DNA from: Sphingopyxis sp. YF1
GTDB lineage: Bacteria > Pseudomonadota > Alphaproteobacteria > Sphingomonadales > Sphingomonadaceae
Direction of reading: 5' to 3'
Assembly: GCF_022701295.1 (NCBI RefSeq)
Contig: NZ_CP033204.1
Coordinates: 3,465,001-3,529,000 of the forward strand
DNA: 64,000 bases
The first letter of the stretch is position 1, and every line of letters begins with the position of its first letter. Under the pieces are notes generated by a model. That model had not been told where the DNA came from, ran no database searches, and saw only the letters and a list, made by a program, of their open reading frames with translations. Positions 1 to 64,000 of this stretch are shown here, one piece after another. The position numbers and the translations under genes were made by a program.

Positions 1-453
1 ACCGTGCAGATCCTGTTCGCCCCGGTCGCCAATGCGCTCGGCAAACCCTCGATCCCGATGGTCGCGTCGCTCGGCGGCGCGATCATCTTTCCCGCCGCCT
101 TCCTGACCGGTTCGCAATGGGGGCTGATCGGCATGGCCTGGGCGTGGCTCGTCGCCGCGCCGCTGCTGCTGTTGCTCACCGCGCGGCTGGCGGCGCCGCT
201 GATCGGGGTGACGCTCTGGGACATCGCGCGCGCGATGCTGCCCGGGCTCGTGCCGGCGCTGCTGATGGCGATCGGGGTCGGGTTCGCGGCGACCTTTCTC
301 GCGGGGCTCGGCTGGAGCCCGCCGGTTCGGCTCATCCTCCTCGTCGGGCTCGGCGTCGCCCTTTACGGCGCGCTGCTCTGGCTGCTCGAGCGCGAGGCGA
401 TCGGCGAGGTGCTGCGGCTCGTGCTGCGCCGGAAAGGCGCCGATCCGGCGTAG
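1..453 (+). CDS. Oligosaccharide flippase family protein, C-terminal part
   Basis: This is the 3' end of a gene that begins before the window; the frame is open from base 1 to a stop at 451-453. The 149 or so visible residues are almost entirely hydrophobic and form about four membrane segments, ending in a short basic tail (VLRRKGADPA). The fragment contains GLIGMAWAWLVAAPLLLLLT, typical of the last helices of Wzx/MATE-like flippases that move lipid-linked oligosaccharide across the inner membrane. The missing N-terminal part prevents a firm family call, and another multispanning transporter is possible. A minus-strand gene converges on it 25 bases downstream. Confidence 0.6.
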   Translation, partial: TVQILFAPVANALGKPSIPMVASLGGAIIFPAAFLTGSQWGLIGMAWAWLVAAPLLLLLTARLAAPLIGVTLWDIARAMLPGLVPALLMAIGVGFAATFLAGLGWSPPVRLILLVGLGVALYGALLWLLEREAIGEVLRLVLRRKGADPA

Positions 454-478
454 CCGCCGCGCCTAGCGGGTAGGCGAA

Positions 479-904
479 TCAGGACGCGATATAGTCGCGC
501 ATCGCCGCGGCTTCGGCCTCGATATGGTCGATGCGATATTTGACGAGGTCGCCGATCGACACGAATCCGACCAGCTTGCCGCCATCGACCACCGGCAGGT
601 GGCGGATGCGCTTCTGCGTCATCTGCGACAAGGCGCCGATCACCGCCATGCGCGAATCGCAGGTGACCGGCGATTTCGTCATCACGTCGTCGAGACTGCG
701 ATCGAGCGCCTCGGGGCCATAGGCCGACATCAGCCGCACCAGATCGCGTTCGGAGAAGATGCCGACGATCGTGTCGCCCTCGACCACCGGAACCGCGCCG
801 ATGCGATGCTGCGCGAGCAGGTCGACCACCGCGCGCACGCTGTCGCCCTTCTGCGCCGAGATGACACCGCCGGTCCGTCCGCCGAGAATCGCTCCGATCG
901 TCAT
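479..904 (-). CDS. CBS domain-containing protein
   Basis: A 141-residue protein made of two CBS domains in tandem and little else. The first covers about residues 8-65 (AVPVVEGDTIVGIFSERDLV) and the second about residues 73-130 (HLPVVDGGKLVGFVSIGDLV). CBS pairs usually bind adenine nucleotides, and stand-alone pairs of this size are common in alphaproteobacteria without an assigned partner. The frame is open further upstream to 1039, but the upstream residues (Arg/His-rich) do not fit the family, so the start is placed at MTIGAILGG. A soluble cytoplasmic protein is expected. The ligand and the regulated target cannot be read from the sequence. Confidence 0.85.
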   Translation of the reverse strand: MTIGAILGGRTGGVISAQKGDSVRAVVDLLAQHRIGAVPVVEGDTIVGIFSERDLVRLMSAYGPEALDRSLDDVMTKSPVTCDSRMAVIGALSQMTQKRIRHLPVVDGGKLVGFVSIGDLVKYRIDHIEAEAAAMRDYIAS

Positions 905-1031
905 GCCTGTCCGCTCCCCATGCCGAAATGTCCGGACGAACAATCTATCATGATTCGCTCCCGACGCGAAACATCCTGCCGCGCCCCTTTGCCGCTTGGC
1001 CTCGTGCGTCCGCTGGTCCATGAGGGCCGCC

Positions 1032-1340
1032 ATGGTCAAACCCTCTCCGCTCGACCGCGACGAAACGTCGCGAATCGCCTGGGCGCGCTATCGCCGGCTG
1101 ATGCGCGGCATGGCGCTCGTCTCGACCGGCGCGGTCGTGCTCGCGCTCGCATGGCTCCAGGCCACCCTGCCCGGCGGGCTGACCATCCACATGATGATCG
1201 CGACCGCCGCCGGGGTCGGCCTGTCGGTGATGCTCGGCGCCGCGCTGATGGGGCTCGTCTTCCTGTCGAGCGGCAGCGGCCACGACGAAGCGATCGAGGA
1301 TCCGTTCGAAGACGATCCGGACATGAAAAATGACCGGTAA
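1032..1340 (+). CDS. Small hypothetical membrane protein
   Basis: A 102-residue protein with a basic N-terminus, two predicted membrane helices (about residues 28-45 and 52-80) and an acidic soluble tail (IEDPFEDDPDMKN). The start chosen has a GAGGG motif six bases upstream; an ATG 12 bases earlier is also in frame. Its stop overlaps the start of the following thioesterase gene by 11 bases, so the two are probably co-transcribed and perhaps translationally coupled. I recognise no domain and assign no function. Confidence 0.7.
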   Translation: MVKPSPLDRDETSRIAWARYRRLMRGMALVSTGAVVLALAWLQATLPGGLTIHMMIATAAGVGLSVMLGAALMGLVFLSSGSGHDEAIEDPFEDDPDMKNDR

Positions 1341-1725
1341 GCCCGCCGCGCCCGACTGCCCGCGCGACCCGATATTGCGCGTCGTCCCGCGACCCGCCGA
1401 CATCAACGCCAACGGCCATATCTTCGGCGGCTGGGTGCTGTCGCAGATGGACATCGCCGGCGGCATCATCGCCGGGCGAATCGCGCAGGGTCCGGTCGCG
1501 ACGGTCGCGATCGAGACGATGGAGTTCATCGCCCCGATCCTGCTCCGCGACATCATCTCGCTCTATGCGACGATCGAGCGGCGCGGGCGCACCTCGCTGG
1601 CGATCCGGCTCGAGGTCATCGCGACGCGCGACGGCGGCCGCACCGAGGAACGCGTGACCGAGGGCGTCTTCACCTTCGTCGCCCTCGACGAAAATCACCG
1701 GCCGCGGCCCCTGCCGCCCGAATGA
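1330..1725 (+). CDS. Acyl-CoA thioesterase, YciA-type hotdog fold
   Basis: A 131-residue single hotdog domain. The segment NANGHIFGGWVLSQMDIAGG matches the active-site region of the YciA/BFIT-type thioesterases, including the Asn and Asp residues (NANG, QMD) characteristic of the group. Members hydrolyse acyl-CoA to free acid plus CoA in the cytoplasm; chain preference cannot be read here. The gene overlaps the preceding small membrane protein gene by 11 bases. It ends 17 bases before the convergent end of the DUF4139 array. Confidence 0.9.
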   Translation: MTGKPAAPDCPRDPILRVVPRPADINANGHIFGGWVLSQMDIAGGIIAGRIAQGPVATVAIETMEFIAPILLRDIISLYATIERRGRTSLAIRLEVIATRDGGRTEERVTEGVFTFVALDENHRPRPLPPE

Positions 1726-1742
1726 CCGGCACGGGGGCCGGG

Positions 1743-3443
1743 CTATTCGTCCGGCCCTTCCCAATCATCCTGGTTGTCGGCGCCGATTCGCACGATCTCG
1801 CGGACGCGATACTCGACGCTGCGCTTGCCTTCGGCGGGAACGGTGACCGACCAGATGCGCTTGCCGTTGCGCACCCGGACCGCCTTGCCGATCTTGTCGA
1901 TCGCATAACCATAGGCGTCGGCGAAGCTGACCTCGACCGGCTCGGCGCTTTCGCCGTCATTCTCGATCGTCAGCCGGTAGCGCGTCCAGCCCTCGCCCGA
2001 ATCGAGTTCCTCCTGGTCGGCATCGACCGAGACCCCGTCCGGATCGGGAAGGTCGAGATCGACGAGCTCGCCGACCGCCTTGTCCTTCATCTGCGTATCG
2101 GCCGCGAACATCCGCTCGCCCGCCCGCGCCTGAAACAGCGCCACCTGCCCGCCGGGCAGCGGCTCGCCGAGCGGGCCGTCGCGCCGGTTGTCGATGCGCA
2201 GCACCGTCTGGGGGCCCGAAACATCATCGCCGCGCAGCTCGAAAATATGGAGCATCTCCACCCGCACACCCGCCTTTTCGAGGAAGGCGATCTGCTTGCG
2301 GCTGTGCGCGCCGAGTGTTGTCGGCTGCGGCACGCGATAGAGTTTATAGTCGCCGATATCTTCGCGCGGCGCGATCCGGCTACCCGTGACGACGATGTCG
2401 CAGCCCGATTCATCGTCGTCGCCGCACCCGCCGCCCCCGCCGCCATAGAAAAGACCCAGCGCATATTCGGGCTGGGCCGATGGCAGCGATTGCGGCCCGA
2501 ACAGCCGTGAACCAAAAGGCGCCGCCCCGGTCGAACCTTGCGGCCAGCAGTCGAACCAGACCTCGATATTGTCGGGGTGCCAGGGATCCTGCCGCGCCTC
2601 CTCCTCGCGGCGCTCCTCTTCCTCCCAGCGGTTGACGCCCTCGGGAAGCGGCGGCTGGTTGAAAAAAGCGATGCGCCCCGCGATCACCGCCATGTCGGCG
2701 CCAACGAAGCTCGTCGAATCGCCGCTCGCGACGGTCAGCCAGGCGAAGAGGTCGGCCGCGTCGGCGCGATCGGCGACCTCGCCGACATAGTTCGACTGCC
2801 AGTCGAAATTGGTCGCCAGATAGGTGAGCTCGAGCGTCGTGCGCCCGCCCGGCTGGTCGCCCAGCGTCATCGACAGTGTCGGCACCGGAGTGAGCCCGGC
2901 GGGCACGGCGTCGTAGAGCAGGGTCTGCGGCAGTCCGCTGCACTGCACCGCCTCGAATCCGCCCCCGCGCTCGACGATCAGCGCTTCGGGGCCCGACCGG
3001 ACACGCACGCGCTCGTAGCGCGGCTTGCCGCTTGCGGGGTCGATCGTGCGCAGCAGCACCTGCTGCCCCGTGAAGGCGTGGATCAGTCCGCGCTGCGACA
3101 GGAGCCGCCGGTCGAAATTCTTCTCGCGCGGCTTCGCGTCGCCGCCGCGCAGCAATGCCGATTCGGGCATGATGCTGCTCGACACGCCTTCGAAGCGAAT
3201 CGTTACCGGTCCGCGCGGCAGGTCGAGCGTGCGCGTCTCGCGAATCAGCGCGAAACCGCCGAGCGGCTCTTCCTCGTCGGGGGCGGGCAACCGCGAATCG
3301 GGTTCGCGGTTCGGATCGCGGTAAAGACTGAGCGCGACATGGTCGGGCTTCGCCGAAGCCACCACCGGGGGTTCGTCCGCGCGCGCCGGCGCCGCGAGCA
3401 TCGCGACCATCGCGAGCAGCCAGCCGGATGCGGCGCGCGCCAT
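1743..3443 (-). CDS. DUF4139 protein with TonB-box-like insertion (array gene 5, type B)
   Basis: A 566-residue exported protein with a signal peptide (cleavage near ARA-DE at about 22). It belongs to the DUF4139 family by similarity with its four neighbours, sharing landmarks such as FDWQSNYV at about residues 213-220. Between about residues 265 and 360 it has an insertion absent from the type A paralogues. The insertion contains an acidic/Arg stretch (EEEERREEEARQ), a Gly/Cys run, and DIVVTGSRIA at 349-358, which resembles the TonB-box/plug start of TonB-dependent receptors. The shared landmark EDIGDYKLYR follows directly. It is the last gene of the five-gene run and starts three bases after the previous stop. 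Its function is unknown; a periplasmic or outer-membrane location is inferred from the signal peptide. Confidence 0.85.
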   Translation of the reverse strand: MARAASGWLLAMVAMLAAPARADEPPVVASAKPDHVALSLYRDPNREPDSRLPAPDEEEPLGGFALIRETRTLDLPRGPVTIRFEGVSSSIMPESALLRGGDAKPREKNFDRRLLSQRGLIHAFTGQQVLLRTIDPASGKPRYERVRVRSGPEALIVERGGGFEAVQCSGLPQTLLYDAVPAGLTPVPTLSMTLGDQPGGRTTLELTYLATNFDWQSNYVGEVADRADAADLFAWLTVASGDSTSFVGADMAVIAGRIAFFNQPPLPEGVNRWEEEERREEEARQDPWHPDNIEVWFDCWPQGSTGAAPFGSRLFGPQSLPSAQPEYALGLFYGGGGGGCGDDDESGCDIVVTGSRIAPREDIGDYKLYRVPQPTTLGAHSRKQIAFLEKAGVRVEMLHIFELRGDDVSGPQTVLRIDNRRDGPLGEPLPGGQVALFQARAGERMFAADTQMKDKAVGELVDLDLPDPDGVSVDADQEELDSGEGWTRYRLTIENDGESAEPVEVSFADAYGYAIDKIGKAVRVRNGKRIWSVTVPAEGKRSVEYRVREIVRIGADNQDDWEGPDE

Positions 3444-3446
3444 CGC

Positions 3447-4934
3447 TCAGTTCAGCGTGTCGAACTGGACGGTAAGTTCGGCGCGCCCGTTCGCGGGGAC
3501 GGTCACCATCCATTTGCGCATGTCCCACGTCTCGCCGGGCTCGGCGGCGATGCTCTCGAATGGCACACGCGTGTCGTTGCTGTATCCGTTGAGCCCGCTC
3601 TGGGTGAACTCGACCGTGACCGGCTGCGGCCGCGCGTTGGTGAAGATGTACCGCATGTGCGTGCGCCAGAAATTGCGCTTCACGTCGGTCTCGGTCACCT
3701 CGACGACCCCGTTCTTGCGCACGCGCGTCGTGCTGCTGCGCGTCCATTGCTCCTCGGTGAGCTTCTCACGCTTCTCGACGACGGGCTGATATTTGACGTC
3801 GAAGGCACGGCCGGTCGCGAGCGACAGCTTCGAACCCGCGGGCGTATGCCCGATATAGGATTCGCCGACGAACTGCGCCGCGCCGCGCGCATCCTTGACG
3901 TAGAGGCGCACCGATCCCGCCGGCATCGCGTCGCCGACCCCGCCCTTGCCGGTCGAGAAACGATAGGTCGACATCGCGCTCTGGGCTTCCTCGATCGAGC
4001 GCAGCCGGTCGTGCGATGCGGCGTAGGCGCGCGTCGCGGGCACCGCCATCGCGTCGAGAAAGGCGATCTGCTTCTGCTGCGCGCTGGCGATCGTCGTGCG
4101 GTCGGCAATCGGATAGGCGTTCATGTCGGCGAGCGCCTCCGCCTTCGCCGTCTCGGTTCCCGCGCTGGTCAGCTCCGCGGGTTCGCCCTCGCCGCCGCGC
4201 CGCCCGCGCCGCACCCCGATCTGGTCGCTCGCGACGAGCAACAGCTTCGCGTTGGCAAAGCCGGTGCCGCTGTTGTTGCGCAGCGTCACCCACCCCTGCA
4301 GATCCATCGCCTTGGCCGCTTCGTCGTAGAGCGCGACATAGTCGGCGCGCCAGCTCATCCCTTCGGACAGGTAACGCAGCGTCAGCGGCCGGGGCCCCGC
4401 CGCCTTGCTGTCGACCGTCACCGACAGCGTCGGCCGCGGGCGCAGATTGGCGGGGATGCCGTCGAAGATCACCCGCACCGGAAGATTGTCGTCGCGCAGG
4501 ATCTCGATTCGCCCGCCGACGTCGAGCACGACCCCGCCGTTGACCGCGAGCACCTTCGCGCGCTCGCGCAGTTCGGCCCCGGTCGCGGGGTTGGTGCGGA
4601 TCAGCGTAATCTCCTGCCCCACCGCCTTCTGCATCATCGCGGTCGGCGACAGCAGGTCGAAATCGAAATTCTGTTCGACGATCTCCAGCCCGGTACCGAC
4701 GAGGCTCACCGTTTCGGGGCGGATGCGGCTCGACACGTCGGGGAATTCGACGCGCGACGTGCCCGCGGGCAAATTTATCTGCCGGCTATCGGTGACCAGC
4801 GCGAGCTCGCCCGTATAGATGGTGACCGCGACGTCGCCCTGTCCGTTCGTGCTCACCGTCGGCTGCGCCATCGCGGCGGGCGCCGCGCAGGCAAGGCTCA
4901 CCGTCAGCGCGCCCCATATTCTCGTGCCCGTCAT
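3447..4934 (-). CDS. DUF4139 protein (array gene 4, type A)
   Basis: A 495-residue protein with a signal peptide ending near AMA-QP (about residue 24). It is the compact form of the family. After GDVAVTIYTGELALV come EFPDVSSRIRPETVSLVG and EQNFDFDLL, then TNPATGAELRERAKVLAVNG, which match the first gene of the array nearly residue for residue. The C-terminal half carries the DUF4139 landmarks AQQKQIAFLDA and YIGHTPAGSKLSLATGRAFD. It lacks the receptor-like insertion of the type B genes. An ATG 15 bases upstream would overlap the preceding stop (ATGA), but the chosen ATG has GGAG/GAGG upstream and gives a clean signal peptide. Confidence 0.87.
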   Translation of the reverse strand: MTGTRIWGALTVSLACAAPAAMAQPTVSTNGQGDVAVTIYTGELALVTDSRQINLPAGTSRVEFPDVSSRIRPETVSLVGTGLEIVEQNFDFDLLSPTAMMQKAVGQEITLIRTNPATGAELRERAKVLAVNGGVVLDVGGRIEILRDDNLPVRVIFDGIPANLRPRPTLSVTVDSKAAGPRPLTLRYLSEGMSWRADYVALYDEAAKAMDLQGWVTLRNNSGTGFANAKLLLVASDQIGVRRGRRGGEGEPAELTSAGTETAKAEALADMNAYPIADRTTIASAQQKQIAFLDAMAVPATRAYAASHDRLRSIEEAQSAMSTYRFSTGKGGVGDAMPAGSVRLYVKDARGAAQFVGESYIGHTPAGSKLSLATGRAFDVKYQPVVEKREKLTEEQWTRSSTTRVRKNGVVEVTETDVKRNFWRTHMRYIFTNARPQPVTVEFTQSGLNGYSNDTRVPFESIAAEPGETWDMRKWMVTVPANGRAELTVQFDTLN

Positions 4935-4945
4935 CCTCGCTCTCC

Positions 4946-6532
4946 TCATTCGTCGGCGGCCCGCTTTTCGCGAAAGGCGTGGACCAGGCGCCCATTGGCG
5001 GGCACGCGGAGGCGCCAGACCCGATCGTCGCCGCGCCGTTCCATATCCGCCGGCTCGGGATCGAGCGCGAAAGGGATCAGCAATTCGACCTCGGCATCGG
5101 CCCCGCGGTCGTTGGTGATTATGACCTCCCAGTCGCCCCATGTCTTTTCGGGGCGCGGCCGTTCGACGGCCCGATATTGCACCCCGGTGCTGACCCCCAG
5201 GTCGAAATCGATGCGCTCGTCGACCGCGCGGTCCGGCGAAAACGCCTCGCCGACCAGCAGACGCCGGCCATCGGCATTTTCGAACAGCGCCACCTCGCCC
5301 GCCGGCAAGGCCAGCCCCAGCCCGTCATTCTTGCGATTCCACAACCGCATCACGACGCCGGCCGGCCGAAACTCGCCGCGCGCCCGATCGCTGACACGCG
5401 CCGAATAAAGCTGTTCATATGTCACGCGGTCCCGCGCGAGCAGCGCGACCTGCTTCTGCTGCTTCGCGGCAACGTCGGTCCGAAAGGGAATGCGGTAGAA
5501 TTTGAGGTCGCCGAGATCCTCCTGCTCGGCCAGCGCTGCGGTGCTGATCGCGGTCACCGCCAGCGGCACGTCCATCATCGGTTCGGCGCGCCGCCGCGCG
5601 GTCACGGTGATCTCGCTCGCGAGGCCATATTGCGACCCGCGGACCGGGACGACCGGGGGCAAGGTCCACAGCGGATGCGTGCTGGTGTTGTCCATCGGCC
5701 AGCAGCTCAGCCGCAGCGGCTCGACCTCGCTTTCGGGCGCCCCCGCCGCTTCCTGCTTCTCGAGCCGGCCGGCGATGACGTTGAGCTGTGCGTTCGAAAA
5801 GCTCGTCACCCCGCCATTGGCGACGGTGATCCAGCCGGTCATCGCCAGCGTCGGCGAATCGGCGGCGCGCTCGGCGACATAGTTCGCCGCCCAGTCGAAC
5901 CCCTCGGCCAGATAGAGGAGCTGCACCGTCACCGTCCGCGCGGCGTCGCTCGCGACGAGAACCGACAGCGTCGGCTTCGCGGACAGGTCCTTGGGCACCC
6001 CGCCATAGCGCATCCGTTCGGGCAGCCCCGCGCAGCCGAGCGCCTCATAGCCCTCCGCGGTCCGCAGAATCACCCCGCCGTTCGGCCCGGCCTGGAGGAT
6101 CGCATCCTGCCGGCGGACCTTGCCCGTCGCGGGGTCGGTGCGCTCGAGCGTCACGCTCCGCTTGAGATAAGCGTCGACCAGCCCAGCGGGCGACAGCAGC
6201 CGCGCGTCGCGGTTCTTTTCGATCACCCCGCCGGGCAGTCCCGCAACCACCGCGGTTTCGGGGAGCAATCCTTCGGCGACCCCCTCGAAGCGCAGCGCCG
6301 CCGTCCCCGCGGGCAGCCGGACCGTGCGCGTCTCGGCAATGAAGGCGAAGCCTTCGGGCCAGTCGGGATCGATGCCCCCCGACGCCCGGTCGGGGGCGCG
6401 GTAGACGGTGACCGCGACATCGTCGATCGCCGCCGACACCACGACGGGCGGGTCGCTGGCCGAAACCGGTGCCGCGACGAGCAGCAGCGCCGAAGCGAGG
6501 AGCCTTCCAGATCGCGCGCGACCGCCCCGCAT
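4946..6532 (-). CDS. DUF4139 protein with receptor-plug-like insertion (array gene 3, type B)
   Basis: A 528-residue exported protein with a signal peptide ending near VSA-SD. The body follows the DUF4139 pattern (DDVAVTVYRAPDR, LRFEGVAEGLLPETAV, KNRDARLLSPAGLVDAYLKR) and is closest to the gene before it. Residues 307-330 are the clearest case of the insertion: EITVTARRRAEPMM followed by DVPLAVTAIS is close to the canonical first strand of a TonB-dependent receptor plug. The insertion sits immediately before EDLGDLKFYRIPF. The gap to the upstream gene is eight bases. Function is unknown; the resemblance could reflect TonB docking, or an interaction surface recruited from a receptor. Confidence 0.86.
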   Translation of the reverse strand: MRGGRARSGRLLASALLLVAAPVSASDPPVVVSAAIDDVAVTVYRAPDRASGGIDPDWPEGFAFIAETRTVRLPAGTAALRFEGVAEGLLPETAVVAGLPGGVIEKNRDARLLSPAGLVDAYLKRSVTLERTDPATGKVRRQDAILQAGPNGGVILRTAEGYEALGCAGLPERMRYGGVPKDLSAKPTLSVLVASDAARTVTVQLLYLAEGFDWAANYVAERAADSPTLAMTGWITVANGGVTSFSNAQLNVIAGRLEKQEAAGAPESEVEPLRLSCWPMDNTSTHPLWTLPPVVPVRGSQYGLASEITVTARRRAEPMMDVPLAVTAISTAALAEQEDLGDLKFYRIPFRTDVAAKQQKQVALLARDRVTYEQLYSARVSDRARGEFRPAGVVMRLWNRKNDGLGLALPAGEVALFENADGRRLLVGEAFSPDRAVDERIDFDLGVSTGVQYRAVERPRPEKTWGDWEVIITNDRGADAEVELLIPFALDPEPADMERRGDDRVWRLRVPANGRLVHAFREKRAADE

Positions 6533-6540
6533 CACCGGCG

Positions 6541-8151
6541 TCAGCCGCTCTTCAGCTTCTGGCGAAAGGTCCGGATCAGGCTGTCGTTCGCGGGCACGCG
6601 CACGCGCCACACCCAGCTCGCCCCGCGCCGTTCCCAGTCCGCGGGTTCGGGGTCGATCGCAAAGGGGATCAGCATCTCGACCTCGGCATCGAACGGCCGC
6701 GCGTTGGTCAGCGTCACCTGCCACAGCCGATAGTCGGGATCGGGGTCCTTCTGCACGACGATGCGCGATTGCACCGCCGGACTCTGCCCGATGTCATAAT
6801 CGACGCGCTCGCCGACCGCCTTGTCGCCGACCGGCGCCTCGCCCGCGAGCAGGCGCCGCCCGCCGACGGTCTCGAACACCGCCGCGGTCCCCGACGGCAG
6901 CGCGAGCCCGAGCCCGTCCTCGGCGCGGTTCTGCAAGCGCAACCGCGTCACCAGCGGCTGCGGCGCATCGCCATAGGACTGATAGAGCGTACCGAAATAA
7001 AGCTGCTCGACCGCGACCTTGTCCTTGATCAGCAGCGCGACCTGCTTCTGCCCCTTCGCCGACACGTCGACGCGGAACGGAATGCGATAGAATTTGAGGT
7101 CGCCCAGATCTTCGGCGGGCGGCGGGGGCGGTGGCGGCGCGGCGGGCGGCGGGGGTGGCGGGGGCGGAGGCGCCATCACATAGGCCCGGCGTTCCATGCG
7201 GTTCGCCGTCACCATCACCTCTTCGGCATAATCCTGTTCGACCTCGACGATCGGCGGCAATTCCCAGAAGGGATGCGTGCTGGTGATATCCATCGGCCAG
7301 CAGCGCAATTGCAGCGCGCCCGGCGGCGTGCGCGGCAACGGCGCGCGATACCCCTTGTTGAGCCGCCCCGCGATGACGTTGAGCTGCGCGCCGGGAAAGC
7401 TCGTCACCCCGCCGTTGGCGACGGTGATCCACCCGGTCATCCCGAGCGCCTTGCCGTCCCCCGCGCGGTCGACGACATAGTTGGCGGCCCAGTCGAAACC
7501 TTCGGAGAGATAGACGAGCTGCAGCGTCACCGTGCGTGCGCGGCTCGATTCGACGAGGATCGACAGCGTCGGTTTCGCCGACAGGTCCTTGGGCACGCGG
7601 CTGTAGAGCATGCGTTCGGGCAGTCCCGAACAGCCGAGCGCCTCATACCCCTCGCCGGTCTGGAGAATCACCCCGCCGTTCGGCCCCGCCTGGATGATCG
7701 CGTCCTGCTCGCGGACCCGGCCCGTCTTGCGGTCGGTGCGGCGCAGCGTGACGCTACGCTTCAGATAGGCATCGACCAGCCCCGCGGGCGACAGCAGCCG
7801 CGCGTCGCGATTCTTCTCGCGCACCCCGTCGGGCATGCCCGACACCACCGCCGTCTCGGGCAGCAGCCCTTCGGATACCCCTTCGAAGCGCAGCACCGCG
7901 CTGCCCGCCGGCAGGGTCACCCGGCGCGTCTCGGTCACCAGCGCGAAACCTTGCGGCCAGTTGGGGTTGATCGGTCCGGCACCGCGATTCGGCGCGCGAT
8001 AGACGGTGACCGCGACGTCCTGGAGCGCCGACGACACCACGACCGGGGCATCGGGGCGCGCGGGTGCCGCGGGCAGGCGCGCCGTCTGCGCGCCAAGCGG
8101 CGGCGCGATCAGGGCCGCGAGGGCCAGCGGGAACAGGCGCCGCCAGCGCAC
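6541..8151 (-). CDS. DUF4139 protein with TonB-box-like motif and polyproline (array gene 2, type B)
   Basis: A 536-residue exported protein with a signal peptide cleaved near LGA-QT (about residue 21). It is strongly similar to the following gene over its whole length: QDVAVTVYRAPNR, LLPETAVVSGMPDG, YEALGCSGLPERML and FDWAANYVV. The insertion contains EEVMVTANRM at about 310-319 and then two proline runs at about 328-345, directly before AEDLGDLKFYRIPF. The polyproline suggests an extended, exposed linker; proline-rich stretches are also typical of TonB-like proteins that cross the periplasm. The start lies ten bases after the preceding stop. Confidence 0.86.
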   Translation of the reverse strand: MRWRRLFPLALAALIAPPLGAQTARLPAAPARPDAPVVVSSALQDVAVTVYRAPNRGAGPINPNWPQGFALVTETRRVTLPAGSAVLRFEGVSEGLLPETAVVSGMPDGVREKNRDARLLSPAGLVDAYLKRSVTLRRTDRKTGRVREQDAIIQAGPNGGVILQTGEGYEALGCSGLPERMLYSRVPKDLSAKPTLSILVESSRARTVTLQLVYLSEGFDWAANYVVDRAGDGKALGMTGWITVANGGVTSFPGAQLNVIAGRLNKGYRAPLPRTPPGALQLRCWPMDITSTHPFWELPPIVEVEQDYAEEVMVTANRMERRAYVMAPPPPPPPPPAAPPPPPPPAEDLGDLKFYRIPFRVDVSAKGQKQVALLIKDKVAVEQLYFGTLYQSYGDAPQPLVTRLRLQNRAEDGLGLALPSGTAAVFETVGGRRLLAGEAPVGDKAVGERVDYDIGQSPAVQSRIVVQKDPDPDYRLWQVTLTNARPFDAEVEMLIPFAIDPEPADWERRGASWVWRVRVPANDSLIRTFRQKLKSG

Positions 8152-8161
8152 GGTCCCGATC

Positions 8162-9568
8162 TCAGTAACGCGAATCGAACGTGGCGGTGACTTCGGTCTT
8201 GCCGTTCGCGGCCACCGGCACCGCCCATTCGACGCGGTCGGCCGAGATGCGGTTGCTCTTGAGGCTTTCGTCGGTGATTCGCACGTCGCCCCACAGTCCC
8301 GATTGCGACAGGTCGACCGTCACCGGACCCGGCCGCGCGTTGGAGACGACATATTTCATCTTGGTCACCCAGCGCGAATCGCCCTTGCGCGTGCGCGACA
8401 CGACGGTCGACTGGACCTTGACGTCGAACGCGTCGCCGGTGCGCAGCGTCATCGCCGATCCCATCGGGGTGTGGCCGATCTGGTTCTCGCCGATGAACTG
8501 CGGGTCGCCGCGCGCGTCGCGCATATAGACGCGGATCGTGCCCGCGGGCAGCTGATCGCCGAGCCCGCCGTTGGCCGAGGTCGAGAAGCGCAGCACGCTC
8601 GCCGCGCTCACCGGTTCGGTGCTGCTGCCCAGCCAGCCGTTGACATATTCATAGGTCGAGCGCGCCGGCGCACCCTTCACGTCGAGGAAGCTCACCTGCT
8701 TCTGCTGCGCATTGGCGATCGTCGTGCGCTCGGCGAGCGGATAGAGATAATAGTCGCCGAGCCGTTCGCGGTCGTTGCTCTCGGTTCCCGCAGCGTCGAG
8801 CGCGCCGGTCATCTGGCGGAAACCACCGCCCCCGCCGGGGTTGCCCGCGACGAGCAGGGTCCGTGCGTTGCTGAAGGTCGTGCCGGTCGAATTGGTCAGC
8901 GTCACCCAGCCCTGCATGTCCATCGCGCCCTTCGCGGCGTCGAACAGCGCGACATAGTCGGCGGTCCAGCCGAGATTGGGGGTGAGGTAGGAAAGGCGCG
9001 CCGGAACCGTTCCCGCCTTTTCGGCCTGTACCGTCACCGACAGTGTCGGCCGCGCGCGCAAATTGGGGGGCAGGCGGTCGAACACCGCGCGCACCGGCAG
9101 GCCGTCGTCGCGCAGCACCTCGATCCGTTCGCCGATCTGGAGCACGATGCCGCCGTTCGCGGCGAGCACCTTGGCGCGCTCGCTGCGTTCGGCGCCGGTC
9201 GCGGGGTTGGTGCGCACCAGCGTGATCGACTGTCCCACCGCCTTGTCCATCAGCTTGTCGGGGGTTAGCAGGTCGAAGTCGAAATTCTGCTCGACGATGG
9301 CAAGCCCGCCGCCCGACAGCGTCACCGTCTCGGGCCGGATCCGCGCCGAGACGTCGGGAAATTCGATGCGGTTGCGCCCGGCATTCACCGCGAGCTGGCG
9401 GTCGTCCTGCACCAGCGACTGACCATTGTTGTAGATGGTGACCGCGACATCGCCTTGCGCGGTGCCGTCGGCCTCCTGCTGCGCGGCGGCGGGCAGTGCC
9501 AACAAGGGAACGACGGCCGCTCCCGACAGGCAAGCTCCACGAAGCCAAGCCTTTGCCAAAGCGCGCAT
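8162..9568 (-). CDS. DUF4139 protein (array gene 1, type A)
   Basis: A 468-residue protein with a signal peptide ending near AAA-QQ (about residue 30). It is type A, matching array gene 4 through GDVAVTIYNNGQSLVQ, EFPDVSARIRPETVTL, EQNFDFDLLTPDKLMDKAVG and the C-terminal NQIGHTPMGSAMTL. It lacks the receptor-like insertion. The chosen ATG has GGGGAGAG upstream, and the longer open frame to 9709 has no signal-peptide logic. This is the first gene of the minus-strand run, so the promoter for all five should lie in the 195 bases upstream. A TTGACC hexamer (minus strand, about 9604-9609) is a possible but unproven -35 box. Confidence 0.87.
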   Translation of the reverse strand: MRALAKAWLRGACLSGAAVVPLLALPAAAQQEADGTAQGDVAVTIYNNGQSLVQDDRQLAVNAGRNRIEFPDVSARIRPETVTLSGGGLAIVEQNFDFDLLTPDKLMDKAVGQSITLVRTNPATGAERSERAKVLAANGGIVLQIGERIEVLRDDGLPVRAVFDRLPPNLRARPTLSVTVQAEKAGTVPARLSYLTPNLGWTADYVALFDAAKGAMDMQGWVTLTNSTGTTFSNARTLLVAGNPGGGGGFRQMTGALDAAGTESNDRERLGDYYLYPLAERTTIANAQQKQVSFLDVKGAPARSTYEYVNGWLGSSTEPVSAASVLRFSTSANGGLGDQLPAGTIRVYMRDARGDPQFIGENQIGHTPMGSAMTLRTGDAFDVKVQSTVVSRTRKGDSRWVTKMKYVVSNARPGPVTVDLSQSGLWGDVRITDESLKSNRISADRVEWAVPVAANGKTEVTATFDSRY

Positions 9569-9668
9569 AATCGCTCTCCCCACTGTTGCTGCCGGGCAGG
9601 CTAGGTCAAGTCGTCGCGATTGGCCAGCACGAAATCGTACCGGATCGGGATGCGCATCGGGCCCCATG

Positions 9669-9735
9669 AACGAAGCCCCGAACCCGCCGCGGCCGCCGCA
9701 ATGTGGCACGTCCGCGAAGGATTCGGGGCTTCGTT
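9669..9735. terminator. Terminator-like inverted repeat between DUF4167 and the DUF4139 array
   Basis: Perfect 14-bp arms AACGAAGCCCCGAA (9669-9682) and TTCGGGGCTTCGTT (9722-9735) enclose 39 bases of GC-rich sequence. It lies directly after the stop of the minus-strand DUF4167 gene and before the array. It could end the hisS-to-DUF4167 transcript. There is no U-run after the stem, so intrinsic termination is not certain. Confidence 0.5.
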
Positions 9736-9763
9736 GAAACGCCCGCGATGGTGGCGCGATGAC

Positions 9764-10624
9764 CTATTCGGCGGCCTCGACCCCGGTGTCGCGCGCCGCA
9801 AGCGTGCGGCGGGTGCGGCGAACCTTCGGCGCCGGAGCGTCTTCGGCGGTTTCGCTCGCTTCGGGTTCGGCGGCAGGCGCCGGACGTCCGATCGCGGGCG
9901 GCAGCACGGCGCTGTCGATCCCGGCACCCGTATCGACATCGGCATCGCGCGGCCGACGCGTCGTCCGGCGTGCACGCGCGGGCTTGGCAACTTCGGCTTC
10001 GGCGCCCTGCGCCTCGGCGTCGACATCGGCGGCCGGCGTCGGCGTCGGCGTCACGGGCGCCCGCTCGGCGCGCGGCTGGCGGTTGCCGCGATCGGCATCG
10101 CGATCGTCGCGACGGGGACGCTCCTGGCGGTCGCCGCGGTCGGGCCGCTCGCCACGATCCTGGCGCGGGGCCCGGTCGCCGCGCTCGGCACGGTCGCCAC
10201 GGCCTTCGCGCGCGTCCTCGCGCTCGCCGGCCTCTTCGCCCTGCCCCTCGTCGATGTCGGTATCGTCGTGCGCGTCGAAATCCTCGACCCCGCGCACTTC
10301 GCGCTGGCGATCCTGCCGATCGGGCTGGCCGCCGTTGCGCTCTTCCTGGCGCGCGCGGAAATCGCTGTGCACGCGGAAATAATGGTCGGCGAACTGGAGG
10401 TAATATTCGGTCTGCACCCGGTCGCCGGCAAGCTGCGCGTCGCGGGCCAGATTCTTGTATTTCTCGATCATCTGCACCGCGTTGCCGCGGGCCCGGCTGT
10501 CGATGCGGTTCGCCTGATCGACGCCACCGCGACCGCCGCCCGACTGCGAGCGGTTGTTGTTGTTATTGTTGTTGCGGCCGCGACGGCGGCCGCCCTGACG
10601 GTTGTTCATGTTCAACTGAGACAT
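9764..10624 (-). CDS. DUF4167 domain-containing protein
   Basis: A 286-residue protein. The first 100 residues form the DUF4167 domain: an Arg/Asn-rich head (GGRRRGRNNNNNNN) followed by RIDSRARGNAVQMIEKYKNL and a stretch ending YYLQFADHYFRVHSD. The remainder is a low-complexity charged tail of Arg/Asp/Glu repeats, then Ala/Pro-rich sequence. The basic, disordered ends suggest nucleic-acid contact, but the family has no firmly assigned function. It is the last gene after hisS, prfA and prmC, a common alphaproteobacterial order. An in-frame ATG five codons downstream is an alternative start. Confidence 0.88.
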   Translation of the reverse strand: MSQLNMNNRQGGRRRGRNNNNNNNRSQSGGGRGGVDQANRIDSRARGNAVQMIEKYKNLARDAQLAGDRVQTEYYLQFADHYFRVHSDFRARQEERNGGQPDRQDRQREVRGVEDFDAHDDTDIDEGQGEEAGEREDAREGRGDRAERGDRAPRQDRGERPDRGDRQERPRRDDRDADRGNRQPRAERAPVTPTPTPAADVDAEAQGAEAEVAKPARARRTTRRPRDADVDTGAGIDSAVLPPAIGRPAPAAEPEASETAEDAPAPKVRRTRRTLAARDTGVEAAE

Positions 10625-10876
10625 CCTGTCGAATAAGCTCTAAGCTATGCCAACCCCTTTTGGCCGACCGCGTCCTTGCGCGTCGTGCCCGCGCTCCCTG
10701 CGCGGCTCTTCCTTTTACCGCCGGCGCCGGACCAAGGCCCTGCACAAGCATCGCAAGTGGGAAGCAGACCTGCCGGACCAGTATCGATGCTGCGCATCGC
10801 CAAAGGGACCCTGATCAGGCCTGTAAGCCGCCCCTACCGTGCTTTCGCGGCGAAACCAAGCGATTTTTGCGTGGCG
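10625..10876. other. Gap between prmC and DUF4167
   Basis: About 250 bases with no convincing open frame, stem-loop or repeat. It presumably carries the 5' untranslated region of the DUF4167 gene. Confidence 0.5.
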
Positions 10877-11722
10877 TCATGATGCAAATGTCAGGACCAG
10901 CGCGCGGTCGCGGTCGCCAAGATCGCGGCGGCACGCCACCGCAAAACCCGTAGCTTCGGCAAGGGCGGAAACCGACATAAGCTGGCTCGCCCCGATTTCA
11001 AGCACCGCCGCCCCGCCGGGCGCCAGCAGACGCGGCAGGTCGGGGATGATCCGCCGATAATCGTCGAGCCCGTCGGCGCCCGCGAACAGCGCCTCCGCCG
11101 GCTCATGGTCGGCGACATCGGGCATCAGCCATTCGGTGTCCGCGATATAGGGCGGGTTGCAGAGGATCAGGTCGAACGGACCGTCGACCCCTGCGCCCCA
11201 GTCGCCCGACCGGAAGTCGGTGCGCGCCGCCATGCCGAGTGCTGCGGCATTGTCGCGCGCATAGGCGAGCGCAAATTCGGACGCGTCGACGCCGACGCCG
11301 GTCGCCTCGGGGAATTCGCTCAGCACGGCGAGCAGCAAGGTGCCCGGCCCGGTGCCCAGATCGAGGACGCGCGCGGGCCATCCCGCCCGCGGCTGGTGCC
11401 CGGTGACGTCGAGGCACGCCTCGACCAGCGTCTCGCTGTCGGGCCGCGGGATCAGCACCCCCGGCCCCACTTCGATCCGGATCGTCCAGAAATCGCGATA
11501 TCCCACGATATAGGCCACCGGCTCATGCCCCATCCGCCGCGCGATCAGGTTCGCATAGATTTCGGGCACCGCATAGCGTGCCGGGTCGAGCAGCAAGGCC
11601 TGCCGCTCGATCCCCAGCGCATGCGCCATCAGCAATTCGGCATCGAGCCGCGGTGTATCGCTTACCGCGGACAGGAGGTTCGCCGCGGTGCGGATATTGT
11701 CGGCGACCTCGCTCACGCCCAA
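10877..11722 (-). CDS. prmC: Peptide chain release factor N5-glutamine methyltransferase
   Basis: A 281-residue SAM-dependent methyltransferase. It has the HemK-type N-terminal helical domain (LDAELLMAHALGIERQALL), the linker ARRMGHEPVAYIVGYRDFW, and the Rossmann domain with motif I LDLGTGPGTLLLA. The catalytic NPPY, which holds the substrate glutamine amide, appears as LILCNPPYIADTEW. The enzyme methylates the glutamine of the GGQ motif in RF1 and RF2. The RF1 gene prfA is directly upstream in the same orientation, as usual, although here a REP-like hairpin separates the two. Confidence 0.95.
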   Translation of the reverse strand: MGVSEVADNIRTAANLLSAVSDTPRLDAELLMAHALGIERQALLLDPARYAVPEIYANLIARRMGHEPVAYIVGYRDFWTIRIEVGPGVLIPRPDSETLVEACLDVTGHQPRAGWPARVLDLGTGPGTLLLAVLSEFPEATGVGVDASEFALAYARDNAAALGMAARTDFRSGDWGAGVDGPFDLILCNPPYIADTEWLMPDVADHEPAEALFAGADGLDDYRRIIPDLPRLLAPGGAAVLEIGASQLMSVSALAEATGFAVACRRDLGDRDRALVLTFAS

Positions 11723-11738
11723 TCACCCACCTCTAATT

Positions 11739-11820
11739 CCGTTCGTGTCGAGCGAAGTCGAGACACGCCACGGCGCAGCGCTATTCCGATGGGCATCTCG
11801 ACTTCGCTCGATGCGAACGG
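11739..11820. repeat. Palindromic REP-like element, GTGTCGAGCGAAG family
   Basis: Imperfect inverted repeat: arm 11739-11763 (CCGTTCGTGTCGAGCGAAGT...) and arm 11796-11820 match except at two positions. It shares its arm sequence with the perfect copy at 37319-37400. It occupies the prfA-prmC gap. Confidence 0.85.
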
Positions 11821-11846
11821 GGTCGGGAAAGCACGGGTGAATCGAA

Positions 11847-12914
11847 CTAGTCACTCAGCCCCGCCAGCCGCTGCGCCTGATCCTCGGCGATCAGCGCGTC
11901 GATCAGCTCGTCCATCGCGCCTTCCAATATCTCGGGGAGGCGGTGCAGCGTCAGGTTGATGCGGTGGTCGGTCACGCGCCCCTGCGGGAAATTATAGGTG
12001 CGGATGCGCTCGGAGCGGTCGCCCGACCCGACCATCGACTTGCGCGCCGACGCCTCGGCGCTGTGGATCTTCTCGCGCTCGAGGTCGTAGAGCCGCGCGC
12101 GCAGCACCTGCATCGCCTTGGCACGGTTCTTGTGCTGGCTGCGCTGGTCCTGCTGGATCACGACCAGCCCGGTCGGGATATGCGTGATGCGGATCGCGCT
12201 GTCGGTCGTGTTGACATGCTGCCCGCCCGCACCGCTCGCGCGATAGATGTCGATCTTGAGGTCGCTGTCGTTGATCGCCACGTCGACCTCCTCGGCCTCG
12301 GGCAGCACCGCCACGGTCGCGGCGCTGGTGTGGATGCGCCCGCCGCTTTCGGTCACCGGCACGCGCTGGACGCGGTGGACGCCGCTTTCGAACTTCAGCT
12401 TGGCGAAGACGCCCTGCCCCGCGACGCTGGCGACGACTTCCTTGTATCCACCGACCTCGGCCTCGTTCGCCGAGATGATCTCGACCTTCCAGCCCTGCGC
12501 ATCGGCATAGCGGCTGTACATGCGCAGCAGGTCGCCTGCGAACAGCGCCGCCTCGTCACCGCCGGTGCCGGCGCGAATTTCGAGCATCGCGGCGCGCTCG
12601 TCGGCAACGTCCTTCGGGAGCAGCTTGATCGCGAGGTCGTGTTCGGCGGCGGGCAGCGCCTCCTCGATACTCGCAAGTTCTTCGGCGGCCATCGCCTTCA
12701 TCTCGGGATCAGCCAGCATCTCGTTCAGCGCGACCACCTCGCCGCGTAGCCGCACGACCTCGGCCGCGGCCTTCGCGACGGGCTCGAGCTCGGAGAACTC
12801 CTTCGACGCCGCGACGAAGTCGGCGGGCGCCATGTCCCCCGTCGCCATTCGCGCCTGCAGCGCGGCGTGGCGTTCGATGATGGCATCGATCTGGCGGGCG
12901 GAAACGGAGGTCAT
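11847..12914 (-). CDS. prfA: Peptide chain release factor 1
   Basis: A 355-residue class I release factor of normal length. The GGQ loop that triggers peptidyl-tRNA hydrolysis is present ([15 protein letters not shown]), as is PVT in [13 protein letters not shown], the RF1 tripeptide that reads UAA and UAG. The N-terminal coiled domain and the C-terminal [11 protein letters not shown] are also intact. It lies between hisS and prmC on the minus strand, with a REP-like hairpin on each side. Its GGQ glutamine is the expected substrate of the neighbouring PrmC. Confidence 0.97.
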
Positions 12915-12937
12915 CTACTCACTGTCATTTCAAGTCT

Positions 12938-13021
12938 TCGTCATGCTGAACTCGTTTCAGCATCCATGGCCTGACCTTTCGGCCTCGGGCCATGGACCCT
13001 GAAACAAGTTTAGGGTGACGA
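12938..13021. repeat. Palindromic REP-like element, GTCATGCTGAACTCG family
   Basis: Imperfect inverted repeat with 34-base arms at 12938-12971 and 12988-13021, joined by a short loop. The arms pair through GGCCATGG and the CTGAAAC/GTTTCAG block. It fills the hisS-prfA gap and runs into the last codons of hisS. Confidence 0.8.
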
Positions 13022-14284
13022 GAAAAAGGAATCGAAGACTGCGTGGGCGGTAGGCAACCGATTATAGCGCTCATCCAGGAGCTTTATGTTGCGCGTGTGA
13101 ACGCCATCGCGAACGTCGAGGGAAACAATCAATGCGGGATCAAGCTTACGCGCGCGATCGAAGCGCTTCCGAGGACTGCCAGTCGCCACGAGCTCGGCCC
13201 AAAAGCCCGAACGGCGGAAAGCCGCCGCCAAGCTGGAAGCCGTCAGCTCGCAATCGATATTTTCCGCCACCACGGCAACGTCCGGCACATGAGTTCTAAA
13301 CGAACCGGATTCCTCCACCAACATCGCCAGCCGCTCGATCCCCGCCGCCCAGCCGACCGCCGGGGTCGGCGGGCCGCCGAGATTCTCGATCAGCCCGTCA
13401 TAACGCCCACCGCCGAGCACCGTGCCCTGCGCGCCGAGCCGGTCGGTGACGAATTCGAACGCGGTGTGGCGATAATAGTCGAGCCCGCGCACCAGCCGTG
13501 CATTGCGTTCCCACGCGACCCCCGCGGCGTCGAGCCCCGCGGTGACCGCGCCGAAGAAATCCTGCGCTTCGCTCGTCAGAAACGCATCGATGTCGGGCGC
13601 ACTGTCGGCGACCGGGCGGTCCTGCGGGTCCTTGCTGTCGAGGATGCGCAGTGGATTCTTGTCGAGCCGCGCGATGCTGTCCTCCGAAAGCGCACCGCGA
13701 TGCGCCTCGAAATGCTCGACCAGCGCCGCGCGCCAGGCGTCGCGGCTTTCCGCGTCGCCCAAGGTATTGAGCGTCAGCGTCACGCCCTCGGCGATCCCGA
13801 GTTCCTTCAGCAACTGATCCGCGAACACCAGCAATTCGGCATCGGCGAGCGGGCTGTCGCTGCCCAGCACCTCGGCGTCGAGCTGGTGGAACTGGCGATA
13901 GCGGCCCTTCTGCGGGCGCTCGTAGCGGAACAGCGGCCCATGGGTCGCCACTTTCAGCGGCGCGAACTGCTGCCAGCCGCCCGTGACATAGGCGCGCGCG
14001 ATCCCCGCGGTGAATTCGGGGCGCAGCGTGATCGATTCGCCGCCGCGGTCCTCGAACGAATACATTTCCTTCGACACGACGTCGGTGGTCTCGCCCAGCG
14101 AGCGCGCGAACACCGCGGTCGGCTCGATCACCGGCACCTCGACGCGCTTGAAACCATAGAGGCGGCGCACCCGGTCGAAGGCGTCGACGACGTGCTGGAA
14201 GCGGTCGGCGAAATCGCCGAGCATGTCCTGGGTGCCGCGAACCGGCTGCGGCGTCTGGATCTTCGCGGATTTGTCCTTGCTCAT
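13010..14284 (-). CDS. hisS: Histidine-tRNA ligase
   Basis: A 424-residue class II aminoacyl-tRNA synthetase charging tRNA-His. The catalytic domain is canonical: [13 protein letters not shown] at the start, motif 2 [20 protein letters not shown], the histidine-specific [15 protein letters not shown], and [16 protein letters not shown] leading to motif 3 [14 protein letters not shown]. The frame stays open far upstream to 16399, but that part is antisense to the M61 peptidase. [10 protein letters not shown] is the sensible start. The last 95 or so residues, where the anticodon-binding domain should be, fit the family poorly and are encoded by visibly less GC-rich sequence (see findings). Confidence 0.95.
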
Positions 14285-14377
14285 GCCGCGCGCGTCTAAT
14301 CGCTTTTGGTCGAAAGGCAAAGCGCGCGTGCAGTCCCCCGGCTGGACCTTCCCCGCAAATGGCGGCAGAACGTCGCC

Positions 14378-16303
14378 ATGAAAAAAGCACCGTTCGTCGC
14401 AGCCGCCCTCATCGCCCTCATTCCCGGAGTCCGGGCACAGGACGGCAACAGCCGCCCCGAACCCGTCGTGCAACCCTTCACCATCCCGCTCCCCGCCGAC
14501 CGGCCCTATCCCGGCACGATGCAATTGCGCGTCGACGCCACCGACGTCGCGCGCGGCATCTTTCGCGTCCGCCAGACGATCCCGGTGGCGAAGAGCGGCA
14601 AGCTGACCCTGCTCTATCCCGAATGGCTGCCCGGCAAGCACGCCCCGCGCGGCGCAATCGCCGAGGTCGCGGGGTTCAGGGCCAGCGCCGGCGGCAAGCC
14701 GCTCGTCTGGACGCGCCAGCCGACCGACGTCTACGCTTTCGACATCGACGTGCCGCAGGGGGTGAAGAGCATCGACATCGCCTTCGATTTCCTGTCGCCG
14801 ACGCGCAGCAGCGAGGGGCGCGTCGTCGCCACCCCGGCGATGATCAACCTGCAATGGGAACAGGTGAGCGTCTATCCCGCGGGCTGGTTCACGCGCCAGA
14901 TTCCGGTGCAGCTCGACGTCACGCTGCCCGAGGGCTGGACGGGCGCGGCCGCGCTCGACGGCCTGAAAGTCTCGGGCAATCGCTACAGCTACGCCCCCAC
15001 CAGCTATGAAAATCTGGTCGACAGCCCGATGTTCGCGGGCGCCCATTTCCGCAAATGGGACCTGGGGCAGAATGTCACGCTCAATGTCGTCGCCGACGAG
15101 GCGAAATATCTCGAGGCCAGCCCCGACCATATCGCCCGCCACGCCGCGCTCGTCGCCGAGACGGTGGCGCTGTTCGGGGTGCGCCATTTCGACCGCTACG
15201 AATTCCTGCTCGCGCTCACCGACCAGCTCGGCGGCATCGGGCTCGAACACCATCGGTCGAGCGAAAACAGCCGCAACCCCGACTATTTCACCAAATGGGA
15301 CGAGAATGACAGCGAACGCGGGCTGCTCCCGCACGAACTGGTGCATAGCTGGAACGGCAAATACCGCCGCCCCGACAAGCTCTGGACCCCCGACTACCGC
15401 ACGCCGATGCAGGACAATCTCCTGTGGGTCTACGAAGGCCAGACGAGCTTCTGGGACCTCGTCCTCGCGGGGCGTTCGGGGATGCAGTCGAAGGAAATGG
15501 TGCTCGCCGAATGGGCCACCAACGCCGGTTTCTATGCGGTCCAGCCCGGCCGCGCGTGGCGCTCGGTCGAAGATACGACGCTCGATCCGATCATCGCCGG
15601 CCGCAAGGCACGCGCCTTCCCCAGCGCGACGCGCACCGAGGATTATTACAACGAAGGCTCGCTGATGTGGCTCGAGGCCGACATGCTGATTCGCAATGCG
15701 ACCGGCAACGGAAAGAGCCTCGACGATTTCGCGCGCGCCTTCTTCGGCGGGCGCGAGGGCGACTGGGGCCAGTCGCCCTATGATTTCGACGACGTCGTCA
15801 CGGCGCTGAACGCCGTCCATCCGTACGACTGGGCGAAATTCCTGCGCGAGCGGATGCAGGCGAGCGGCCGTCCGGCGCCGACCGCGGGGATCGAGGCCGC
15901 GGGTTACCGCCTCGTCTGGCGCGACGCCCCGAACGCCTATGACCGCGACCGCATGGCGCAGGCGAAGAACGCCGACCTCACCCACAGCCTGGGGCTGGTC
16001 ATCGACCGCGACGGGGTCGCGGGCAGCATCCTGTGGGACGGCCCCGCCTTCAGGGCCGATATCGTCAACGGGACGAAGATCGTCGCCGTCGACGGCCTCG
16101 CCTACAGCCGCGAACGCATCGAAACCGCGATCCGCGCCGCAACCGACGGCAAGACGCCGGTGAAGCTGCTCGTCGAGCGCGGTGGGCGCTACCGCAATGT
16201 CGAGATCGACTATCGCGGCGGGCTGCGCTGGCCGCACCTCGAAAAGGCCGGCGCCGGCCCCGACGCCTTCGATCGCCTGCTCGCCCCGAGGCGGAGCCTG
16301 TAA
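14378..16303 (+). CDS. M61 family metallopeptidase (glycyl aminopeptidase type) with PDZ domain
   Basis: A 641-residue exported peptidase. The signal peptide [20 protein letters not shown] is followed by a beta-rich N-terminal domain. The gluzincin catalytic domain has the zinc motif [10 protein letters not shown], with HELVH at about residues 319-323, preceded by [13 protein letters not shown]. The region around VYEGQTSFW should supply the third zinc ligand. A PDZ-like domain occupies about residues 520-620 ([37 protein letters not shown]). M61 enzymes cut N-terminal Gly or Ala from peptides, probably in the periplasm. It is transcribed divergently from hisS. Confidence 0.93.
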
Positions 16304-16441
16304 GGCCAATCCCCGCGCCTTCCTCTGGCATCCCCGGGGGACTCCCGCATCGCGCAGCCGCGATGCGGGGCTTAATCCCTCGACTTCGCCCGCCCGCAAG
16401 GTCTAAGGCGCGCGCGAATCAAAAACCAAAGGACATCTCCC

Positions 16442-16978
16442 ATGCGCATCGACCTCATCCCGGCCGGCGACAGCCCGCCCGACAGCCTCAACGTCCTGAT
16501 CGAGGTCCCGATCGGCGGCGAGCCGGTGAAATATGAGTTCGACAAGGCTTCGGGCGCGCTGTTCGTCGATCGCTTCCTCCACACCCCGATGCGCTACCCC
16601 GCCAACTACGGCTTCGTCCCGCACACGCTGGGCGAGGATGGCGATCCGCTCGACGCGCTCGTCGTCGCGCGCTCGCCGATCGTCGCGGGCGCAGTGGTCA
16701 AGTGCCGCCCGATCGGCGTGCTGTTGATGGAAGACGATGCCGGCGGCGACGAGAAGCTGCTCTGCGTGCCGGTCAACAAGACCTTCCCCTATTACAAGGA
16801 TGTCGCGACCTACACCGACATGCCGCCGATCGTGCTCCAGCAGATCGAGCATTTCTTCACCCACTACAAGGATCTCGAGCCCGGCAAATGGGCCAAGCTC
16901 AACGGCTGGGGCGACGTCGACGACGCCAAGCGCATCATCGTCGAATGCATCGAGCGCGCGAAGAAGACGGGGTTCTGA
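16442..16978 (+). CDS. ppa: Inorganic pyrophosphatase
   Basis: A 178-residue family I soluble pyrophosphatase of normal length. It hydrolyses pyrophosphate to phosphate and so drives biosynthetic reactions. The signature EDGDPLDALVV supplies the metal-binding aspartates, and YEFDKASGALFVDRFLHTPM and YPANYGFVPHT complete the active site. The gene stands alone, with AAGGAC upstream of the ATG. A perfect 31-bp hairpin follows eight bases after the stop and may serve as its terminator. Confidence 0.97.
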   Translation: MRIDLIPAGDSPPDSLNVLIEVPIGGEPVKYEFDKASGALFVDRFLHTPMRYPANYGFVPHTLGEDGDPLDALVVARSPIVAGAVVKCRPIGVLLMEDDAGGDEKLLCVPVNKTFPYYKDVATYTDMPPIVLQQIEHFFTHYKDLEPGKWAKLNGWGDVDDAKRIIVECIERAKKTGF

Positions 16979-16985
16979 TCCCATC

Positions 16986-17054
16986 ACCGTAGCCCTGAGC
17001 CTGTCGAAGGGCGCCTCTCGGATAGGCGCCCTTCGACAGGCTCAGGGCTACGGT
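16986..17054. repeat. Perfect 31-bp palindromic hairpin, CCTGAGCCTGTCGAAGG family
   Basis: Arms 16986-17016 and 17024-17054 are exact reverse complements over 31 bases with a 7-base loop. It lies between the convergent ppa and mscS-type genes. It belongs to the same broad family as the elements at 19231, 39745, 41541 and 61833, and could act as a bidirectional terminator. Confidence 0.9.
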
Positions 17055-17055
17055 T

Positions 17056-17982
17056 CTATGGGTTCACCTCGCCCTCGTCGGCCAGCACCCGCACATCGGT
17101 GCGCGGATAGGGGACCCGGACCCCCGCTTCCCTGAACCGGTCCCAGATCGTCAGAAACACCTCGCCCTGGATATTGCCGAGCCCCGCTTCGGGGTCCGAA
17201 ATCCAGTAGCGCAGCTCATGCTCGATCGCCCGCTCGCCAAAGGCAGTGATCCACACCACCGGTTCGGGATCGGCCAGGATGCGCGGGTTGGCCTTCGCGG
17301 TTTCGACCATGATCGCCTGCGCGACGCGCAGGTCGCAGTCATAGGCGACCGGCACGCGCATCCGCACGCGCACGTCGCGGCTCGAATAGCTCCAGTTCTC
17401 GACCGGCTGGGTCATCAGCAATTCGTTCGGGATCAGGTGCTTCTTGCCGTCGCGCGTCACGACGCTGACCGCGCGCACCCCGATCTTGGCGACCCGTCCG
17501 ACGTTGGGAATGCCGTTGATCGTCGCCGAACTGCCCATGCTGCTGCCGTCGCCGACGACGATCACGTCGCCCGGCTTGATCGAACGGTCCATCAGCAGGA
17601 TGATGCCGGCGATCAGGTTGCCGACGGTCTTTTGCAGGCCGAAACCGATCGCGAGCCCCGCGGCGCCCGAAAAGACCGCGAGCGCGGTGAGATCGATCCC
17701 GAGCAGGTCGATGCCGAACAGCAGCGCGAGCGTGAACAGCGCGATCGCGATCAGCTTTTCGGTCAACAGCCGCTGCGTATCGTCGATCTGCTTGTTGCGG
17801 CGCAGCAGCCATTTGATCGCGCGCATCGCGAGCCGGACCGCGATGTAGAGCAGGATCGCGACGACCACCGTCGAAAACACGCTGTAGAGCGAGAGGCGAT
17901 ATTGGCCGACGTCGATGCCGATCGCACGCATCGTCGCGACGACGCCCTCCGCCCCCTGGCGAAGCCCCGCCTCGACGTTCAT
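17056..17982 (-). CDS. Mechanosensitive ion channel, MscS family
   Basis: A 308-residue inner-membrane channel with three membrane helices (about residues 28-50, 72-95 and 100-118). They are followed by the pore-lining helix and beta domain: SGAAGLAIGFGLQKTVGNLIAGIILL leads into the conserved DRSIKPGDVI. Then come the MscS beta domain (RVAKIGVRAVSVVTRDGKKHLIPNE) and the C-terminal alpha/beta domain. It opens under membrane tension to release solutes. Its start overlaps the metC stop by four bases (ATGA), so the two genes form one transcript. This coupling to a sulfur amino acid enzyme has no obvious functional reason. Confidence 0.93.
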   Translation of the reverse strand: MNVEAGLRQGAEGVVATMRAIGIDVGQYRLSLYSVFSTVVVAILLYIAVRLAMRAIKWLLRRNKQIDDTQRLLTEKLIAIALFTLALLFGIDLLGIDLTALAVFSGAAGLAIGFGLQKTVGNLIAGIILLMDRSIKPGDVIVVGDGSSMGSSATINGIPNVGRVAKIGVRAVSVVTRDGKKHLIPNELLMTQPVENWSYSSRDVRVRMRVPVAYDCDLRVAQAIMVETAKANPRILADPEPVVWITAFGERAIEHELRYWISDPEAGLGNIQGEVFLTIWDRFREAGVRVPYPRTDVRVLADEGEVNP

Positions 17983-19193
17983 GCGGCCATCGCCGCGAAA
18001 CCGCGCGCAAGGTCGGCGATCAGGTCTTCGGCATCCTCGAGCCCGATCGACAGGCGGACGAGCGGGTCGGGGTCGCTCCACGCGGTCGCGGTGCGGATGG
18101 TCCCGGGATTGCTCGGCACGACGAGGCTTTCATAGCCGCCCCAGCTGAAGCCGATCCCGAAGTGCGCCAGCGCCTCGATGAAGCGCGTGCGCCCGGCCTC
18201 GTCGGCGCCCTTCAGCGTGAAACCGAACAGTCCGCTCGCCCCCTTGAAATCGCGCGCCCAGATCGCGTGCCCGGGATCGCCCGGCAGCGCCGGGTGCAGC
18301 ACGCGCCCGACCTCGGCACGGTCCGCGAGCCAGTTCGCGACCGCAAGCCCGCTCTCGCGGTGCCGCGCCAGCCGCACGTCGAGCGTCCTCAGGCCGCGCA
18401 GCATCAGCGCGCAATCGTCGGGCGAGACCGCGTGGCCGAGCTGGTAGGTCGCGCTGCGCAGCTTCGGCCACACCGCCTTCGTCGCGGTGAGCGACCCCAT
18501 CATCGCATCCGAATGCCCGCCGACATATTTGGTCAGGCTCATCATCGTCACGTCGACTCCGTGCGCCAGCGCGGGGAAACAGAGCGGCGTCGCCCAGGTG
18601 TTGTCGAGCATCGTCAGCACCCCGCGCTCGCGCGCGACCGCAGCAATCGCGGGCACATCCTGCACCTCGAAGGTCAGGCTGCCCGGCGATTCGAGGAAGA
18701 TCAGCTTCGTCGCCGGGGTGATCAGCTCGGCGATACCGGCGCCGACCAGCGGATCATAATAGGTCGTGCTGACGCCGTAACGGCGCAGCATTCCGTCGCA
18801 AAAGGCGCGCGTCGGCTCATAGGCGCTGTCGACCATCAGCAGATGGTCGCCCGGCGACAGCAGCGCGAGCAGCCCCGCCGAATTGGCCGCGACCCCCGAC
18901 GGATAGAGCAATGTGCCCTCGGCCCCCGGCTCCATCCCGGTCAGCGCATCGGCGAGCGCCCACACCGTCGGCGTCCCGCGGCGGCCGTAATAGAGCTTGT
19001 CGTGCGTCGCATGTCCGCGCGCCTTGAGGTCGGCGATGCTGTCGTACAGGATCGTCGAGGCGCGCCACACCGGCGGGTTGACGACGCCTCCGCCGAGCCG
19101 CGGGTCGCCGGTCCATTCGGGCCGCCGCCCGCCCTGCACCAGCCGGGTCGCGGGGCGGAGAGTGTCGTCGTCGGATTCGTGATTGTTCGCCAT
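17979..19193 (-). CDS. metC: Cystathionine beta-lyase
   Basis: A 404-residue PLP enzyme of the Cys/Met metabolism family. The PLP lysine is in MMSLTKYVGGHSDAMMG, and the phosphate-binding and substrate residues appear in LLYPSGVAANSAGLLAL and YYGRRGTPTVWALADAL. The C-terminal SWGGYESLV and RLSIGLEDAEDLIADL match the MetC branch rather than cystathionine gamma-synthase. It cleaves cystathionine to homocysteine, pyruvate and ammonia. A related C-S lyase is possible. It is followed with a four-base overlap by an MscS channel gene. Confidence 0.9.
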   Translation of the reverse strand: MANNHESDDDTLRPATRLVQGGRRPEWTGDPRLGGGVVNPPVWRASTILYDSIADLKARGHATHDKLYYGRRGTPTVWALADALTGMEPGAEGTLLYPSGVAANSAGLLALLSPGDHLLMVDSAYEPTRAFCDGMLRRYGVSTTYYDPLVGAGIAELITPATKLIFLESPGSLTFEVQDVPAIAAVARERGVLTMLDNTWATPLCFPALAHGVDVTMMSLTKYVGGHSDAMMGSLTATKAVWPKLRSATYQLGHAVSPDDCALMLRGLRTLDVRLARHRESGLAVANWLADRAEVGRVLHPALPGDPGHAIWARDFKGASGLFGFTLKGADEAGRTRFIEALAHFGIGFSWGGYESLVVPSNPGTIRTATAWSDPDPLVRLSIGLEDAEDLIADLARGFAAMAA

Positions 19194-19230
19194 GCGTGTC
19201 CGTTAGCCCAATGTGCCCCAAACATATACC

Positions 19231-19315
19231 GTTCGCCCCGAGCTTGTCGAAGCGCCGTTCCTTCTTTCCGGCGCGGCAAGCCGAAGGCCGGTGCTTCGAC
19301 AAGCTCGGCACGAAC
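19231..19315. repeat. Palindromic REP-like element, GAGCTTGTCGAAG family
   Basis: Inverted arms at 19231-19257 (GTTCGCCCCGAGCTTGTCGA...) and 19289-19315 with few mismatches. It lies between metC and chrA. Confidence 0.8.
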
Positions 19316-19332
19316 CGATCATGGGAGTGAAG

Positions 19333-20664
19333 CTATACGAAACCCAGCGCCAGCCCCGCCGCCGAGCACAGCGCCAGCATCGGGATGATCCCGAGCCGGA
19401 AGCCGAACAACAGCACCGCCGCGAGCAGCGCCAGCGCGGCCGCGGGACCGTCGATGCTGGACAGGACCGGCACCTCGACGCCCCAGCCGGTGCGGACCAG
19501 CTCGCGGAACAGCACGTGCAACGCGAACCACAGCGACAGGTTGGCGATCACGCCCACCACCGCCGCGGTCACCGCCGCGAGCGCACCCTTGAGCCCCGCC
19601 GCGCGTTCGAGCCGGTCGATCCACGGTGCAAAGGCGAAAATCCACAGAAAACAGGGCGCGAAGGTCACCCACAGCGTCAGCCCCGCGCCGAGGAATGCCG
19701 CAACAAAGGGCGTAAAGGGCGCCGCATCGCGATAGGCCGCGAGGAAACCGACGAACTGGGTGACGAGGATCAGCGGCCCCGGCGTCGTTTCGGCGAGCCC
19801 GAGCCCGTCGGCCATCTCGCCCGGGCGCAGCCAGCCGAACCCGCTCACCGCCTCCTGCGCCATATAGGCGAGCACCGCGTAGGCGCCGCCGAAGGTCACC
19901 ACCGCGAGCTGCGAGAAAAAGGCGCCGATGTCCCACAGGACATGGCCGCGTCCCAGCGTCACGAGGATCAGCAGCATCGGCGCCGCCCAGATCGCCCCCC
20001 ACAGCAGCACCGCGCGCAGGCTTTCGCGCCACGCCGCGCGCGCGGGCGGCGGCGGCGCGCCGTTCGTCACCGGCGCGAGCTTCAGCCATTCGGGCCGCCA
20101 GCGCCCTGCGGCCCAGCCGGTGAGCAGCGCCGCGAGCACGACCAGCGGAAACGGCAGGGCGAGCAGCGCGATGCCGACGAAGGAGGCGATCGCGATCGCG
20201 CGCTGGAGCGGGGTCCGGAGCGCGCGCGCGGCGATACGCAGCAGCGCCTGCACGACGATCGCGAGCACCGCGGCCTTGATCCCCAGGAACAGCGCGGCGA
20301 ACCAGCCGAGCCCCGCCGCCATCACATAGAGCACCGACAGGCCGAGCATCACCAGCGCGCCGGGAACAATGAACAGCAGCCCCGCGGCCAGCCCGCCCCT
20401 GAACCCGTGCAGCCGCCAGCCGATCCACGTCGCGAGCTGCTGCGCCTCGGGGCCCGGGAGCAGGTGACAGAAATTGAGCGCGTGGAGAAAGGTCGCCTCG
20501 TCGACCCAGCGGCGGTCGTCGACGAACTCGCGGTGCATCAGCGCGATCTGGCCCGCCGGGCCGCCGAAGCTGAGCAGGCCGACGCGTGCATAGGCGCGTA
20601 CGGCTTCGGCGAAGGATGGGTGCTGGAGGGGAAGGTTGGGGTCGGGATCTGGCGTCATCGTCAT
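19333..20664 (-). CDS. chrA: Chromate transporter, long-chain CHR family
   Basis: A 443-residue inner-membrane protein with about ten to twelve helices arranged as two homologous halves. The N-terminal half carries LLSFGGPAGQIALMHREFVD and LPGPEAQQLATWIGW. The C-terminal half repeats the pattern as VVTFGGAYAVLAYMAQEAV and ETTPGPLILVTQFVGF. ChrA proteins export chromate with proton exchange; some homologues may carry sulfate or other anions, so specificity is inferred. The start is set by GGAGAA nine bases upstream. The frame remains open further upstream without support. Confidence 0.92.
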   Translation of the reverse strand: MTMTPDPDPNLPLQHPSFAEAVRAYARVGLLSFGGPAGQIALMHREFVDDRRWVDEATFLHALNFCHLLPGPEAQQLATWIGWRLHGFRGGLAAGLLFIVPGALVMLGLSVLYVMAAGLGWFAALFLGIKAAVLAIVVQALLRIAARALRTPLQRAIAIASFVGIALLALPFPLVVLAALLTGWAAGRWRPEWLKLAPVTNGAPPPPARAAWRESLRAVLLWGAIWAAPMLLILVTLGRGHVLWDIGAFFSQLAVVTFGGAYAVLAYMAQEAVSGFGWLRPGEMADGLGLAETTPGPLILVTQFVGFLAAYRDAAPFTPFVAAFLGAGLTLWVTFAPCFLWIFAFAPWIDRLERAAGLKGALAAVTAAVVGVIANLSLWFALHVLFRELVRTGWGVEVPVLSSIDGPAAALALLAAVLLFGFRLGIIPMLALCSAAGLALGFV

Positions 20665-20823
20665 GCTTCTCCAGCCGGCAAAGCCGGGTGAAAAAACAAC
20701 GCTTGGGCGGACGCCTGACCGGGAGGTTGCCTGACCCCGATGGCGCAGGACTAACGCCGCAGCCCCGGAGCGGGCAAGCAAGAAAAAGCTGCACGGCAAG
20801 GAAGCCGCGCTTTCGGCCGGATC

Positions 20824-20854
20824 AGGCCCCTCCCCCGAAGGCGGCGAGGGGCCT
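20824..20854 (-). terminator. Terminator-like hairpin after sseA
   Basis: A 9-bp stem, AGGCCCCTC (20824-20832) with GAGGGGCCT (20846-20854) and a 13-base loop. It starts nine bases after the minus-strand sseA stop. No U-run follows. Confidence 0.5.
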
Positions 20855-20863
20855 GCAAGCGCC

Positions 20864-21706
20864 TCAGGCGGCGCCGGTCGCCTTGGGCGTCGCGGGATCG
20901 GCGCCCCATTCGGTCCAGCTGCCGTCGTAAACCGCGACATCGTCCTTGCCGAGCAGGTGGGCGCCGAACGCAACCACGGTCGCGGTCATGCCGCTGCCGC
21001 AGGTCGTGACGAGCGGCTGGTCGAGGTCGATGCCCGCGGCGTCGAACGCGGCCTTGAGCGCATCGCCCTGCTTCCAGGTCCCGTCGGCGTTGAACAATTC
21101 GCTGTGCGGCAGGCTGCGCGAGCCGGGGATGTGGCCCGGCGCCATGCCCGGGCGCGGGTCGCGCTCCTCGCCGGTGAAGCGCGCGGCGGGGCGCGCGTCG
21201 ACGACCTGTTCGGCGGCGCTCGCCACGTTCGCGAGCATCTCGTCCTTGGTGCGCACCGCCTTGGCGTCGCGCCACACGGTGAAATGGCGGTGGCGCAGCG
21301 TCTGCTTGCCCATTTCGAGCGGCCGCCCCTCGGCCTTCCACTTGGCGAGCCCGCCGTCCAGGAGTGCAACGTCGTGAGCGCCGAACAATTTCAGCAACCA
21401 CCACCCCCGCGCCGCGCTCTTGAGCGGGCTGTCGTCGTAGATCACGATGCGGCTGCCGTCGCCGAGCCCGAGCGATTGCATGCGGCTCGCGAATTTTTCC
21501 GCCGGCGGCGCCATATTGTCGATGTCGCTGTTCGTGTCGGCCAGTTCGGCGAGGTCCATGAATACCGCGCCGGGGATGTGGCCGGCTTCATATTCGGCGC
21601 GCGCGTCGCGATCGGTCCCGGCCAAGAATTTCGTCGCATCGACGACCCGCAGGTCCGATGCCCCCAGTTCGCGTTCCAGCCAGTCGGTTGAGACCAAGGC
21701 GTCCAT
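20864..21706 (-). CDS. sseA: 3-mercaptopyruvate sulfurtransferase
   Basis: A 280-residue protein of two rhodanese domains. The first, inactive domain contains GHIPGAVFMDLAELAD. The second holds the catalytic cysteine in VTTCGSGMTATVV; the CG(S/T)GxT loop separates mercaptopyruvate sulfurtransferases from thiosulfate rhodaneses. It transfers sulfur from 3-mercaptopyruvate to thiol acceptors or cyanide in the cytoplasm. It appears monocistronic. Confidence 0.93.
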   Translation of the reverse strand: MDALVSTDWLERELGASDLRVVDATKFLAGTDRDARAEYEAGHIPGAVFMDLAELADTNSDIDNMAPPAEKFASRMQSLGLGDGSRIVIYDDSPLKSAARGWWLLKLFGAHDVALLDGGLAKWKAEGRPLEMGKQTLRHRHFTVWRDAKAVRTKDEMLANVASAAEQVVDARPAARFTGEERDPRPGMAPGHIPGSRSLPHSELFNADGTWKQGDALKAAFDAAGIDLDQPLVTTCGSGMTATVVAFGAHLLGKDDVAVYDGSWTEWGADPATPKATGAA

Positions 21707-21881
21707 GTCATGCTCCTGTTACGACCCGACGGAAGACCTGTTCCTGTCCCCTCGCCTGCCATCCTGCGGTTCTTTCCGGGGAGCGCCAGCCTATGCCCCC
21801 ACCGGTGCTTTTTCAAGCATCGGGGTCATGCCTTAGCCGATGCTGCACCGCAACAGAAAAGGGAGGCGCAAGCAGGCTGCG

Positions 21882-23210
21882 CTACTGGTCGCGGCGGACC
21901 GCGGTCGAGCGCGCGCCGGGCCGGTCGACGACATAGGTCGCGCGGTCGAGCGGGAGCGGGGCAAGCTTTTCGCTGCCGCTTGTGCCTTGTTCGCGGCCGA
22001 GCACGAAGCTGCCCGCGACCTGGCCGAAAGCATCGGCGTCGCCATCCCAGTGATAGGTCACGTCGAACGCCACCACGGGAACGAGCATTGGCTTGCCGCC
22101 GATCATCAGCGGCTCGAGGATCGCGCGTGGCAGCATCGCCTCGGTCGCCAGCGACTCGCCGTCCCCCGTCCTGATCTCCATGTCATCGCGCAACACGCTG
22201 CCCCCGGCGCCGTCGAAAAAGCGCGCGAGCACGGGTTCGGTCATCGCCGATCCCTGGTTCAACGCGATACGCACCATCAGCCCCGTCGCATCCGCGGCGC
22301 CCCGATTCGCAAGTTTGAGCGAAAAGGCGACCGCGACGTGCTCGGCGGTCATGCGGATCCCCGTGACCTCCAGCGCGAGCGACACCAACGCGCGCTGTTC
22401 GGCCGCCGGACGAGTCACGAGCGGCGAAGCGGCGCGCGCCACTGCGGCGCCCCCCGCGGGCACAGGCTCGGGGCGGCGCGCCGGTGCGGGGGCCGGATGC
22501 GGCGCTGCGGGCCGGGTCGCAGCGGCCTTCGAGGGAGGCGGCGGTGCTTCGGCGGGGCTCGCATCGCGCTCCGCGGGCGCGCCACCCGCAACGGCGGGAC
22601 GTCGGCGCCAATACCAATAGCCCGCGCCCGCCGCCGCAAGCGCGGCAAGCAGCCACGCCCACACGGGCATCGCGCCTTGCGAATCCGGTACCGTGGATAA
22701 GGTCTCCGCGTCGTCGGCGGCGGGCGCGGGGACAGCCGCGGCCGGAGTTTCGACGGGACGTGACGGCGCCTCCGTCGCTGGCAGCGGCGCCGATTCGGGC
22801 GGCGGCGCGGCCACAGCCGCGGCAGGCGTGGTGCGCGTAGCGGAGGCTGCGCGGTCGGGCACGGCCGCGGCGGGCGCCTCCCGGCGTGCGGGGGAAGCCG
22901 GAGAGGCTGCCGCCCCCGGCTGTGTCGGCGCGACGCGCGGCGGCGCTGGCGTGGGCGCAGGTGTCGGGGTCTGCGGCGGGCCACGGCGTTCGCCCGGAGC
23001 GAGCGGCGCCAGACCGTTGTTCGACGGCCCCTGCATCCCTGGCGCGCGACCGTCATTCTCGGGGGCGGGGGGCAGGCGGAAATCGATCGAACGAGCGGGC
23101 GCAGCGGTTTCGCTGTCCTGCGCCGCAGCCGGCGCCAGCGGGGCCGCCGCCAGCGCCAAAGCCAGCACCGCCGACGCCGTGCCCCATGTTCCTGAAAGCC
23201 TGTCCGTCAT
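21882..23210 (-). CDS. Hypothetical Pro/Ala-rich membrane-anchored protein
   Basis: A 442-residue protein that I do not recognise as a named family. It has a signal peptide ending near AAA-QD, then a long low-complexity Ala/Pro/Thr region to about residue 195. One membrane helix follows (PVWAWLLAALAAAGAGYWYW) with a basic anchor, then a second Pro/Ala-rich linker. The C-terminal domain of about 160 residues is predicted to be beta-rich (LVSLALEVTGIRMTAEHVAV, FSLKLANRGAADATGLMVRI), like an immunoglobulin-type fold. The layout implies a periplasmic low-complexity arm and a cytoplasmic folded domain. The start MTDRLSGTWG is preferred over an upstream ATG because it gives the signal peptide. Confidence 0.75.
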   Translation of the reverse strand: MTDRLSGTWGTASAVLALALAAAPLAPAAAQDSETAAPARSIDFRLPPAPENDGRAPGMQGPSNNGLAPLAPGERRGPPQTPTPAPTPAPPRVAPTQPGAAASPASPARREAPAAAVPDRAASATRTTPAAAVAAPPPESAPLPATEAPSRPVETPAAAVPAPAADDAETLSTVPDSQGAMPVWAWLLAALAAAGAGYWYWRRRPAVAGGAPAERDASPAEAPPPPSKAAATRPAAPHPAPAPARRPEPVPAGGAAVARAASPLVTRPAAEQRALVSLALEVTGIRMTAEHVAVAFSLKLANRGAADATGLMVRIALNQGSAMTEPVLARFFDGAGGSVLRDDMEIRTGDGESLATEAMLPRAILEPLMIGGKPMLVPVVAFDVTYHWDGDADAFGQVAGSFVLGREQGTSGSEKLAPLPLDRATYVVDRPGARSTAVRRDQ

Positions 23211-23322
23211 GATCCCTACGCGATCCCGGTCGTCTCGTTGGCGCCGCATCGGCTGAATCGGCGCTGAATGATCGGCCGCATCACCGGATGACATCGGCCG
23301 CGCGCGTCCCTAGAGGGTTTCC

Positions 23323-23793
23323 ATGTCCGATTCCACCCCTCCACGCCCCGCGCCCCTGCATCTTGGCCAGTCCAGCGCACTGCCCGCCTCGCCCGAGGCC
23401 GCGGTGCTCGACTATGTTCCCAATCCGCGCGCGGGCGAGCTCTACCTCGTCCGTTTCGCCGCGCCCGAATTCACCTCGCTCTGCCCGGTAACCGGCCAGC
23501 CCGATTTTGCGCATCTGGTCATCGACTACGCTCCGGGCGAGACCATCGTCGAATCGAAAAGCCTCAAGCTCTTTCTTGCCAGCTTCCGCAATCACGCGGG
23601 TTTCCATGAAGATTGCACGGTCGGTATCGGCCGCCGCCTGTTCGATGAAATGCGCCCCACATGGCTTCGAATCGGCGGCTATTGGTATCCGCGCGGGGGC
23701 ATCCCGATCGACGTCTTCTGGCAATCGGGCGCACCGCCCGCCAGCCTGTGGCTTCCCGATCAGAGCGTTGCGCCCTATCGCGGGCGCGGCTGA
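23323..23793 (+). CDS. queF: NADPH-dependent 7-cyano-7-deazaguanine reductase
   Basis: A 156-residue unimodular QueF of the tunnelling fold. The nucleophilic cysteine lies in [14 protein letters not shown], the conserved [15 protein letters not shown] carries the QueF motif, and HEDC follows. The enzyme reduces preQ0 nitrile to preQ1 amine with NADPH, late in queuosine synthesis. Other queuosine genes are not in the window. It is followed by a thioesterase gene 70 bases downstream on the same strand. Confidence 0.95.
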
Positions 23794-23844
23794 GCTGAAA
23801 TTCTATGAATTCAGTCGATCTTTCATCTTTCCGTCACGGTTTGC

Positions 23845-23858
23845 TGACACTAATGTCA
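23845..23858. promoter_or_regulatory. Operator-like dyad TGACA-N4-TGTCA
   Basis: A perfect 5-bp inverted repeat with a 4-base spacer, ending five bases before the ATG of the downstream thioesterase gene. Its size and position fit a repressor half-site pair, or occlusion of the ribosome-binding region. A chance palindrome this short is possible. Confidence 0.3.
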
Positions 23859-23863
23859 AAGAC

Positions 23864-24274
23864 ATGACCACCGCCTCGCTCCCCCACAATCACGCCATCG
23901 CCGTCGGCGCCGACGCGATCGACTTTATGGGGCATGTCAACAATGCCCATTATCTGAGCTGGGTGCAGGAAGCAGTGCTCGCGCACTGGCGCAAAATTGC
24001 GCCGCCCGACGCTGTTGCGGCGCATCTGTGGGTCGCACTGAAGCACGAGATCACCTACCGCCGCCCCGCCTTCCTCGACGATCAGGTCATCGCGACGGTG
24101 ATCCTCGAAAAGGTACAGGGTGCCCGCGCTTTCTACGAGACGGTTATCAAACGCGGCGAGGAAGTGCTCGCCGAGGTCAAGTCCAGCTGGTGCTGTATCG
24201 ACGCCGAAACGCTGCGCCCCGCGCGGCTGGCGAGCGACGTGATCGCGCGCTTCTTTCCGGGTGAGAAGGTCTAG
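23864..24274 (+). CDS. Acyl-CoA thioesterase, 4HBT hotdog family
   Basis: A 136-residue single hotdog domain. DFMGHVNNAHYLSWVQEA is the typical 4-hydroxybenzoyl-CoA thioesterase/FadM-type active-site segment, followed by the helix VLAHWRK and strands such as ITYRRPAFLDDQVIA. It hydrolyses acyl-CoA thioesters in the cytoplasm; substrate is unknown. The frame extends upstream to 23507 inside queF, but the ATG at MTTASLPHN gives normal family length. A small inverted repeat lies immediately upstream. Confidence 0.88.
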   Translation: MTTASLPHNHAIAVGADAIDFMGHVNNAHYLSWVQEAVLAHWRKIAPPDAVAAHLWVALKHEITYRRPAFLDDQVIATVILEKVQGARAFYETVIKRGEEVLAEVKSSWCCIDAETLRPARLASDVIARFFPGEKV

Positions 24275-24403
24275 ACGCCGCGCCTGCCCCGTTTTCGGCA
24301 AAAGGCCAGTTGGGGCTAACGAGCATTGCGTCCGCCCAGGCAGGCGACTCCCGGCGAAGCGACCACCCCGTCAAATCTGCCTACTGATGGCCCTGAGCAA
24401 CCA

Positions 24404-25690
24404 TCACGCTGCCTCGAACCGGATCGGCAGCCGCTTCAATCCGCCGACGAACACCGATTCGACGCGCGCAGGTTCGCCCGCCAGCTCCAGCCGCTTCAAC
24501 CGCGGCAGCAGTTCTTCCATCAGGATGCGCATCTCCATCCGCGCAAGATGCTGGCCGAGGCACACATGCGCGCCGAAGCCGAAGGCGATCTGCTGATTCT
24601 TCGGCCGGTCGGGGTCGAAGGCGAAAGGATCGGCGAATACGCTCTCGTCGCGGTTGCCCGAAACATAGTTTAGCATCAGCCAGTCGCCCTCCCGGACCTG
24701 CTGCCCGCCGATCTCGACATCCTCGCGCGCGCTGCGCATGAAATGCTGCACCGGTGTCGACCAGCGGATCGCTTCCTCGATCAGCCCGGACTTGTCGCTT
24801 TCCGCGGCACGAAAGCGCCCGAACAGCGCGGGATCCTTCGCCATCTCCATCAGCGCGCCGGCGGTCGAGGCGCTCGTCGTGTCGTGGCCGGCGGTGGCGA
24901 TGATCATATAATAACCCGCCAGTTCGCGGTCGGGGATTTGCCCGCCGTCGATCGTCGCGTTGGCGATCACCGTCGCGATATCCTCGCGCGGGTTGGCCCG
25001 GCGATCGGCGGTCAGCGCGCCGAAATATTGCTCGAAATCGGCAATGACATAGTGGAGCATCGCGATCGCCTGCTCGGCGCTGCTGATCGCTTCGCGGCTG
25101 CGGTTGAGTTCGGGGTCGGTCGATCCGAACAATTGCTGCGTCAGCATCAGCATGCGCGGCTCGTCCTCGGGCGGCACCCCCAGAATATCCATCACGACGC
25201 GCAGCGGATAATGCGCCGCGACGTCGCGCGCGAAATCGCACTCGCCATCAAAGCTGAGCATGTGCTCGACCGTGTCACGCGCGATCTGGCGGATGCGCTC
25301 TTCGACGATGCGGAGATTTTTAGGCATGAACCAGCTCTGTGTGAGCAGGCGGTATTTCATATGATCGGGAGCGTCCATCTGGACCAGCGACCGGATCAGG
25401 TGCCCGTCGTTGTTCGGGGTCGCCGCGCGCGCCAGCGCTTCGCCGTCGCGGTTGGTCAGCACCGTCGGACGGATGCCGTTCGCGAACCGCTGCGGATCGC
25501 GGCTGATCGCCATGATGTCGGCGTGGCGCGTCACCAGCCAGAAAGGATCGACCTCGGGATTCTCTGCGACCGCGAGCGGCGCATTGGCGCGCGCCCAGGC
25601 GAGTCGTTCGTGGAGCGCGCCCCATTCGCCATAAGCGGCGGGATCGACGACGGCGGCGGCTACCTCTCCGGGCAATATAGGTTTTGTCAT
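24404..25690 (-). CDS. Cytochrome P450
   Basis: A 428-residue soluble bacterial P450. The I-helix oxygen-activation motif is ATAGHDTTSAS, the K-helix ExxR is EEAIRW, and the heme-thiolate loop is FGFGAHVCLGQHLAR. It oxidises an unknown substrate and needs separate ferredoxin and reductase partners, which are not in the window. Sequences of this type occur among bacterial steroid and terpene hydroxylases, but substrate cannot be assigned. An ATG nine bases upstream is equally possible because neither start has a clear ribosome-binding site. A globin-like gene and a HerA-like ATPase lie upstream on the same strand. Confidence 0.93.
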   Translation of the reverse strand: MTKPILPGEVAAAVVDPAAYGEWGALHERLAWARANAPLAVAENPEVDPFWLVTRHADIMAISRDPQRFANGIRPTVLTNRDGEALARAATPNNDGHLIRSLVQMDAPDHMKYRLLTQSWFMPKNLRIVEERIRQIARDTVEHMLSFDGECDFARDVAAHYPLRVVMDILGVPPEDEPRMLMLTQQLFGSTDPELNRSREAISSAEQAIAMLHYVIADFEQYFGALTADRRANPREDIATVIANATIDGGQIPDRELAGYYMIIATAGHDTTSASTAGALMEMAKDPALFGRFRAAESDKSGLIEEAIRWSTPVQHFMRSAREDVEIGGQQVREGDWLMLNYVSGNRDESVFADPFAFDPDRPKNQQIAFGFGAHVCLGQHLARMEMRILMEELLPRLKRLELAGEPARVESVFVGGLKRLPIRFEAA

Positions 25691-25745
25691 GAAACCCATG
25701 CTGCCGCGATTCGAGGGGCTTGTCGAGCGCGAAGGTGCGCCCGCC

Positions 25746-26189
25746 TCAGGCGGACAGTGCACTCGCCCAGTCGGTCTGCGCCTGCACCACCAGCGCTTTC
25801 AGCCCTGTCGCGTGGCGCGTCCAGGCCGCCGCCGCGGCGGCGTCCCACGCCGGCCCCGCCGCTGCGGCGAGTTCTTCGACGATCAGGTCGATGAAGGCGT
25901 CATATTCAGCCCGCGTCAACGCTCCGTAGTTGCGGTGGTTGCCGACAAGTTCGGCGACGTGCGGCCCGACCCAACGCTCTCCCCGCGCCAGTCCGACGAG
26001 CAGTTGCAGCGTCTCGTCGGTCATGCGCAACGACGCCGCCTCGAGATTGAGGAAGGCAGATACCCGCGCGGGAAAGGCCGCAAGGAAGCGCGCAAACAGC
26101 CGGTGACGGATATCGATGCCCCTGCCCTCATCGGCGTCGGCGATGGCGATCAGGCTCGCCTCCATCACCGCGGCATCGGCGTCGCTCAC
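25746..26189 (-). CDS. Globin-like single-domain protein
   Basis: A 147-residue all-helical protein with globin layout. A B/C-helix-like segment, [19 protein letters not shown], is followed by helix E, then an F-helix region [15 protein letters not shown] whose His is a plausible proximal ligand. The G/H helices follow ([32 protein letters not shown]). The spacing from NH to the Tyr-rich G-helix start resembles the globin domain of flavohemoglobins. Heme binding is inferred, and a degenerate globin fold is possible. Its ATG overlaps the stop of the upstream ATPase gene by four bases, so the two are translationally coupled. Confidence 0.62.
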
Positions 26190-27781
26190 TTGAACAAACT
26201 GCCCAATATGCCGCGCATCAACTGGCCCCCGAACTTGCCCGCGACCTGGCGGCCAAGGCTCGTCGCCGCCGACCGTGCGGCCGACTGGACCATTTTTTCG
26301 GCCATGCTCGGTTTCGCCGCCTCCCGCGCGGCCACCTTTTCGAGCCGCAACCGTTCCTTTTCCTCGGCCGCCTTGCGCTTCGCCTCTTCCTTGGCGGCGA
26401 TCGCTGCCGCCTTGTCGGCCTCAGCCTGCGCCTTGGCTTCGACCGCCGCGGCCTGCGCCTGCTCGGCCTTGGCGGCGAGCAGCTCCTCGGCGCTCTCGCG
26501 GTCGACCGCAGTGTCATATTTGCCGTCGACCGGCGAGATCGACCGGATGATCGCGCGCTCCTTGGCATCGAGCGGCCCCGCGCGCGAACAGGGCGGCTTG
26601 ATCAGCGTGCGCTCGACCGGCGAGGGTGCGCCATCGGGCATCAGCAGCGATACCAGCGCCTCGCCGACCTTCAGTTCGGTGATCTCGCGCGCGACATCGA
26701 CCTTCGGATTGGGACGGAAGGTGTCGGCGGCCGCCTTGACCGCCTTCTGGTCGCGCGGGGTGAAGGCGCGCAGCGCATGCTGCACGCGGTTGCCGAGCTG
26801 CCCCGCGACATCCTCGGGAATGTCGATCGGGTTCTGCGTCACGAAATAGACGCCGACGCCCTTCGATCGGATCAGCCGCACCACCTGCTCGATCTTCTCG
26901 GCGAGCGCGGGCGGCGCGTCGTCGAACAGCAGATGCGCCTCGTCGAAGAAGAAGACGAGCTTGGGCTTGTCGGGGTCGCCGACCTCGGGAAGCGTCTCGA
27001 ACATTTCGCTGAGCAGCCACAGCAGGAAGGTCGCGTAGAGCTTGGGGCTCGCCATCAGCTTGTCGGCGGCGAGAATGTTGACGTAGCCGCGGCCGTTCTC
27101 GTCGGTGCGGATCATGTCCTGGATATCGAGCGCCGGCTCGCCGAAAAAATGATCGCCGCCCTGGCTTTCAAGCGTCAGCAATTGCCGCTGGATCGTCCCG
27201 ACGGTCGCCTTCGACACATTGCCATATTTGATCGTCAGCTCGTCGGCATTTTGCGCGCACCAGGCCAGCATCGCCTGCAGGTCGCCCAAATCGAGCAACA
27301 GCAGATTCTGCTCGTCGGCGACACGGAACGCGATCGCCAGCACGCCCTCCTGGACCTCGTTCAGCCCCATCAGCCGCGCGAGCAGCAGCGGCCCCATTTC
27401 TGAAATGGTCGTGCGGATCGGATGGCCCTGTTCGCCGAACAGGTCCCAGAAAATCACCGGATTGTCGCGATACGCCCAGTCGCTGTCGCCGATCTCGGCG
27501 GCGCGCGCGGCGAAAATCTCGTGCATCTTCGACGCCGGGCTGCCCGCCATTGCCATGCCGGCAAGGTCGCCCTTCACGTCGGCGACGAAAACCGGAACGC
27601 CCACTGCAGAGAAACCCTCGGCGAGCCCCTGGAGCGTCACCGTCTTGCCGGTGCCGGTCGCACCCGCGATCAGCCCGTGGCGGTTCGCGCGCCTCAGCAC
27701 CAGCGACTGGCGCGGCCCATCGGCCGCTCCGCCGCCACCGAGCCCGATATAGATTTCGCTTGCCGTACCGCCCTCGGTCAC
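26186..27781 (-). CDS. HerA-like ATPase, DUF853 family
   Basis: A 531-residue P-loop ATPase. Walker A is [18 protein letters not shown] near residue 40, Walker B is [17 protein letters not shown], and [20 protein letters not shown] is the sensor/arginine region typical of the HerA-type C-terminal domain. The last 100 residues are a charged coiled coil (Ala/Glu/Lys repeats) ending in a glycine-rich tail. A GTG start is chosen because GGAGG lies eight bases upstream; the frame is open to 27835 but lacks such a site. The family is of unknown function, though related to DNA-translocating ATPases. It overlaps the globin-like gene downstream by four bases. Confidence 0.88.
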
Positions 27782-27921
27782 CCGTTGTCCTCCGCTCTTC
27801 GAACCTGTCGCAAGGTCTAGGGCAGAGACGGGCAATCGCCAAGTCCGTCATCCCGCATCCGCGACGATCGAACCGCCGAACCAATGGCGGCAGCGGCTGC
27901 AATTGTGGCGAAGAGGATAAA

Positions 27922-27996
27922 TGGCTCCCCGGGTAGGATTCGAACCTACGACCGGTCGATTAACAGTCGACTGCTCTACCGCTGAGCTACCGAGGA
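27922..27996 (-). tRNA. tRNA-Asn(GTT)
   Basis: Read on the minus strand it folds as a complete tRNA with encoded CCA. The acceptor stem is TCCTCGG with CCGGGGA (one T-G pair). The D-loop is AGCTCAGCGGTAGAGC, the anticodon loop CTGTTAA with anticodon GTT, and the T-arm GGTTCGAATCC. Length is 75 bases including CCA. It stands alone, with no integrase or duplicated 3' end in the window. Confidence 0.97.
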
Positions 27997-28116
27997 GCAA
28001 TCCGCCGAGGCGGACAAGGCGGCCCCTTTGCCGCCGCCCGAAGGAATTTGCAAGAGGTTATGATGATTGTTTCACGAAAGCCGGACAGCCGATAGCCGTC
28101 CGCCTCCCGCATGCGC

Positions 28117-28887
28117 TCAACTGATGAACTGTTCCATCGCGATGCGTTCGTCGAGGCCCTGGTCGGGATCGAAAAGCAGCGTCAGCGGCCGGCTGCGGTC
28201 CGTGGTGACCAGTACCGTCTTCACGTCGCGAATCTCGCGCTGGTCGGCGACCGCGCTGACCGGGCGTTTTGCAGCCTCGCGGACGTTGAAGCGGATGCTG
28301 GTCGATTCGGGGACGAGCGCCCCCCGCCAGCGCCGCGGACGGAACGGGCTGATCGGGGTGAGCGCGAGCATTTCCGATTCGAGCGGCAGGATCGGACCGT
28401 TGGCGCTGAGGTTGTAGGCGGTCGATCCGGCCGGGGTCGCCACCAGTACGCCGTCGCAGGCGAGTTCTTCGAGCATCGTCTTTTCGTTGATCATTACTTC
28501 GAGCTTCGCCGCCTGCCGCGTTTCGCGCAGCAGCGAAATTTCGTTGATCGCGGGCAGGATATGCCGTTCACCGCTGATCGTCGTGATGTCCCCCGACAGC
28601 GGGTGGACCAGGAACGGACGCGCCGAGGCGATTCGATCGAGCAACCCTTCGACGCGGAACTCGTTCATCAGAAAGCCGATGGTGCCGCGATTCATCCCGA
28701 ACACCGGCAGACTGCGACGCTGGTCGAGCAGCATGTGCAGCATATGCAGCAGAAAGCCGTCGCCGCCCAAGGCGATCAGCATGTCGGCCTCGGCAAGGTC
28801 GACGAAATCATACAGCGGACGAAGTTCGGCCTCGGCCTCCGCCGCCGCGGGCGCGTTCGACGCGACAAGCGCGATCCTGCGTTGCAT
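28117..28887 (-). CDS. nadK: NAD kinase
   Basis: A 256-residue NAD kinase that phosphorylates NAD to NADP. The signature GGDG is in MLIALGGDGFLLHMLHML. FGMNRGTIGFLMNEF and the conserved ACDGVLVATPAGSTAYNLSANGPI complete the nucleotide site. Length is at the short end for the family but both domains are complete. It follows moaA by 27 bases on the same strand, with GGGGGA before the ATG, suggesting a two-gene operon. Confidence 0.95.
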   Translation of the reverse strand: MQRRIALVASNAPAAAEAEAELRPLYDFVDLAEADMLIALGGDGFLLHMLHMLLDQRRSLPVFGMNRGTIGFLMNEFRVEGLLDRIASARPFLVHPLSGDITTISGERHILPAINEISLLRETRQAAKLEVMINEKTMLEELACDGVLVATPAGSTAYNLSANGPILPLESEMLALTPISPFRPRRWRGALVPESTSIRFNVREAAKRPVSAVADQREIRDVKTVLVTTDRSRPLTLLFDPDQGLDERIAMEQFIS

Positions 28888-28914
28888 ATTGCTTCGGTCC
28901 CCCAGGGGCGGACT

Positions 28915-29919
28915 TTACCCGCCCGTAGCACTCATGTGACGCGCGACCGCCGGTTTGGACTCTCGTTCGATTTGAAAGTCATGCGCGCGGGGTTTGCCAG
29001 CCAAAGCCGCATCGATCAAGCCATCGACATCGCCGCCGTCGCGAAGCGCGGTGCGCAGGTCCACATGATCGTCCTGCCCCAGGCACATATAGACGCGCCC
29101 CTCGACGGTCAGGCGGATACGATTGCACGTCGCGCAGAAATTGTCGCTGAGCGGCGTGATCAGGCCGAGCGTCACCGGACTGTCCTCGATCGCGAAATAG
29201 CGCGCCGGGCCGCCGGTCCGCTTGTCGACCGGAAAGAGCGCCCGTTCGGCGCGCAACGGCGCCACGAATTGATGAAGCGGGACATAATGGTCGCTGCGAT
29301 CGCCCTCGACCTCGCCGAGCGGCATCGTCTCGATCAGCGTCAGGTCGCAACCATTGGCCGCGCACCAGTCCAGCATCGGCAGCAACTGGTCCTCGTTGAG
29401 CCCCGCGAGCGCGACCATGTTGATCTTGACCGACAGCCCGGCTCCGCGCGCTGCGGCAACCCCGCGCAGCGCAACCGCGAGGTCGCCCACACGGGTGATA
29501 TGACGAAACGCCGCTGCGTCGAGTGTATCGAGGCTGACGTTGACGCGCCGCACTCCGGCTTCGGCAAGCATCGATGCATATTCAGCGAGCCGCATGCCAT
29601 TGGTCGTGAGCGTCAACTCGTCGAGCCCCTTGCCGAGCAGCGCGCCGAGCCGCTTCGCGAGTATATCGATCCCGCGCCGCACGAGCGGCTCGCCGCCGGT
29701 GAGGCGGATGCGCCGGATGCCCCGCGCGACGAAGCGTTCGGCAAGTCTCGCCATTTCTTCGATACTGAGCACCTCCGCCTTGGGGAGGAAGGTCATGTCC
29801 TCTGCCATGCAATAGCGGCAGCGCAGGTCACAGCGATCGGTGACCGACAGGCGCAAGTAACTGATCCGTCGGCCGTGGCCATCGGTCAGCGGAGCGGTCG
29901 AGGGTGACAATGCGACCAT
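28915..29919 (-). CDS. moaA: GTP 3',8-cyclase
   Basis: A 334-residue radical SAM enzyme for the first step of molybdenum cofactor synthesis. The N-terminal iron-sulfur site is CDLRCRYC, the GGEP segment appears as RLTGGEPLVRRG, and the C-terminal second cluster is in NFCATCNRIRLTVEGRVYMC. The required C-terminal GG is present (SATGG). The frame is open from a TTG at 29961, but the ATG at MVALSPSTAP is preferred. It is divergent from the EAL gene. The molybdenum hydroxylase at 55.4 kb is a possible user of the cofactor. Confidence 0.95.
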   Translation of the reverse strand: MVALSPSTAPLTDGHGRRISYLRLSVTDRCDLRCRYCMAEDMTFLPKAEVLSIEEMARLAERFVARGIRRIRLTGGEPLVRRGIDILAKRLGALLGKGLDELTLTTNGMRLAEYASMLAEAGVRRVNVSLDTLDAAAFRHITRVGDLAVALRGVAAARGAGLSVKINMVALAGLNEDQLLPMLDWCAANGCDLTLIETMPLGEVEGDRSDHYVPLHQFVAPLRAERALFPVDKRTGGPARYFAIEDSPVTLGLITPLSDNFCATCNRIRLTVEGRVYMCLGQDDHVDLRTALRDGGDVDGLIDAALAGKPRAHDFQIERESKPAVARHMSATGG

Positions 29920-29960
29920 TGGCACGGATTGTGATGCAAAAGGCAGGGGATTGGCAAGCA

Positions 29961-31181
29961 ATGCCTGCTATGGCCGCGCCGATGAATCGCATAGTTGACA
30001 CCTTCTCCGCCGCCGTCCTGCACCTTGAGGCGCTGCACGCCCGCCACGCCGCCGACATCGGCGTGATTCTGGTCCAAGTCGACCAACTCGCGCGAATCAA
30101 CAACAGCGCGGGCACCGCAGCGGGCGATGCGCTGCTCGAAGAGGTCGGGCGCCGACTCGAGAATTTCGCCGGTGACGAGTTCGGACACGGTTCGCATATC
30201 GACCGGCTCGACGGACCGCGCTTCCTGATCGTTCCCGCCGCGCCGCTGTCGCTCGGGGCGCTCCGCGCACAGGAACGAACGCTCCACGTCGCGCTCGCCG
30301 AGCCGATGGTCGGCGATCCCAACGGCCGCCTCGCAATCCGCATCGCTGCGGCGATGATCACGCGCGACGAGCCCGTCGCCGAGCAGTTGCGCACCGCGAG
30401 CGACCAGCTCGCGCGCCCCGCATCGGCGCGCGATGGCGCAACGGTCAAGGCGGCGCTGTCCGCAGGCGAGGTCGTAATTCACTACCAGCCGCAATATGAC
30501 GTCGCGACCGGCGCCATGACCGGTGTCGAGGCATTGCTCCGCTGGCAGCATCCCGAACTTGGCCTGCTCGGTGCAGGCGCACTCGTCACCGCCGCGCGCG
30601 CCGCACGGATGGAGTGCGAACTCACCGAACATGCACACCGCGTCGCGCTTGCCGAAATGGCAAAGTGGCCCAAGCCGCTCGCAAAGCTCCGCGTATCGCT
30701 CAACATCACTGCCGCCGACCTCGGCGACCCCGATTTTGCCGACCGGTTCGCTGCGATGACCAAGGCGGCAGGCGTCGATCCCGACCGTCTGACGCTCGAA
30801 CTCACCGAACAGGCGATGCTCAGCGACCCCGCCAGCGCCGCGGCGCAGCTTGCGCAGATCCGCAACCTCGGCTGCGCGATCGCTATCGACGATTTCGGTA
30901 CCGGCTATTCCAGCCTGTCGCTGCTCGCCCGGCTGCCCATCGACTATCTCAAGATCGACAGCGGCTTCACGCGGACGATCGACGGCAGCGACCGCGACCG
31001 TATCGTCGTGCGCGCGATCGTCGACCTTGCGCGCGCGCTCGGCCTCCTCGTGGTCGCGGAAGGGATCGAACACGCGGCGCAGCTTGCGCGTCTGAAGGAT
31101 CTGGGCGTGGCCACCTGGCAAGGCTTCCTCAAATCGGGGCCGGTGCCCGGGGGGGAACTTCCCGCCCTCCTCACTGCATGA
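29961..31181 (+). CDS. EAL-domain phosphodiesterase with degenerate GGDEF domain
   Basis: A protein of about 406 residues. The N-terminal part resembles GGDEF (ILVQVDQLARINNSAGTAAG, LLEEVGRRL), but the signature position reads RLDGPRFLIV, so cyclase activity should be lost. The EAL domain looks catalytic: GVEALLRWQHPELG (Glu at about 190), SLNITAADL, LTLELTEQAML, IDDFGTGYSSLSLLARLPID, YLKIDS and VVAEGIEHAAQL. It should hydrolyse cyclic di-GMP in the cytoplasm. No membrane segment is seen. The start is uncertain: ATGs at 29961, 29970 and 29982 are in frame, and the first has AGGGGA upstream. Confidence 0.9.
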   Translation: MPAMAAPMNRIVDTFSAAVLHLEALHARHAADIGVILVQVDQLARINNSAGTAAGDALLEEVGRRLENFAGDEFGHGSHIDRLDGPRFLIVPAAPLSLGALRAQERTLHVALAEPMVGDPNGRLAIRIAAAMITRDEPVAEQLRTASDQLARPASARDGATVKAALSAGEVVIHYQPQYDVATGAMTGVEALLRWQHPELGLLGAGALVTAARAARMECELTEHAHRVALAEMAKWPKPLAKLRVSLNITAADLGDPDFADRFAAMTKAAGVDPDRLTLELTEQAMLSDPASAAAQLAQIRNLGCAIAIDDFGTGYSSLSLLARLPIDYLKIDSGFTRTIDGSDRDRIVVRAIVDLARALGLLVVAEGIEHAAQLARLKDLGVATWQGFLKSGPVPGGELPALLTA

Positions 31182-31314
31182 CGACGGGATAGCGACCGCC
31201 CTCTTTTCTCCGCGCAGCAGCTCACGAAGTTCACGCAAATCTCAGGAATTAACCGGTTTTTCAACCTTGCCCGATACTGCCCCGAAGCGGGAAGCGGAGT
31301 GTTCAGGACCGGCT

Positions 31315-32148
31315 ATGACCTTTGTGGCACCATCGAGTCTGGACGGTCTGTCGAGGGCCTATCCGATGTCGTCCGCGATGCTGCGGCACGACCTTGCGCC
31401 TCATCCGCTGCTGTCCTTGCCCGCGCTCGCCGATGCCGCGCGCGAATTGCCCCCGCAGCATATCGAGCGGCGTATCGCCGGCGCAGCCAATGGCGGCGAC
31501 TTTGCCATGATCGGTGCCGACGACAGCGCGACCGCCGATATCATCCCGTCGATCGAAACCAGCGGCAGCTGGATCATGCTACGCTTCGTCGAGCAATTGC
31601 CCCGCTATCGTGACCTGCTGCATGGATTGATGGCCGAACTCGCGCCGACGATTGCCCCGCTGACCGGACCGCCACAGTCGCTCAAGGGATTCGTCTTCAT
31701 CTCGGCGCCGGACACGCTGACTCCGTTCCACTTCGACGCCGAATATAATATCCTGTTCCAGATCGCCGGCGACAAGGATTTCGTCACCTATCCGCCCGAA
31801 CCACCCTTTCTGTCGCGCGACCAGCGCGAAGCCTATCATCGCGCGGGCGAAAATATGCTGCCGTGGCAAGAGGGTTTCGATACGCGCGGCGCGGCGCATC
31901 ACCTGACGCCCGGCGATGCACTTTATGTCCCCTATGCCGCACCGCACTGGGTGCGGGCAGGATCGTCGCCATCGGTATCGCTGTCGATGACCTGGCAGTG
32001 CGACTGGAGCGCGGCGGCGGCCGACGCGCTGGTCGTCAACCCGCTGCTGCGCCGTCTGGGGCTGCCCGCCGGGATTCCGGAATGGCCGCAGCAACCGCGC
32101 TGGCGCGCTTTGGGCTGCCGCGCCGCACGGCGGGTGGGGCTGCTGTGA
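31315..32148 (+). CDS. Cupin-like/JmjC-type oxygenase family protein
   Basis: A 277-residue protein with a double-stranded beta-helix. The HxD iron-binding pair is in LTPFHFDAEYNILFQIAGDK and the distal His in PYAAPHWVRAG, with the strand GDALYVPYAAPHW between. These are the ligands expected of a JmjC-type 2-oxoglutarate/Fe(II) oxygenase, although activity and substrate are unknown. The ATG at MTFVAPSS has AGGA seven bases upstream; an in-frame TTG at 31267 is less likely. Its stop overlaps the GTG start of the next gene, so the pair is coupled. Confidence 0.8.
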   Translation: MTFVAPSSLDGLSRAYPMSSAMLRHDLAPHPLLSLPALADAARELPPQHIERRIAGAANGGDFAMIGADDSATADIIPSIETSGSWIMLRFVEQLPRYRDLLHGLMAELAPTIAPLTGPPQSLKGFVFISAPDTLTPFHFDAEYNILFQIAGDKDFVTYPPEPPFLSRDQREAYHRAGENMLPWQEGFDTRGAAHHLTPGDALYVPYAAPHWVRAGSSPSVSLSMTWQCDWSAAAADALVVNPLLRRLGLPAGIPEWPQQPRWRALGCRAARRVGLL

Positions 32149-33290
32149 TCCATCAGCCGATCACCGGCGACGATATCGTCCGCGATCCCGGCGCAAGCGA
32201 GGCATATACAGTGCGGCTGTTGCGCCCCGTCGAGCTGACCGACGCCGATCAGGCCCGATGGGCGGAGCTGTCGACAGCGGCGGGCACCGCCAACGTCTTT
32301 GCCGAGCATTGGTTCATGCATGCTGCGCTGCGCCATGCCGGATCGGCGCGCGCGGCCTGGCTGGCGATCGTGCAACGGCGCGACGGCGGATGGATCGGGG
32401 CGCTGCCGCTGACGATCCAGCCGCGCTTCGGACGCTGGCCGGTGGCCAACTGGCAGACATGGTCGGCAACCAACCAGTTTCTCGGTTCGCCGCTCGTGCG
32501 CCCCGATGCCGCGCACGGCTTCTGGACCGCACTGCTGCGCCATCTCGACGATCATGGCAACGGCGGGACATTGCTGCATTGCCGCCAGTTCGCGTGGGAC
32601 GACCCGGCCTGCGCTGCGCTGATCGACGTCTGCGCCGCGAGCGGGCGGGGATTTCGCCTGCTCGACCGGTTCGAACGCGCCGCGCGCCTTCCGAACCAGA
32701 TCCTCGCGTTGCAGGGCAAGCCGCGGGCACGGTTGCGCAGCCTGGCGCGGCGACTGAATCGTGACCACGGCCCCGTGTCGATCGACATCCAGACGTCGAG
32801 CGCCGATTGCGAACGATGGATCAACGACTTTCTCGCGCTCGAACAATCGGGATGGAAGGGACGGGCCGGCAGCGCGCTGGGATGCGCGTCCCAGACCGAA
32901 GCCCTTTTCCGCGAGGTGATCGCGCAGGGGAGGAAACACGGACAGGTCAGGCTGGCAACGCTGGCGACCGGCGATCGGCCGCTCGCGATGTCGAGCTGGT
33001 TTGTCGGTGGCGACCGCGGCTTCGGTTTCAAGATGGCGTATGACGAGGCGTATCGGGCCTATGCGCCCGGCCTTCTCCTGATGCGTCACGTCGCCGACGA
33101 GATCGACCGGCACCCGGCGATGCTTTTCGACACCTGCGCGTCGGCGGGCGGCAACTGCGCACAGCAGCTCTGGGGCGGGAACCGGACGATCTTCGACTGC
33201 GCTGTCGCGGTCGGGCCGCCGCTTCGCCGCCTGCTCTTCGATGGCTTGATGCAGGCGCGGGCCGCCTATACGGCCATCATGCCCGGATAA
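32145..33290 (+). CDS. GNAT/FemAB-like acyltransferase (BcsL/CelD-like)
   Basis: A protein of about 381 residues resembling the Acetyltransf_6 (CelD/BcsL) group. The N-terminal half has NVFAEHWFMHAALRHAGS and GALPLTIQPRFGRWPVANWQ. The C-terminal GNAT-like half has FLALEQSGWKGRAGSAL, LAMSSWFVGGDRGFGFKMAY and YAPGLLLMRHV. Such proteins often act in extracellular polysaccharide or amino-acyl transfer; the substrate is unknown. A GTG start overlapping the upstream TGA is chosen, preceded by GGTGGGG. It converges with mfd, 21 bases away. Confidence 0.78.
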   Translation: MIHQPITGDDIVRDPGASEAYTVRLLRPVELTDADQARWAELSTAAGTANVFAEHWFMHAALRHAGSARAAWLAIVQRRDGGWIGALPLTIQPRFGRWPVANWQTWSATNQFLGSPLVRPDAAHGFWTALLRHLDDHGNGGTLLHCRQFAWDDPACAALIDVCAASGRGFRLLDRFERAARLPNQILALQGKPRARLRSLARRLNRDHGPVSIDIQTSSADCERWINDFLALEQSGWKGRAGSALGCASQTEALFREVIAQGRKHGQVRLATLATGDRPLAMSSWFVGGDRGFGFKMAYDEAYRAYAPGLLLMRHVADEIDRHPAMLFDTCASAGGNCAQQLWGGNRTIFDCAVAVGPPLRRLLFDGLMQARAAYTAIMPG

Positions 33291-33311
33291 AGACTCCGAC
33301 CCGAAATCTGC

Positions 33312-36300
33312 TCAACCCGCCTGCCTGGCCAGCTTGCCGAGCCCCTTCGACAATTGCAGCGCCCCGTTGAGTCGCGCACCCACGCCGCCCCAGTCGCCGC
33401 TGATTGACAGCTTGTTGTCGGGCCGCAGGCGCGCGCGCCCCTTCAATCGTTCGACATAGGCGATGAGGCCGGGGACATTGGCGAACTGGTCGCCGTGGAA
33501 ACTGACGAGCGCGCCCTTGGCGCCGACGTCGAGCTTGGAGATCCCCGCGACCTTGGCGTTCGCCTTGATCTCCATCAGCTGGATCAGGTTCGCGGTTTCA
33601 GGCGGAAGCGGGCCGAAACGGTCGATCATTTCGGCCGCGAAGGCGTCGAGGCCGGCGCGATCCTCGGCATCGTTGATGCGGCGATAGAGCGCCATGCGCA
33701 GCGGCAGATCGGGCACATAATCCTCGGGTATCAGGATCGGAGCATCGACGGTGATGACGGGCGACAAGGCTTCGCGCGGCGGTGCCGCGCCCATGCCTTC
33801 GGCCTTGGCGACAAGGATCGCTTCCTCGAGCATCGACTGGTAGAGTTCGAAGCCGACCTCGCGGATATGCCCCGACTGTTCGTCGCCGACGAGGTTGCCG
33901 GCGCCGCGGATGTCGAGGTCGTGGCTCGCAAGCTGGAACCCCGCGCCGAGCGTGTCGAGATCGCCGAGCAGCTTCAGCCGCTTCTCGGCGGCATCGGTGA
34001 TCGCGCCGCCCTCCAGCGTCGAGAGATAGGCATAGGCGCGCGTCTTCGAGCGCCCGACGCGGCCGCGCAGCTGGTAAAGCTGGGCAAGGCCGAAGCGGTC
34101 GGCACGGTGGACGATCAGCGTGTTCGCGCTCGGAATATCGAGCCCGCTTTCGACGATGGTGGTCGACACGAGCACGTCATATTTACGGTCGTAGAAGGCG
34201 CCCATCCGCTCCTCGACCTCGCCCGGTGCCATCTGGCCGTGCGCGACGACATATTTGATCTCGGGAACGCGGGTGCGGAGGAACTCCTCGATATCGGGGA
34301 GGTCCTTGATCCGCGGGGTGACGAAGAAGCTCTGCCCGCCGCGGTCGTGCTCGCGAAGCAGCGCTTCGCGGATGACGACGGGATCCCAGGGTGCCACATA
34401 AGTCCGCACCGCAAGACGGTCGACCGGCGGGGTCTGGATCACGCTGAGTTCGCGCAGCCCCGACATCGCCATCTGCAAGGTGCGCGGGATTGGCGTCGCG
34501 GTCAGCGTCAGCACATGGACGTCGGTCTTGAGCTGCTTCAGCCGCTCCTTGTGGACGACCCCGAAACGTTGCTCCTCATCGACGATGACGAGACCGAGAT
34601 TCTTGAACTCGACCGATTTCGCGATGACGGCGTGGGTGCCGACGACGATGTCGATCGTTCCCGCCGACAGACCGTCACGCGTCTTCTGCGCTTCGCCGGC
34701 CGGCACCAGGCGCGACAGACGACCGATGTTGATCGGGAAGCCTTTGAAGCGATCGACGAAATTGCTGTAATGCTGGCGCGCGAGCAGCGTCGTCGGCACC
34801 ACGACCGCCACCTGTACCCCCGCCATCGCGGCGACGAAGGCGGCGCGCAACGCGACCTCGGTCTTGCCGAAACCGACGTCGCCGCAGACAAGCCGGTCCA
34901 TCGGTCGACCCGACGCCATGTCGGCGAGAACATCGCCGATCGCGCGGTCCTGATCGTCGGTTTCCTGATAGGGAAAGCGGTCGGCGAAGGCGGGATAGGC
35001 GGCATCCTGTGCCAGCAACTCGCCCGATCGCAAAGCGCGTTGCGCGGCGGTCGCCAGCAGTTCGCCCGCGATCTCGCGGATGCGTTCCTTCATCCGCGCC
35101 TTGCGGCGCTGCCACGCCTCGCCGCCGAGCTTGTCGAGTCCGACGCCATCACTTTCACCGCCGTAGCGCGACAGGACGTCGAGATTTTCGACCGGGACGT
35201 AGAGCTTGTCGCCGCCCGAGTAAGTGAGCGCCACACAGTCGTGCGGGCTGCTGCCCACGGGGATCGACGTCAGCCCCTCGTAGCGCCCGATGCCATGATC
35301 GAGGTGGACGACGAGGTCGCCGACGCTGAGCGTCGCGAGTTCGGCGAGGAAGGCATCGGCACTCTTGCGACGCTTCTGGCGGCGGACGAGGCGTTCGCCG
35401 AGAATATCCTGTTCGGTGAGCAGGCTGATCGCGTCGCTGGCGAAGCCATGATCGAGCGGCAGCACGATCATCGCGGTCGCGCCGCCGCTTGTCGCCGACG
35501 CGGTGCCGAGCGCATCCTGCCAGCTGTCGGCGGGGGCGAGCGCCGTCACGCCATGCTCGCGCAGCAACCCCGACAACCGCTCGCGCGCGCCGCCCGAATA
35601 GCTCGCGATGATCGTCCGGCGCCCCTTGCGGCGCTCGTCGGACAGATGGTCGGCGACCTTGTCGTAGATGTTGAGGTCGGCGGCGCGCTCGGGGGTGAAG
35701 TCGCGCGCCGCGAAACTTTCGAGATCGATCACCCGCGGCGCGGGCGGGACGTCGAAGGGCGTGACGACATGGATCGGACGATCGGCCGTCGCCCCGGCCC
35801 ATTCGGCCTCGCTCAGATACAGCGTTTCGGGCGCGAGCGGGCGGTAGCTGCCCGGCGATTCGCGCTCGGCGGCGACGCGGTTGGCGTGATAGTCGGCGAT
35901 CGCGGCGAAGCGCGTCTCGGCGGTCGCGTCGGTGCGGTGGCCGCGCAATACCGGGGTCGCGGGGTCGATATGGTCGAACAGCGTCGCCAGCCGTTCCTCG
36001 AACAGCGGCAACCAGTGGTCCATGCCCGCCTGCCGCCGGCCCTCGCTCACCGCCTGATAGAGGGGGTCGCCGGTTGCCTGCGCGCCGAACATCTCGCGGT
36101 AGCTCGACCGGAAGCGCTTGATCGTCGCCTCGTCGAGCAGCGTTTCGGCGGCGGGGAGCAGGCTCAGCGCCTTCGCCGGCCCGAGACTGCGCTGGTCGGC
36201 GGGGTCGAAGCGGCGGATGCTCTCGATCTCGTCGCCGAAGAAATCGACGCGCAATCCGGTTTCCTCGCCAGCGGGGAACAGGTCGACGATGCCGCCGCGC

Positions 36301-36806
36301 ACCGCGAACTCGCCCTGGTCGGCGACGGTGTCGACGCGCGAAAAGCCGTTCGAGACGAGCAGGTCCGCGAGCGAATCGCGATCGATCCGCTGCCCCGCGG
36401 CCAGCGTCGTCGCGAGCTGGCGCACGCGAAACGGGGTGAGCGTGCGCTGGGTCAGCGCCGCAACGGTGGTGAGGATCAGCTCGCCGCGCCCCGGCGGCGC
36501 CTGCAACGCCGACAGCGTCGCAAGCCGGTCGGCGCTGACGCGCATCGACGGCCCGGCGCGGTCGTAAGGCAGGCAATCCCAAGCGGGGAAACGGTGGACG
36601 GCGAGGTCGGGGGCAAAGAAGGGTGCGGCGTCGGCGATTGCCTGCATCGCGGCATCGTCGGTCGCGACATAGACGAGCCGCTTGTCGCTTGCCCGCGCGA
36701 GGTCGGCGAGCAGCAGCGGCAGGAAGCCGTCCGCGGCGCGCGCGAGGGTCAGCGATGCCGGTGCCGACGCGATGGCGGCAAAAATGTCGGCGGCGGGCAT
36801 CGTCAT
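33312..36806 (-). CDS. mfd: Transcription-repair coupling factor
   Basis: A 1164-residue protein of the usual Mfd length. The N-terminal UvrB-like module and RNA polymerase-interacting domain (LVVHLDHGIGRYEGL) precede the translocase. Helicase motifs are CGDVGFGKTEVALRAAF (Walker A), LVIVDEEQRFGVVHKERLK (DEEQ), LTLTATPIPRTLQMAM and QLYQLRGRVGRSKTRAYAY. The C-terminal TRCF domain ends the protein. It releases polymerase stalled at DNA damage and recruits the UvrA complex. Its start overlaps the sdhE stop by four bases. Confidence 0.97.
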   Translation of the reverse strand: MTMPAADIFAAIASAPASLTLARAADGFLPLLLADLARASDKRLVYVATDDAAMQAIADAAPFFAPDLAVHRFPAWDCLPYDRAGPSMRVSADRLATLSALQAPPGRGELILTTVAALTQRTLTPFRVRQLATTLAAGQRIDRDSLADLLVSNGFSRVDTVADQGEFAVRGGIVDLFPAGEETGLRVDFFGDEIESIRRFDPADQRSLGPAKALSLLPAAETLLDEATIKRFRSSYREMFGAQATGDPLYQAVSEGRRQAGMDHWLPLFEERLATLFDHIDPATPVLRGHRTDATAETRFAAIADYHANRVAAERESPGSYRPLAPETLYLSEAEWAGATADRPIHVVTPFDVPPAPRVIDLESFAARDFTPERAADLNIYDKVADHLSDERRKGRRTIIASYSGGARERLSGLLREHGVTALAPADSWQDALGTASATSGGATAMIVLPLDHGFASDAISLLTEQDILGERLVRRQKRRKSADAFLAELATLSVGDLVVHLDHGIGRYEGLTSIPVGSSPHDCVALTYSGGDKLYVPVENLDVLSRYGGESDGVGLDKLGGEAWQRRKARMKERIREIAGELLATAAQRALRSGELLAQDAAYPAFADRFPYQETDDQDRAIGDVLADMASGRPMDRLVCGDVGFGKTEVALRAAFVAAMAGVQVAVVVPTTLLARQHYSNFVDRFKGFPINIGRLSRLVPAGEAQKTRDGLSAGTIDIVVGTHAVIAKSVEFKNLGLVIVDEEQRFGVVHKERLKQLKTDVHVLTLTATPIPRTLQMAMSGLRELSVIQTPPVDRLAVRTYVAPWDPVVIREALLREHDRGGQSFFVTPRIKDLPDIEEFLRTRVPEIKYVVAHGQMAPGEVEERMGAFYDRKYDVLVSTTIVESGLDIPSANTLIVHRADRFGLAQLYQLRGRVGRSKTRAYAYLSTLEGGAITDAAEKRLKLLGDLDTLGAGFQLASHDLDIRGAGNLVGDEQSGHIREVGFELYQSMLEEAILVAKAEGMGAAPPREALSPVITVDAPILIPEDYVPDLPLRMALYRRINDAEDRAGLDAFAAEMIDRFGPLPPETANLIQLMEIKANAKVAGISKLDVGAKGALVSFHGDQFANVPGLIAYVERLKGRARLRPDNKLSISGDWGGVGARLNGALQLSKGLGKLARQAG

Positions 36807-37063
36807 GGCAGCGGGATATAGTCCAGCCGCCGCATCGCGGCGATCATGTCGGGGCGGTCGAGATGCGCGGGCGGATGGCCGGTGCCGAGTGCCCACGCCA
36901 TGATGTCGACGTCATCCTCCTCGACGACCAGTTCGTACCAGGCGACGTCCGCTTCGTCCCAGCCGGACGCATAGCGGTCGAAGAAGCCGCCGATCATATA
37001 GTCGGCCTCGCGCGTGCCGCGGTGCCAGGCGCGGAATTTGAGGCGTTTGAGGCGGTCTTGCAT
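36803..37063 (-). CDS. sdhE: Succinate dehydrogenase assembly factor SdhE
   Basis: An 86-residue five-helix protein. The conserved RG motif is in FRAWHRGTREADYMIGGFFD, and the downstream residues DVDIMAWALGTGHPP match the SdhE/SDH5 pattern. It promotes FAD attachment to succinate dehydrogenase flavoprotein. The longer open frame to 37393 passes through repeat sequence and is rejected. The four-base overlap with mfd is an arrangement I know from other alphaproteobacteria. Confidence 0.92.
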   Translation of the reverse strand: MQDRLKRLKFRAWHRGTREADYMIGGFFDRYASGWDEADVAWYELVVEEDDVDIMAWALGTGHPPAHLDRPDMIAAMRRLDYIPLP

Positions 37064-37170
37064 GGCGGGCCTTTTAGAGCGGTTGCGCGATGTATCAAGA
37101 GAAGCGCCGTGCCTCACGCCGTTGCCCCGGTTTCGGCATGACGAAAGGGAGGGATGGCGGTTTTCGACCG

Positions 37171-37244
37171 GTTGCGGCCGCTCTTCTCCCCTCCCGCTTG
37201 CGGGAGGGGAAACCGGTTCGCCACTCAATCGGCAGCTCTCCACC
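37171..37244. repeat. Mosaic repeat, compact copy
   Basis: Centre palindrome CCCCTCCCGC/GCGGGAGGGG (37188-37209) flanked by non-palindromic sequence. In reverse complement (GAGCTGCCGATTGAG, GCGAACCGGTTTCCCC, GGGGAGAAGA) this matches the larger element at 54323-54507. The sequence just beyond it (GGTCGCTTGCTACC on the minus strand) also has a counterpart there. Confidence 0.7.
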
Positions 37245-37318
37245 CCCTTTCGGAAACTACGGGTCGGTTCGATACCCATGGTAGCAAGCGACCGATTGCG
37301 GACATTCCGTCGGATAAT

Positions 37319-37400
37319 CCCGTTCGTGTCGAGCGAAGTCGAGACACCCCTCGGGAACGTGTGCCTTCCGGGTGTCTCGACTTCGCTCGACACGAACGGG
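37319..37400. repeat. Perfect 31-bp palindromic element, GTGTCGAGCGAAG family
   Basis: Arms 37319-37349 and 37370-37400 are exact reverse complements with a 20-base loop. The same arm occurs in the prfA-prmC gap at 11739-11820. Confidence 0.9.
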
Positions 37401-37669
37401 CATAGAGGACAGTCCGCTTCCTACCCCAAAGCCGAAATTCAGATCGACCCACTGTCCGTCCCGGGAACCGGCACCGCCCTCAATTTTCGCTGTCCTACAT
37501 TATCGCGGCGCGATAGCGTCGAGCGATGATGCGGATCCCCTGCCTGCCGACCCTCTGCCGTTCCATTGTCGTGCCGCGCGCCGAAGAGGGCGAAGGGAAG
37601 GGGGACGTGGCGTGACCTTTGTGACCTTCCGACGAAAATGCCTCGGGCGGCGGACCTGACCGAATCGCG

Positions 37670-39733
37670 ATGCGTCCAGATATCCTCAACCCGCTCTTTG
37701 CCGCGCTCACCGACCTCAAGGGCGTCGGGCCGCAGCTCGCCAAACCGCTGACGCGGCTGGGGCTGGAACGCGTGGTCGACGTGCTGTTCCACCTGCCGAC
37801 CGGACTGGTGCAGCGCTATCCCGTCGACCGGCTCGATCAGGCACAGGTCGGGCAGCAGATCATCGTCACGCTGACCGCGCAGGACTATCGTTCGGGACGC
37901 AGCCCGCGCGCGCCGTTCGGGGTCGAGGCGTTCGACGGCGCGGGCGATCATGTCCGCCTCGTCTATTTCGGACGCACCGCGGGGCTTGCGAAAAAACTGT
38001 TTCCGCTCGGCGAAGCGCGGCAGGTATCGGGCCGGCTCGACGCCTATGGTGACATGCGCCAGATCGTCCATCCGGACCATGTCGGCGAACCCGGCGAAGG
38101 CGGCATCGCGACCAGCGAGGCCGTCTATCCGCTGACCGAAGGACTCACCAACGCGCGGCTGAACCAGCTCGTCGCCATCGCGCTCGAACGGCGCCCCGAC
38201 CTTGCCGAATGGATCGACGGCCCGTTGCTGACAACGCGCGACTGGCCGACCTGGCACGAAGCGCTGGCCCGCGCCCACGCCAGTCCCCACGATGCCGCGG
38301 CGCATGACCGGCTCGCCTATGACGAGATTTTCGCGAGCCAGGTCGCGCTGATGCTGATCCGTCAGGGGCTGCGCAACCGGCGCGGACGCGCCGTGGCCGG
38401 CGACGGGCGATTGACCGGGGCACTCAAACTGCCGTTCGGGCTGACCGGCGCGCAGGAGCGCGTCGGGCGCGAGATCGCCGGCGACATGGCTCAGCCGACC
38501 CCGATGCTGCGCATGCTGCAAGGCGACGTCGGGTCGGGCAAGACGCTCGTCGCGCTGCGTGCGATGCTCGCGGCGGTCGAGGCAGGCACGCAGGCGGCGC
38601 TGCTCGCGCCGACCGAGATCCTTGCGCGCCAGCATTTCGCGACGCTGCAAAAGATGCTCGGCGGGCTGCCGGTGAACCTCGCCATCCTGACCGGGCGCGA
38701 CAAGGGCCGCGCGCGCGAATCGACCCTGATGGGGCTCGCCGACGGCGGCATCGACATCCTCGTCGGCACGCACGCGATCTTTCAGGAGGCGGTGACCTAC
38801 AAGGATCTGGCGCTGGTCGTCGTCGACGAACAGCATCGCTTCGGGGTCGCGCAGCGGCTGATGCTGACGGGCAAGGGCGCGCGGCCGCCGCACCTGCTGG
38901 TGATGACCGCGACGCCGATCCCGCGCACGCTGCAACTCGCCAACCATGGCGAGATGGACGTGTCGCGGATCGACGAGATGCCGCCGGGGCGAACCCCGGT
39001 CGATACGCGCGTGCTGTCGATCGACCGGCTCGACGAGGTGATCGCGGGCCTCGCCCGGCATCTCGCCGGCGGCGCGCAGGCCTATTGGGTGTGCCCGCTG
39101 GTCGCCGAGAGCGAGACGAGCGAACTCGCCGCCGCCGAGGAGCGCGCCGCGCTGCTCGCCGAACGGCTCGGCGCGGATCGCGTCGGGCTGGTCCATGGGC
39201 GGATGAAGGGCCCCGACAAGGATGCGGTGATGGCGCGGTTTCAGGCAGGCGAGATCGGCGTTCTGGTCGCGACCACGGTGATCGAGGTCGGGGTCGACGT
39301 CCCCGCCGCAAGCCTGATGGTCATCGAGCATGCCGAGAATTTCGGCCTCGCGCAGCTCCACCAACTGCGCGGGCGGGTCGGGCGCGGCACCGCGCAGTCG
39401 GTGTGCCTGCTGCTGCGGTCGCAGAGCCTGTCCGAAACCGCACGCGAGCGGCTCGCGCTGATGCGCGAGACGAACGACGGCTTCGTGATCGCCGAAAAGG
39501 ACCTCGAACTGCGCGGCGGCGGCGAACTGCTCGGGCTCAAGCAGTCGGGCGACGCCGATTACCGGCTGGCGTCGGCCGAACAGCTCGTGCGGCTGCTCCC
39601 GGTCGCGCACGACGACGCCCGGCTGTTCGTCGAGCGCGACGGCGGAATGGAAGGCGCCCGCGGCGAACCCGTGCGCCACTGCCTGTATCTGTTCGAACGC
39701 GACGCCGCGGTACCGCTGCTCAGGAGCGGATGA
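37670..39733 (+). CDS. recG: ATP-dependent DNA helicase RecG
   Basis: A 687-residue SF2 helicase of normal length that remodels stalled replication forks and Holliday junctions. The N-terminal wedge domain includes LKGVGPQLAKPLTRLG. The helicase core has LQGDVGSGKTLVALRAM, LALVVVDEQHRFGVAQRLML (DEQH), MTATPIPRTLQLANHGEMD and LHQLRGRVGRGTAQSV. The C-terminal ELRGGGELLGLKQSG is typical. It is divergent from sdhE-mfd, so two related repair translocases lie side by side. A REP-like hairpin follows its stop. Confidence 0.97.
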   Translation: MRPDILNPLFAALTDLKGVGPQLAKPLTRLGLERVVDVLFHLPTGLVQRYPVDRLDQAQVGQQIIVTLTAQDYRSGRSPRAPFGVEAFDGAGDHVRLVYFGRTAGLAKKLFPLGEARQVSGRLDAYGDMRQIVHPDHVGEPGEGGIATSEAVYPLTEGLTNARLNQLVAIALERRPDLAEWIDGPLLTTRDWPTWHEALARAHASPHDAAAHDRLAYDEIFASQVALMLIRQGLRNRRGRAVAGDGRLTGALKLPFGLTGAQERVGREIAGDMAQPTPMLRMLQGDVGSGKTLVALRAMLAAVEAGTQAALLAPTEILARQHFATLQKMLGGLPVNLAILTGRDKGRARESTLMGLADGGIDILVGTHAIFQEAVTYKDLALVVVDEQHRFGVAQRLMLTGKGARPPHLLVMTATPIPRTLQLANHGEMDVSRIDEMPPGRTPVDTRVLSIDRLDEVIAGLARHLAGGAQAYWVCPLVAESETSELAAAEERAALLAERLGADRVGLVHGRMKGPDKDAVMARFQAGEIGVLVATTVIEVGVDVPAASLMVIEHAENFGLAQLHQLRGRVGRGTAQSVCLLLRSQSLSETARERLALMRETNDGFVIAEKDLELRGGGELLGLKQSGDADYRLASAEQLVRLLPVAHDDARLFVERDGGMEGARGEPVRHCLYLFERDAAVPLLRSG

Positions 39734-39744
39734 ACCACCAACTC

Positions 39745-39833
39745 CCGTTCGTGCTGAGCTTGTCGAAGCACCGTCCTTCTCTCCTTCAACGCGGAAAGAA
39801 AGAGCAGCCCTTCGACAAGCTCAGGGCGAACGG
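39745..39833. repeat. Palindromic REP-like element, GAGCTTGTCGAAG family
   Basis: Inverted arms from 39745 (CCGTTCGTGCTGAGCTTGTC...) and ending at 39833, with a loop containing an A-rich stretch. It lies between the convergent ends of recG and the PilZ gene. Confidence 0.85.
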
Positions 39834-39850
39834 AATATAAAGGTTGGCGG

Positions 39851-40195
39851 TTAGGCGTCGCCGCGCGCGCCCATGGCGCGGATCATCGGCAGATAATCCT
39901 CGACCGCGATCATCGTTTCGAACTGGACCCCGGTCTTGCCGGCGAGCGACCAGATCACCTTGGCGCCGATGCGGCCGACGATCGGCATGCGGAACACCAG
40001 CGGATCGCCGACCTCGAGCGCGCGCTCGTAGCGCATCAGCAGGCCGTCGGCGCTGATGTTGACGCAGGTGCACATTTCCTGTCCGCCGTCGGGCAGGATG
40101 AAGGGCAGGCGGCAATAGACGTCGCTGCGCGGCGCGAGGCGCTGGTCGAGCCCGACGTAATTGGCCTTGCTGGTGTCGATCTTGCGCATGCTCAT
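39851..40195 (-). CDS. PilZ domain-containing protein
   Basis: A 114-residue single PilZ domain. Both cyclic di-GMP contacts are visible: RxxxR in DQRLAPRSDV and NxSxxG in CVNISADGLLM. These suggest real cyclic di-GMP binding. Stand-alone PilZ proteins act as effectors of motility or surface polysaccharide; the partner is not evident. The catalytic EAL protein at 30 kb is the only other cyclic di-GMP gene seen. It is followed by a REP-like hairpin. Confidence 0.88.
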   Translation of the reverse strand: MSMRKIDTSKANYVGLDQRLAPRSDVYCRLPFILPDGGQEMCTCVNISADGLLMRYERALEVGDPLVFRMPIVGRIGAKVIWSLAGKTGVQFETMIAVEDYLPMIRAMGARGDA

Positions 40196-40264
40196 ACCCT
40201 TGCTGGTCAGACCCGAAGGATCGGTCGGATACTTCTAAAAAACGGTAAACGATGCGGCAAGCCG

Positions 40265-41491
40265 TCAGCCGATGACGAGCCCGTGTTTCTTGGCGCCGAG
40301 GCTGACCGGGACCGGGTCGGCGGCGGGCAGGATCAGGTGTTGCGGATCGCGGATCACCGCACCATCGACCTTCACCGCGCCCTCTTCGAGCTTGCGCCGC
40401 GCCTCCTTGTTCGACGCCGCGAAACCGAGCTCGCGCAGCGCGTCGAGGATGCGAAGCCCTTCGGCCGGGGCGGCAACCTGCGGCAGGTCACCGCCGATCT
40501 GGCCCTTTTCAAAGGTTTGCATCGCCGTTTCCGCTGCGGTCCGCGCCGCTTCCTCGCCGCGGCACATCGCGGTCGCGGCGTCGGCGAGGATTTTCTTGGC
40601 GTCGTTGATCGCGGCGCCCTCGAGCGTTTCGAGGCGCGCGATCTCCTCGATCGGCAGGTCGGTGAAGAGGCGCAGGAACTTGCCGACATCGCGGTCGTCG
40701 GTGTTGCGCCAGAATTGCCAATAGTCAAAATGGGACAGTTGTTCGGGGTTGAGCCACACCGCCCCGGCGGCGGTTTTGCCCATTTTGGTGCCCGCGGCGG
40801 TGGTCAGCAGCGGAGTCGTCAGCCCGAACAGGTCGGCGCCGTCCATGCGACGGCCAAGCTCCATGCCGTTGACGATGTTGCCCCACTGGTCCGATCCGCC
40901 CATCTGGAGCCGCACCCCCATCGACCGCGACAGGTGGCGGAAATCATAGCCCTGGAGGATCATGTAGTTGAATTCGAGGAAGGTCATCGGCTGTTCGCGT
41001 TCGAGCCGCAACCGCACCGAATCGAAGGTCATCATGCGGTTGATCGTGAAGTGGGTGCCGACTTCCTGCAGCAGCTGGATGTAGCCGAGCTGGCCGAGCC
41101 AGTCCTGATTGTCGACCATCACCGCGTCGGTCGGGCCGTCGCCGAAGGTCAGGAAGCGCTGGAAGATGCTGAAGATCGACGCGATGTTCGCGGCGATCGT
41201 CTCGTCGGACAGCATCTTGCGGCTCTCGTCGCGGCCCGTCGGATCGCCGATCCGCGTCGTCCCGCCGCCCATCAGCACGATCGGCTTGTGCCCCGTCTGC
41301 TGCAGGCGGCGCAGCATCATGATCTGGACCAAGCTGCCGACGTGCAGCGAGGGCGCGGTGGCATCGAAGCCGATATAGCCGGGAATGATCTGCTGCGCGG
41401 CGAGAGCATCGAGCCCTTCCGCATCGGTCGTCTGGTGGATATAGCCGCGCTCGTCGAGCACGCGCAGGAGATCGGATTTGTAACTGGTCAT
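40265..41491 (-). CDS. tyrS: Tyrosine-tRNA ligase
   Basis: A 408-residue class I synthetase. The HIGH-type motif appears as [16 protein letters not shown], the tyrosine pocket includes [15 protein letters not shown], and the KMSKS-type loop reads [13 protein letters not shown], a variant usual in this TyrRS branch. The C-terminal S4-like domain ([20 protein letters not shown]) contacts tRNA-Tyr. The ATG at [10 protein letters not shown] gives normal length; the open frame upstream is antisense to repeat sequence. Confidence 0.97.
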
Positions 41492-41540
41492 AGCGGGCGG
41501 GCGCTTAGCATGCGGCATAAGCGATGGAAACAACCCAAAC

Positions 41541-41574
41541 CCGTTCGTCCTGAGCTTGTCGAAGGACCGTTCTT
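41541..41574. repeat. Left arm of inverted repeat bracketing the GIY-YIG gene
   Basis: This 34-base arm (starting CCGTTCGTCCTGAGCTTG) is the exact reverse complement of 41864-41897. It begins 50 bases upstream of the nuclease ATG. Confidence 0.9.
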
Positions 41575-41590
41575 CCTTCACCTTCGCCCG

Positions 41591-42505
41591 ATGAGTTTCT
41601 GGGCCTATATGCTGCACTGCCGGGGCGGAATGTTCTACATCGGCCATACCGACAATCTGCCGCACCGGATCGGCCAGCATGAGGCCGGCTCGTTTCCGGG
41701 TTTCACCGCCGATCGCCTGCCCGTCACGCTGGTCTGGAGTCAGGAGTTTCCGACGCGATACGAAGCGCTGGAGGCCGAGCGCCGGATCAAGGGTTGGAGC
41801 CGCATCAAGAAGATGGCACTGATCAGGGGCGATTGGCACCAGATTTCGACGTTGGCAAAAAGCAAGAACGGTCCTTCGACAAGCTCAGGACGAACGGAAA
41901 AGAAGGCCGCAATGTCCCATACCCCCGCCACCGTTTGCCCTGAGCTTGTCGAAGGGCTGTCCTTGTCTTGCCACCCCGAAACACCTTGTGACGCAGTAAG
42001 GCGGATCACCGCATCCGCTGCCCGAAACGAATGGGGTCAGCTCGTTCTGCGCTTTCATGTCGTCGGAGATCTCCACCGCCTGTCGATACCGGGGCCCGTT
42101 GCCTATGCCCGTCGGAGCGACGGACTGTGGCAAACGACCTGTGTCGAAGCCTTTGCGAAGCCCGTCGCCAGCTCGGCTTATGCCGAATTCAATTTCGCGC
42201 CCTCCAGCGCGTGGGCCGCCTATGAATTCGAAGCTTACCGGCAGCCCATCGCGCCGCCGCCGCTCGACGCTCCTCCGATCGATGTAGAACTGGCGGACGG
42301 CGAAATGATCATTTCGGCTGCTGTCGATATGTCACCCCTGACACGGCTATCGGCGCGCAAGCCGTGGCAGATCGGCCTCTCCGCCGTCATCGAAGAGGTC
42401 GACGGCACCAAAAGCTACTGGGCGCTCGCCCACCCGTCCGGCAAACCCGACTTCCATCATCCCGATTGCTTTGCGCTGACGCTTGGGGCACCCCCCGCGG
42501 CATGA
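41591..42505 (+). CDS. GIY-YIG nuclease fused in frame to a DOMON-like domain through a repeat
   Basis: An open frame of 304 residues with no internal stop. Residues 1-90 form a GIY-YIG domain: [19 protein letters not shown] (Tyr and YIG), the Arg in [10 protein letters not shown], and the Glu in [13 protein letters not shown]. All key nuclease residues are present, and small YhbQ-like proteins normally end shortly after this point. Here the frame continues through the right arm of a palindromic repeat (encoding [12 protein letters not shown]) and part of another (CPELVEG) into a DOMON-like domain from about residue 125. Either a genuine fusion protein or two translationally coupled proteins is possible. 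Upstream bases are repeat sequence with only a weak ribosome-binding site. Confidence 0.7.
41864..41897. repeat. Right arm of inverted repeat, inside the fused frame
   Basis: Exact 34-base reverse complement of 41541-41574. The two arms enclose 289 bases, almost exactly the GIY-YIG coding part. The arm is read as codons GPSTSSGRT. Confidence 0.9.
41912..42505 (+). CDS. DOMON-like domain protein (alternative internal start)
   Basis: If read separately, this gives a 197-residue protein from MSHTPATV, with GAAGG five bases upstream of the ATG, a better ribosome-binding site than the fused frame has. The first 20 or so residues come from repeat sequence. The native domain seems to begin at [17 protein letters not shown]. 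It continues with [47 protein letters not shown] and [17 protein letters not shown], the pattern of DOMON-like proteins found in sphingomonads. Its ligand is unknown. The stop overlaps the NamZ-like gene by four bases. Confidence 0.65.
   Translation: MSHTPATVCPELVEGLSLSCHPETPCDAVRRITASAARNEWGQLVLRFHVVGDLHRLSIPGPVAYARRSDGLWQTTCVEAFAKPVASSAYAEFNFAPSSAWAAYEFEAYRQPIAPPPLDAPPIDVELADGEMIISAAVDMSPLTRLSARKPWQIGLSAVIEEVDGTKSYWALAHPSGKPDFHHPDCFALTLGAPPAA
41931..41964. repeat. Third, unpaired repeat arm at the start of the DOMON-like domain
   Basis: CCGTTTGCCCTGAGCTTGTC... has the same orientation as the left arm at 41541 and differs at a few positions. No partner arm follows nearby. It encodes [10 protein letters not shown] in the fused frame. 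Confidence 0.75.
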
Positions 42506-43707
42506 CCACCCTATTCGGCATCGACCGCCTGCTCGCCGACCCCGCACTGCGCAAACCGCTCGAGGGTCAGCGCGTCGCGCTGCTCGCGCATCCCGCCTCG
42601 GTCACCGCCGACCTGGTCCACAGCCTCGACGCGCTGGTCGCCGCGGGGATCGACGTCACCGCGGTGTTCGGGCCACAGCATGGCGTGCGCGGCGACCTCC
42701 AGGACAATATGATGGAGTCGCCCGACTTCACCGACCCGGTCTACGGCATGCCGGTGTTCAGCCTCTACGGCGAGGTGCGACGGCCGTCGGGGCAGTCGAT
42801 GCACACCTTCGACGTGATGCTCGTCGACCTCCAGGATCTCGGCTGCCGCATCTACACCTATGTGACGACGCTGCTCTACGTGCTCGAAGCCGCGGCGGCG
42901 CACGGCAAGGCGGTGTGGGTGCTCGACCGGCCGAACCCGGCGGGGCGTCCGGTCGAAGGGACGCGGCTGCAGGCGGGCTGGGAAAGCTTCGTCGGCGCCG
43001 GGCCGATGGTGATGCGCCACGGGCTGACGCTGGGCGAGATGGGGCACTGGTTCATCCGTCACTTCGGGCTCGACGTCGATTACCGCGTGATCGAAATGGC
43101 AGGGTGGCAGCCCGCGGGGCCGGGCTTCGGCTGGCCGGAAGAGCGCGTGTGGATCAACCCCAGCCCCAATGCCGCGAACCTCAACATGGCGCGCGCCTAT
43201 GCGGGGACGGTGATGGTCGAGGGCGCGACCCTGAGCGAGGGGCGCGGCACGACGCGCCCGCTCGAACTGTTCGGCGCTCCCAACATCGATGCGCGCGCGG
43301 TCATCGCCGAAATGCACCGGCTCGCGCCCGAATGGCTCGCGGGCTGCCGGCTGCGCGACATCTGGTTCGAGCCGACCTTTCACAAGCATCGGGGGACGCT
43401 CAACAGCGGGGTATTCATCCATGCCGAGGGCGGCTGGTACGACCATACGGCGTTCCGGCCGTGGCGCGTGCAGGCGCTGGGGTTCAAGGCGATCCGTTCG
43501 CTGTATCCCGATTATCCGGTCTGGCGCGGCAAGGATTTCAAGTACGAGTACACCGACGACGTGCTCGCGATCGACGTGATCAACGGCGGCCCGGGGCTGC
43601 GCTCGTGGGTCGACGATGCCGCGGCGGAGGCTGGCGACCTCGATGCGCTGGCGGGACCGGACGAGGGCAGCTGGCGGGACGAGATCGCCGATCTGCTGCT
43701 ATATTGA
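42502..43707 (+). CDS. DUF1343 protein, NamZ-type exo-beta-N-acetylmuramidase
   Basis: A 401-residue protein of the DUF1343 family, whose characterised member NamZ removes terminal MurNAc from peptidoglycan fragments. Family landmarks are VALLAHPASVTADLVHSLDAL, AVFGPQHGVRGDLQDNMMES, LVDLQDLGCRIYTYVTTLLY, WVLDRPNPAGRPVEG and TLSEGRGTTRPLELFGAP. No signal peptide is obvious at the chosen start, so a cytoplasmic role in muropeptide recycling is possible. The ATG overlaps the DOMON-like stop (ATGA), and the M24 peptidase follows 12 bases downstream, so the three likely form an operon. Confidence 0.9.
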   Translation: MTTLFGIDRLLADPALRKPLEGQRVALLAHPASVTADLVHSLDALVAAGIDVTAVFGPQHGVRGDLQDNMMESPDFTDPVYGMPVFSLYGEVRRPSGQSMHTFDVMLVDLQDLGCRIYTYVTTLLYVLEAAAAHGKAVWVLDRPNPAGRPVEGTRLQAGWESFVGAGPMVMRHGLTLGEMGHWFIRHFGLDVDYRVIEMAGWQPAGPGFGWPEERVWINPSPNAANLNMARAYAGTVMVEGATLSEGRGTTRPLELFGAPNIDARAVIAEMHRLAPEWLAGCRLRDIWFEPTFHKHRGTLNSGVFIHAEGGWYDHTAFRPWRVQALGFKAIRSLYPDYPVWRGKDFKYEYTDDVLAIDVINGGPGLRSWVDDAAAEAGDLDALAGPDEGSWRDEIADLLLY

Positions 43708-43718
43708 CGAGGGGGCGA

Positions 43719-44966
43719 ATGATGCAGCGACGGCAATTTCTCGGCATCACGGCGCTGGGCGGGTTGGCCGCGACATGGCCGGCGCCGGTGCTTGCCGCCG
43801 ACACCGCGGGCCTTCCGAACCTCGCCGCGAAGGCCGTCCCGATCGGGCGCGACGAACGCATGGCGCGCATCGCCAAGGCAAAAGCGCTGATGGCCGCGAA
43901 CGATATCGGCGCGCTGCTGATCGAGCCGGGGTCGAGCCTCGTCTATTTCACCGGGGTCGAATGGTGGCGGAGCGAGCGGCTGACCGCCGCAGTGCTGACG
44001 CGCGAGGGCGAGGTCGCGATCGTCACCCCCTTCTTCGAGGAGCCCTCGGTGCGCGAGAGCCTCGGCATCGAGGCCGCGGTGCTGACGTGGAACGAGGACG
44101 CGAATCCGCTCGCGGCCGCCGCGGCCTGGCTCGGCAAGCGCGGGCTGGCGAAGGGCCGCATCGGCGTCGAGGAGACGGTGCGCTATTTCGCGGTCGACGG
44201 GCTCGAAAAGGCGATGCCGGAGGCGACCGTGGTCAATGGCGCGCCGGTGGTGCGCGGGTGCCGGATGCACAAGTCGCCCGCGGAAATCGCGCTGATGCAG
44301 CTGGCGGCCGACATCACGCTTGCCGCCTATCGCCACACCGCGCCGCGAATCGAGGCGGGGATGGCGCCCGCCGACATCGGCGCGATCATGCGCGCCGCGA
44401 CCGTCGCGCTCGGCGGCCGGAGCGAATTCGAGCTGATCCTGCTCGGCGAGGCGAGTGCCTATCCGCATGGCAGCGGCAAGCCGCAGGCGGTGCGCGAAGG
44501 CGAGGTCGTACTGATGGACTGCGGCGCGACGGTGCACGGCTATCAATCCGACATTTCGCGCAGCTTCGTCTTCGGCAAGGCGACCCCGCGGCAGCGACAG
44601 GTATGGGACCAGATGCGCAAAGGACAGGACGTCGCTTTCGCTGCGGCGAAGCTCGGCACGCCGGCGGGCGCGGTCGATGACGCAGTGCGCACCTACTATG
44701 AAAGCCTCGGCTGGGGGCCCGGCTACAAGCTGCCCGGCACCTCGCACCGCACCGGCCACGGCATCGGGCTCGACGGGCACGAACCGGTCAATCTGGTACG
44801 CGGTGAGACGACGAGGCTCGCACCCGGCATGTGTTTCTCGAACGAGCCCGGCATCTATATCCCCGGGGAGTTCGGCATCCGGCTCGAGGACTGCTTCACC
44901 ATGACCGACAGCGGGCCGAAATGGTTCAGCGAACCGCCGCCGTCGATCGACAAGCCGTTCGACTAA
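43719..44966 (+). CDS. M24 family Xaa-Pro-type metallopeptidase, Tat-exported
   Basis: A 415-residue pita-bread-fold peptidase. The N-terminus MMQRRQFLGITALGG carries a twin-arginine motif (RRQFLG), so export of the folded protein is expected, with cleavage near VLA-AD. The metal ligands are visible in order: Asp in VLMDCGATVHGYQSDISRS (both aspartates), His in TSHRTGHGIGLDGHE, Glu in SNEPGIYIPG and Glu in IRLEDCFTM. It should cleave X-Pro peptides in the periplasm. A second in-frame ATG follows the first directly. Confidence 0.92.
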   Translation: MMQRRQFLGITALGGLAATWPAPVLAADTAGLPNLAAKAVPIGRDERMARIAKAKALMAANDIGALLIEPGSSLVYFTGVEWWRSERLTAAVLTREGEVAIVTPFFEEPSVRESLGIEAAVLTWNEDANPLAAAAAWLGKRGLAKGRIGVEETVRYFAVDGLEKAMPEATVVNGAPVVRGCRMHKSPAEIALMQLAADITLAAYRHTAPRIEAGMAPADIGAIMRAATVALGGRSEFELILLGEASAYPHGSGKPQAVREGEVVLMDCGATVHGYQSDISRSFVFGKATPRQRQVWDQMRKGQDVAFAAAKLGTPAGAVDDAVRTYYESLGWGPGYKLPGTSHRTGHGIGLDGHEPVNLVRGETTRLAPGMCFSNEPGIYIPGEFGIRLEDCFTMTDSGPKWFSEPPPSIDKPFD

Positions 44967-44969
44967 ATC

Positions 44970-45020
44970 CCCCTCCCTTCCAGGGAGGGGTTAGGGGTGG
45001 GTTGGCGAGCGAAGCTCGCC
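44970..45020. repeat. Palindromic repeat upstream of the DUF559 gene
   Basis: Palindrome CCCCTCCCTTCCAGGGAGGG (44970-44990 region), then the asymmetric tail TTAGGGGTGGGTT, then a second hairpin GGCGAGC-GAA-GCTCGCC (45004-45020). An inverted, degenerate copy lies after the gene at 45385-45420. Confidence 0.8.
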
Positions 45021-45036
45021 GCCCTACTGATTGGCG

Positions 45037-45444
45037 ATGCGCCGTGTTTCGAAAGAGATGACTGAACGCGCTCGACGGCTGCGGAATGAAGCGACGCCAG
45101 CGGAGCGAGCGATCTGGCGGCTCCTCTCCCGCTATCGACCAGCATTTACACGCCAACTGGTGGTCGGAACTTACATCATCGATCTCGCGTGCCGGGAAGC
45201 CAGATTGGCTATCGAATTCGACGGCAGCCAGCATCTCGATCAGGGCGCCTATGACCAGCGGCGGACAGAATTCCTGAAGGCGGAAGGTTGGCACGTCATG
45301 CGCATGTGGAACAGTGATGTGTTCGCCAATCCTGAAGGCGTCGCGCAGCTGATTCTGGAAGAAGCCGCCGAGTGCCTCGGCGGGACCCACCCCCGCCCCC
45401 TCCCTTCCAGAGAGGGGAGGATCAGAAAGCGACGCTATGCATGA
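45037..45444 (+). CDS. DUF559 endonuclease-domain protein
   Basis: A 135-residue protein of the Vsr/PD-(D/E)XK-like DUF559 group. The order is NEATPAERAIWRLLSRYRPA, FTRQLVVGTYIIDLACREAR, LAIEFDGSQHLDQGAYDQRR, and FLKAEGWHVMRMWNSDVFAN. The catalytic-type Asp and Glu-x-Asp are in YIIDLAC and AIEFDGSQH. The C-terminal 20 residues (HPRPLPSREGRIRKRRYA) are encoded by repeat DNA and are probably not original. The gene sits between inverted repeat copies. Its codon use looks less GC-biased than the neighbouring genes. The start could also be the ATG at 45058. It overlaps the convergent DUF817 gene by ten bases. Confidence 0.85.
   Translation: MRRVSKEMTERARRLRNEATPAERAIWRLLSRYRPAFTRQLVVGTYIIDLACREARLAIEFDGSQHLDQGAYDQRRTEFLKAEGWHVMRMWNSDVFANPEGVAQLILEEAAECLGGTHPRPLPSREGRIRKRRYA
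45385..45420. repeat. Inverted repeat copy at the 3' end of the DUF559 gene
   Basis: Read on the minus strand it gives a CCTCCCCTCTCTGGAAGGGA hairpin followed by GGGGGTGGGT, matching the upstream element in inverted orientation. It lies inside the coding frame. Confidence 0.75.
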
Positions 45445-46301
45445 TCCGGCGCCTTCGGCCGCTGAACCAGGCTCACCAGCACGAACGAAATGATCATCAG
45501 CAGATACCAGCTGCCGAGCTTCTCCAGCCCGACCATGTGCCAGCCGTCGTCCTGGCTGGGATAGGTCCACGCGCGCGCGAAGGTGCCGATATTCTCGGCG
45601 AACCAGATGAACAGCGCGACGAGGCCCCAGCCGACGAGCAGCGGCATGCGGCGGTGGACGTGCAGCGGACGGAACCACACCTGGCAGCGCCAGAAGAGCA
45701 GGGCGGTCGCGGCGAACAGGAACCAGCGGATATCGTACAGCCAGTGGTGCGCGAAGAAATTGATATAGATGGCGGCGGCAAGGACGTAACTCGTCCACGC
45801 CGGCGGGTAGCCCGTGTAGCGGAAGTCGAAAATCCGCCAGACACGCGCGATATAGCTGCCGACCGCGGCGTACATGAAGCCCGAGAAGAGCGGCACCGCA
45901 CCGATGTGGAGCAGGCTCGCCTCGGGATATTGCCACGATCCGGCGGCGGTCTTGAACAGCTCCATCACCGTGCCGACGATGTGGAAGATCAGGATGACGA
46001 GTGCTTCCTTCGGCGTTTCGAGCCGGAAGGCGAGCATGCCGAACTGGATCAGCACCGCGCCGATCGTGATCGCGTCATAACGGTGGAGCGACGCGCCGTC
46101 GGGCCAGAACAGGTGCGTGCCGAGCAGCAGCGCGAGCATCAGCCCGCCGAACAGGCAGGCCCAGCCCTGTTTGAAACCGAAGACGAGAAATTCGAGGAAC
46201 CAGCCGCGCGGTCCGGGCTCGACCGCCATCGCCTCGATCCGCACGCGAACGGCGTGGAAACGGCTGTGGCCGCGCGGTTTGCCCGACCCGGGCTCAGACA
46301 T
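45435..46301 (-). CDS. DUF817 family membrane protein
   Basis: A 288-residue polytopic membrane protein with about seven or eight helices. Landmarks are FLEFLVFGFKQGWACLFGGL, FHIVGTVMELFKTAAGSWQY, HIGAVPLFSGFMYAAVGSYI and YINFFAHHWLYDIRWFLF, typical of DUF817 (YoaT-like) proteins. The conserved Glu, His and Trp in the membrane segments suggest a transport or enzymatic site, but the family has no known function. Its start overlaps the stop of the upstream Amj-like gene by eight bases. Confidence 0.88.
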   Translation of the reverse strand: MSEPGSGKPRGHSRFHAVRVRIEAMAVEPGPRGWFLEFLVFGFKQGWACLFGGLMLALLLGTHLFWPDGASLHRYDAITIGAVLIQFGMLAFRLETPKEALVILIFHIVGTVMELFKTAAGSWQYPEASLLHIGAVPLFSGFMYAAVGSYIARVWRIFDFRYTGYPPAWTSYVLAAAIYINFFAHHWLYDIRWFLFAATALLFWRCQVWFRPLHVHRRMPLLVGWGLVALFIWFAENIGTFARAWTYPSQDDGWHMVGLEKLGSWYLLMIISFVLVSLVQRPKAPDHA

Positions 46302-47100
46302 GCACGGCGACCCAGGCGATCAGCAGCGCCGCGGGTAGCAGCAGCGCCTGCGCAAGGATCGTGCCCGCGAGCCGGCTGAGCGAGATGAAGGTGATCGCGC
46401 GGCGGAAATCGCCCTCGTCGACCTTCCCCTCGACCGCGTCGTCGGTCATCACCGACAATTGGGGATCGATGAAGGCGAAGAGCAGGATCGTCGCGAAACC
46501 GTTGATCAGCGCCGAGAGCTGCGACGCGGTGACGCGAAATTCGGGGGCGAGATAGCCCGCGTAGAGCGACGCGACGACGCCCACCGCGAGGAGCGACTGC
46601 GCGAGGCAGTTCGCCACCAGCACGCCCCAACCGATCCCCTTGGGCATGCGCCAGCCCTTGAGGTGCGCGAGGCTGGGGAACTTGAGCGACTGGCGCAGCG
46701 TGCGCAGTCCGGCCGGACTGACCGCCTTGAGCGCCAGCCGGGTGGTCGAGCGATTGTCCTGGTACCAGTCGATCGCCGCAGCGAACATGCGCTGCCCCGT
46801 CGGTACCAGCAAGATGCCGACCAGCGTCGCGACGCTCGCCGCGGCGAGCACGAGCTGCATGTCGATGAAGAGCGACGCGCCGCTGCCGTCGTGGATGCGC
46901 GTTTCGATCCGCTTGGCAAGGAAAGGCCCCAAAAAGCTGTTCGAGGTGCGCGAGAAGAGCACGAGGATGTTGAACAGCGCAAAGGACATCGCGATCCGCC
47001 GCGTCCGCACCCCCGCGATCCGCGCCGCATAGGCGAGCGCGCCGATCAGATTGATGAAGCCGGTGAGCAGCAGGATGGTCAGCAGGGGCAGGTCGAACAT
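46294..47100 (-). CDS. amj: Lipid II flippase, Amj family (DUF2837)
   Basis: A 268-residue inner-membrane protein with about six helices. The N-terminal FINLIGALAYAARIAGVRTR and MSFALFNILVLFSRTSNSFL are the hallmark segments of Amj, first described as an alternative lipid II flippase in Bacillus. The function here is inferred from family membership only. It overlaps DUF817 by eight bases. The start MFDLPLLTILL is preferred to an upstream start within repeat sequence. The main flippase MurJ is not in the window, so it cannot be said whether this one is a backup. Confidence 0.82.
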   Translation of the reverse strand: MFDLPLLTILLLTGFINLIGALAYAARIAGVRTRRIAMSFALFNILVLFSRTSNSFLGPFLAKRIETRIHDGSGASLFIDMQLVLAAASVATLVGILLVPTGQRMFAAAIDWYQDNRSTTRLALKAVSPAGLRTLRQSLKFPSLAHLKGWRMPKGIGWGVLVANCLAQSLLAVGVVASLYAGYLAPEFRVTASQLSALINGFATILLFAFIDPQLSVMTDDAVEGKVDEGDFRRAITFISLSRLAGTILAQALLLPAALLIAWVAVHV

Positions 47101-47126
47101 GGGGGCCCAGTCAGAAACCCGGAGCC

Positions 47127-47210
47127 TCGTCATTGCGAGCGAAGCGAAGCAACCCAGGGCGGTTTACGCCGCGCTGGATTGCCACGGGCCTGCGGCCCTC
47201 GCAATGACGA
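47127..47210. repeat. Palindromic repeat, TCGTCATTGCGAGCG family
   Basis: Starts TCGTCATTGCGAG and ends with its reverse complement CTCGCAATGACGA. Within it, GCGGTTTACGCCGC and GGGCCTGCGGCCC form smaller hairpins. It lies between amj and the VWA gene. Confidence 0.8.
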
Positions 47211-47216
47211 TTAGGC

Positions 47217-48395
47217 TCAATGCTTGCGCGTCAGCTCGCGCATCGCGTCGTCGAGCCCCGCGAGCGTCAGCGGGTACATGCGGTCGTTCATCAGCTGCTT
47301 GATCAGCTTCACCGATTGGGTGTAGCCCCAATGCGCCTCGGGCACCGGATTGAGCCACACCGCGGCGGGATAGACATGGGTGATGCGCTGGAGCCAGACC
47401 GCGCCCGATTCCTCGTTGAAATGTTCGACACTGCCGCCCGGATGGGTGATTTCATAGGCGCTCATCGACGCGTCGCCGACGAAGATCACTTTGTAGTCAT
47501 GGCCATATTTGTGGAGGATATCCCACATCTGATGGCGTTCGGACCAGCGGCGCTTGTTGTCCTTCCACACCCCTTCGTACGGGCAATTGTGGAAATAGAA
47601 GAATTCGAGATTCTTGAATTCGGTGGTCGCGGCGCTGAACAATTCCTCGCACAGCTTGATGAACGGATCCATCGACCCGCCGACATCGAGGAACAACAGC
47701 AGCTTGACCGCGTTGCGCCGCTCGGGACGCATGCGGATGTCGAGCCAGCCCTGCCGCGCCGTCCCGTCGATCGTGCCGGGGATGTCGAGCTCGTCCGCCG
47801 CGCCTTCGCGCGCGAACTTGCGCAGGCGGCGGAGCGCGATCTTGATGTTGCGGGTGCCGAGTTCCTTGGTGTTGTCGAGATTCTGGAATTCGCGCTTTTC
47901 CCAGACCTTGAGCGCGCGCTTGTGCTTGCTTTCGCCGCCGATGCGCACGCCCTCCGGATTATAGCCCGAATTGCCGAAGGGCGAGGTGCCGCCGGTGCCG
48001 ATCCACTTGTTGCCGCCCTCGTGGCGCTTCTGCTGTTCCTCGAGCCGCTGTTTCAGCGTCTCCATGATTTTGTCCCAGTCGCCAAGCGACTCGATCGCGG
48101 CCATTTCCTCGGGCGTCAGGAATTTCTCGGCGACCGCCTTCAGCCAGTCGCCAGGGACATCGACCGGATTCTGGCCGTAATCGGTGAGCAGGCCCTTGAA
48201 GACCTTGTTGAACACCTGGTCGAAACGGTCGAGCTGGCCCTCGTCCTTCACATAGATGGCCCGGCTGAGGTAATAGAATTGTTCGGGGCTGCGGTCGATC
48301 GCCTCACGGTCGAGCGCCTCCATCAGCAAAAGATGCTCCTTCATGCTCACGGGGATGCCCGCGGCACGCAGCTCTTCGAGGAAACCGAACAACAT
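47217..48395 (-). CDS. VWA domain-containing CoxE-like protein
   Basis: A 392-residue cytoplasmic protein. The N-terminal part is helical (MLFGFLEELRAAGIPVSMKE, FYYLSRAIYVKDEGQLDRFD). The C-terminal VWA domain has a MIDAS-like LLLFLDVGGSMDPFIKL, in which DVGGS replaces the usual DxSxS. A conserved FFYFHNCPYEGVW follows. In related genomes it is usually paired with an MoxR-type AAA ATPase; none is adjacent here. A role as a chaperone-like partner for metalloenzyme assembly is possible but unproven. Confidence 0.87.
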   Translation of the reverse strand: MLFGFLEELRAAGIPVSMKEHLLLMEALDREAIDRSPEQFYYLSRAIYVKDEGQLDRFDQVFNKVFKGLLTDYGQNPVDVPGDWLKAVAEKFLTPEEMAAIESLGDWDKIMETLKQRLEEQQKRHEGGNKWIGTGGTSPFGNSGYNPEGVRIGGESKHKRALKVWEKREFQNLDNTKELGTRNIKIALRRLRKFAREGAADELDIPGTIDGTARQGWLDIRMRPERRNAVKLLLFLDVGGSMDPFIKLCEELFSAATTEFKNLEFFYFHNCPYEGVWKDNKRRWSERHQMWDILHKYGHDYKVIFVGDASMSAYEITHPGGSVEHFNEESGAVWLQRITHVYPAAVWLNPVPEAHWGYTQSVKLIKQLMNDRMYPLTLAGLDDAMRELTRKH

Positions 48396-48561
48396 GCGCC
48401 AAGGCCTATCGCGTCGGCGCGGCGCACGCAATCACTTTACGTAAACGGAAAGCAGCGCGCGGGCGCGGCGTGGCGAGCATGCCTTGGATGGGACAGCTCC
48501 CCCTCCCGATGCCGGCGTCCATACCCGCGTCGAGAAACCAGCGGTCCCGCGAACGCGGCGC

Positions 48562-48927
48562 CTAGCCCATCACGAAGGCGTTGAGCTTGTTGCCGTCGGG
48601 GTCGCGGAAATAGCCGGCGTAGAAGCCTTCGCCGCGCGGTCCCGGAGGGCCTTCGCACGTGCCGCCGTGCGCAAGCGCGATGTCGTAGAGGCGGTGGACC
48701 TGATCCTTGTCCCTTGCCTCGAGCGCGACCATCACGCCGTTGCCGACGCTCGCCGGGTTGCCGTCGAAGGGCTTGGTCAGCCCGATGCCCGCCGCGCCCG
48801 GCTTGCCCCAGGCGATGAAGGTGTCGAATTCCATCATCCGCGGCGTTTCCAGTTCGGCGGCGATCGCGTCGTAGAAGGCCGCGGCCCTGCCGAGGTCGCT
48901 GGTTCCGAGGGTCACATATCCGATCAT
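48562..48927 (-). CDS. VOC family protein (glyoxalase-like)
   Basis: A 121-residue protein with two beta-alpha-beta-beta-beta modules. It starts MIGYVTLGTSDLGRAAAFYD and ends YFRDPDGNKLNAFVMG, the usual VOC pattern with a Glu- or Asn-bearing last strand. Such proteins may be dioxygenases, lyases or resistance proteins; no substrate can be deduced. The start is set by family length; the frame upstream to 49056 is unsupported. Confidence 0.9.
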   Translation of the reverse strand: MIGYVTLGTSDLGRAAAFYDAIAAELETPRMMEFDTFIAWGKPGAAGIGLTKPFDGNPASVGNGVMVALEARDKDQVHRLYDIALAHGGTCEGPPGPRGEGFYAGYFRDPDGNKLNAFVMG

Positions 48928-49065
48928 CGTCTCTCTCCCGATTCGAGGTTGGAACATAATAGGAACACAATACAGGGTGCGCAAAGAAAAACGGGCGCCG
49001 GACCCGAAGGTCGCGGCGCCCGCCTGTCGATCGACTTCCTTCCCCCGGCGGGGCAAGGCGTCAGA

Positions 49066-50562
49066 TCATTTCTGGACCCGGATCGCGACGAAGGCCGAAG
49101 GGCCGCCGCGGCGCAGGATTTCGAGCAGCACCGCCTCGCGGTTCGCCGTCTTCGCATCGGTGAGGATTTTTGCGAGCGCTTCGCTCGACGTCACCGGGGT
49201 GCGGTTGGCGCTGAGGATCACGTCGCCGCGGCGCAGGCCCTTGCGACCCGCGTCGCTGTTCGCCGACGCCGCGCCGACGACGAGCCCCTTGGTCCCGGCA
49301 TCGACCCCGACCGCACGCGCGATGTCGGGGGTGAGAACCTGCACCGCGAGCCCAAGGCTGTCCTGGATCGTCTTGTCGGCGGCGCCCTTCGGATCCTCGG
49401 GAACGGTCTGTTCCTCTTCGGGGTCGAAGTTCGATCCGGTCAGCTCGCTTTCGGGCGGCCGCGTGCCGACGACTGCGTTGATCGTCATCGCCTTGCCGTC
49501 GCGGACGATTTCGAGCGGGATGCGCGTCCCCGGTTTGGTGTTGGCGACGATGTACGACAGCGTCTGGCGCGGCGAGACTTCCTTGCCGTCGACCTTGGTC
49601 ACGACGTCGCCGCGCTTCAGCCCCGCCTTTTCGGCGGCCTGGCCGGGTTCGACGCGCTGGACGAATTCGCCGCGGTCCTTGGGCAGGCCGAGCGCCGCCG
49701 CGAGATCCTCGTCGACCGGGGCGATGCCGATGCCGAGATAGCCGCGCTGGACCGTCTCGCCCGCGCGCAGCGCGTTGATCACGGGGATCGCGGCGTCGGC
49801 GGGGATCGCGAAATTGACCCCGATGTTGGCGCCGACGGGCGAGATCAGCATGTTGTTGATGCCGACGACATTGCCCTGGAGGTCGAACAGCGGCCCGCCC
49901 GAATTGCCGCGGTTGATCGCGGTGTCGGTCTGGATGTAGCGGTCATAGGCGCCGCCCTGCCCGAGGTTGCGCTGCACCGCCGAGATGATCCCCGCGGTCA
50001 CCGTCGAGCCGAGCCCGAGCGGATTGCCGATCGCGACCACCCAATCGCCGACCCGGGCGTTGCTGCCCTGCGCGAACTTGACGAAGGGCAGCCCCGTCGC
50101 CTCGATCTTCAGCAGCGCGAGGTCGGACGCGACGTCGCGGCCGACGATCTTGGCGCGATATTCCTTCTGGTTGGTCAGCGTCACCGTGACCTGGTTGACT
50201 TCCTCGCCGCGCGGGCCGCCCGCGATGACGTGATTGTTGGTGACGATGTAGCCGTCGGCCGAGATCAGGAAGCCCGAGCCGCCGCCCTGCTGTTCCTGCG
50301 TGATCGGCTCGCGCGTCCCCGCGAAGGGATTGAGCCGGACGCCGAGCGTGACTTCCTGCTTGGTCGAGATGTTGACCACCGCAGGCTGGAGCTGTTCGAC
50401 AAGGTCGGCGAAGCTTTCGGGCGCGCCCGAGCGGGGCACGACCTTGGCGATCTCGCTGCCTTCGTTCTGCGCGACCTGCGCGCCGACGGGTGATTGCGTA
50501 ACCAGCGCCAGCGCCGTGCCACCGGCCAGCAGCGCCGAAGTGATGCCATAAACATAACGCAC
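49066..50562 (-). CDS. Do family periplasmic serine protease (DegP/DegQ-like)
   Basis: A 498-residue protease with an N-terminal signal sequence (YGITSALLAGGTALALVTQS). The catalytic triad is His in YIVTNNHVIAGG, Asp in VASDLALLKIE and Ser in NRGNSGGPLFDL. Two PDZ domains follow: RGYLGIGIAP onward, and AVQVLTPDIARAVGVDAG onward. It degrades or refolds misfolded envelope proteins. The GTG start is chosen because GAGGAA lies upstream, while the longer frame to 50700 is not leader-like. It follows hflC by 134 bases. Confidence 0.95.
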   Translation of the reverse strand: MRYVYGITSALLAGGTALALVTQSPVGAQVAQNEGSEIAKVVPRSGAPESFADLVEQLQPAVVNISTKQEVTLGVRLNPFAGTREPITQEQQGGGSGFLISADGYIVTNNHVIAGGPRGEEVNQVTVTLTNQKEYRAKIVGRDVASDLALLKIEATGLPFVKFAQGSNARVGDWVVAIGNPLGLGSTVTAGIISAVQRNLGQGGAYDRYIQTDTAINRGNSGGPLFDLQGNVVGINNMLISPVGANIGVNFAIPADAAIPVINALRAGETVQRGYLGIGIAPVDEDLAAALGLPKDRGEFVQRVEPGQAAEKAGLKRGDVVTKVDGKEVSPRQTLSYIVANTKPGTRIPLEIVRDGKAMTINAVVGTRPPESELTGSNFDPEEEQTVPEDPKGAADKTIQDSLGLAVQVLTPDIARAVGVDAGTKGLVVGAASANSDAGRKGLRRGDVILSANRTPVTSSEALAKILTDAKTANREAVLLEILRRGGPSAFVAIRVQK

Positions 50563-50696
50563 GATCGCTATTCCTCTTCTCTTCAGGAAAAACTCAAAAT
50601 GCCCCGGCGGCGGTTGTCTGCTCGGCGGAGGCTGAACGGCGATTGAACATGAACGGCCATGACAGCCCTTGTTCATCCGCCGCCCGGCCGCCGGCC

Positions 50697-51548
50697 TCAA
50701 TTCCCCCGGAACCGGCGCAGATATTCATTGTCCGGCGACAGGATCACCGACGTTCCGCCCTGGTTGTTCTCGCCCAGGAAGGTCTGGCGGTAGCTCTGCA
50801 TCGCGCGGTAGAAGTCGTAGAAGTCGGCGTCCTTGCCGAAGCTCTCGGCATAGATGCGCGCCGCTTCGCCGTCGGCGGCGCCGCGAATGATCTGCGCTTC
50901 CTTCTGCCCCTCGGCGCGGATCGAGATCGCCTCCTGCTGGCGCGCGGTGCGCATGCGGTTGTACGCCGCCTCGAGCGTCGCGCCCTCGGGCAGGTCGGCG
51001 CGCTTGATCCGCACGTCGATGATCTCGGCGCCATATTTCTGCGCCTCGCGGTTCAATGCGACCTGGATATTGTCCATCACCGCGCCGCGTTCGGCCGACA
51101 GCAAGGTCGCGAAGGTGCGCTTGCCGAGCTCGTTGCGCAGCGACGAACCGAGGATCGTCGCGAGCTGCTGCTGCAGCCGCTCCTCGGTCCGGATCGCCGT
51201 GTACATGCGCACCGGGTTAGTGATGCGGAAGCGCGCGAAGGCGTCGACCTGCAGCCGCTGCTGGTCGGTCGACAGCACCTGCTGCCGCTCCATGTTCACG
51301 CCGAGGATCCGCTTGTCGATGAACTGGATGCCGTCGGTGAAGGGCACGCGCAGCACGAGCCCGGCACCCGAGCGGCCGAAATCCTCTTTCGGCTTGTAGC
51401 GGTTCACCGTGCGTTCGATCTCGCCAAAGCGCAGGATCAGCGCCTGCTTGTCCTCGGGCACGATCGCGAGCGACTGCGACAGGATGACGAGCAGGACGAC
51501 GACGCCGATCAGCAGGCGCATCGGTCGCTGGGTCATATTCTCGAACAT
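50697..51548 (-). CDS. hflC: Protease modulator HflC
   Basis: A 283-residue SPFH/band 7 protein with one N-terminal membrane anchor (LLIGVVVLLVILSQSLAIV). Landmarks are DKQALILRFGEIERTV, VNMERQQVLSTDQQRLQVDA and the C-terminal EAARIYAESFGKDADFYDFY. With HflK it forms a cage around the FtsH protease. Its ATG shares a base with the hflK stop (TGATG) and has GGGAGG upstream. Confidence 0.95.
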   Translation of the reverse strand: MFENMTQRPMRLLIGVVVLLVILSQSLAIVPEDKQALILRFGEIERTVNRYKPKEDFGRSGAGLVLRVPFTDGIQFIDKRILGVNMERQQVLSTDQQRLQVDAFARFRITNPVRMYTAIRTEERLQQQLATILGSSLRNELGKRTFATLLSAERGAVMDNIQVALNREAQKYGAEIIDVRIKRADLPEGATLEAAYNRMRTARQQEAISIRAEGQKEAQIIRGAADGEAARIYAESFGKDADFYDFYRAMQSYRQTFLGENNQGGTSVILSPDNEYLRRFRGN

Positions 51549-52726
51549 CACTGGCCTCCCTTCGGCGCGGCTTCGGGTGCGGGGGTGGTGTTCATCCGGC
51601 GCTGCACCTCGGGAAGCGGGAGATAGGGGGTGACGCCGCGCGCCTCGACGATCGTCTTGTCGACGTTCGACAGCACCTGCTCCATCGTCTCGTAATAGAG
51701 ACGCTGGCGGGTGACCGCGGGAGCCAGCTTATATTGTTCGTAGATCTTGTCGAACGCCGCGGTGTCGCCGCGCGCGCGTTCGAGCACCTGCTGCTGATAG
51801 GCGCGCGCGAGGTTGATCGCCGATTCGCGTTCCTGCCGCGCCGCGGTGACCTCCTTGAACGCCTCGTCGACCTGGCTCGGCGGATCGGCCTGGCGGATCG
51901 CGATGCCCTGGATGGTCACGCCGGCGCGATACTGGTCAAGCAGATCCTGCATGCGCTGCTGCACCTGCGCCTCGATCTCGACACGGCCGGGGCCGATCGC
52001 CTGGACGAGGTCGAAATTGGCGACCGTCGCGCGCATCGCGCTTTCGGCGACCTCGCGGATCGTGCCTTCGGGATCGGCGAGCTGGAAGAAGAAGAGTTCG
52101 GGATCGCGCACCGACCAGCGGACCTCATAGGCAAGGTCGACGATGCTCTGGTCGCGCGTCAGCACGAAATTCTCGTCGGTCGCGTTGGGCGAGCCGATCG
52201 GCATGGTACGGATCGCACGCACGTCCTCGAGCCTGATGCGCTCGATCGGCGCCGGCCAGGTGAATTTGACGCCGGGACCGACGGTCCGCGAATAGCTGCC
52301 GAGGCGCGTGACGACGCCCTCCTTTTCCGGGGGAACGATGTGGAAGGAGGAGAAGATCGCCCAGACGAGCACGAGCGCGAGGATGCCCCATTTCCAGAGC
52401 TTCGCCGAATCGGGCAGGTTCATCTGGCCGCCGCCGCCGCCCGAGCCACCGCCGCCGAAACCGCCGCGTCCCTTGCGCAGCAGTTCGTCGAGCGCCGAGG
52501 GACCGCGCGGCTTGCGCCCGCGATTGATGTCGACCGGATCGGGGCTGACCCACGGATTGCGCGGGCCGGGCTTCTTGCCATCGCCGCCGCTGCCGCTTCC
52601 CCTGGCGCTGTCGTCGCCGCCCTTGGGGCCCCATGGGCTGTTCGCCATCTGGACGATCGACCCGAAAAAATGCCGCACACCCGAAAGGGGGCGGCGTCCC
52701 GTAACGTCGCTATTCTCGTTGCTCAT
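51548..52726 (-). CDS. hflK: FtsH protease activity modulator HflK
   Basis: A protein of about 392 residues. A Gly/Pro/Ser-rich cytoplasmic head is followed by one membrane helix (LWKWGILALVLVWAIFSSF) and the SPFH domain (VPPEKEGVVTRLGSYSRTVG, DPELFFFQLADPEGTIREVA, RQADPPSQVDEAFKEVTAAR). It is the partner of HflC. The start is uncertain: MSNENSDVTG at 52726 and MANSPWGPKG at 52648 are both possible, and neither has a strong ribosome-binding site. The second fits the usual HflK beginning better, the first keeps more sequence. Confidence 0.93.
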   Translation of the reverse strand: MSNENSDVTGRRPLSGVRHFFGSIVQMANSPWGPKGGDDSARGSGSGGDGKKPGPRNPWVSPDPVDINRGRKPRGPSALDELLRKGRGGFGGGGSGGGGGQMNLPDSAKLWKWGILALVLVWAIFSSFHIVPPEKEGVVTRLGSYSRTVGPGVKFTWPAPIERIRLEDVRAIRTMPIGSPNATDENFVLTRDQSIVDLAYEVRWSVRDPELFFFQLADPEGTIREVAESAMRATVANFDLVQAIGPGRVEIEAQVQQRMQDLLDQYRAGVTIQGIAIRQADPPSQVDEAFKEVTAARQERESAINLARAYQQQVLERARGDTAAFDKIYEQYKLAPAVTRQRLYYETMEQVLSNVDKTIVEARGVTPYLPLPEVQRRMNTTPAPEAAPKGGQ

Positions 52727-52817
52727 GGAGCTTTTATAGGGACGCGCGCGTCGAATAACAGGGGGTGTACGCGAAAATGGCTGGCAATCGCCTCCGCCAT
52801 GCCTATCTGCCCCGGAC

Positions 52818-53792
52818 ATGACCGACACCGCTCCCCTCGCCAGCATCGCGACCGACCTTAGCGGCGGCCGCACCTCGGGCCTGCGCTTCCTCGACGAGGC
52901 GGGCACGCTCGCGATCGTCCTCGACGTCACCGGGCTTGCCGCCGAAGACCGCGCCCCGCTCGAAGAGAAGCTGCGCGCCGGCCTGCTCGCACGGCCCGGC
53001 GTCACCAGCGTCCGCGTCGCGATGACCGCCGAACGCAAGGGGCTGACCCTGATCGCGGTCGGCAGCGGCAAGGGCGGGGTCGGCAAGTCGACGCTCGCCG
53101 CCAATCTTGCGGTCGCGCTCCGGCGGCGCGGGCTGAAGGTCGGACTGGTCGACGCCGACATCTATGGCCCGTCGCAGCCGCGGCTGATGGACAGCGAGGG
53201 CGTCAAGCCCGAGGCACGCGGATCGAAACTCGCCCCCGTCCCCAACGCCTATGGCGTACCGATGCTCTCGACCGGCCAGATCGCCGCCCCGGGCCAGGCG
53301 ATCGCCTGGCGCGGGCCGATGGCCGGGCGCGCGCTCGAACAGCTCGTCGACGCGAGCTGGGGCGACATCGACACGCTGATCATCGACCTACCCCCCGGCA
53401 CCGGCGACGTCCAGCTGACGATGATCCAGAAGCACAAGCCCGCGGGTGCGGTGATCGTTTCGACCCCGCAGGACCTTGCGCTGATGGACGCGACGCGCGC
53501 GATCGCTTTCTTCGAGCAGGCCGACGTGCCGCTGATCGGGCTGGTCGAGAATATGGCGGGCTACGCCTGCCCGCATTGCGGCGAACTCAGCGATCCCTTC
53601 GGCCATGGCGGCGCCGAGGCGGCGGCGAAGACGATGGGGCTCGATTTTCTCGGCCGCGTCCCGCTGTCGATGGGCATCCGTCTCGCAAGCGACGGCGGCG
53701 TGCCGCCGGCGGCCGGAACCGACCCGCAGGGCGAGCCGTTCCACGCGATAGCGGCGAAGGTCGCCGACTGGCTCAAGGCGCGCAAGAAATAG
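52818..53792 (+). CDS. apbC: Iron-sulfur cluster carrier ATPase, Mrp/ApbC/NBP35 type
   Basis: A 324-residue protein. A short N-terminal MIP18-like domain (DLSGGRTSGLRFLDEAGTLA, RPGVTSVRVAMT) precedes a deviant Walker A P-loop, VGSGKGGVGKSTLAANLAV. Then come DADIYGPSQPRLM, LIIDLPPGTGDVQLTMI and the cysteine pair in YACPHCGELSDPFG that bridges the cluster between subunits. It delivers iron-sulfur clusters to apoproteins in the cytoplasm. It is divergent from hflK. Confidence 0.94.
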   Translation: MTDTAPLASIATDLSGGRTSGLRFLDEAGTLAIVLDVTGLAAEDRAPLEEKLRAGLLARPGVTSVRVAMTAERKGLTLIAVGSGKGGVGKSTLAANLAVALRRRGLKVGLVDADIYGPSQPRLMDSEGVKPEARGSKLAPVPNAYGVPMLSTGQIAAPGQAIAWRGPMAGRALEQLVDASWGDIDTLIIDLPPGTGDVQLTMIQKHKPAGAVIVSTPQDLALMDATRAIAFFEQADVPLIGLVENMAGYACPHCGELSDPFGHGGAEAAAKTMGLDFLGRVPLSMGIRLASDGGVPPAAGTDPQGEPFHAIAAKVADWLKARKK

Positions 53793-53823
53793 GGCGGACG
53801 CCCCCTCGTCAACGGGAGGACAT

Positions 53824-54249
53824 ATGGCGATCAACGACGATGGTGAAATTCGCGACCTGCTCGCGAGCCCGCGCCGCATCGCGGTGATCGGCGCTTCGCC
53901 CAACCCGGCCCGCGCGTCGAACGAGGTGCTCGCATTCCTGATCGGCCAGGGCCACGACGTGATCGCGGTCAACCCCGGCCACGCGGGGACGACCATCCAC
54001 GGCGCGCCCGTCGTCGCGACGCTCGCCAACGTCGAACCCGCCGCCGAGATCGTCGACATCTTTCGCAACAGCGCCCAGGCCGGCGCCGCGGTCGACGAGG
54101 CGATCGTCCATGGCGCAAAGGCGGTGTGGATGCAGATCGGGGTGATCGACGAGGCCGCGGCGCGGCGCGCCGACGCGGCGGGGCTGACCGTCGTCATGGA
54201 CCGCTGTCCCAAGGTCGAGATCCCGCGCCTGGGGCTGCTGCGCCGATAG
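53824..54249 (+). CDS. CoA-binding protein (YccU-like)
   Basis: A 141-residue Rossmann-fold CoA-binding domain. RRIAVIGASPNPARASNEVL binds the nucleotide, followed by GHDVIAVNPGHAGTTIHGAP and KAVWMQIGVIDEAAARRADA, ending VVMDRCPKVEIPRLG. Only the CoA-binding module of succinyl-CoA synthetase-like enzymes is present, so a regulatory or carrier role is likely. GGGAGG precedes the ATG. It lies 31 bases after apbC and is probably co-transcribed with it. Confidence 0.93.
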   Translation: MAINDDGEIRDLLASPRRIAVIGASPNPARASNEVLAFLIGQGHDVIAVNPGHAGTTIHGAPVVATLANVEPAAEIVDIFRNSAQAGAAVDEAIVHGAKAVWMQIGVIDEAAARRADAAGLTVVMDRCPKVEIPRLGLLRR

Positions 54250-54322
54250 GGACGCGCTCGGATTTTCGCCTTGGATTTTCGCGATCCTGTTGATCGCACG
54301 GGCGTCTGCTGACGTCGTCTTT

Positions 54323-54507
54323 GGGGTGGGGAGCTGCCGATTGAGCGACGAACCGGTTTCCCCTCCCGCGTGCGGGAGGGGCAGCGAGGCTTGCCAGCTT
54401 GCTGGCTAGCCGCAGCGGGGTGGGCTATCGCGACGCCGCTGCCCACCCCCGACCCCTCCCGCAAGCGGGAGGGGAGAAGAATGGCCGCTTCCGGTCGCTT
54501 GCTGCCG
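54323..54507. repeat. Mosaic repeat, long copy with two palindromes
   Basis: Two palindromes, 54360-54381 and 54453-54474, both of the CCCCTCCCGC/GCGGGAGGGG type, are separated by 71 bases. The flanks (GAGCTGCCGATTGAGCGACG and GGGGAGAAGAATGGCCGC) match the compact copy at 37171-37244 in reverse orientation, where the spacer and one palindrome are missing. Confidence 0.75.
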
Positions 54508-54508
54508 T

Positions 54509-54600
54509 TCGTCATCCCGGACTTGATCCGGGACCCGCCTTCCTTCTTTCGCTGCCGGATCAAAGATAAGGCAGGCCCCGGATCAAGCCCAGGGTGACGG
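54509..54600. repeat. Palindromic repeat, GTCATCCCGGACTTGATCC family
   Basis: Left arm TTCGTCATCCCGGACTTGAT... and right arm ending CAAGCCCAGGGTGACGG pair imperfectly across a central bulge. It directly abuts the mosaic repeat. Confidence 0.8.
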
Positions 54601-54720
54601 GAAATGGAACTGCAACAACCGACCGAAACCGGCAGCGCTGGATCGCGTTCGCGAGGGCGTCATCGGCAATATTTTGCGCTGGCCTTTCGATTTCCGGTAT
54701 TTCCCTCCAGAAGAGGGGCG

Positions 54721-55326
54721 ATGAAACACGCCCTCCCCCTCCTCGCCACCGCCGCCCTCCTTGCCGGATGCGCCGCGACGCCCGCGACGCCGCCCAACCC
54801 GCAGGACGCCTTCTTCGCCGCGCTCGCCGAACGCTGCGGACAGGCCTATGCCGGCAAGATCGAAACCAGCGAAGCCGCTGACGCCGACATGCAGGGCAAG
54901 GCGATGGTGATGCACATCCGCCATTGCACCCCCCACCGCATCGAAATCCCCTTCCACATCGACGGGCTGGGACCCGACGACAGCTGGGACCGCTCGCGCA
55001 CCTGGATCGTCACCCGCACCGCGACCGGCCTACGCCTCAAGCACGATCATCGCCACGCCGATGGCACCCCGGACGAGCGCCCGCTCTATGGCGGCGACAC
55101 CGTAGCGCCCGGCACCGCGACGCGGCAGGAATTTCCGGTCGACGCCGAATCGATCGCGCTGTTCGAGCGGACCGGCCGCCGCGCGTCGACGACTAATGTC
55201 TGGGCGATCGAACAGACCCCGCTCGGCTTCGCTTACGAACTGCGCCGCGAAAACCGCCATTTCCGTGTCGGCTTTTCGTGGGACCGCCCGGTGACCCCGC
55301 CCCCGCCCGCACCGTGGGGGTGGTAA
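54721..55326 (+). CDS. Hypothetical lipoprotein
   Basis: A 201-residue protein with a lipobox signal (MKHALPLLATAALLAGCAAT, Cys at 17), so it should be lipid-anchored at the envelope. The mature part includes AERCGQAYAGKIETSEAADA, HIRHCTPHRIEIPFHIDGLG and a stretch of His and Asp (KHDHRHADGTPDERP), ending in proline-rich GWG. I recognise no named domain, although similar lipoproteins occur in sphingomonads. AGAGGGG precedes the ATG. A hairpin follows five bases after the stop. Confidence 0.82.
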   Translation: MKHALPLLATAALLAGCAATPATPPNPQDAFFAALAERCGQAYAGKIETSEAADADMQGKAMVMHIRHCTPHRIEIPFHIDGLGPDDSWDRSRTWIVTRTATGLRLKHDHRHADGTPDERPLYGGDTVAPGTATRQEFPVDAESIALFERTGRRASTTNVWAIEQTPLGFAYELRRENRHFRVGFSWDRPVTPPPPAPWGW

Positions 55327-55331
55327 GGAAT

Positions 55332-55362
55332 ATCCTCCCTGTGGCGTAGCCATGGGGAGGAT
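55332..55362. terminator. Hairpin ATCCTCCC-GGGAGGAT, copy 1
   Basis: Arms ATCCTCCC and GGGAGGAT with a core TGTGGCGTAGCCATG. Very similar copies lie at 58878-58908 and, degenerate, at 63072-63102. It follows the lipoprotein gene closely and may end its transcript, but no U-run is seen. Confidence 0.55.
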
Positions 55363-55415
55363 GGCAAACTGAAAGCCTTTGCCTCGCCTCGACGCCCCGC
55401 TTATCAGCGTCGGCG

Positions 55416-57704
55416 ATGGCGGGCATTCGCGACAGCATCGAGATGGAAAAGCGGCGCGGGCCGCCGATCGGCCGCCGGTCGCTGCTCGTCGGCGCGACCG
55501 CGGCGGGGGGGCTGACGCTCGCCTGGTCGCTGTGGCCGCGCGACTATGCCCCCAACCTGACCGCCTCCGATCGCGAGCATATTTTCAACGCCTTCCTCAA
55601 GATCGGCGAGGACGGCCATGTCAGCGTCGTCGTTCCGCAGTGCGAGATGGGGCAGGGGGTGACAACGTTGCTGCCCCAGATCATTGCCGACGAGCTTGGC
55701 GCCGACTGGCGCACGGTCGCGGTCGAGACCGCGCCGATCAGCCCGCTCTATACCAATACGCTGCTGGTCGACGAGGACGCCGGCACCTTTACCCCGCGGT
55801 CGGGGGTGCCCGATTTCGTCGCCGACGTGCGCGGCTGGGCGCGGCGCGAGTGGGCAGTGCGCCACGCGGTGATGCTGACTGCCAATTCGTCGTCGGTGCG
55901 CATGTTCGAGGGGCCGTGCCGCGACGCCGCGGCGCAGGCGCGCGCGTTGCTGATGATGGCCGCGGCGCGGCGCTGGGACGCGAACTGGGAGGAATGCGAC
56001 ACGCAGGAGGGCTTCGTCGTGCACGGCGCGAAGAAGTTGCGCTTCGCCGAGGTCGCCGCTGCCGCCGCGCGGCTCGAACCGCCGCCCGAGCCCGCCTATC
56101 GCGCCGCAAGCGCCGACCCGCTCTACGGCAAGGAGGTCACGCGGCTCGACCTGCCCGCCAAGGTCGACGGCTCGGCCAATTTCGCGGGCGACATCCGCCT
56201 GCCCGACATGGTCTATGCCGCGATCCGCCAGGGGCCGCTCGGCGCGACGCGGCTGAAAGGCATCGACCGCAAGGCGGGACTCGCCGCGCCCGGGGTGCTG
56301 TACGTCGTCGAGCACGAACGCTGGGTCGCCGCGGTCGCGCGCAACTGGTGGGCGGCGAACCGCGCGCTCGACCGCTTCGCGCCGGTGTTCGAGACCGCGG
56401 GCGAACCGGTGTCCTCGCAGCGCATCGACACCGCGCTGAAGGCCGCGATCAAGGCCGACGGCCACCGCATCGTCCACCGCGGCGACGTCGGCGCGGCGAT
56501 GGCGGGGCGCACCAGGATCTCGGCGACATACAGCGTCGCACCGGCGCTCCACGCCCCGATCGAGACACGCACCGCAACCGCCGCCTTTGCCAAGGGCCGG
56601 CTGCGCGTCTGGGTCGCGACGCAGGCGCCCGCGCAATGCCGCACCGCGATCGCCCGCGGCGCCGGGCTGGCGGAAAGCGATGTCACGCTGTTCCCGATGA
56701 TGGCGGGCGGATCGTTCGACGCCTGCCTCGACCACAATGTCGCGGTGCAGGCGGCGATCGTCGCGATGCAGGTCAAGCGCCCGGTCCAGCTGTGCTGGTC
56801 GCGCGCCGAGGAGATCATGCGCGACCTTCCCCGCCCCCCCGCCCGCGCCAAGATGGTCGCGACGCTCAACGCCGCGGGGGGCATCGACGCGCTGGTCGCG
56901 CGGATCGCGGTCCCGCCGGCGACGCACGAATTTCGCGACCGGCTGTTCGCCAACACGCCCCCCGACGTCGCACAGCGCGCCGCGGCGGGATCGTCGGACG
57001 CGGTCGCGGTCGAGGGCGCGGCGAGCGGCTATGCCATCCCGCACCTCGCGGTCGATCATTGCCCCGCCGACATCGGCCTGCCGACCGGGCGCTGGCGCGG
57101 CAACGCCGACAGCTACACCGCCTTCTTCACCGAATGCTTTGTCGACGAGATGGCAGCGTATGCGGAGATGGACGCGCTGTCGTACCGCATGGCGATGCTC
57201 GGCGACCAGCCGCTGCTCGCGCGCTGCCTGCTCACCGCGACGAGCATCGGCGGGTGGGAAGGCATGCTGTCGGGATCGGCGCAGGGGCTTGCCTGCCACA
57301 GCATGCGCGGCAGCCATATCGCGCTGATGGCGACCGCGCGACCGAGCGAACAGGGACTGCAGGTCGAGCAACTGGTCGCGGTCGTCGACGCCGGCCGCCT
57401 CGTCAATCCGGCGATCGCGCGCCAGCAGATCGAGGGCGGGCTGATCTTCGGCCTCGCCGCCGCGGCCAGCGCGACCACCGATTATGACGGCGGGGTCGCG
57501 ACCGCGCGCAAGCTGGGCCAGCTCGGCCTGCCGCGCCTGTCGCAGTCACCCGAGATCGTGGTCGAATTCGTCGAAAGCGACCGCGATCCCGGCGGACTGG
57601 GCGAGATCGGCGTCCCCGTCGTCGCCCCCGCGATCGCGAACGCGCTCTATGCCGCGACCGGGCGCCGCATCCGCCGCCTGCCGCTGACGGCCGATCCCGC
57701 ATGA
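55416..57704 (+). CDS. Molybdopterin-binding hydroxylase large subunit (IorB-like), Tat-exported
   Basis: A 762-residue protein of the xanthine dehydrogenase/aldehyde oxidase molybdenum subunit superfamily, closest in layout to isoquinoline oxidoreductase IorB. It begins with a twin-arginine signal (IGRRSLLVGATAAGGLTLAW). Cofactor and active-site landmarks are VPQCEMGQGVTTLLPQIIAD, DLPAKVDGSANFAGDIRLPD, TATSIGGWEG and the C-terminal GGLGEIG with the catalytic Glu. It needs the Mo cofactor (moaA is at 29 kb) and normally a [2Fe-2S] subunit, which is not adjacent. Its stop overlaps the hemH start by four bases. Met 10 is an alternative start. Confidence 0.9.
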   Translation: MAGIRDSIEMEKRRGPPIGRRSLLVGATAAGGLTLAWSLWPRDYAPNLTASDREHIFNAFLKIGEDGHVSVVVPQCEMGQGVTTLLPQIIADELGADWRTVAVETAPISPLYTNTLLVDEDAGTFTPRSGVPDFVADVRGWARREWAVRHAVMLTANSSSVRMFEGPCRDAAAQARALLMMAAARRWDANWEECDTQEGFVVHGAKKLRFAEVAAAAARLEPPPEPAYRAASADPLYGKEVTRLDLPAKVDGSANFAGDIRLPDMVYAAIRQGPLGATRLKGIDRKAGLAAPGVLYVVEHERWVAAVARNWWAANRALDRFAPVFETAGEPVSSQRIDTALKAAIKADGHRIVHRGDVGAAMAGRTRISATYSVAPALHAPIETRTATAAFAKGRLRVWVATQAPAQCRTAIARGAGLAESDVTLFPMMAGGSFDACLDHNVAVQAAIVAMQVKRPVQLCWSRAEEIMRDLPRPPARAKMVATLNAAGGIDALVARIAVPPATHEFRDRLFANTPPDVAQRAAAGSSDAVAVEGAASGYAIPHLAVDHCPADIGLPTGRWRGNADSYTAFFTECFVDEMAAYAEMDALSYRMAMLGDQPLLARCLLTATSIGGWEGMLSGSAQGLACHSMRGSHIALMATARPSEQGLQVEQLVAVVDAGRLVNPAIARQQIEGGLIFGLAAAASATTDYDGGVATARKLGQLGLPRLSQSPEIVVEFVESDRDPGGLGEIGVPVVAPAIANALYAATGRRIRRLPLTADPA

Positions 57705-58696
57705 CCCGCCCCGACGATCATCCCGCGGTCGCCGCGCCGCGCATCGGCGTGCTGCTCGTCAACCTCGGCACCCCCGACGCGCCCGACGCGCCGTCGGTGC
57801 GCCGCTATCTCGCCGAATTTCTTTCCGACCCGCGCGTCGTCGAAATCCCGCGGCTCGTCTGGCAGCCGATCCTGCGCGGGCTGATCCTGCCGACGCGGCC
57901 GAAGAAATCGGCGCACGCCTACGCCCAAGTGTGGACCGACGAGGGTTCGCCGCTCGCCGCGATCACGCGGCGGCAGGCGGCGGCCTTGCAGGCGGCGTTC
58001 GGCGATGCGGTGATCGTCGCGCATGCGATGCGCTACGGCCGGCCCGCGATTCCCGCGACGCTCGATACGATGCTCGCCGCGGGGTGCCGCCGTATCCTGA
58101 TCGCGCCGCTCTATCCGCAATATTGCGCCGCGACGACGGCGACGGTCACCGACGCCGCGACCGCGCATCTGGCGACGCTGCGCTGGCAGCCAGCGCTGCG
58201 CTTCCTGCCGCCCTATCCCGACGACCCGCTCTATATCGGCGCGCTCAAGGCGTCGGTCGAAGCGGGGCTCGCCGCGCTCGACTTCGTCCCCGATACGCTC
58301 GTCGCGAGCTTCCACGGCATGCCCGAACGCACGCTGCACCTCGGCGACCCCTATCATTGCCAGTGCCTCAAGACCGCGCGCCTGCTCGCCGACGCGCTCG
58401 GACGTCCGGTCGAAACCGCCTTCCAGTCGCGCTTCGGCCGCGCCAAATGGCTCGAACCCGCGACCGACACGATGCTCGAACAGTTCGGCCGCGAAGGGAA
58501 AAAGCTCGCGATCTTCGCCCCCGGCTTCGCCGCCGACTGCCTCGAAACGCTCGAGGAACTGGCGATCCGCGGCCAGGAGCAATTCATCGCCGCAGGGGGC
58601 ACGCATTTCGCCTACCTCCCCTGCCTGAACGACAGCGAGCCCGGCCTCGCGATGCTCGAAGCATTGCTCCGCCGCGAACTGGCGGGGTGGGTGTAG
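57701..58696 (+). CDS. hemH: Ferrochelatase
   Basis: A 331-residue enzyme inserting Fe2+ into protoporphyrin IX, the last step of heme synthesis. GVLLVNLGTPDAPDAPSVRR begins the fold, VAHAMRYGRPAI and LIAPLYPQYCAATTATVTDA follow. The metal-site His is in LVASFHGMPERTLHLGDPYH, and SRFGRAKWLEPATDTMLEQF completes the family signature. The ATG overlaps the stop of the upstream oxidoreductase gene (ATGA), which ties its translation to that gene. Confidence 0.96.
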   Translation: MTRPDDHPAVAAPRIGVLLVNLGTPDAPDAPSVRRYLAEFLSDPRVVEIPRLVWQPILRGLILPTRPKKSAHAYAQVWTDEGSPLAAITRRQAAALQAAFGDAVIVAHAMRYGRPAIPATLDTMLAAGCRRILIAPLYPQYCAATTATVTDAATAHLATLRWQPALRFLPPYPDDPLYIGALKASVEAGLAALDFVPDTLVASFHGMPERTLHLGDPYHCQCLKTARLLADALGRPVETAFQSRFGRAKWLEPATDTMLEQFGREGKKLAIFAPGFAADCLETLEELAIRGQEQFIAAGGTHFAYLPCLNDSEPGLAMLEALLRRELAGWV

Positions 58697-58765
58697 GCGG
58701 CAAGGCAGGGCGCGGACCGGGCGGCGGCTTTGGCGTGGGAAGCGGACGTTTGCTCTCAGTTTGTC

Positions 58766-58844
58766 CCCCGGCGAAAGCCGGGGCCCAGGGCGTTAGAAAG
58801 TCAGCGTTGCGTAGTTCTGCTCTGGGCCCCGGCTTTCGCCGGGG
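58766..58844. repeat. Palindromic repeat, CCCCGGCGAAAGCCGGGG family
   Basis: Two complete small hairpins, CCCCGGCGAAAGCCGGGG (58766-58783) and CCCCGGCTTTCGCCGGGG (58827-58844), are also inverted with respect to each other. They form a larger stem-loop with CCAG/CTGG extensions. Confidence 0.85.
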
Positions 58845-58877
58845 CACGGCAAGGACCGGTCGTTGGCGGATATCTAA

Positions 58878-58908
58878 ATCCTCCCTGTGGCGAAGCCATG
58901 GGGAGGAT
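58878..58908. terminator. Hairpin ATCCTCCC-GGGAGGAT, copy 2
   Basis: Identical in the arms to copy 1, with core TGTGGCGAAGCCATG (one base changed). It lies 180 bases after hemH. Confidence 0.55.
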
Positions 58909-59030
58909 ATCTGTCTTCTATCGGTCGATACCCGCCCCCTCGCTTCCGTCGCTTACCTCCTGTTTAACCTCTTTGTTTAGGCTCGTCGCCGCGTGCCGCG
59001 GCCTGCGCCGCGCCGTTCGAGGAGGTCGGG

Positions 59031-60848
59031 ATGAGTGAAGTCGGAACCGCAATGCTGACGCTCGGCGCGGTGACATTCGCCTATCTTGCGATCGTCTTCT
59101 TCGTGTGGCGCGCCCGCCGCGGGCCGTCGGTGCCCTTTTCGCTGTCTTCGCTGTCGTCGTTCCGGCTGCCGCGATGGCCGACGCGATCGTCGGGTTCGCG
59201 CAGCGCAGGCGAGAAACCGCCGCGGCTGCCGCGCCGCAACCCCGCGCTCGATGCGCCGGCCGAAATCTCCGCCGCGCGCCTTGCGCGGATCAGCGGCAAG
59301 GCGGCACCGGCGCCCGAAACCCTCGCCGCGCCGCCCCCCGAACCGGCGGCACCCCAGCCCAGCCCGGGACCGGCCGTCATCCCCGCGGCCCATGCCTTTG
59401 CCGGCGAGACCCTCGTCGCCGAACGCGACGCGCCCGCCGCGCCGCCACGCTCCACGGCACCGGACGAAGGCGGCCGCGCAACGATCGGTGCGATGCTCGA
59501 CGCGATGGCGACCGGGGTGGTGCGCGAAGCCGACCGGATCGAGGCGCGCGGCAGCGGCGGCGCCGCGGTGCGCCTGGTTGCGCAGATCCCGCCGCGCACC
59601 GACGAGGCCCGGACGAGCTGGCTCGGCGGGCGCCCACGGCTCGACCCCGGCGCGCGCTGGCCCGAAATCCGCGAGGTTCCAGGGGACTTCCTCGGCCAGA
59701 TCGCGTGCGCCGATCTGCCGCGCGACCTGTGGGACGGGCTCGGCCCGCGGCAGGGCAGCCTCGCCTTCTTCATCCATCCGCGCGACGGCGACATCGCGGT
59801 CGTTCCGGTCTCCGAGGATGGCGAGCCGATGGACCCGCCGCACCCGCCGGACGCGGGCGGCAGCTTTTTCGCCCCAGCGGGCGGGCTGCGCTTCGGCGAC
59901 CTGATGCCCTTCACGCGCCACGCCTTTCCCGAATGGCCGGTCGACCTGGTCGCGGTCGGGCCGGAGGCCCCCGGCGCGGCGGACGACGCACCCGGCGATG
60001 ACGACGATCCCGCGCATCGCCTCCATCGCGCGGGATACGACATCGCCGACCCCGCCTTCCATCCCTTCGACTGGGCGCTGATGCGCGCGATGGTCGACAT
60101 CCTCGCGATGCGCATCGAGCGTTTCTGGCGCGAGGTCGACGGCCCGTCGCCGATCGACACCCAGCGCGCGAGCGTCGAGCGCCGGCTGGCGCAGCACGAT
60201 GCCGGCACCAGGGACCCGCTCGGCCGCGAGGGGCTGGTGGCGATGCGCGATACGCTCGACGCGCTCCACGCCGCGACCGATGCCGCGCGCGCGGCGAACC
60301 GCGAGGCGCGCGCACGCGCCGAAGAGATCGTCGCGATCGTCCGCGACAGCGCCGGGCGCCTGTCCTTTTCGGCTTCCGACGCCGCTGCGGTGATGGAAGC
60401 GCTGCGCGCGATCCGCTGGACCAAGGTCAACCGCAAGCCCGACCCCGAAGGCCGCCCCGGCACCGAGCTGGTCGAGCGCTTGACGCTGCCGCTCACCGAA
60501 CATCATCCCGACGCGCCGCTGTGGGTCCACGACTATCTGGCGATCTGGTTCGACCATGCCAAACATGCCTATGCCGCCGATCCCGCCGCGCTGCCGGCGG
60601 CGGCGCGTGCGCGCTTCGAACCCTGGGCGCGCGAACTCGCCGCGCGCGAAATGCCGGGCATCGGCCACGTCCCGCAGCGCTACGTCCGCGACTATGACGC
60701 CGACAGCCACGCGACGCTGCTCGAGCTGCCGTCGAGCGGGCTGATGAGCTGGAGTTTCGGCGACACCGATCCCCTGGTGCTGACGATGCGCAAGGCCGAC
60801 CTCGCCGCCGGGCGCTGGGACCGTCCGCTCGTCCAGTTCGGCAGCTGA
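59031..60848 (+). CDS. DUF1963 domain protein with N-terminal membrane anchor
   Basis: A 605-residue protein. One membrane helix lies at about residues 5-27 (LTLGAVTFAYLAIVFFVWRA), followed by a Pro/Ala-rich linker to about residue 165. The DUF1963 (YwqG-like) fold begins with TSWLGGRPRLDPGARWPE and FLGQIACADLPRDLWDGLG. It is interrupted by about 250 helical residues and closes with LLELPSSGLMSWSFGDTDPL and VLTMRKADLAAGRWDRPLV. Family function is unknown. GGAGG precedes the ATG by eight bases. The long insertion inside the domain is unusual compared with plain YwqG proteins. Confidence 0.83.
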   Translation: MSEVGTAMLTLGAVTFAYLAIVFFVWRARRGPSVPFSLSSLSSFRLPRWPTRSSGSRSAGEKPPRLPRRNPALDAPAEISAARLARISGKAAPAPETLAAPPPEPAAPQPSPGPAVIPAAHAFAGETLVAERDAPAAPPRSTAPDEGGRATIGAMLDAMATGVVREADRIEARGSGGAAVRLVAQIPPRTDEARTSWLGGRPRLDPGARWPEIREVPGDFLGQIACADLPRDLWDGLGPRQGSLAFFIHPRDGDIAVVPVSEDGEPMDPPHPPDAGGSFFAPAGGLRFGDLMPFTRHAFPEWPVDLVAVGPEAPGAADDAPGDDDDPAHRLHRAGYDIADPAFHPFDWALMRAMVDILAMRIERFWREVDGPSPIDTQRASVERRLAQHDAGTRDPLGREGLVAMRDTLDALHAATDAARAANREARARAEEIVAIVRDSAGRLSFSASDAAAVMEALRAIRWTKVNRKPDPEGRPGTELVERLTLPLTEHHPDAPLWVHDYLAIWFDHAKHAYAADPAALPAAARARFEPWARELAAREMPGIGHVPQRYVRDYDADSHATLLELPSSGLMSWSFGDTDPLVLTMRKADLAAGRWDRPLVQFGS

Positions 60849-60870
60849 CGGGCCCCCCGCGGCGGCCCGT
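60848..60870 (+). terminator. Terminator-like hairpin after the DUF1963 gene
   Basis: Stem ACGGGCC (60848-60854) with GGCCCGT (60864-60870) and a 9-base GC loop, beginning at the last base of the DUF1963 stop codon. No U-run follows. Confidence 0.4.
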
Positions 60871-60874
60871 CCGA

Positions 60875-60890
60875 TTGACGTAACGGTCAA
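60875..60890. promoter_or_regulatory. Dyad TTGAC-N6-GTCAA upstream of phbB
   Basis: A 5-bp inverted repeat with spacer GTAACG, ending 60 bases before the phbB ATG. It could be an operator, or TTGACG could be a -35 box. This rests on position only. Confidence 0.3.
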
Positions 60891-60950
60891 CTTGCGGCCC
60901 TCCCGCGCGCGCCCTAATCAGGGGCGAACCGACCCTGTGGGAGAGTGAAT

Positions 60951-61673
60951 ATGGCACGAATCGCAATCGTTACCGGTGGCAGCCGCGGCATCGGGGAAGC
61001 CATCTCCCTGAAGCTCAAGGAAGCGGGCGCCACGGTGGTCGCCAATTATGGCGGCAACGACGATCGCGCGCGCGAATTCACCGAACGCACCGGCATCGCG
61101 GCGTATAAATGGGACGTCGGCGACCATGAGGCCTGCCTCGAGGGTTGCGCGCGCGTCGCCGCCGAAGTCGGCCCGATCGACATCGTCGTCAACAACGCGG
61201 GCATCACCCGCGACGGCACCCTCGCGCGGATGAGCTTCGAGGACTGGAACGACGTGATGCGCATCAACCTCGGCGGCTGTTTCAACATGGCGAAGGCGTG
61301 CTTTCCCGGCATGGTCGAGCGCGGCTGGGGCCGGATCGTCAACATCGGATCGATCAACGGCCAGGCGGGCCAGTACGGCCAGGTCAATTACGCCGCCGCC
61401 AAATCGGGCATCCACGGCTTTACCAAGGCGCTGGCGCAGGAAGGCGCCAAGAAGGGCGTCACGGTGAACGCGATCGCCCCGGGCTATATCGACACCGACA
61501 TGGTCGCCGCCGTGCCCGCGCCGGTGCTCGAAAAGATCGTCGCGAAAATCCCCGTCGGGCGGCTCGGCCAGGCCGACGAAATCGCGCGCGGCGTCGCCTT
61601 TCTGTGCAGCGAGGATGCGGGGTTCGTGACCGGATCGACGATGTCGATCAACGGCGGGCAGCATATGTATTGA
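60951..61673 (+). CDS. phbB: Acetoacetyl-CoA reductase
   Basis: A 240-residue short-chain dehydrogenase. The cofactor loop is VTGGSRGIGEAISLKLKEAG, NNAGITRD follows, and the catalytic Ser, Tyr and Lys are in NIGSINGQAG and QVNYAAAKSGIHGFTKALAQ. GQYGQVNYAAAKSG and MNGGQHMY-like ends are typical of PhbB, which reduces acetoacetyl-CoA to 3-hydroxybutyryl-CoA for polyhydroxybutyrate. FabG-like activity cannot be excluded. An in-frame GTG lies six bases upstream; GGAGAG supports the ATG. Polymer synthase genes are not in the window. Confidence 0.92.
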   Translation: MARIAIVTGGSRGIGEAISLKLKEAGATVVANYGGNDDRAREFTERTGIAAYKWDVGDHEACLEGCARVAAEVGPIDIVVNNAGITRDGTLARMSFEDWNDVMRINLGGCFNMAKACFPGMVERGWGRIVNIGSINGQAGQYGQVNYAAAKSGIHGFTKALAQEGAKKGVTVNAIAPGYIDTDMVAAVPAPVLEKIVAKIPVGRLGQADEIARGVAFLCSEDAGFVTGSTMSINGGQHMY

Positions 61674-61747
61674 GCCAGGGAGGCGCTTAACAAGGCGTTC
61701 GCGCAGCGAATGACGCGTTGGGCGCCGGTGCCGCGAAACGGCAGCCA

Positions 61748-61774
61748 CCGGCACGGCCCGATAGGGCCGTCCGG
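61748..61774. terminator. Hairpin ACGGCCC-GATA-GGGCCGT after phbB
   Basis: A 7-bp stem with a four-base loop, extended by CCGG pairs around a bulged C. It lies 75 bases after phbB. A separate short palindrome CTGACGTCAG follows at 61781-61790. Confidence 0.4.
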
Positions 61775-61832
61775 CCCCGTCTGACGTCAGGGCGAGGGCT
61801 TTGCCGTCGCCGATAGCATATGACTTACAAAC

Positions 61833-61919
61833 CCGTTCGCCCTGAGCCAGTCGAAGCGCCGTTCTTTCCTCGCGACGTCGAAAGGAAGAACGGTGCTTCG
61901 ACAAGCTCAGCACGGACGG
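61833..61919. repeat. Palindromic REP-like element, CTGAGCCAGTCGAAG family
   Basis: Left arm CCGTTCGCCCTGAGCCAGTC... and right arm ending CTCAGCACGGACGG, with an inner hairpin GTTCTTTCCT/AGGAAGAAC. It sits between the convergent phbB and LuxR-HTH genes. Confidence 0.85.
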
Positions 61920-61964
61920 AGAAGAGGGTAACGTCAAATCTCTGACCGACCGTGGAACAGCGAC

Positions 61965-62708
61965 CTATTCCACCGTCACCCCCACGACGCGCCAGCTTCC
62001 GCCCTCGCGCACCAGCGAGAGCGTCTCGATCACCCCCGTCTTGTTCGCATAGTCGGTGCGGAACTTGACCATCTGATAGCCATAGGGCGGCGCGGGTACC
62101 GTTTCTTCGCTCAGCAGCACACGCGACTTCACCGCCCCCATCGGCCCCTGCACCTGCCGCGCCACGCGTGCCCAGGTCTCCGCGGTGTTGAGCGCCTTGA
62201 ACGCCTGCCCGGTCGCCTCCCAGCTTCCGTTCCAGTCGCCCCTGTCGACCAGCACGAGCCACCCCCGCGCCGCGGCGACCGCGGGGCTTTCGGCGGGCGC
62301 GGTCGCGGGCGCCGCGGCGGGCGTATCGGCGCTCCCCGACAGGGAAACGAAAGCGAACAGGGCAAGAGCCAATGACATGATGAGACCTCCGGCAATCCAG
62401 CCGGACGGCCGCCCCATGCGGCGCGTCCCGGCAGATGCCGTCGTCTCTTCCACGCCCGGGGCGGCCGCGGCTTCCCCCAAAGCCTTGTCCCCCAATATTT
62501 CGGGGGCCCGGTCCTCGCTCGCGCGCAACTGCCGCGCCGCCTCGCGACTGCTCGACACCGCCAGCTTGCGCCGCGCGTCGCGCAGCCGCTCGTTGACCGT
62601 GTGCACCGACAGCCCGAGGAGGGTCGCCATCGACTTGGCGTCGTGGCCGCTGACGAGCAGGCGCAGCGTCTCCTTCTCCTTTTCGGTGAGCGCCTCGATT
62701 CCCGTCAT
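61965..62708 (-). CDS. LuxR-type HTH regulator with membrane helix and DUF4019 domain
   Basis: A 247-residue protein. The N-terminal LuxR/GerE helix-turn-helix spans about residues 5-62 (LTEKEKETLRLLVSGHDAKS, LLGLSVHTVNERLRDARRKL). A linker and one membrane helix follow (WIAGGLIMSLALALFAFVSL, about 105-125). The C-terminal DUF4019 domain runs from about 150 (WLVLVDRGDWNGSWEATGQA) to the end (LVREGGSWRVVGVTVE). The order implies a DNA-binding domain in the cytoplasm and DUF4019 in the periplasm, a one-component transmembrane regulator like ToxR in layout. The target genes are unknown. A GTG one codon upstream is an alternative start. Confidence 0.87.
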   Translation of the reverse strand: MTGIEALTEKEKETLRLLVSGHDAKSMATLLGLSVHTVNERLRDARRKLAVSSSREAARQLRASEDRAPEILGDKALGEAAAAPGVEETTASAGTRRMGRPSGWIAGGLIMSLALALFAFVSLSGSADTPAAAPATAPAESPAVAAARGWLVLVDRGDWNGSWEATGQAFKALNTAETWARVARQVQGPMGAVKSRVLLSEETVPAPPYGYQMVKFRTDYANKTGVIETLSLVREGGSWRVVGVTVE

Positions 62709-62841
62709 CACCCGTCAAATCCCTTGTCCGCTGCCCCCGCGAAGGCGACGTTCCTGCGACCGGGGTTTAGGATCCGCCCGAATCGCGGTCACCCCCAAAT
62801 TAATCGTACCCCCCGCACGGAGCGCGCGATAAACCCGGGCC

Positions 62842-63072
62842 GTGCCATATCCCTATCACCCCCCGGTCAAGCGCTCGGTGACGATCGCCGGCCACCCGAC
62901 CTCGATCAGCCTCGAACCGGTCTTCTGGGACGCGCTCGAAGCCGAGGCCGTGCGGCAGGCGCTCCCCATCAACGCGCTGGTGGCACGCATCGACGTCGAA
63001 AGAATGGAGGCGGAGGATCCGCCGAACCTGACCTCGGCGATCCGGCAGTGGTTGTGGCGGGGGCGCCATTGA
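62842..63072 (+). CDS. Ribbon-helix-helix domain protein
   Basis: A 76-residue protein of the RHH_4 type. VKRSVTIAGHPTSISLEPVF forms the beta strand and start of helix 1, and FWDALEAEAVRQALPINALV and LTSAIRQWLW give the helices. The family is assumed to bind DNA as a dimer and may autoregulate. No toxin gene is adjacent, so a toxin-antitoxin role is not supported. The start is GTG; no ATG is available. A degenerate hairpin follows its stop. Confidence 0.85.
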   Translation: MPYPYHPPVKRSVTIAGHPTSISLEPVFWDALEAEAVRQALPINALVARIDVERMEAEDPPNLTSAIRQWLWRGRH

Positions 63073-63102
63073 TCCTCCCCATGGGCTGCGCCACAGCGAG
63101 GA
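63072..63102. terminator. Hairpin ATCCTCCC family, degenerate copy 3
   Basis: TGATCCTCCCCATGGGCTGC with AGCGAGGACT: the reversed version of the 55332 and 58878 hairpins with several changes. It lies between the convergent RHH and ATP-grasp genes. Confidence 0.4.
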
Positions 63103-63966
63103 CTATCGGTTGATCGCGCCCGCCACCGCGAAGCCGAACGCTGCGCCCTTGTCCTCGGCGAAGTGCAGGAACAGCGAGGGCTCGATCAGCTCGAGTTCCA
63201 TGATGTGCAGCACGCCCGCCGCATCGCCGACCATGTCGACGCGGGCATAGACGGGCGCGGCGGGTGCCGCCGCCAGCGCCGCAGCGGCGAGCGTCTGCGC
63301 TTCATCGCTCGCGTCCCACGCGGTCTCGCACCCGCCGAACTGTTCCTGGACGCGAAAATCGCCCGCCGCGGGGCGCTTGACGATGGCGTGGCTGAACCGG
63401 CCCGCGAAGAAGAAGAGCGAAAATTCGCCGTCGGCGAGGATCCCCGGCATCAGCGGCTGGAGCAGTCGCCGCTCGCCCAGCGCATCGGCGGGAATGTCCG
63501 CACCGGCCGCGATGCGGTGCGTGCCGTCGGCACCGCCCGAGATCGCGGGCTTGACCACCAGCTCGTCGGCGCCGAGCGTCATGCGCGCACCGGCCAGCGC
63601 GGCCGCATCGAGCGCCGCGACCTCGACCGTCGGCACCACCGCGACGCCCCCGGCCGCCAGTTCGCCGAGATAGGCCTTGTCGCTGTTCCAGCGCAGCACC
63701 GGCACCGGATTGACCACCGGCAGCGCCTCGGCCTCCAGCCGGTCGAGTAGCGCGTACCAGCGCACGACGTCGCGCTGATAGCCCCAGGCGAAGAGCGGCA
63801 GGATCAGGTCGAAACCCGACAGGTCACCGGGGTCGCCCCAGACCCTTTGCTCGACCGCCAGCCCTGCGCCTGCAAGCGCCGCCGCCTTGCGCGCGAAGGC
63901 GGGCTGCCACTTCTCGTAATAATCGGGCGCCGGGACGAGGATCGCGACGCGGGGTTGAAAGGGCAT
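63103..63966 (-). CDS. ATP-grasp domain protein
   Basis: A 287-residue protein with a glutathione-synthetase-like ATP-grasp fold. WNSDKAYLGELAAGGVAVVP is the N-terminal part of the ATP-grasp domain, DELVVKPAISGGADGTHRIA carries the nucleotide lysine, and LLQPLMPGILADGEFSLFFF and YARVDMVGDAAGVLHIMELE give the metal-binding Glu. Members ligate a carboxylate to an amine; the substrates here are unknown. It resembles stand-alone ATP-grasp ligases rather than GshB. It follows three bases after the next upstream frame, so it is probably part of an operon extending beyond the window. Confidence 0.85.
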   Translation of the reverse strand: MPFQPRVAILVPAPDYYEKWQPAFARKAAALAGAGLAVEQRVWGDPGDLSGFDLILPLFAWGYQRDVVRWYALLDRLEAEALPVVNPVPVLRWNSDKAYLGELAAGGVAVVPTVEVAALDAAALAGARMTLGADELVVKPAISGGADGTHRIAAGADIPADALGERRLLQPLMPGILADGEFSLFFFAGRFSHAIVKRPAAGDFRVQEQFGGCETAWDASDEAQTLAAAALAAAPAAPVYARVDMVGDAAGVLHIMELELIEPSLFLHFAEDKGAAFGFAVAGAINR

Positions 63967-63969
63967 CTG

Positions 63970-64000
63970 CTACTTCACCTTCTCAAACCCGTCCTTGCGA
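63970..64000 (-). CDS. C-terminal end of an unknown protein
   Basis: The frame on the minus strand is open from the window edge and ends RKDGFEKVK and a TAG at 63970-63972, three bases before the ATP-grasp start. Only ten codons are visible, so nothing can be said about the product. Its tight spacing argues for a real upstream operon gene. Confidence 0.4.
   Translation of the reverse strand, partial: RKDGFEKVK

Follow-up and report, generated by a model that had tools for sequence, protein, structure and literature searches.

An endonuclease gene between inverted palindromes in Sphingopyxis: a putative REPtron-like unit built on a GIY-YIG nuclease

How does a small endonuclease gene come to lie between two exactly inverted copies of a palindrome that recurs, without any gene, elsewhere in the same genome? 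The question is raised by a locus of Sphingopyxis sp. YF1, a genome made of a single contig of 4.37 Mb, in a stretch of 64,000 nucleotides (G000:C1:3465001-3529000) which we call the window. A preliminary description had proposed that this locus is a mobile unit in which a GIY-YIG nuclease takes the role of RAYT, a tyrosine transposase. The answer that we favour, with a probability of roughly 0.6, is that the segment 41541-41897 is a REPtron-like unit, where a small GIY-YIG endonuclease gene is bounded by inverted palindromes that its product putatively recognises and spreads.

The features that matter for the argument are collected in Table 1. The inverted arms of the unit, announced as perfect over 34 bp, are indeed exact reverse complements, and when they are lengthened to 38 nt complementarity is 97%; terminal inverted repeats such as those of an insertion sequence or a MITE are thus present, with arms of 34-38 bp. 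The third arm copy that had been reported further downstream is also there; it is found again in G046 (L165), and four further carriers (L166-L169) gave no sign of it. Between the arms, the protein matches a single profile, PF01541 of the GIY-YIG family (53.2 bits, E 3.6e-14, for a cut-off of 22.6), and no HUH/Y1 tyrosine transposase lies there. Residues Y16, R26 and E63, which we take to be the catalytic Tyr, Arg and Glu, are invariant across the 21 rows of the clade alignment, in keeping with the earlier remark that all three are intact. The profile match bears out the claim that the inter-arm stretch is essentially a GIY-YIG coding domain, but the frame that begins at ATG 41591 meets no stop before 42505: it reads across arms 2 and 3 and enters the gene downstream. 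It is possible that 41591-42505 is a fusion of the nuclease with that gene, or else that the latter has an internal in-frame start at 41912. The unit sits upstream of a neighbouring minus-strand gene which, from its protein, is presumably tyrS.

Table 1. Positions in the window of the unit, of related gene-less dimers and of a second nuclease gene
Feature	Position	Strand	Remark
Arm 1	41541..41574	+	GAGCTTGTCGAAG family; an imperfect hairpin in its own right; ends 16 nt upstream of the nuclease start codon
GIY-YIG nuclease domain	41591..41863	+	91 codons counted from ATG 41591; frame open up to 42505
Arm 2	41864..41897	-	arm 1 exactly reversed and complemented; read in frame as protein
Arm 3	41931..41964	+	85% identity to arm 1; within the open frame, near 41912
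Gene-less inverted dimer	39745..39833		arm family of the window's unit
Gene-less inverted dimer	19229..19317		arm family of the window's unit
Gene-less inverted dimer	16986..17054		GAGCCTGTCGAAG variant, outer bases differ
Gene-less inverted dimer	61833..61919		one arm is GAGCCAGTCGAAG
Gene-less inverted dimer	11739..11820		sister arm type GAGCGAAGTCGAG
Gene-less inverted dimer	37320..37399		sister arm type GAGCGAAGTCGAG
DUF559 (Vsr-like, PF04480) nuclease gene	45031-45444	+	arms ~44969-45003 and ~45385-45419, palindrome family CCCCTCCCTTCCAGGGAGGGG

The palindrome is far more frequent than chance would have it. Allowing at most one mismatch, GAGCTTGTCGAAG occurs 10 times in the window for 0.11 expected, a number reached in none of 100 shuffles. 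The nuclease-free hairpins previously placed at 16986, 19231, 39745 and 61833 are all there and their paired arms fold, with energies of -52 to -71 kcal/mol in the four stretches of dimers that were folded (RNA parameters). Co-variation is visible in the outer stem of the arms, pairs 1-4 being Watson-Crick in 54-60% of cases vs 29-35% after shuffling, in a loosely defined set of 502 distinct arms. CCGTTCTTCCTT, or a near form of it, belongs to both ends of the unit and to the dimers that begin at 19229, 39745 and 61833, as bases inside the motif. That the small hairpins derive from the unit, as had been suggested, is consistent with these arms and inner ends held in common, but their origin is something that we infer. 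At the scale of the genome, CTGAGCTTGTCGAAG with at most one mismatch is matched 64 times forward and 65 times in reverse, the reversed control pattern having no match, and among about 100 matches listed some 39 inverted pairs are formed, mostly 49-58 bases apart with a few at 36. The motif TGAGCNTGTCGAAG has 114 copies scattered over the chromosome, in a genome which codes for two nucleases of the clade of the window's enzyme (clade B in what follows).

Inspection shows inverted palindromes on both sides of each of the five standalone GIY-YIG genes in the genome. They are of different types: L001 and L003 (the window's unit) have GAGC-nn-GTCGA arms, L002 an exact 32-nt pair of the TGTCATCCCCGCGAAAGCGGGGACCCA type, L004 a CCCAGCGAAAGCTGGG pair, and L005 an exact 29-nt pair with CGTCATGCCGGACTTGATCCGGCATCCA inside. 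With the stricter arm score described below, four of the five pass, since L001 scores 11, below the threshold of 14. A sixth match to PF01541, L006, is taken as uvrC, its score being weak and its frame long.

The same layout was looked for in 39 genomes of Sphingomonadaceae, from 38 genera. They hold 134 matches to PF01541, brought down to 92 standalone loci after 39 had been judged UvrC (long frame, weak score), two pieces had been merged into one, and G010:C10 and G024:C3 had been left out. The arm score, defined as the best ungapped inverted repeat between the 400-nt flanks on either side of the domain, is at least 14 at 67 of the 92 loci and at least 20 at 57; the corresponding figures are 1/30 and 0/30 for PIN-domain control genes (the 30 best loci, from 30 of the same genomes), and 5/184 and 0/184 for offset positions within the GIY-YIG loci. 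Swapping downstream flanks between GIY-YIG loci, which share arm families, left 9.3% of 460 swaps at 14 or more and 2.6% at 20 or more; the 150 swaps made for PIN gave 4.7% and 3.3%, not below PIN's own 1/30. The association of nuclease and repeat within Sphingomonadaceae is therefore firm, and the link across genomes on which the preliminary description had staked its proposal is present. Nucleases deprived of arms, which at an orthologous locus it would count against the proposal, are a minority: 25 of the 92 loci, some of them incomplete or weak matches, score below 14, and one site of Sphingopyxis is concerned, where in two genomes (L011, L171/L235) a B-clade nuclease lacks a convergent arm pair, either by loss of the arms or as a gene kept by the host. 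Another arrangement is seen at L040 (G022:C1:1181229-1181916), where a B-clade nuclease has five forward arms to one side, in tandem and spaced by about 65 bases, and two reverse arms to the other.

The clades other than B led to a class of repeats already known. CGTC-tagged REPs are found mainly in Alphaproteobacteria and, according to the survey that defined them, apparently have no dedicated transposase (Di Nocera et al., 2013, PMC3733652). A strict scan for such palindromes (CGTC or TGTC tag, stem of 8-9 bp with at most one mismatch, loop of 4-6, convergent orientation) detected them on both sides of 33 of the 71 non-B loci, on one side of 19 and on neither side of 19, the count for both sides being 0/30 at PIN genes, 0/27 at full-length DUF559 genes and 0/142 at offset positions. 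At many of these non-B loci the arms are like the repeats described in that survey in their tag, stem of 8-9 bp, short loop, frequent CCA tail and head-to-head disposition; the survey reported no association of such repeats with transposase genes (PMC3733652), and here a GIY-YIG gene often lies between them. That the window's own arms are CGTC REPs is ruled out, as none of 21 B-clade loci passes the scan on either side: unlike those repeats, they are a further family, which does not have the CGTC shape. The pairing noted in the window is thus part of a picture wider than was claimed: CGTC-tagged REPs are the partners of other GIY-YIG clades, and a second nuclease family, DUF559, discussed below, displays a similar layout.

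If enzyme and repeat belong together, the type of arm should follow the descent of the nuclease. Arm labels, assigned by motif pattern, could be given to 58 of the 86 loci with a recognised domain, and a quick tree of 77 domains over 93 columns, many inner forks of which are unresolved, has 53 labelled rows that were counted and 24 unlabelled ones that were not. On this tree the label changes 9 times, for a least possible number of 4, when shuffled labels give a mean of 28.8 and never as few (0/200); GAGC-nn-GTCGA arms are set apart from the others by a branch with support 100. Nucleases of two or more arm types co-occur in eleven genomes, and labels were also shuffled within genomes only: the mean is then 25.8, the minimum 18, and none of 300 shuffles is as low as 9, so that genome background does not explain the match. 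The claim that nuclease and repeat are specific to each other is upheld by this contrast of 9 changes with a shuffled minimum of 18. As in REPtron, where the type of REP is specific to the subclass of the enzyme, specificity holds for the GIY-YIG clades.

The number of repeats in a genome goes with its nucleases as well. The B motif TGAGCNTGTCGAAG has a median of 43 copies in the 15 genomes with a B-clade nuclease vs 1 in the 24 without (p 1.1e-5), and the T motif CTGAACTTGTTTCAG a median of 6 in 13 genomes with the cognate nuclease vs 0 in 26 without (p 8e-5), these p values, like those that follow, ignoring kinship among the genomes. Crossed tests are weakly positive over all 39 genomes (p 0.008 and 0.042); when only the 29 genomes that have a standalone GIY-YIG gene are kept, the matched tests still hold, with p values of 7e-4 and 2e-3, and the crossed ones do not, with 0.22 and 0.35. 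The lists of cognate nucleases were compiled by hand, G007 (0 copies) being counted as T-clade, and G002 and G029 being so counted through short nuclease copies absent from the tree. Ten genomes devoid of standalone GIY-YIG genes have 0-2 copies of each counted motif, B or T. Exceptions exist in both directions: the B motif is present in 38, 29 and 17 copies in G002, G035 and G007, which lack a B-clade nuclease, and in a single copy in G025, which has one; counts for G005 and G023 are low because the B pattern misses the GAA/GCA arm type. Among the matches listed, gene-less dimers are spaced mostly by 62 bases for T, and mostly by 45-61, sometimes 32, for B, when the arms of units are about 356-378 (T) and 324-349 (B) bases apart.

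Outside the family, relatives of the window's clade number at least 552, and the best 80 were scanned in named genomes. They come from Sphingomonadales, Methylobacter and other Methylococcales, Thiobacillus, Gallionellaceae, Syntrophaceae and other Deltaproteobacteria, with one Chloroflexi record. For the 79 of these best 80 that are away from a contig edge, arms score at least 14 in 69, GAGC-nn-GTCGA motifs converge from both sides in 58, and the motif is found within 400 nt in 75; in 37 of the 79 the nearest upstream motif ends 27-29 nt ahead of the matched start. The nuclease is enclosed in Methylobacter, Methyloglobulus, Methylomicrobium, one of two Syntrophaceae and the Chloroflexi record, and two Thiobacillus loci and that of Gallionellaceae have the motif downstream only. 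The frame of the nuclease crosses the right arm in 42 of the 80 named loci, stops before or inside it in 24, and has no arm by that test in 14. In a phylum-wide sample, with the best locus of each genome retained, arms score at least 14 in 7 of 29 cases (one locus being incomplete and another probably uvrC), and in none of the 13 belonging to family f14, which means that not every GIY-YIG gene is paired with arms and that many elsewhere are of another kind; four of six further loci from this search have arms.

A mobile unit is expected to be found in different places in congeners. The tyrS site was retrieved in the 30 best-matching of 60 Sphingopyxis genomes, that of the window included, a choice biased towards carriers; seven of the 30 have the nuclease there (the source genome, G046, G087, G074, G041, G072, and G085 with a broken copy), and S. 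terrae (L213) is an eighth carrier. The other 23 sites are without nuclease, 22 of them having no B motif within 700 nt, and at some of these empty sites about 30 bp separate the genes. Four genomes, G044, G045, G070 and G047, none with a nuclease at tyrS, share a unit 73-79% identical to that of the window at a second site, that of L158. Movement is what fits this distribution best, with differential loss as the alternative, and the anticipated occurrence of one kind of unit at different sites is thereby observed. At the L158 site the interval is about 230-250 bases shorter in G096 and G092, about 270 longer in G000 and about as long in G081, and no nuclease match is listed between the flanks in these four. 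One relative, G095 (L164, G095:C16), keeps both arms around the first codons only, as a gutted unit. Units in the course of decay are also met, with a frameshifted nuclease at L169 (G085) and an early stop at L160 (G070). At the tyrS site of G056, G080 and G077 (L137, L145, L153), a CGTC-REP dimer and a lone remnant resembling the right arm replace the unit, the motif being intact in L137 only.

Dimer turnover between species is slow. When two species (about 94% alike, 141 kb) were compared, 21 of the 22 elements that could be resolved in one direction recurred in the other species, as did 20 of 22 in the reverse direction, and there was one clear case of presence and absence. A clean empty site was found neither in G087/G074, alignable over only about 17 kb of 400 kb, nor in G047/G070, and the single dimer present in one and absent from the other of G065/G051 has messy flanks; the empty tyrS sites are too diverged for a footprint, the L158 site yields none either, and neither target duplication nor an exact end was obtained. 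The nuclease itself is constrained, dN/dS being 0.02-0.11 in five pairs of four genes (4 of 12 genes, those recovered by pattern), with dS near saturation.

These observations may be read otherwise. GIY-YIG enzymes are known as homing endonucleases, and spread could resemble homing, the nuclease breaking both strands at an empty site or related palindrome and recombinational repair then copying the whole unit, with no transposition intermediate. The occupation of one place, next to tyrS, in eight Sphingopyxis genomes is what rare copying followed by vertical descent would produce; however, gene-less copies far outnumber units (114 of TGAGCNTGTCGAAG for two B-clade nucleases) and are scattered over the chromosome, unlike homing into a fixed allele, which makes us regard this route as unlikely. 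Slightly less probable still is that the nuclease serves the host, resolving or trimming the cruciforms of its own family or regulating itself through the arms, with no role in spreading. Strong purifying selection and the slow turnover of dimers would agree with such a function, as would the solved sequence relatives of the protein, which, besides the UPF0213-type PDB entries 1zg2 and 1ywl, include weakly SLX1 (7cq2, E 0.0063), a structure-specific endonuclease; yet it does not account for the inverted arms around the gene, for the 0-2 copies of each counted motif in the ten genomes without standalone GIY-YIG, or for the different sites of the unit.

In a further reading, a RAYT or other tyrosine transposase acts in trans and the nuclease is a mere passenger; RAYTs are held to mobilise GTAG REPs elsewhere. 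The profile Y1_Tnp (PF01797) is matched in 8 of the 39 genomes of the family, the repeat-rich G024 and G009 among them, but this search gave no match in the window's genome, nor in 31 of the 39, including the repeat-rich G038, G014, G018, G001 and G012. RAYT as a general mover is rejected on this account, a tyrosine transposase in trans seems improbable, and the part of the proposal which saw the nuclease in the place of a missing RAYT agrees with what was found in the window's genome. There is little to recommend a passive association, in which repeats would collect near dispensable genes or the gene would have landed by chance in repeat-rich spots: REPs abound in these genomes, for the most part between genes (PMC3733652), but the PIN genes (1/30), the offset positions (5/184 and 0/142) and the tracking of nuclease clade by arm type under within-genome shuffling (0/300) go against it, and chance or hitch-hiking is ruled out by these three controls.

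How would a REPtron-like unit work? The nuclease would nick or cut a hairpin or cruciform formed by paired arms, in a structure-specific manner like its distant relative SLX1; it is on this relationship, and on the long hairpins into which the arms of dimers fold, that hairpin or cruciform recognition, with cleavage at the foot, is predicated. A cut at the foot of its own arm might then allow the bracketed DNA to be copied or moved, the presumed job of RAYT for GTAG REPs, so that its own unit and, in trans, gene-less dimers could reach new intergenic sites at a low rate. Internal deletions keeping the arms and the inner ends would produce the gene-less dimers, and each GIY-YIG clade would serve its own family of palindromes, CGTC-tagged REPs among them. 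The proposal of a mobile unit with a GIY-YIG enzyme in the role of RAYT is hence sustained in part, by the link across genomes, by specificity, by the variety of sites and by the gutted copy, but that the nuclease recognises and cuts its arms, how copies are made and where the dimers come from are what we infer. Counting against it are the small number of units per genome, the slow turnover of dimers, the 25 loci with arm scores below 14, the genomes where motif and nuclease do not go together, and the scarcity of arms in the phylum-wide sample.

The likeness to REPtron, the association of RAYT (TnpA_REP) with GTAG REPs, takes several forms: a small enzyme gene lies between inverted REPs, the subclass of the enzyme is paired with the type of REP, gene-less dimers are present in the same genome, and the gene has a low copy number. 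The enzyme differs, being a GIY-YIG nuclease of about 90-105 aa, related in sequence to UPF0213-type standalone GIY-YIG proteins and weakly to SLX1, in contrast to a HUH/Y1 tyrosine transposase, and the arms are CGTC-tagged or GAGC-nn-GTCGA instead of GTAG. We may therefore consider the unit as REPtron-like in its working and yet not a REPtron, because a search for the Y1 transposase that defines the latter found none, in the protein or in the genome. Among the matches listed from the open-licence PMC literature, none links GIY-YIG genes to REPs. A parallel exists with DUF559: the copy in the window has an arm score of 12, and at 30 loci of the same bacterial family (L367-L396, three of them incomplete) arms score at least 14 in 22 and at least 20 in 18, the offset control giving 1/54.

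All this points to clade-specific GIY-YIG proteins as the partner enzyme that has long been lacking for a large class of bacterial repeats. A more general view, to which we give somewhat less than an even chance, is that standalone nucleases from two families or more, GIY-YIG and the Vsr-like DUF559 among them, have each founded minimal mobile units where a structure-specific nuclease and not a transposase spreads the palindromes that bracket it, that GIY-YIG is the missing enzyme of CGTC REPs, and that such units are the ancestors of a large share of the palindromic DNA interspersed in Alphaproteobacteria. If true, a regular, clade-specific GIY-YIG partner would provide the CGTC REP class with an enzyme and would assign a function to a large protein family so far known by its GIY-YIG nuclease name only, and REP-type repeats would have evolved with more than one enzyme chemistry. 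Should the nuclease mobilise the repeats, the unit would be of a categorically new kind, beyond a variant of REPtron.
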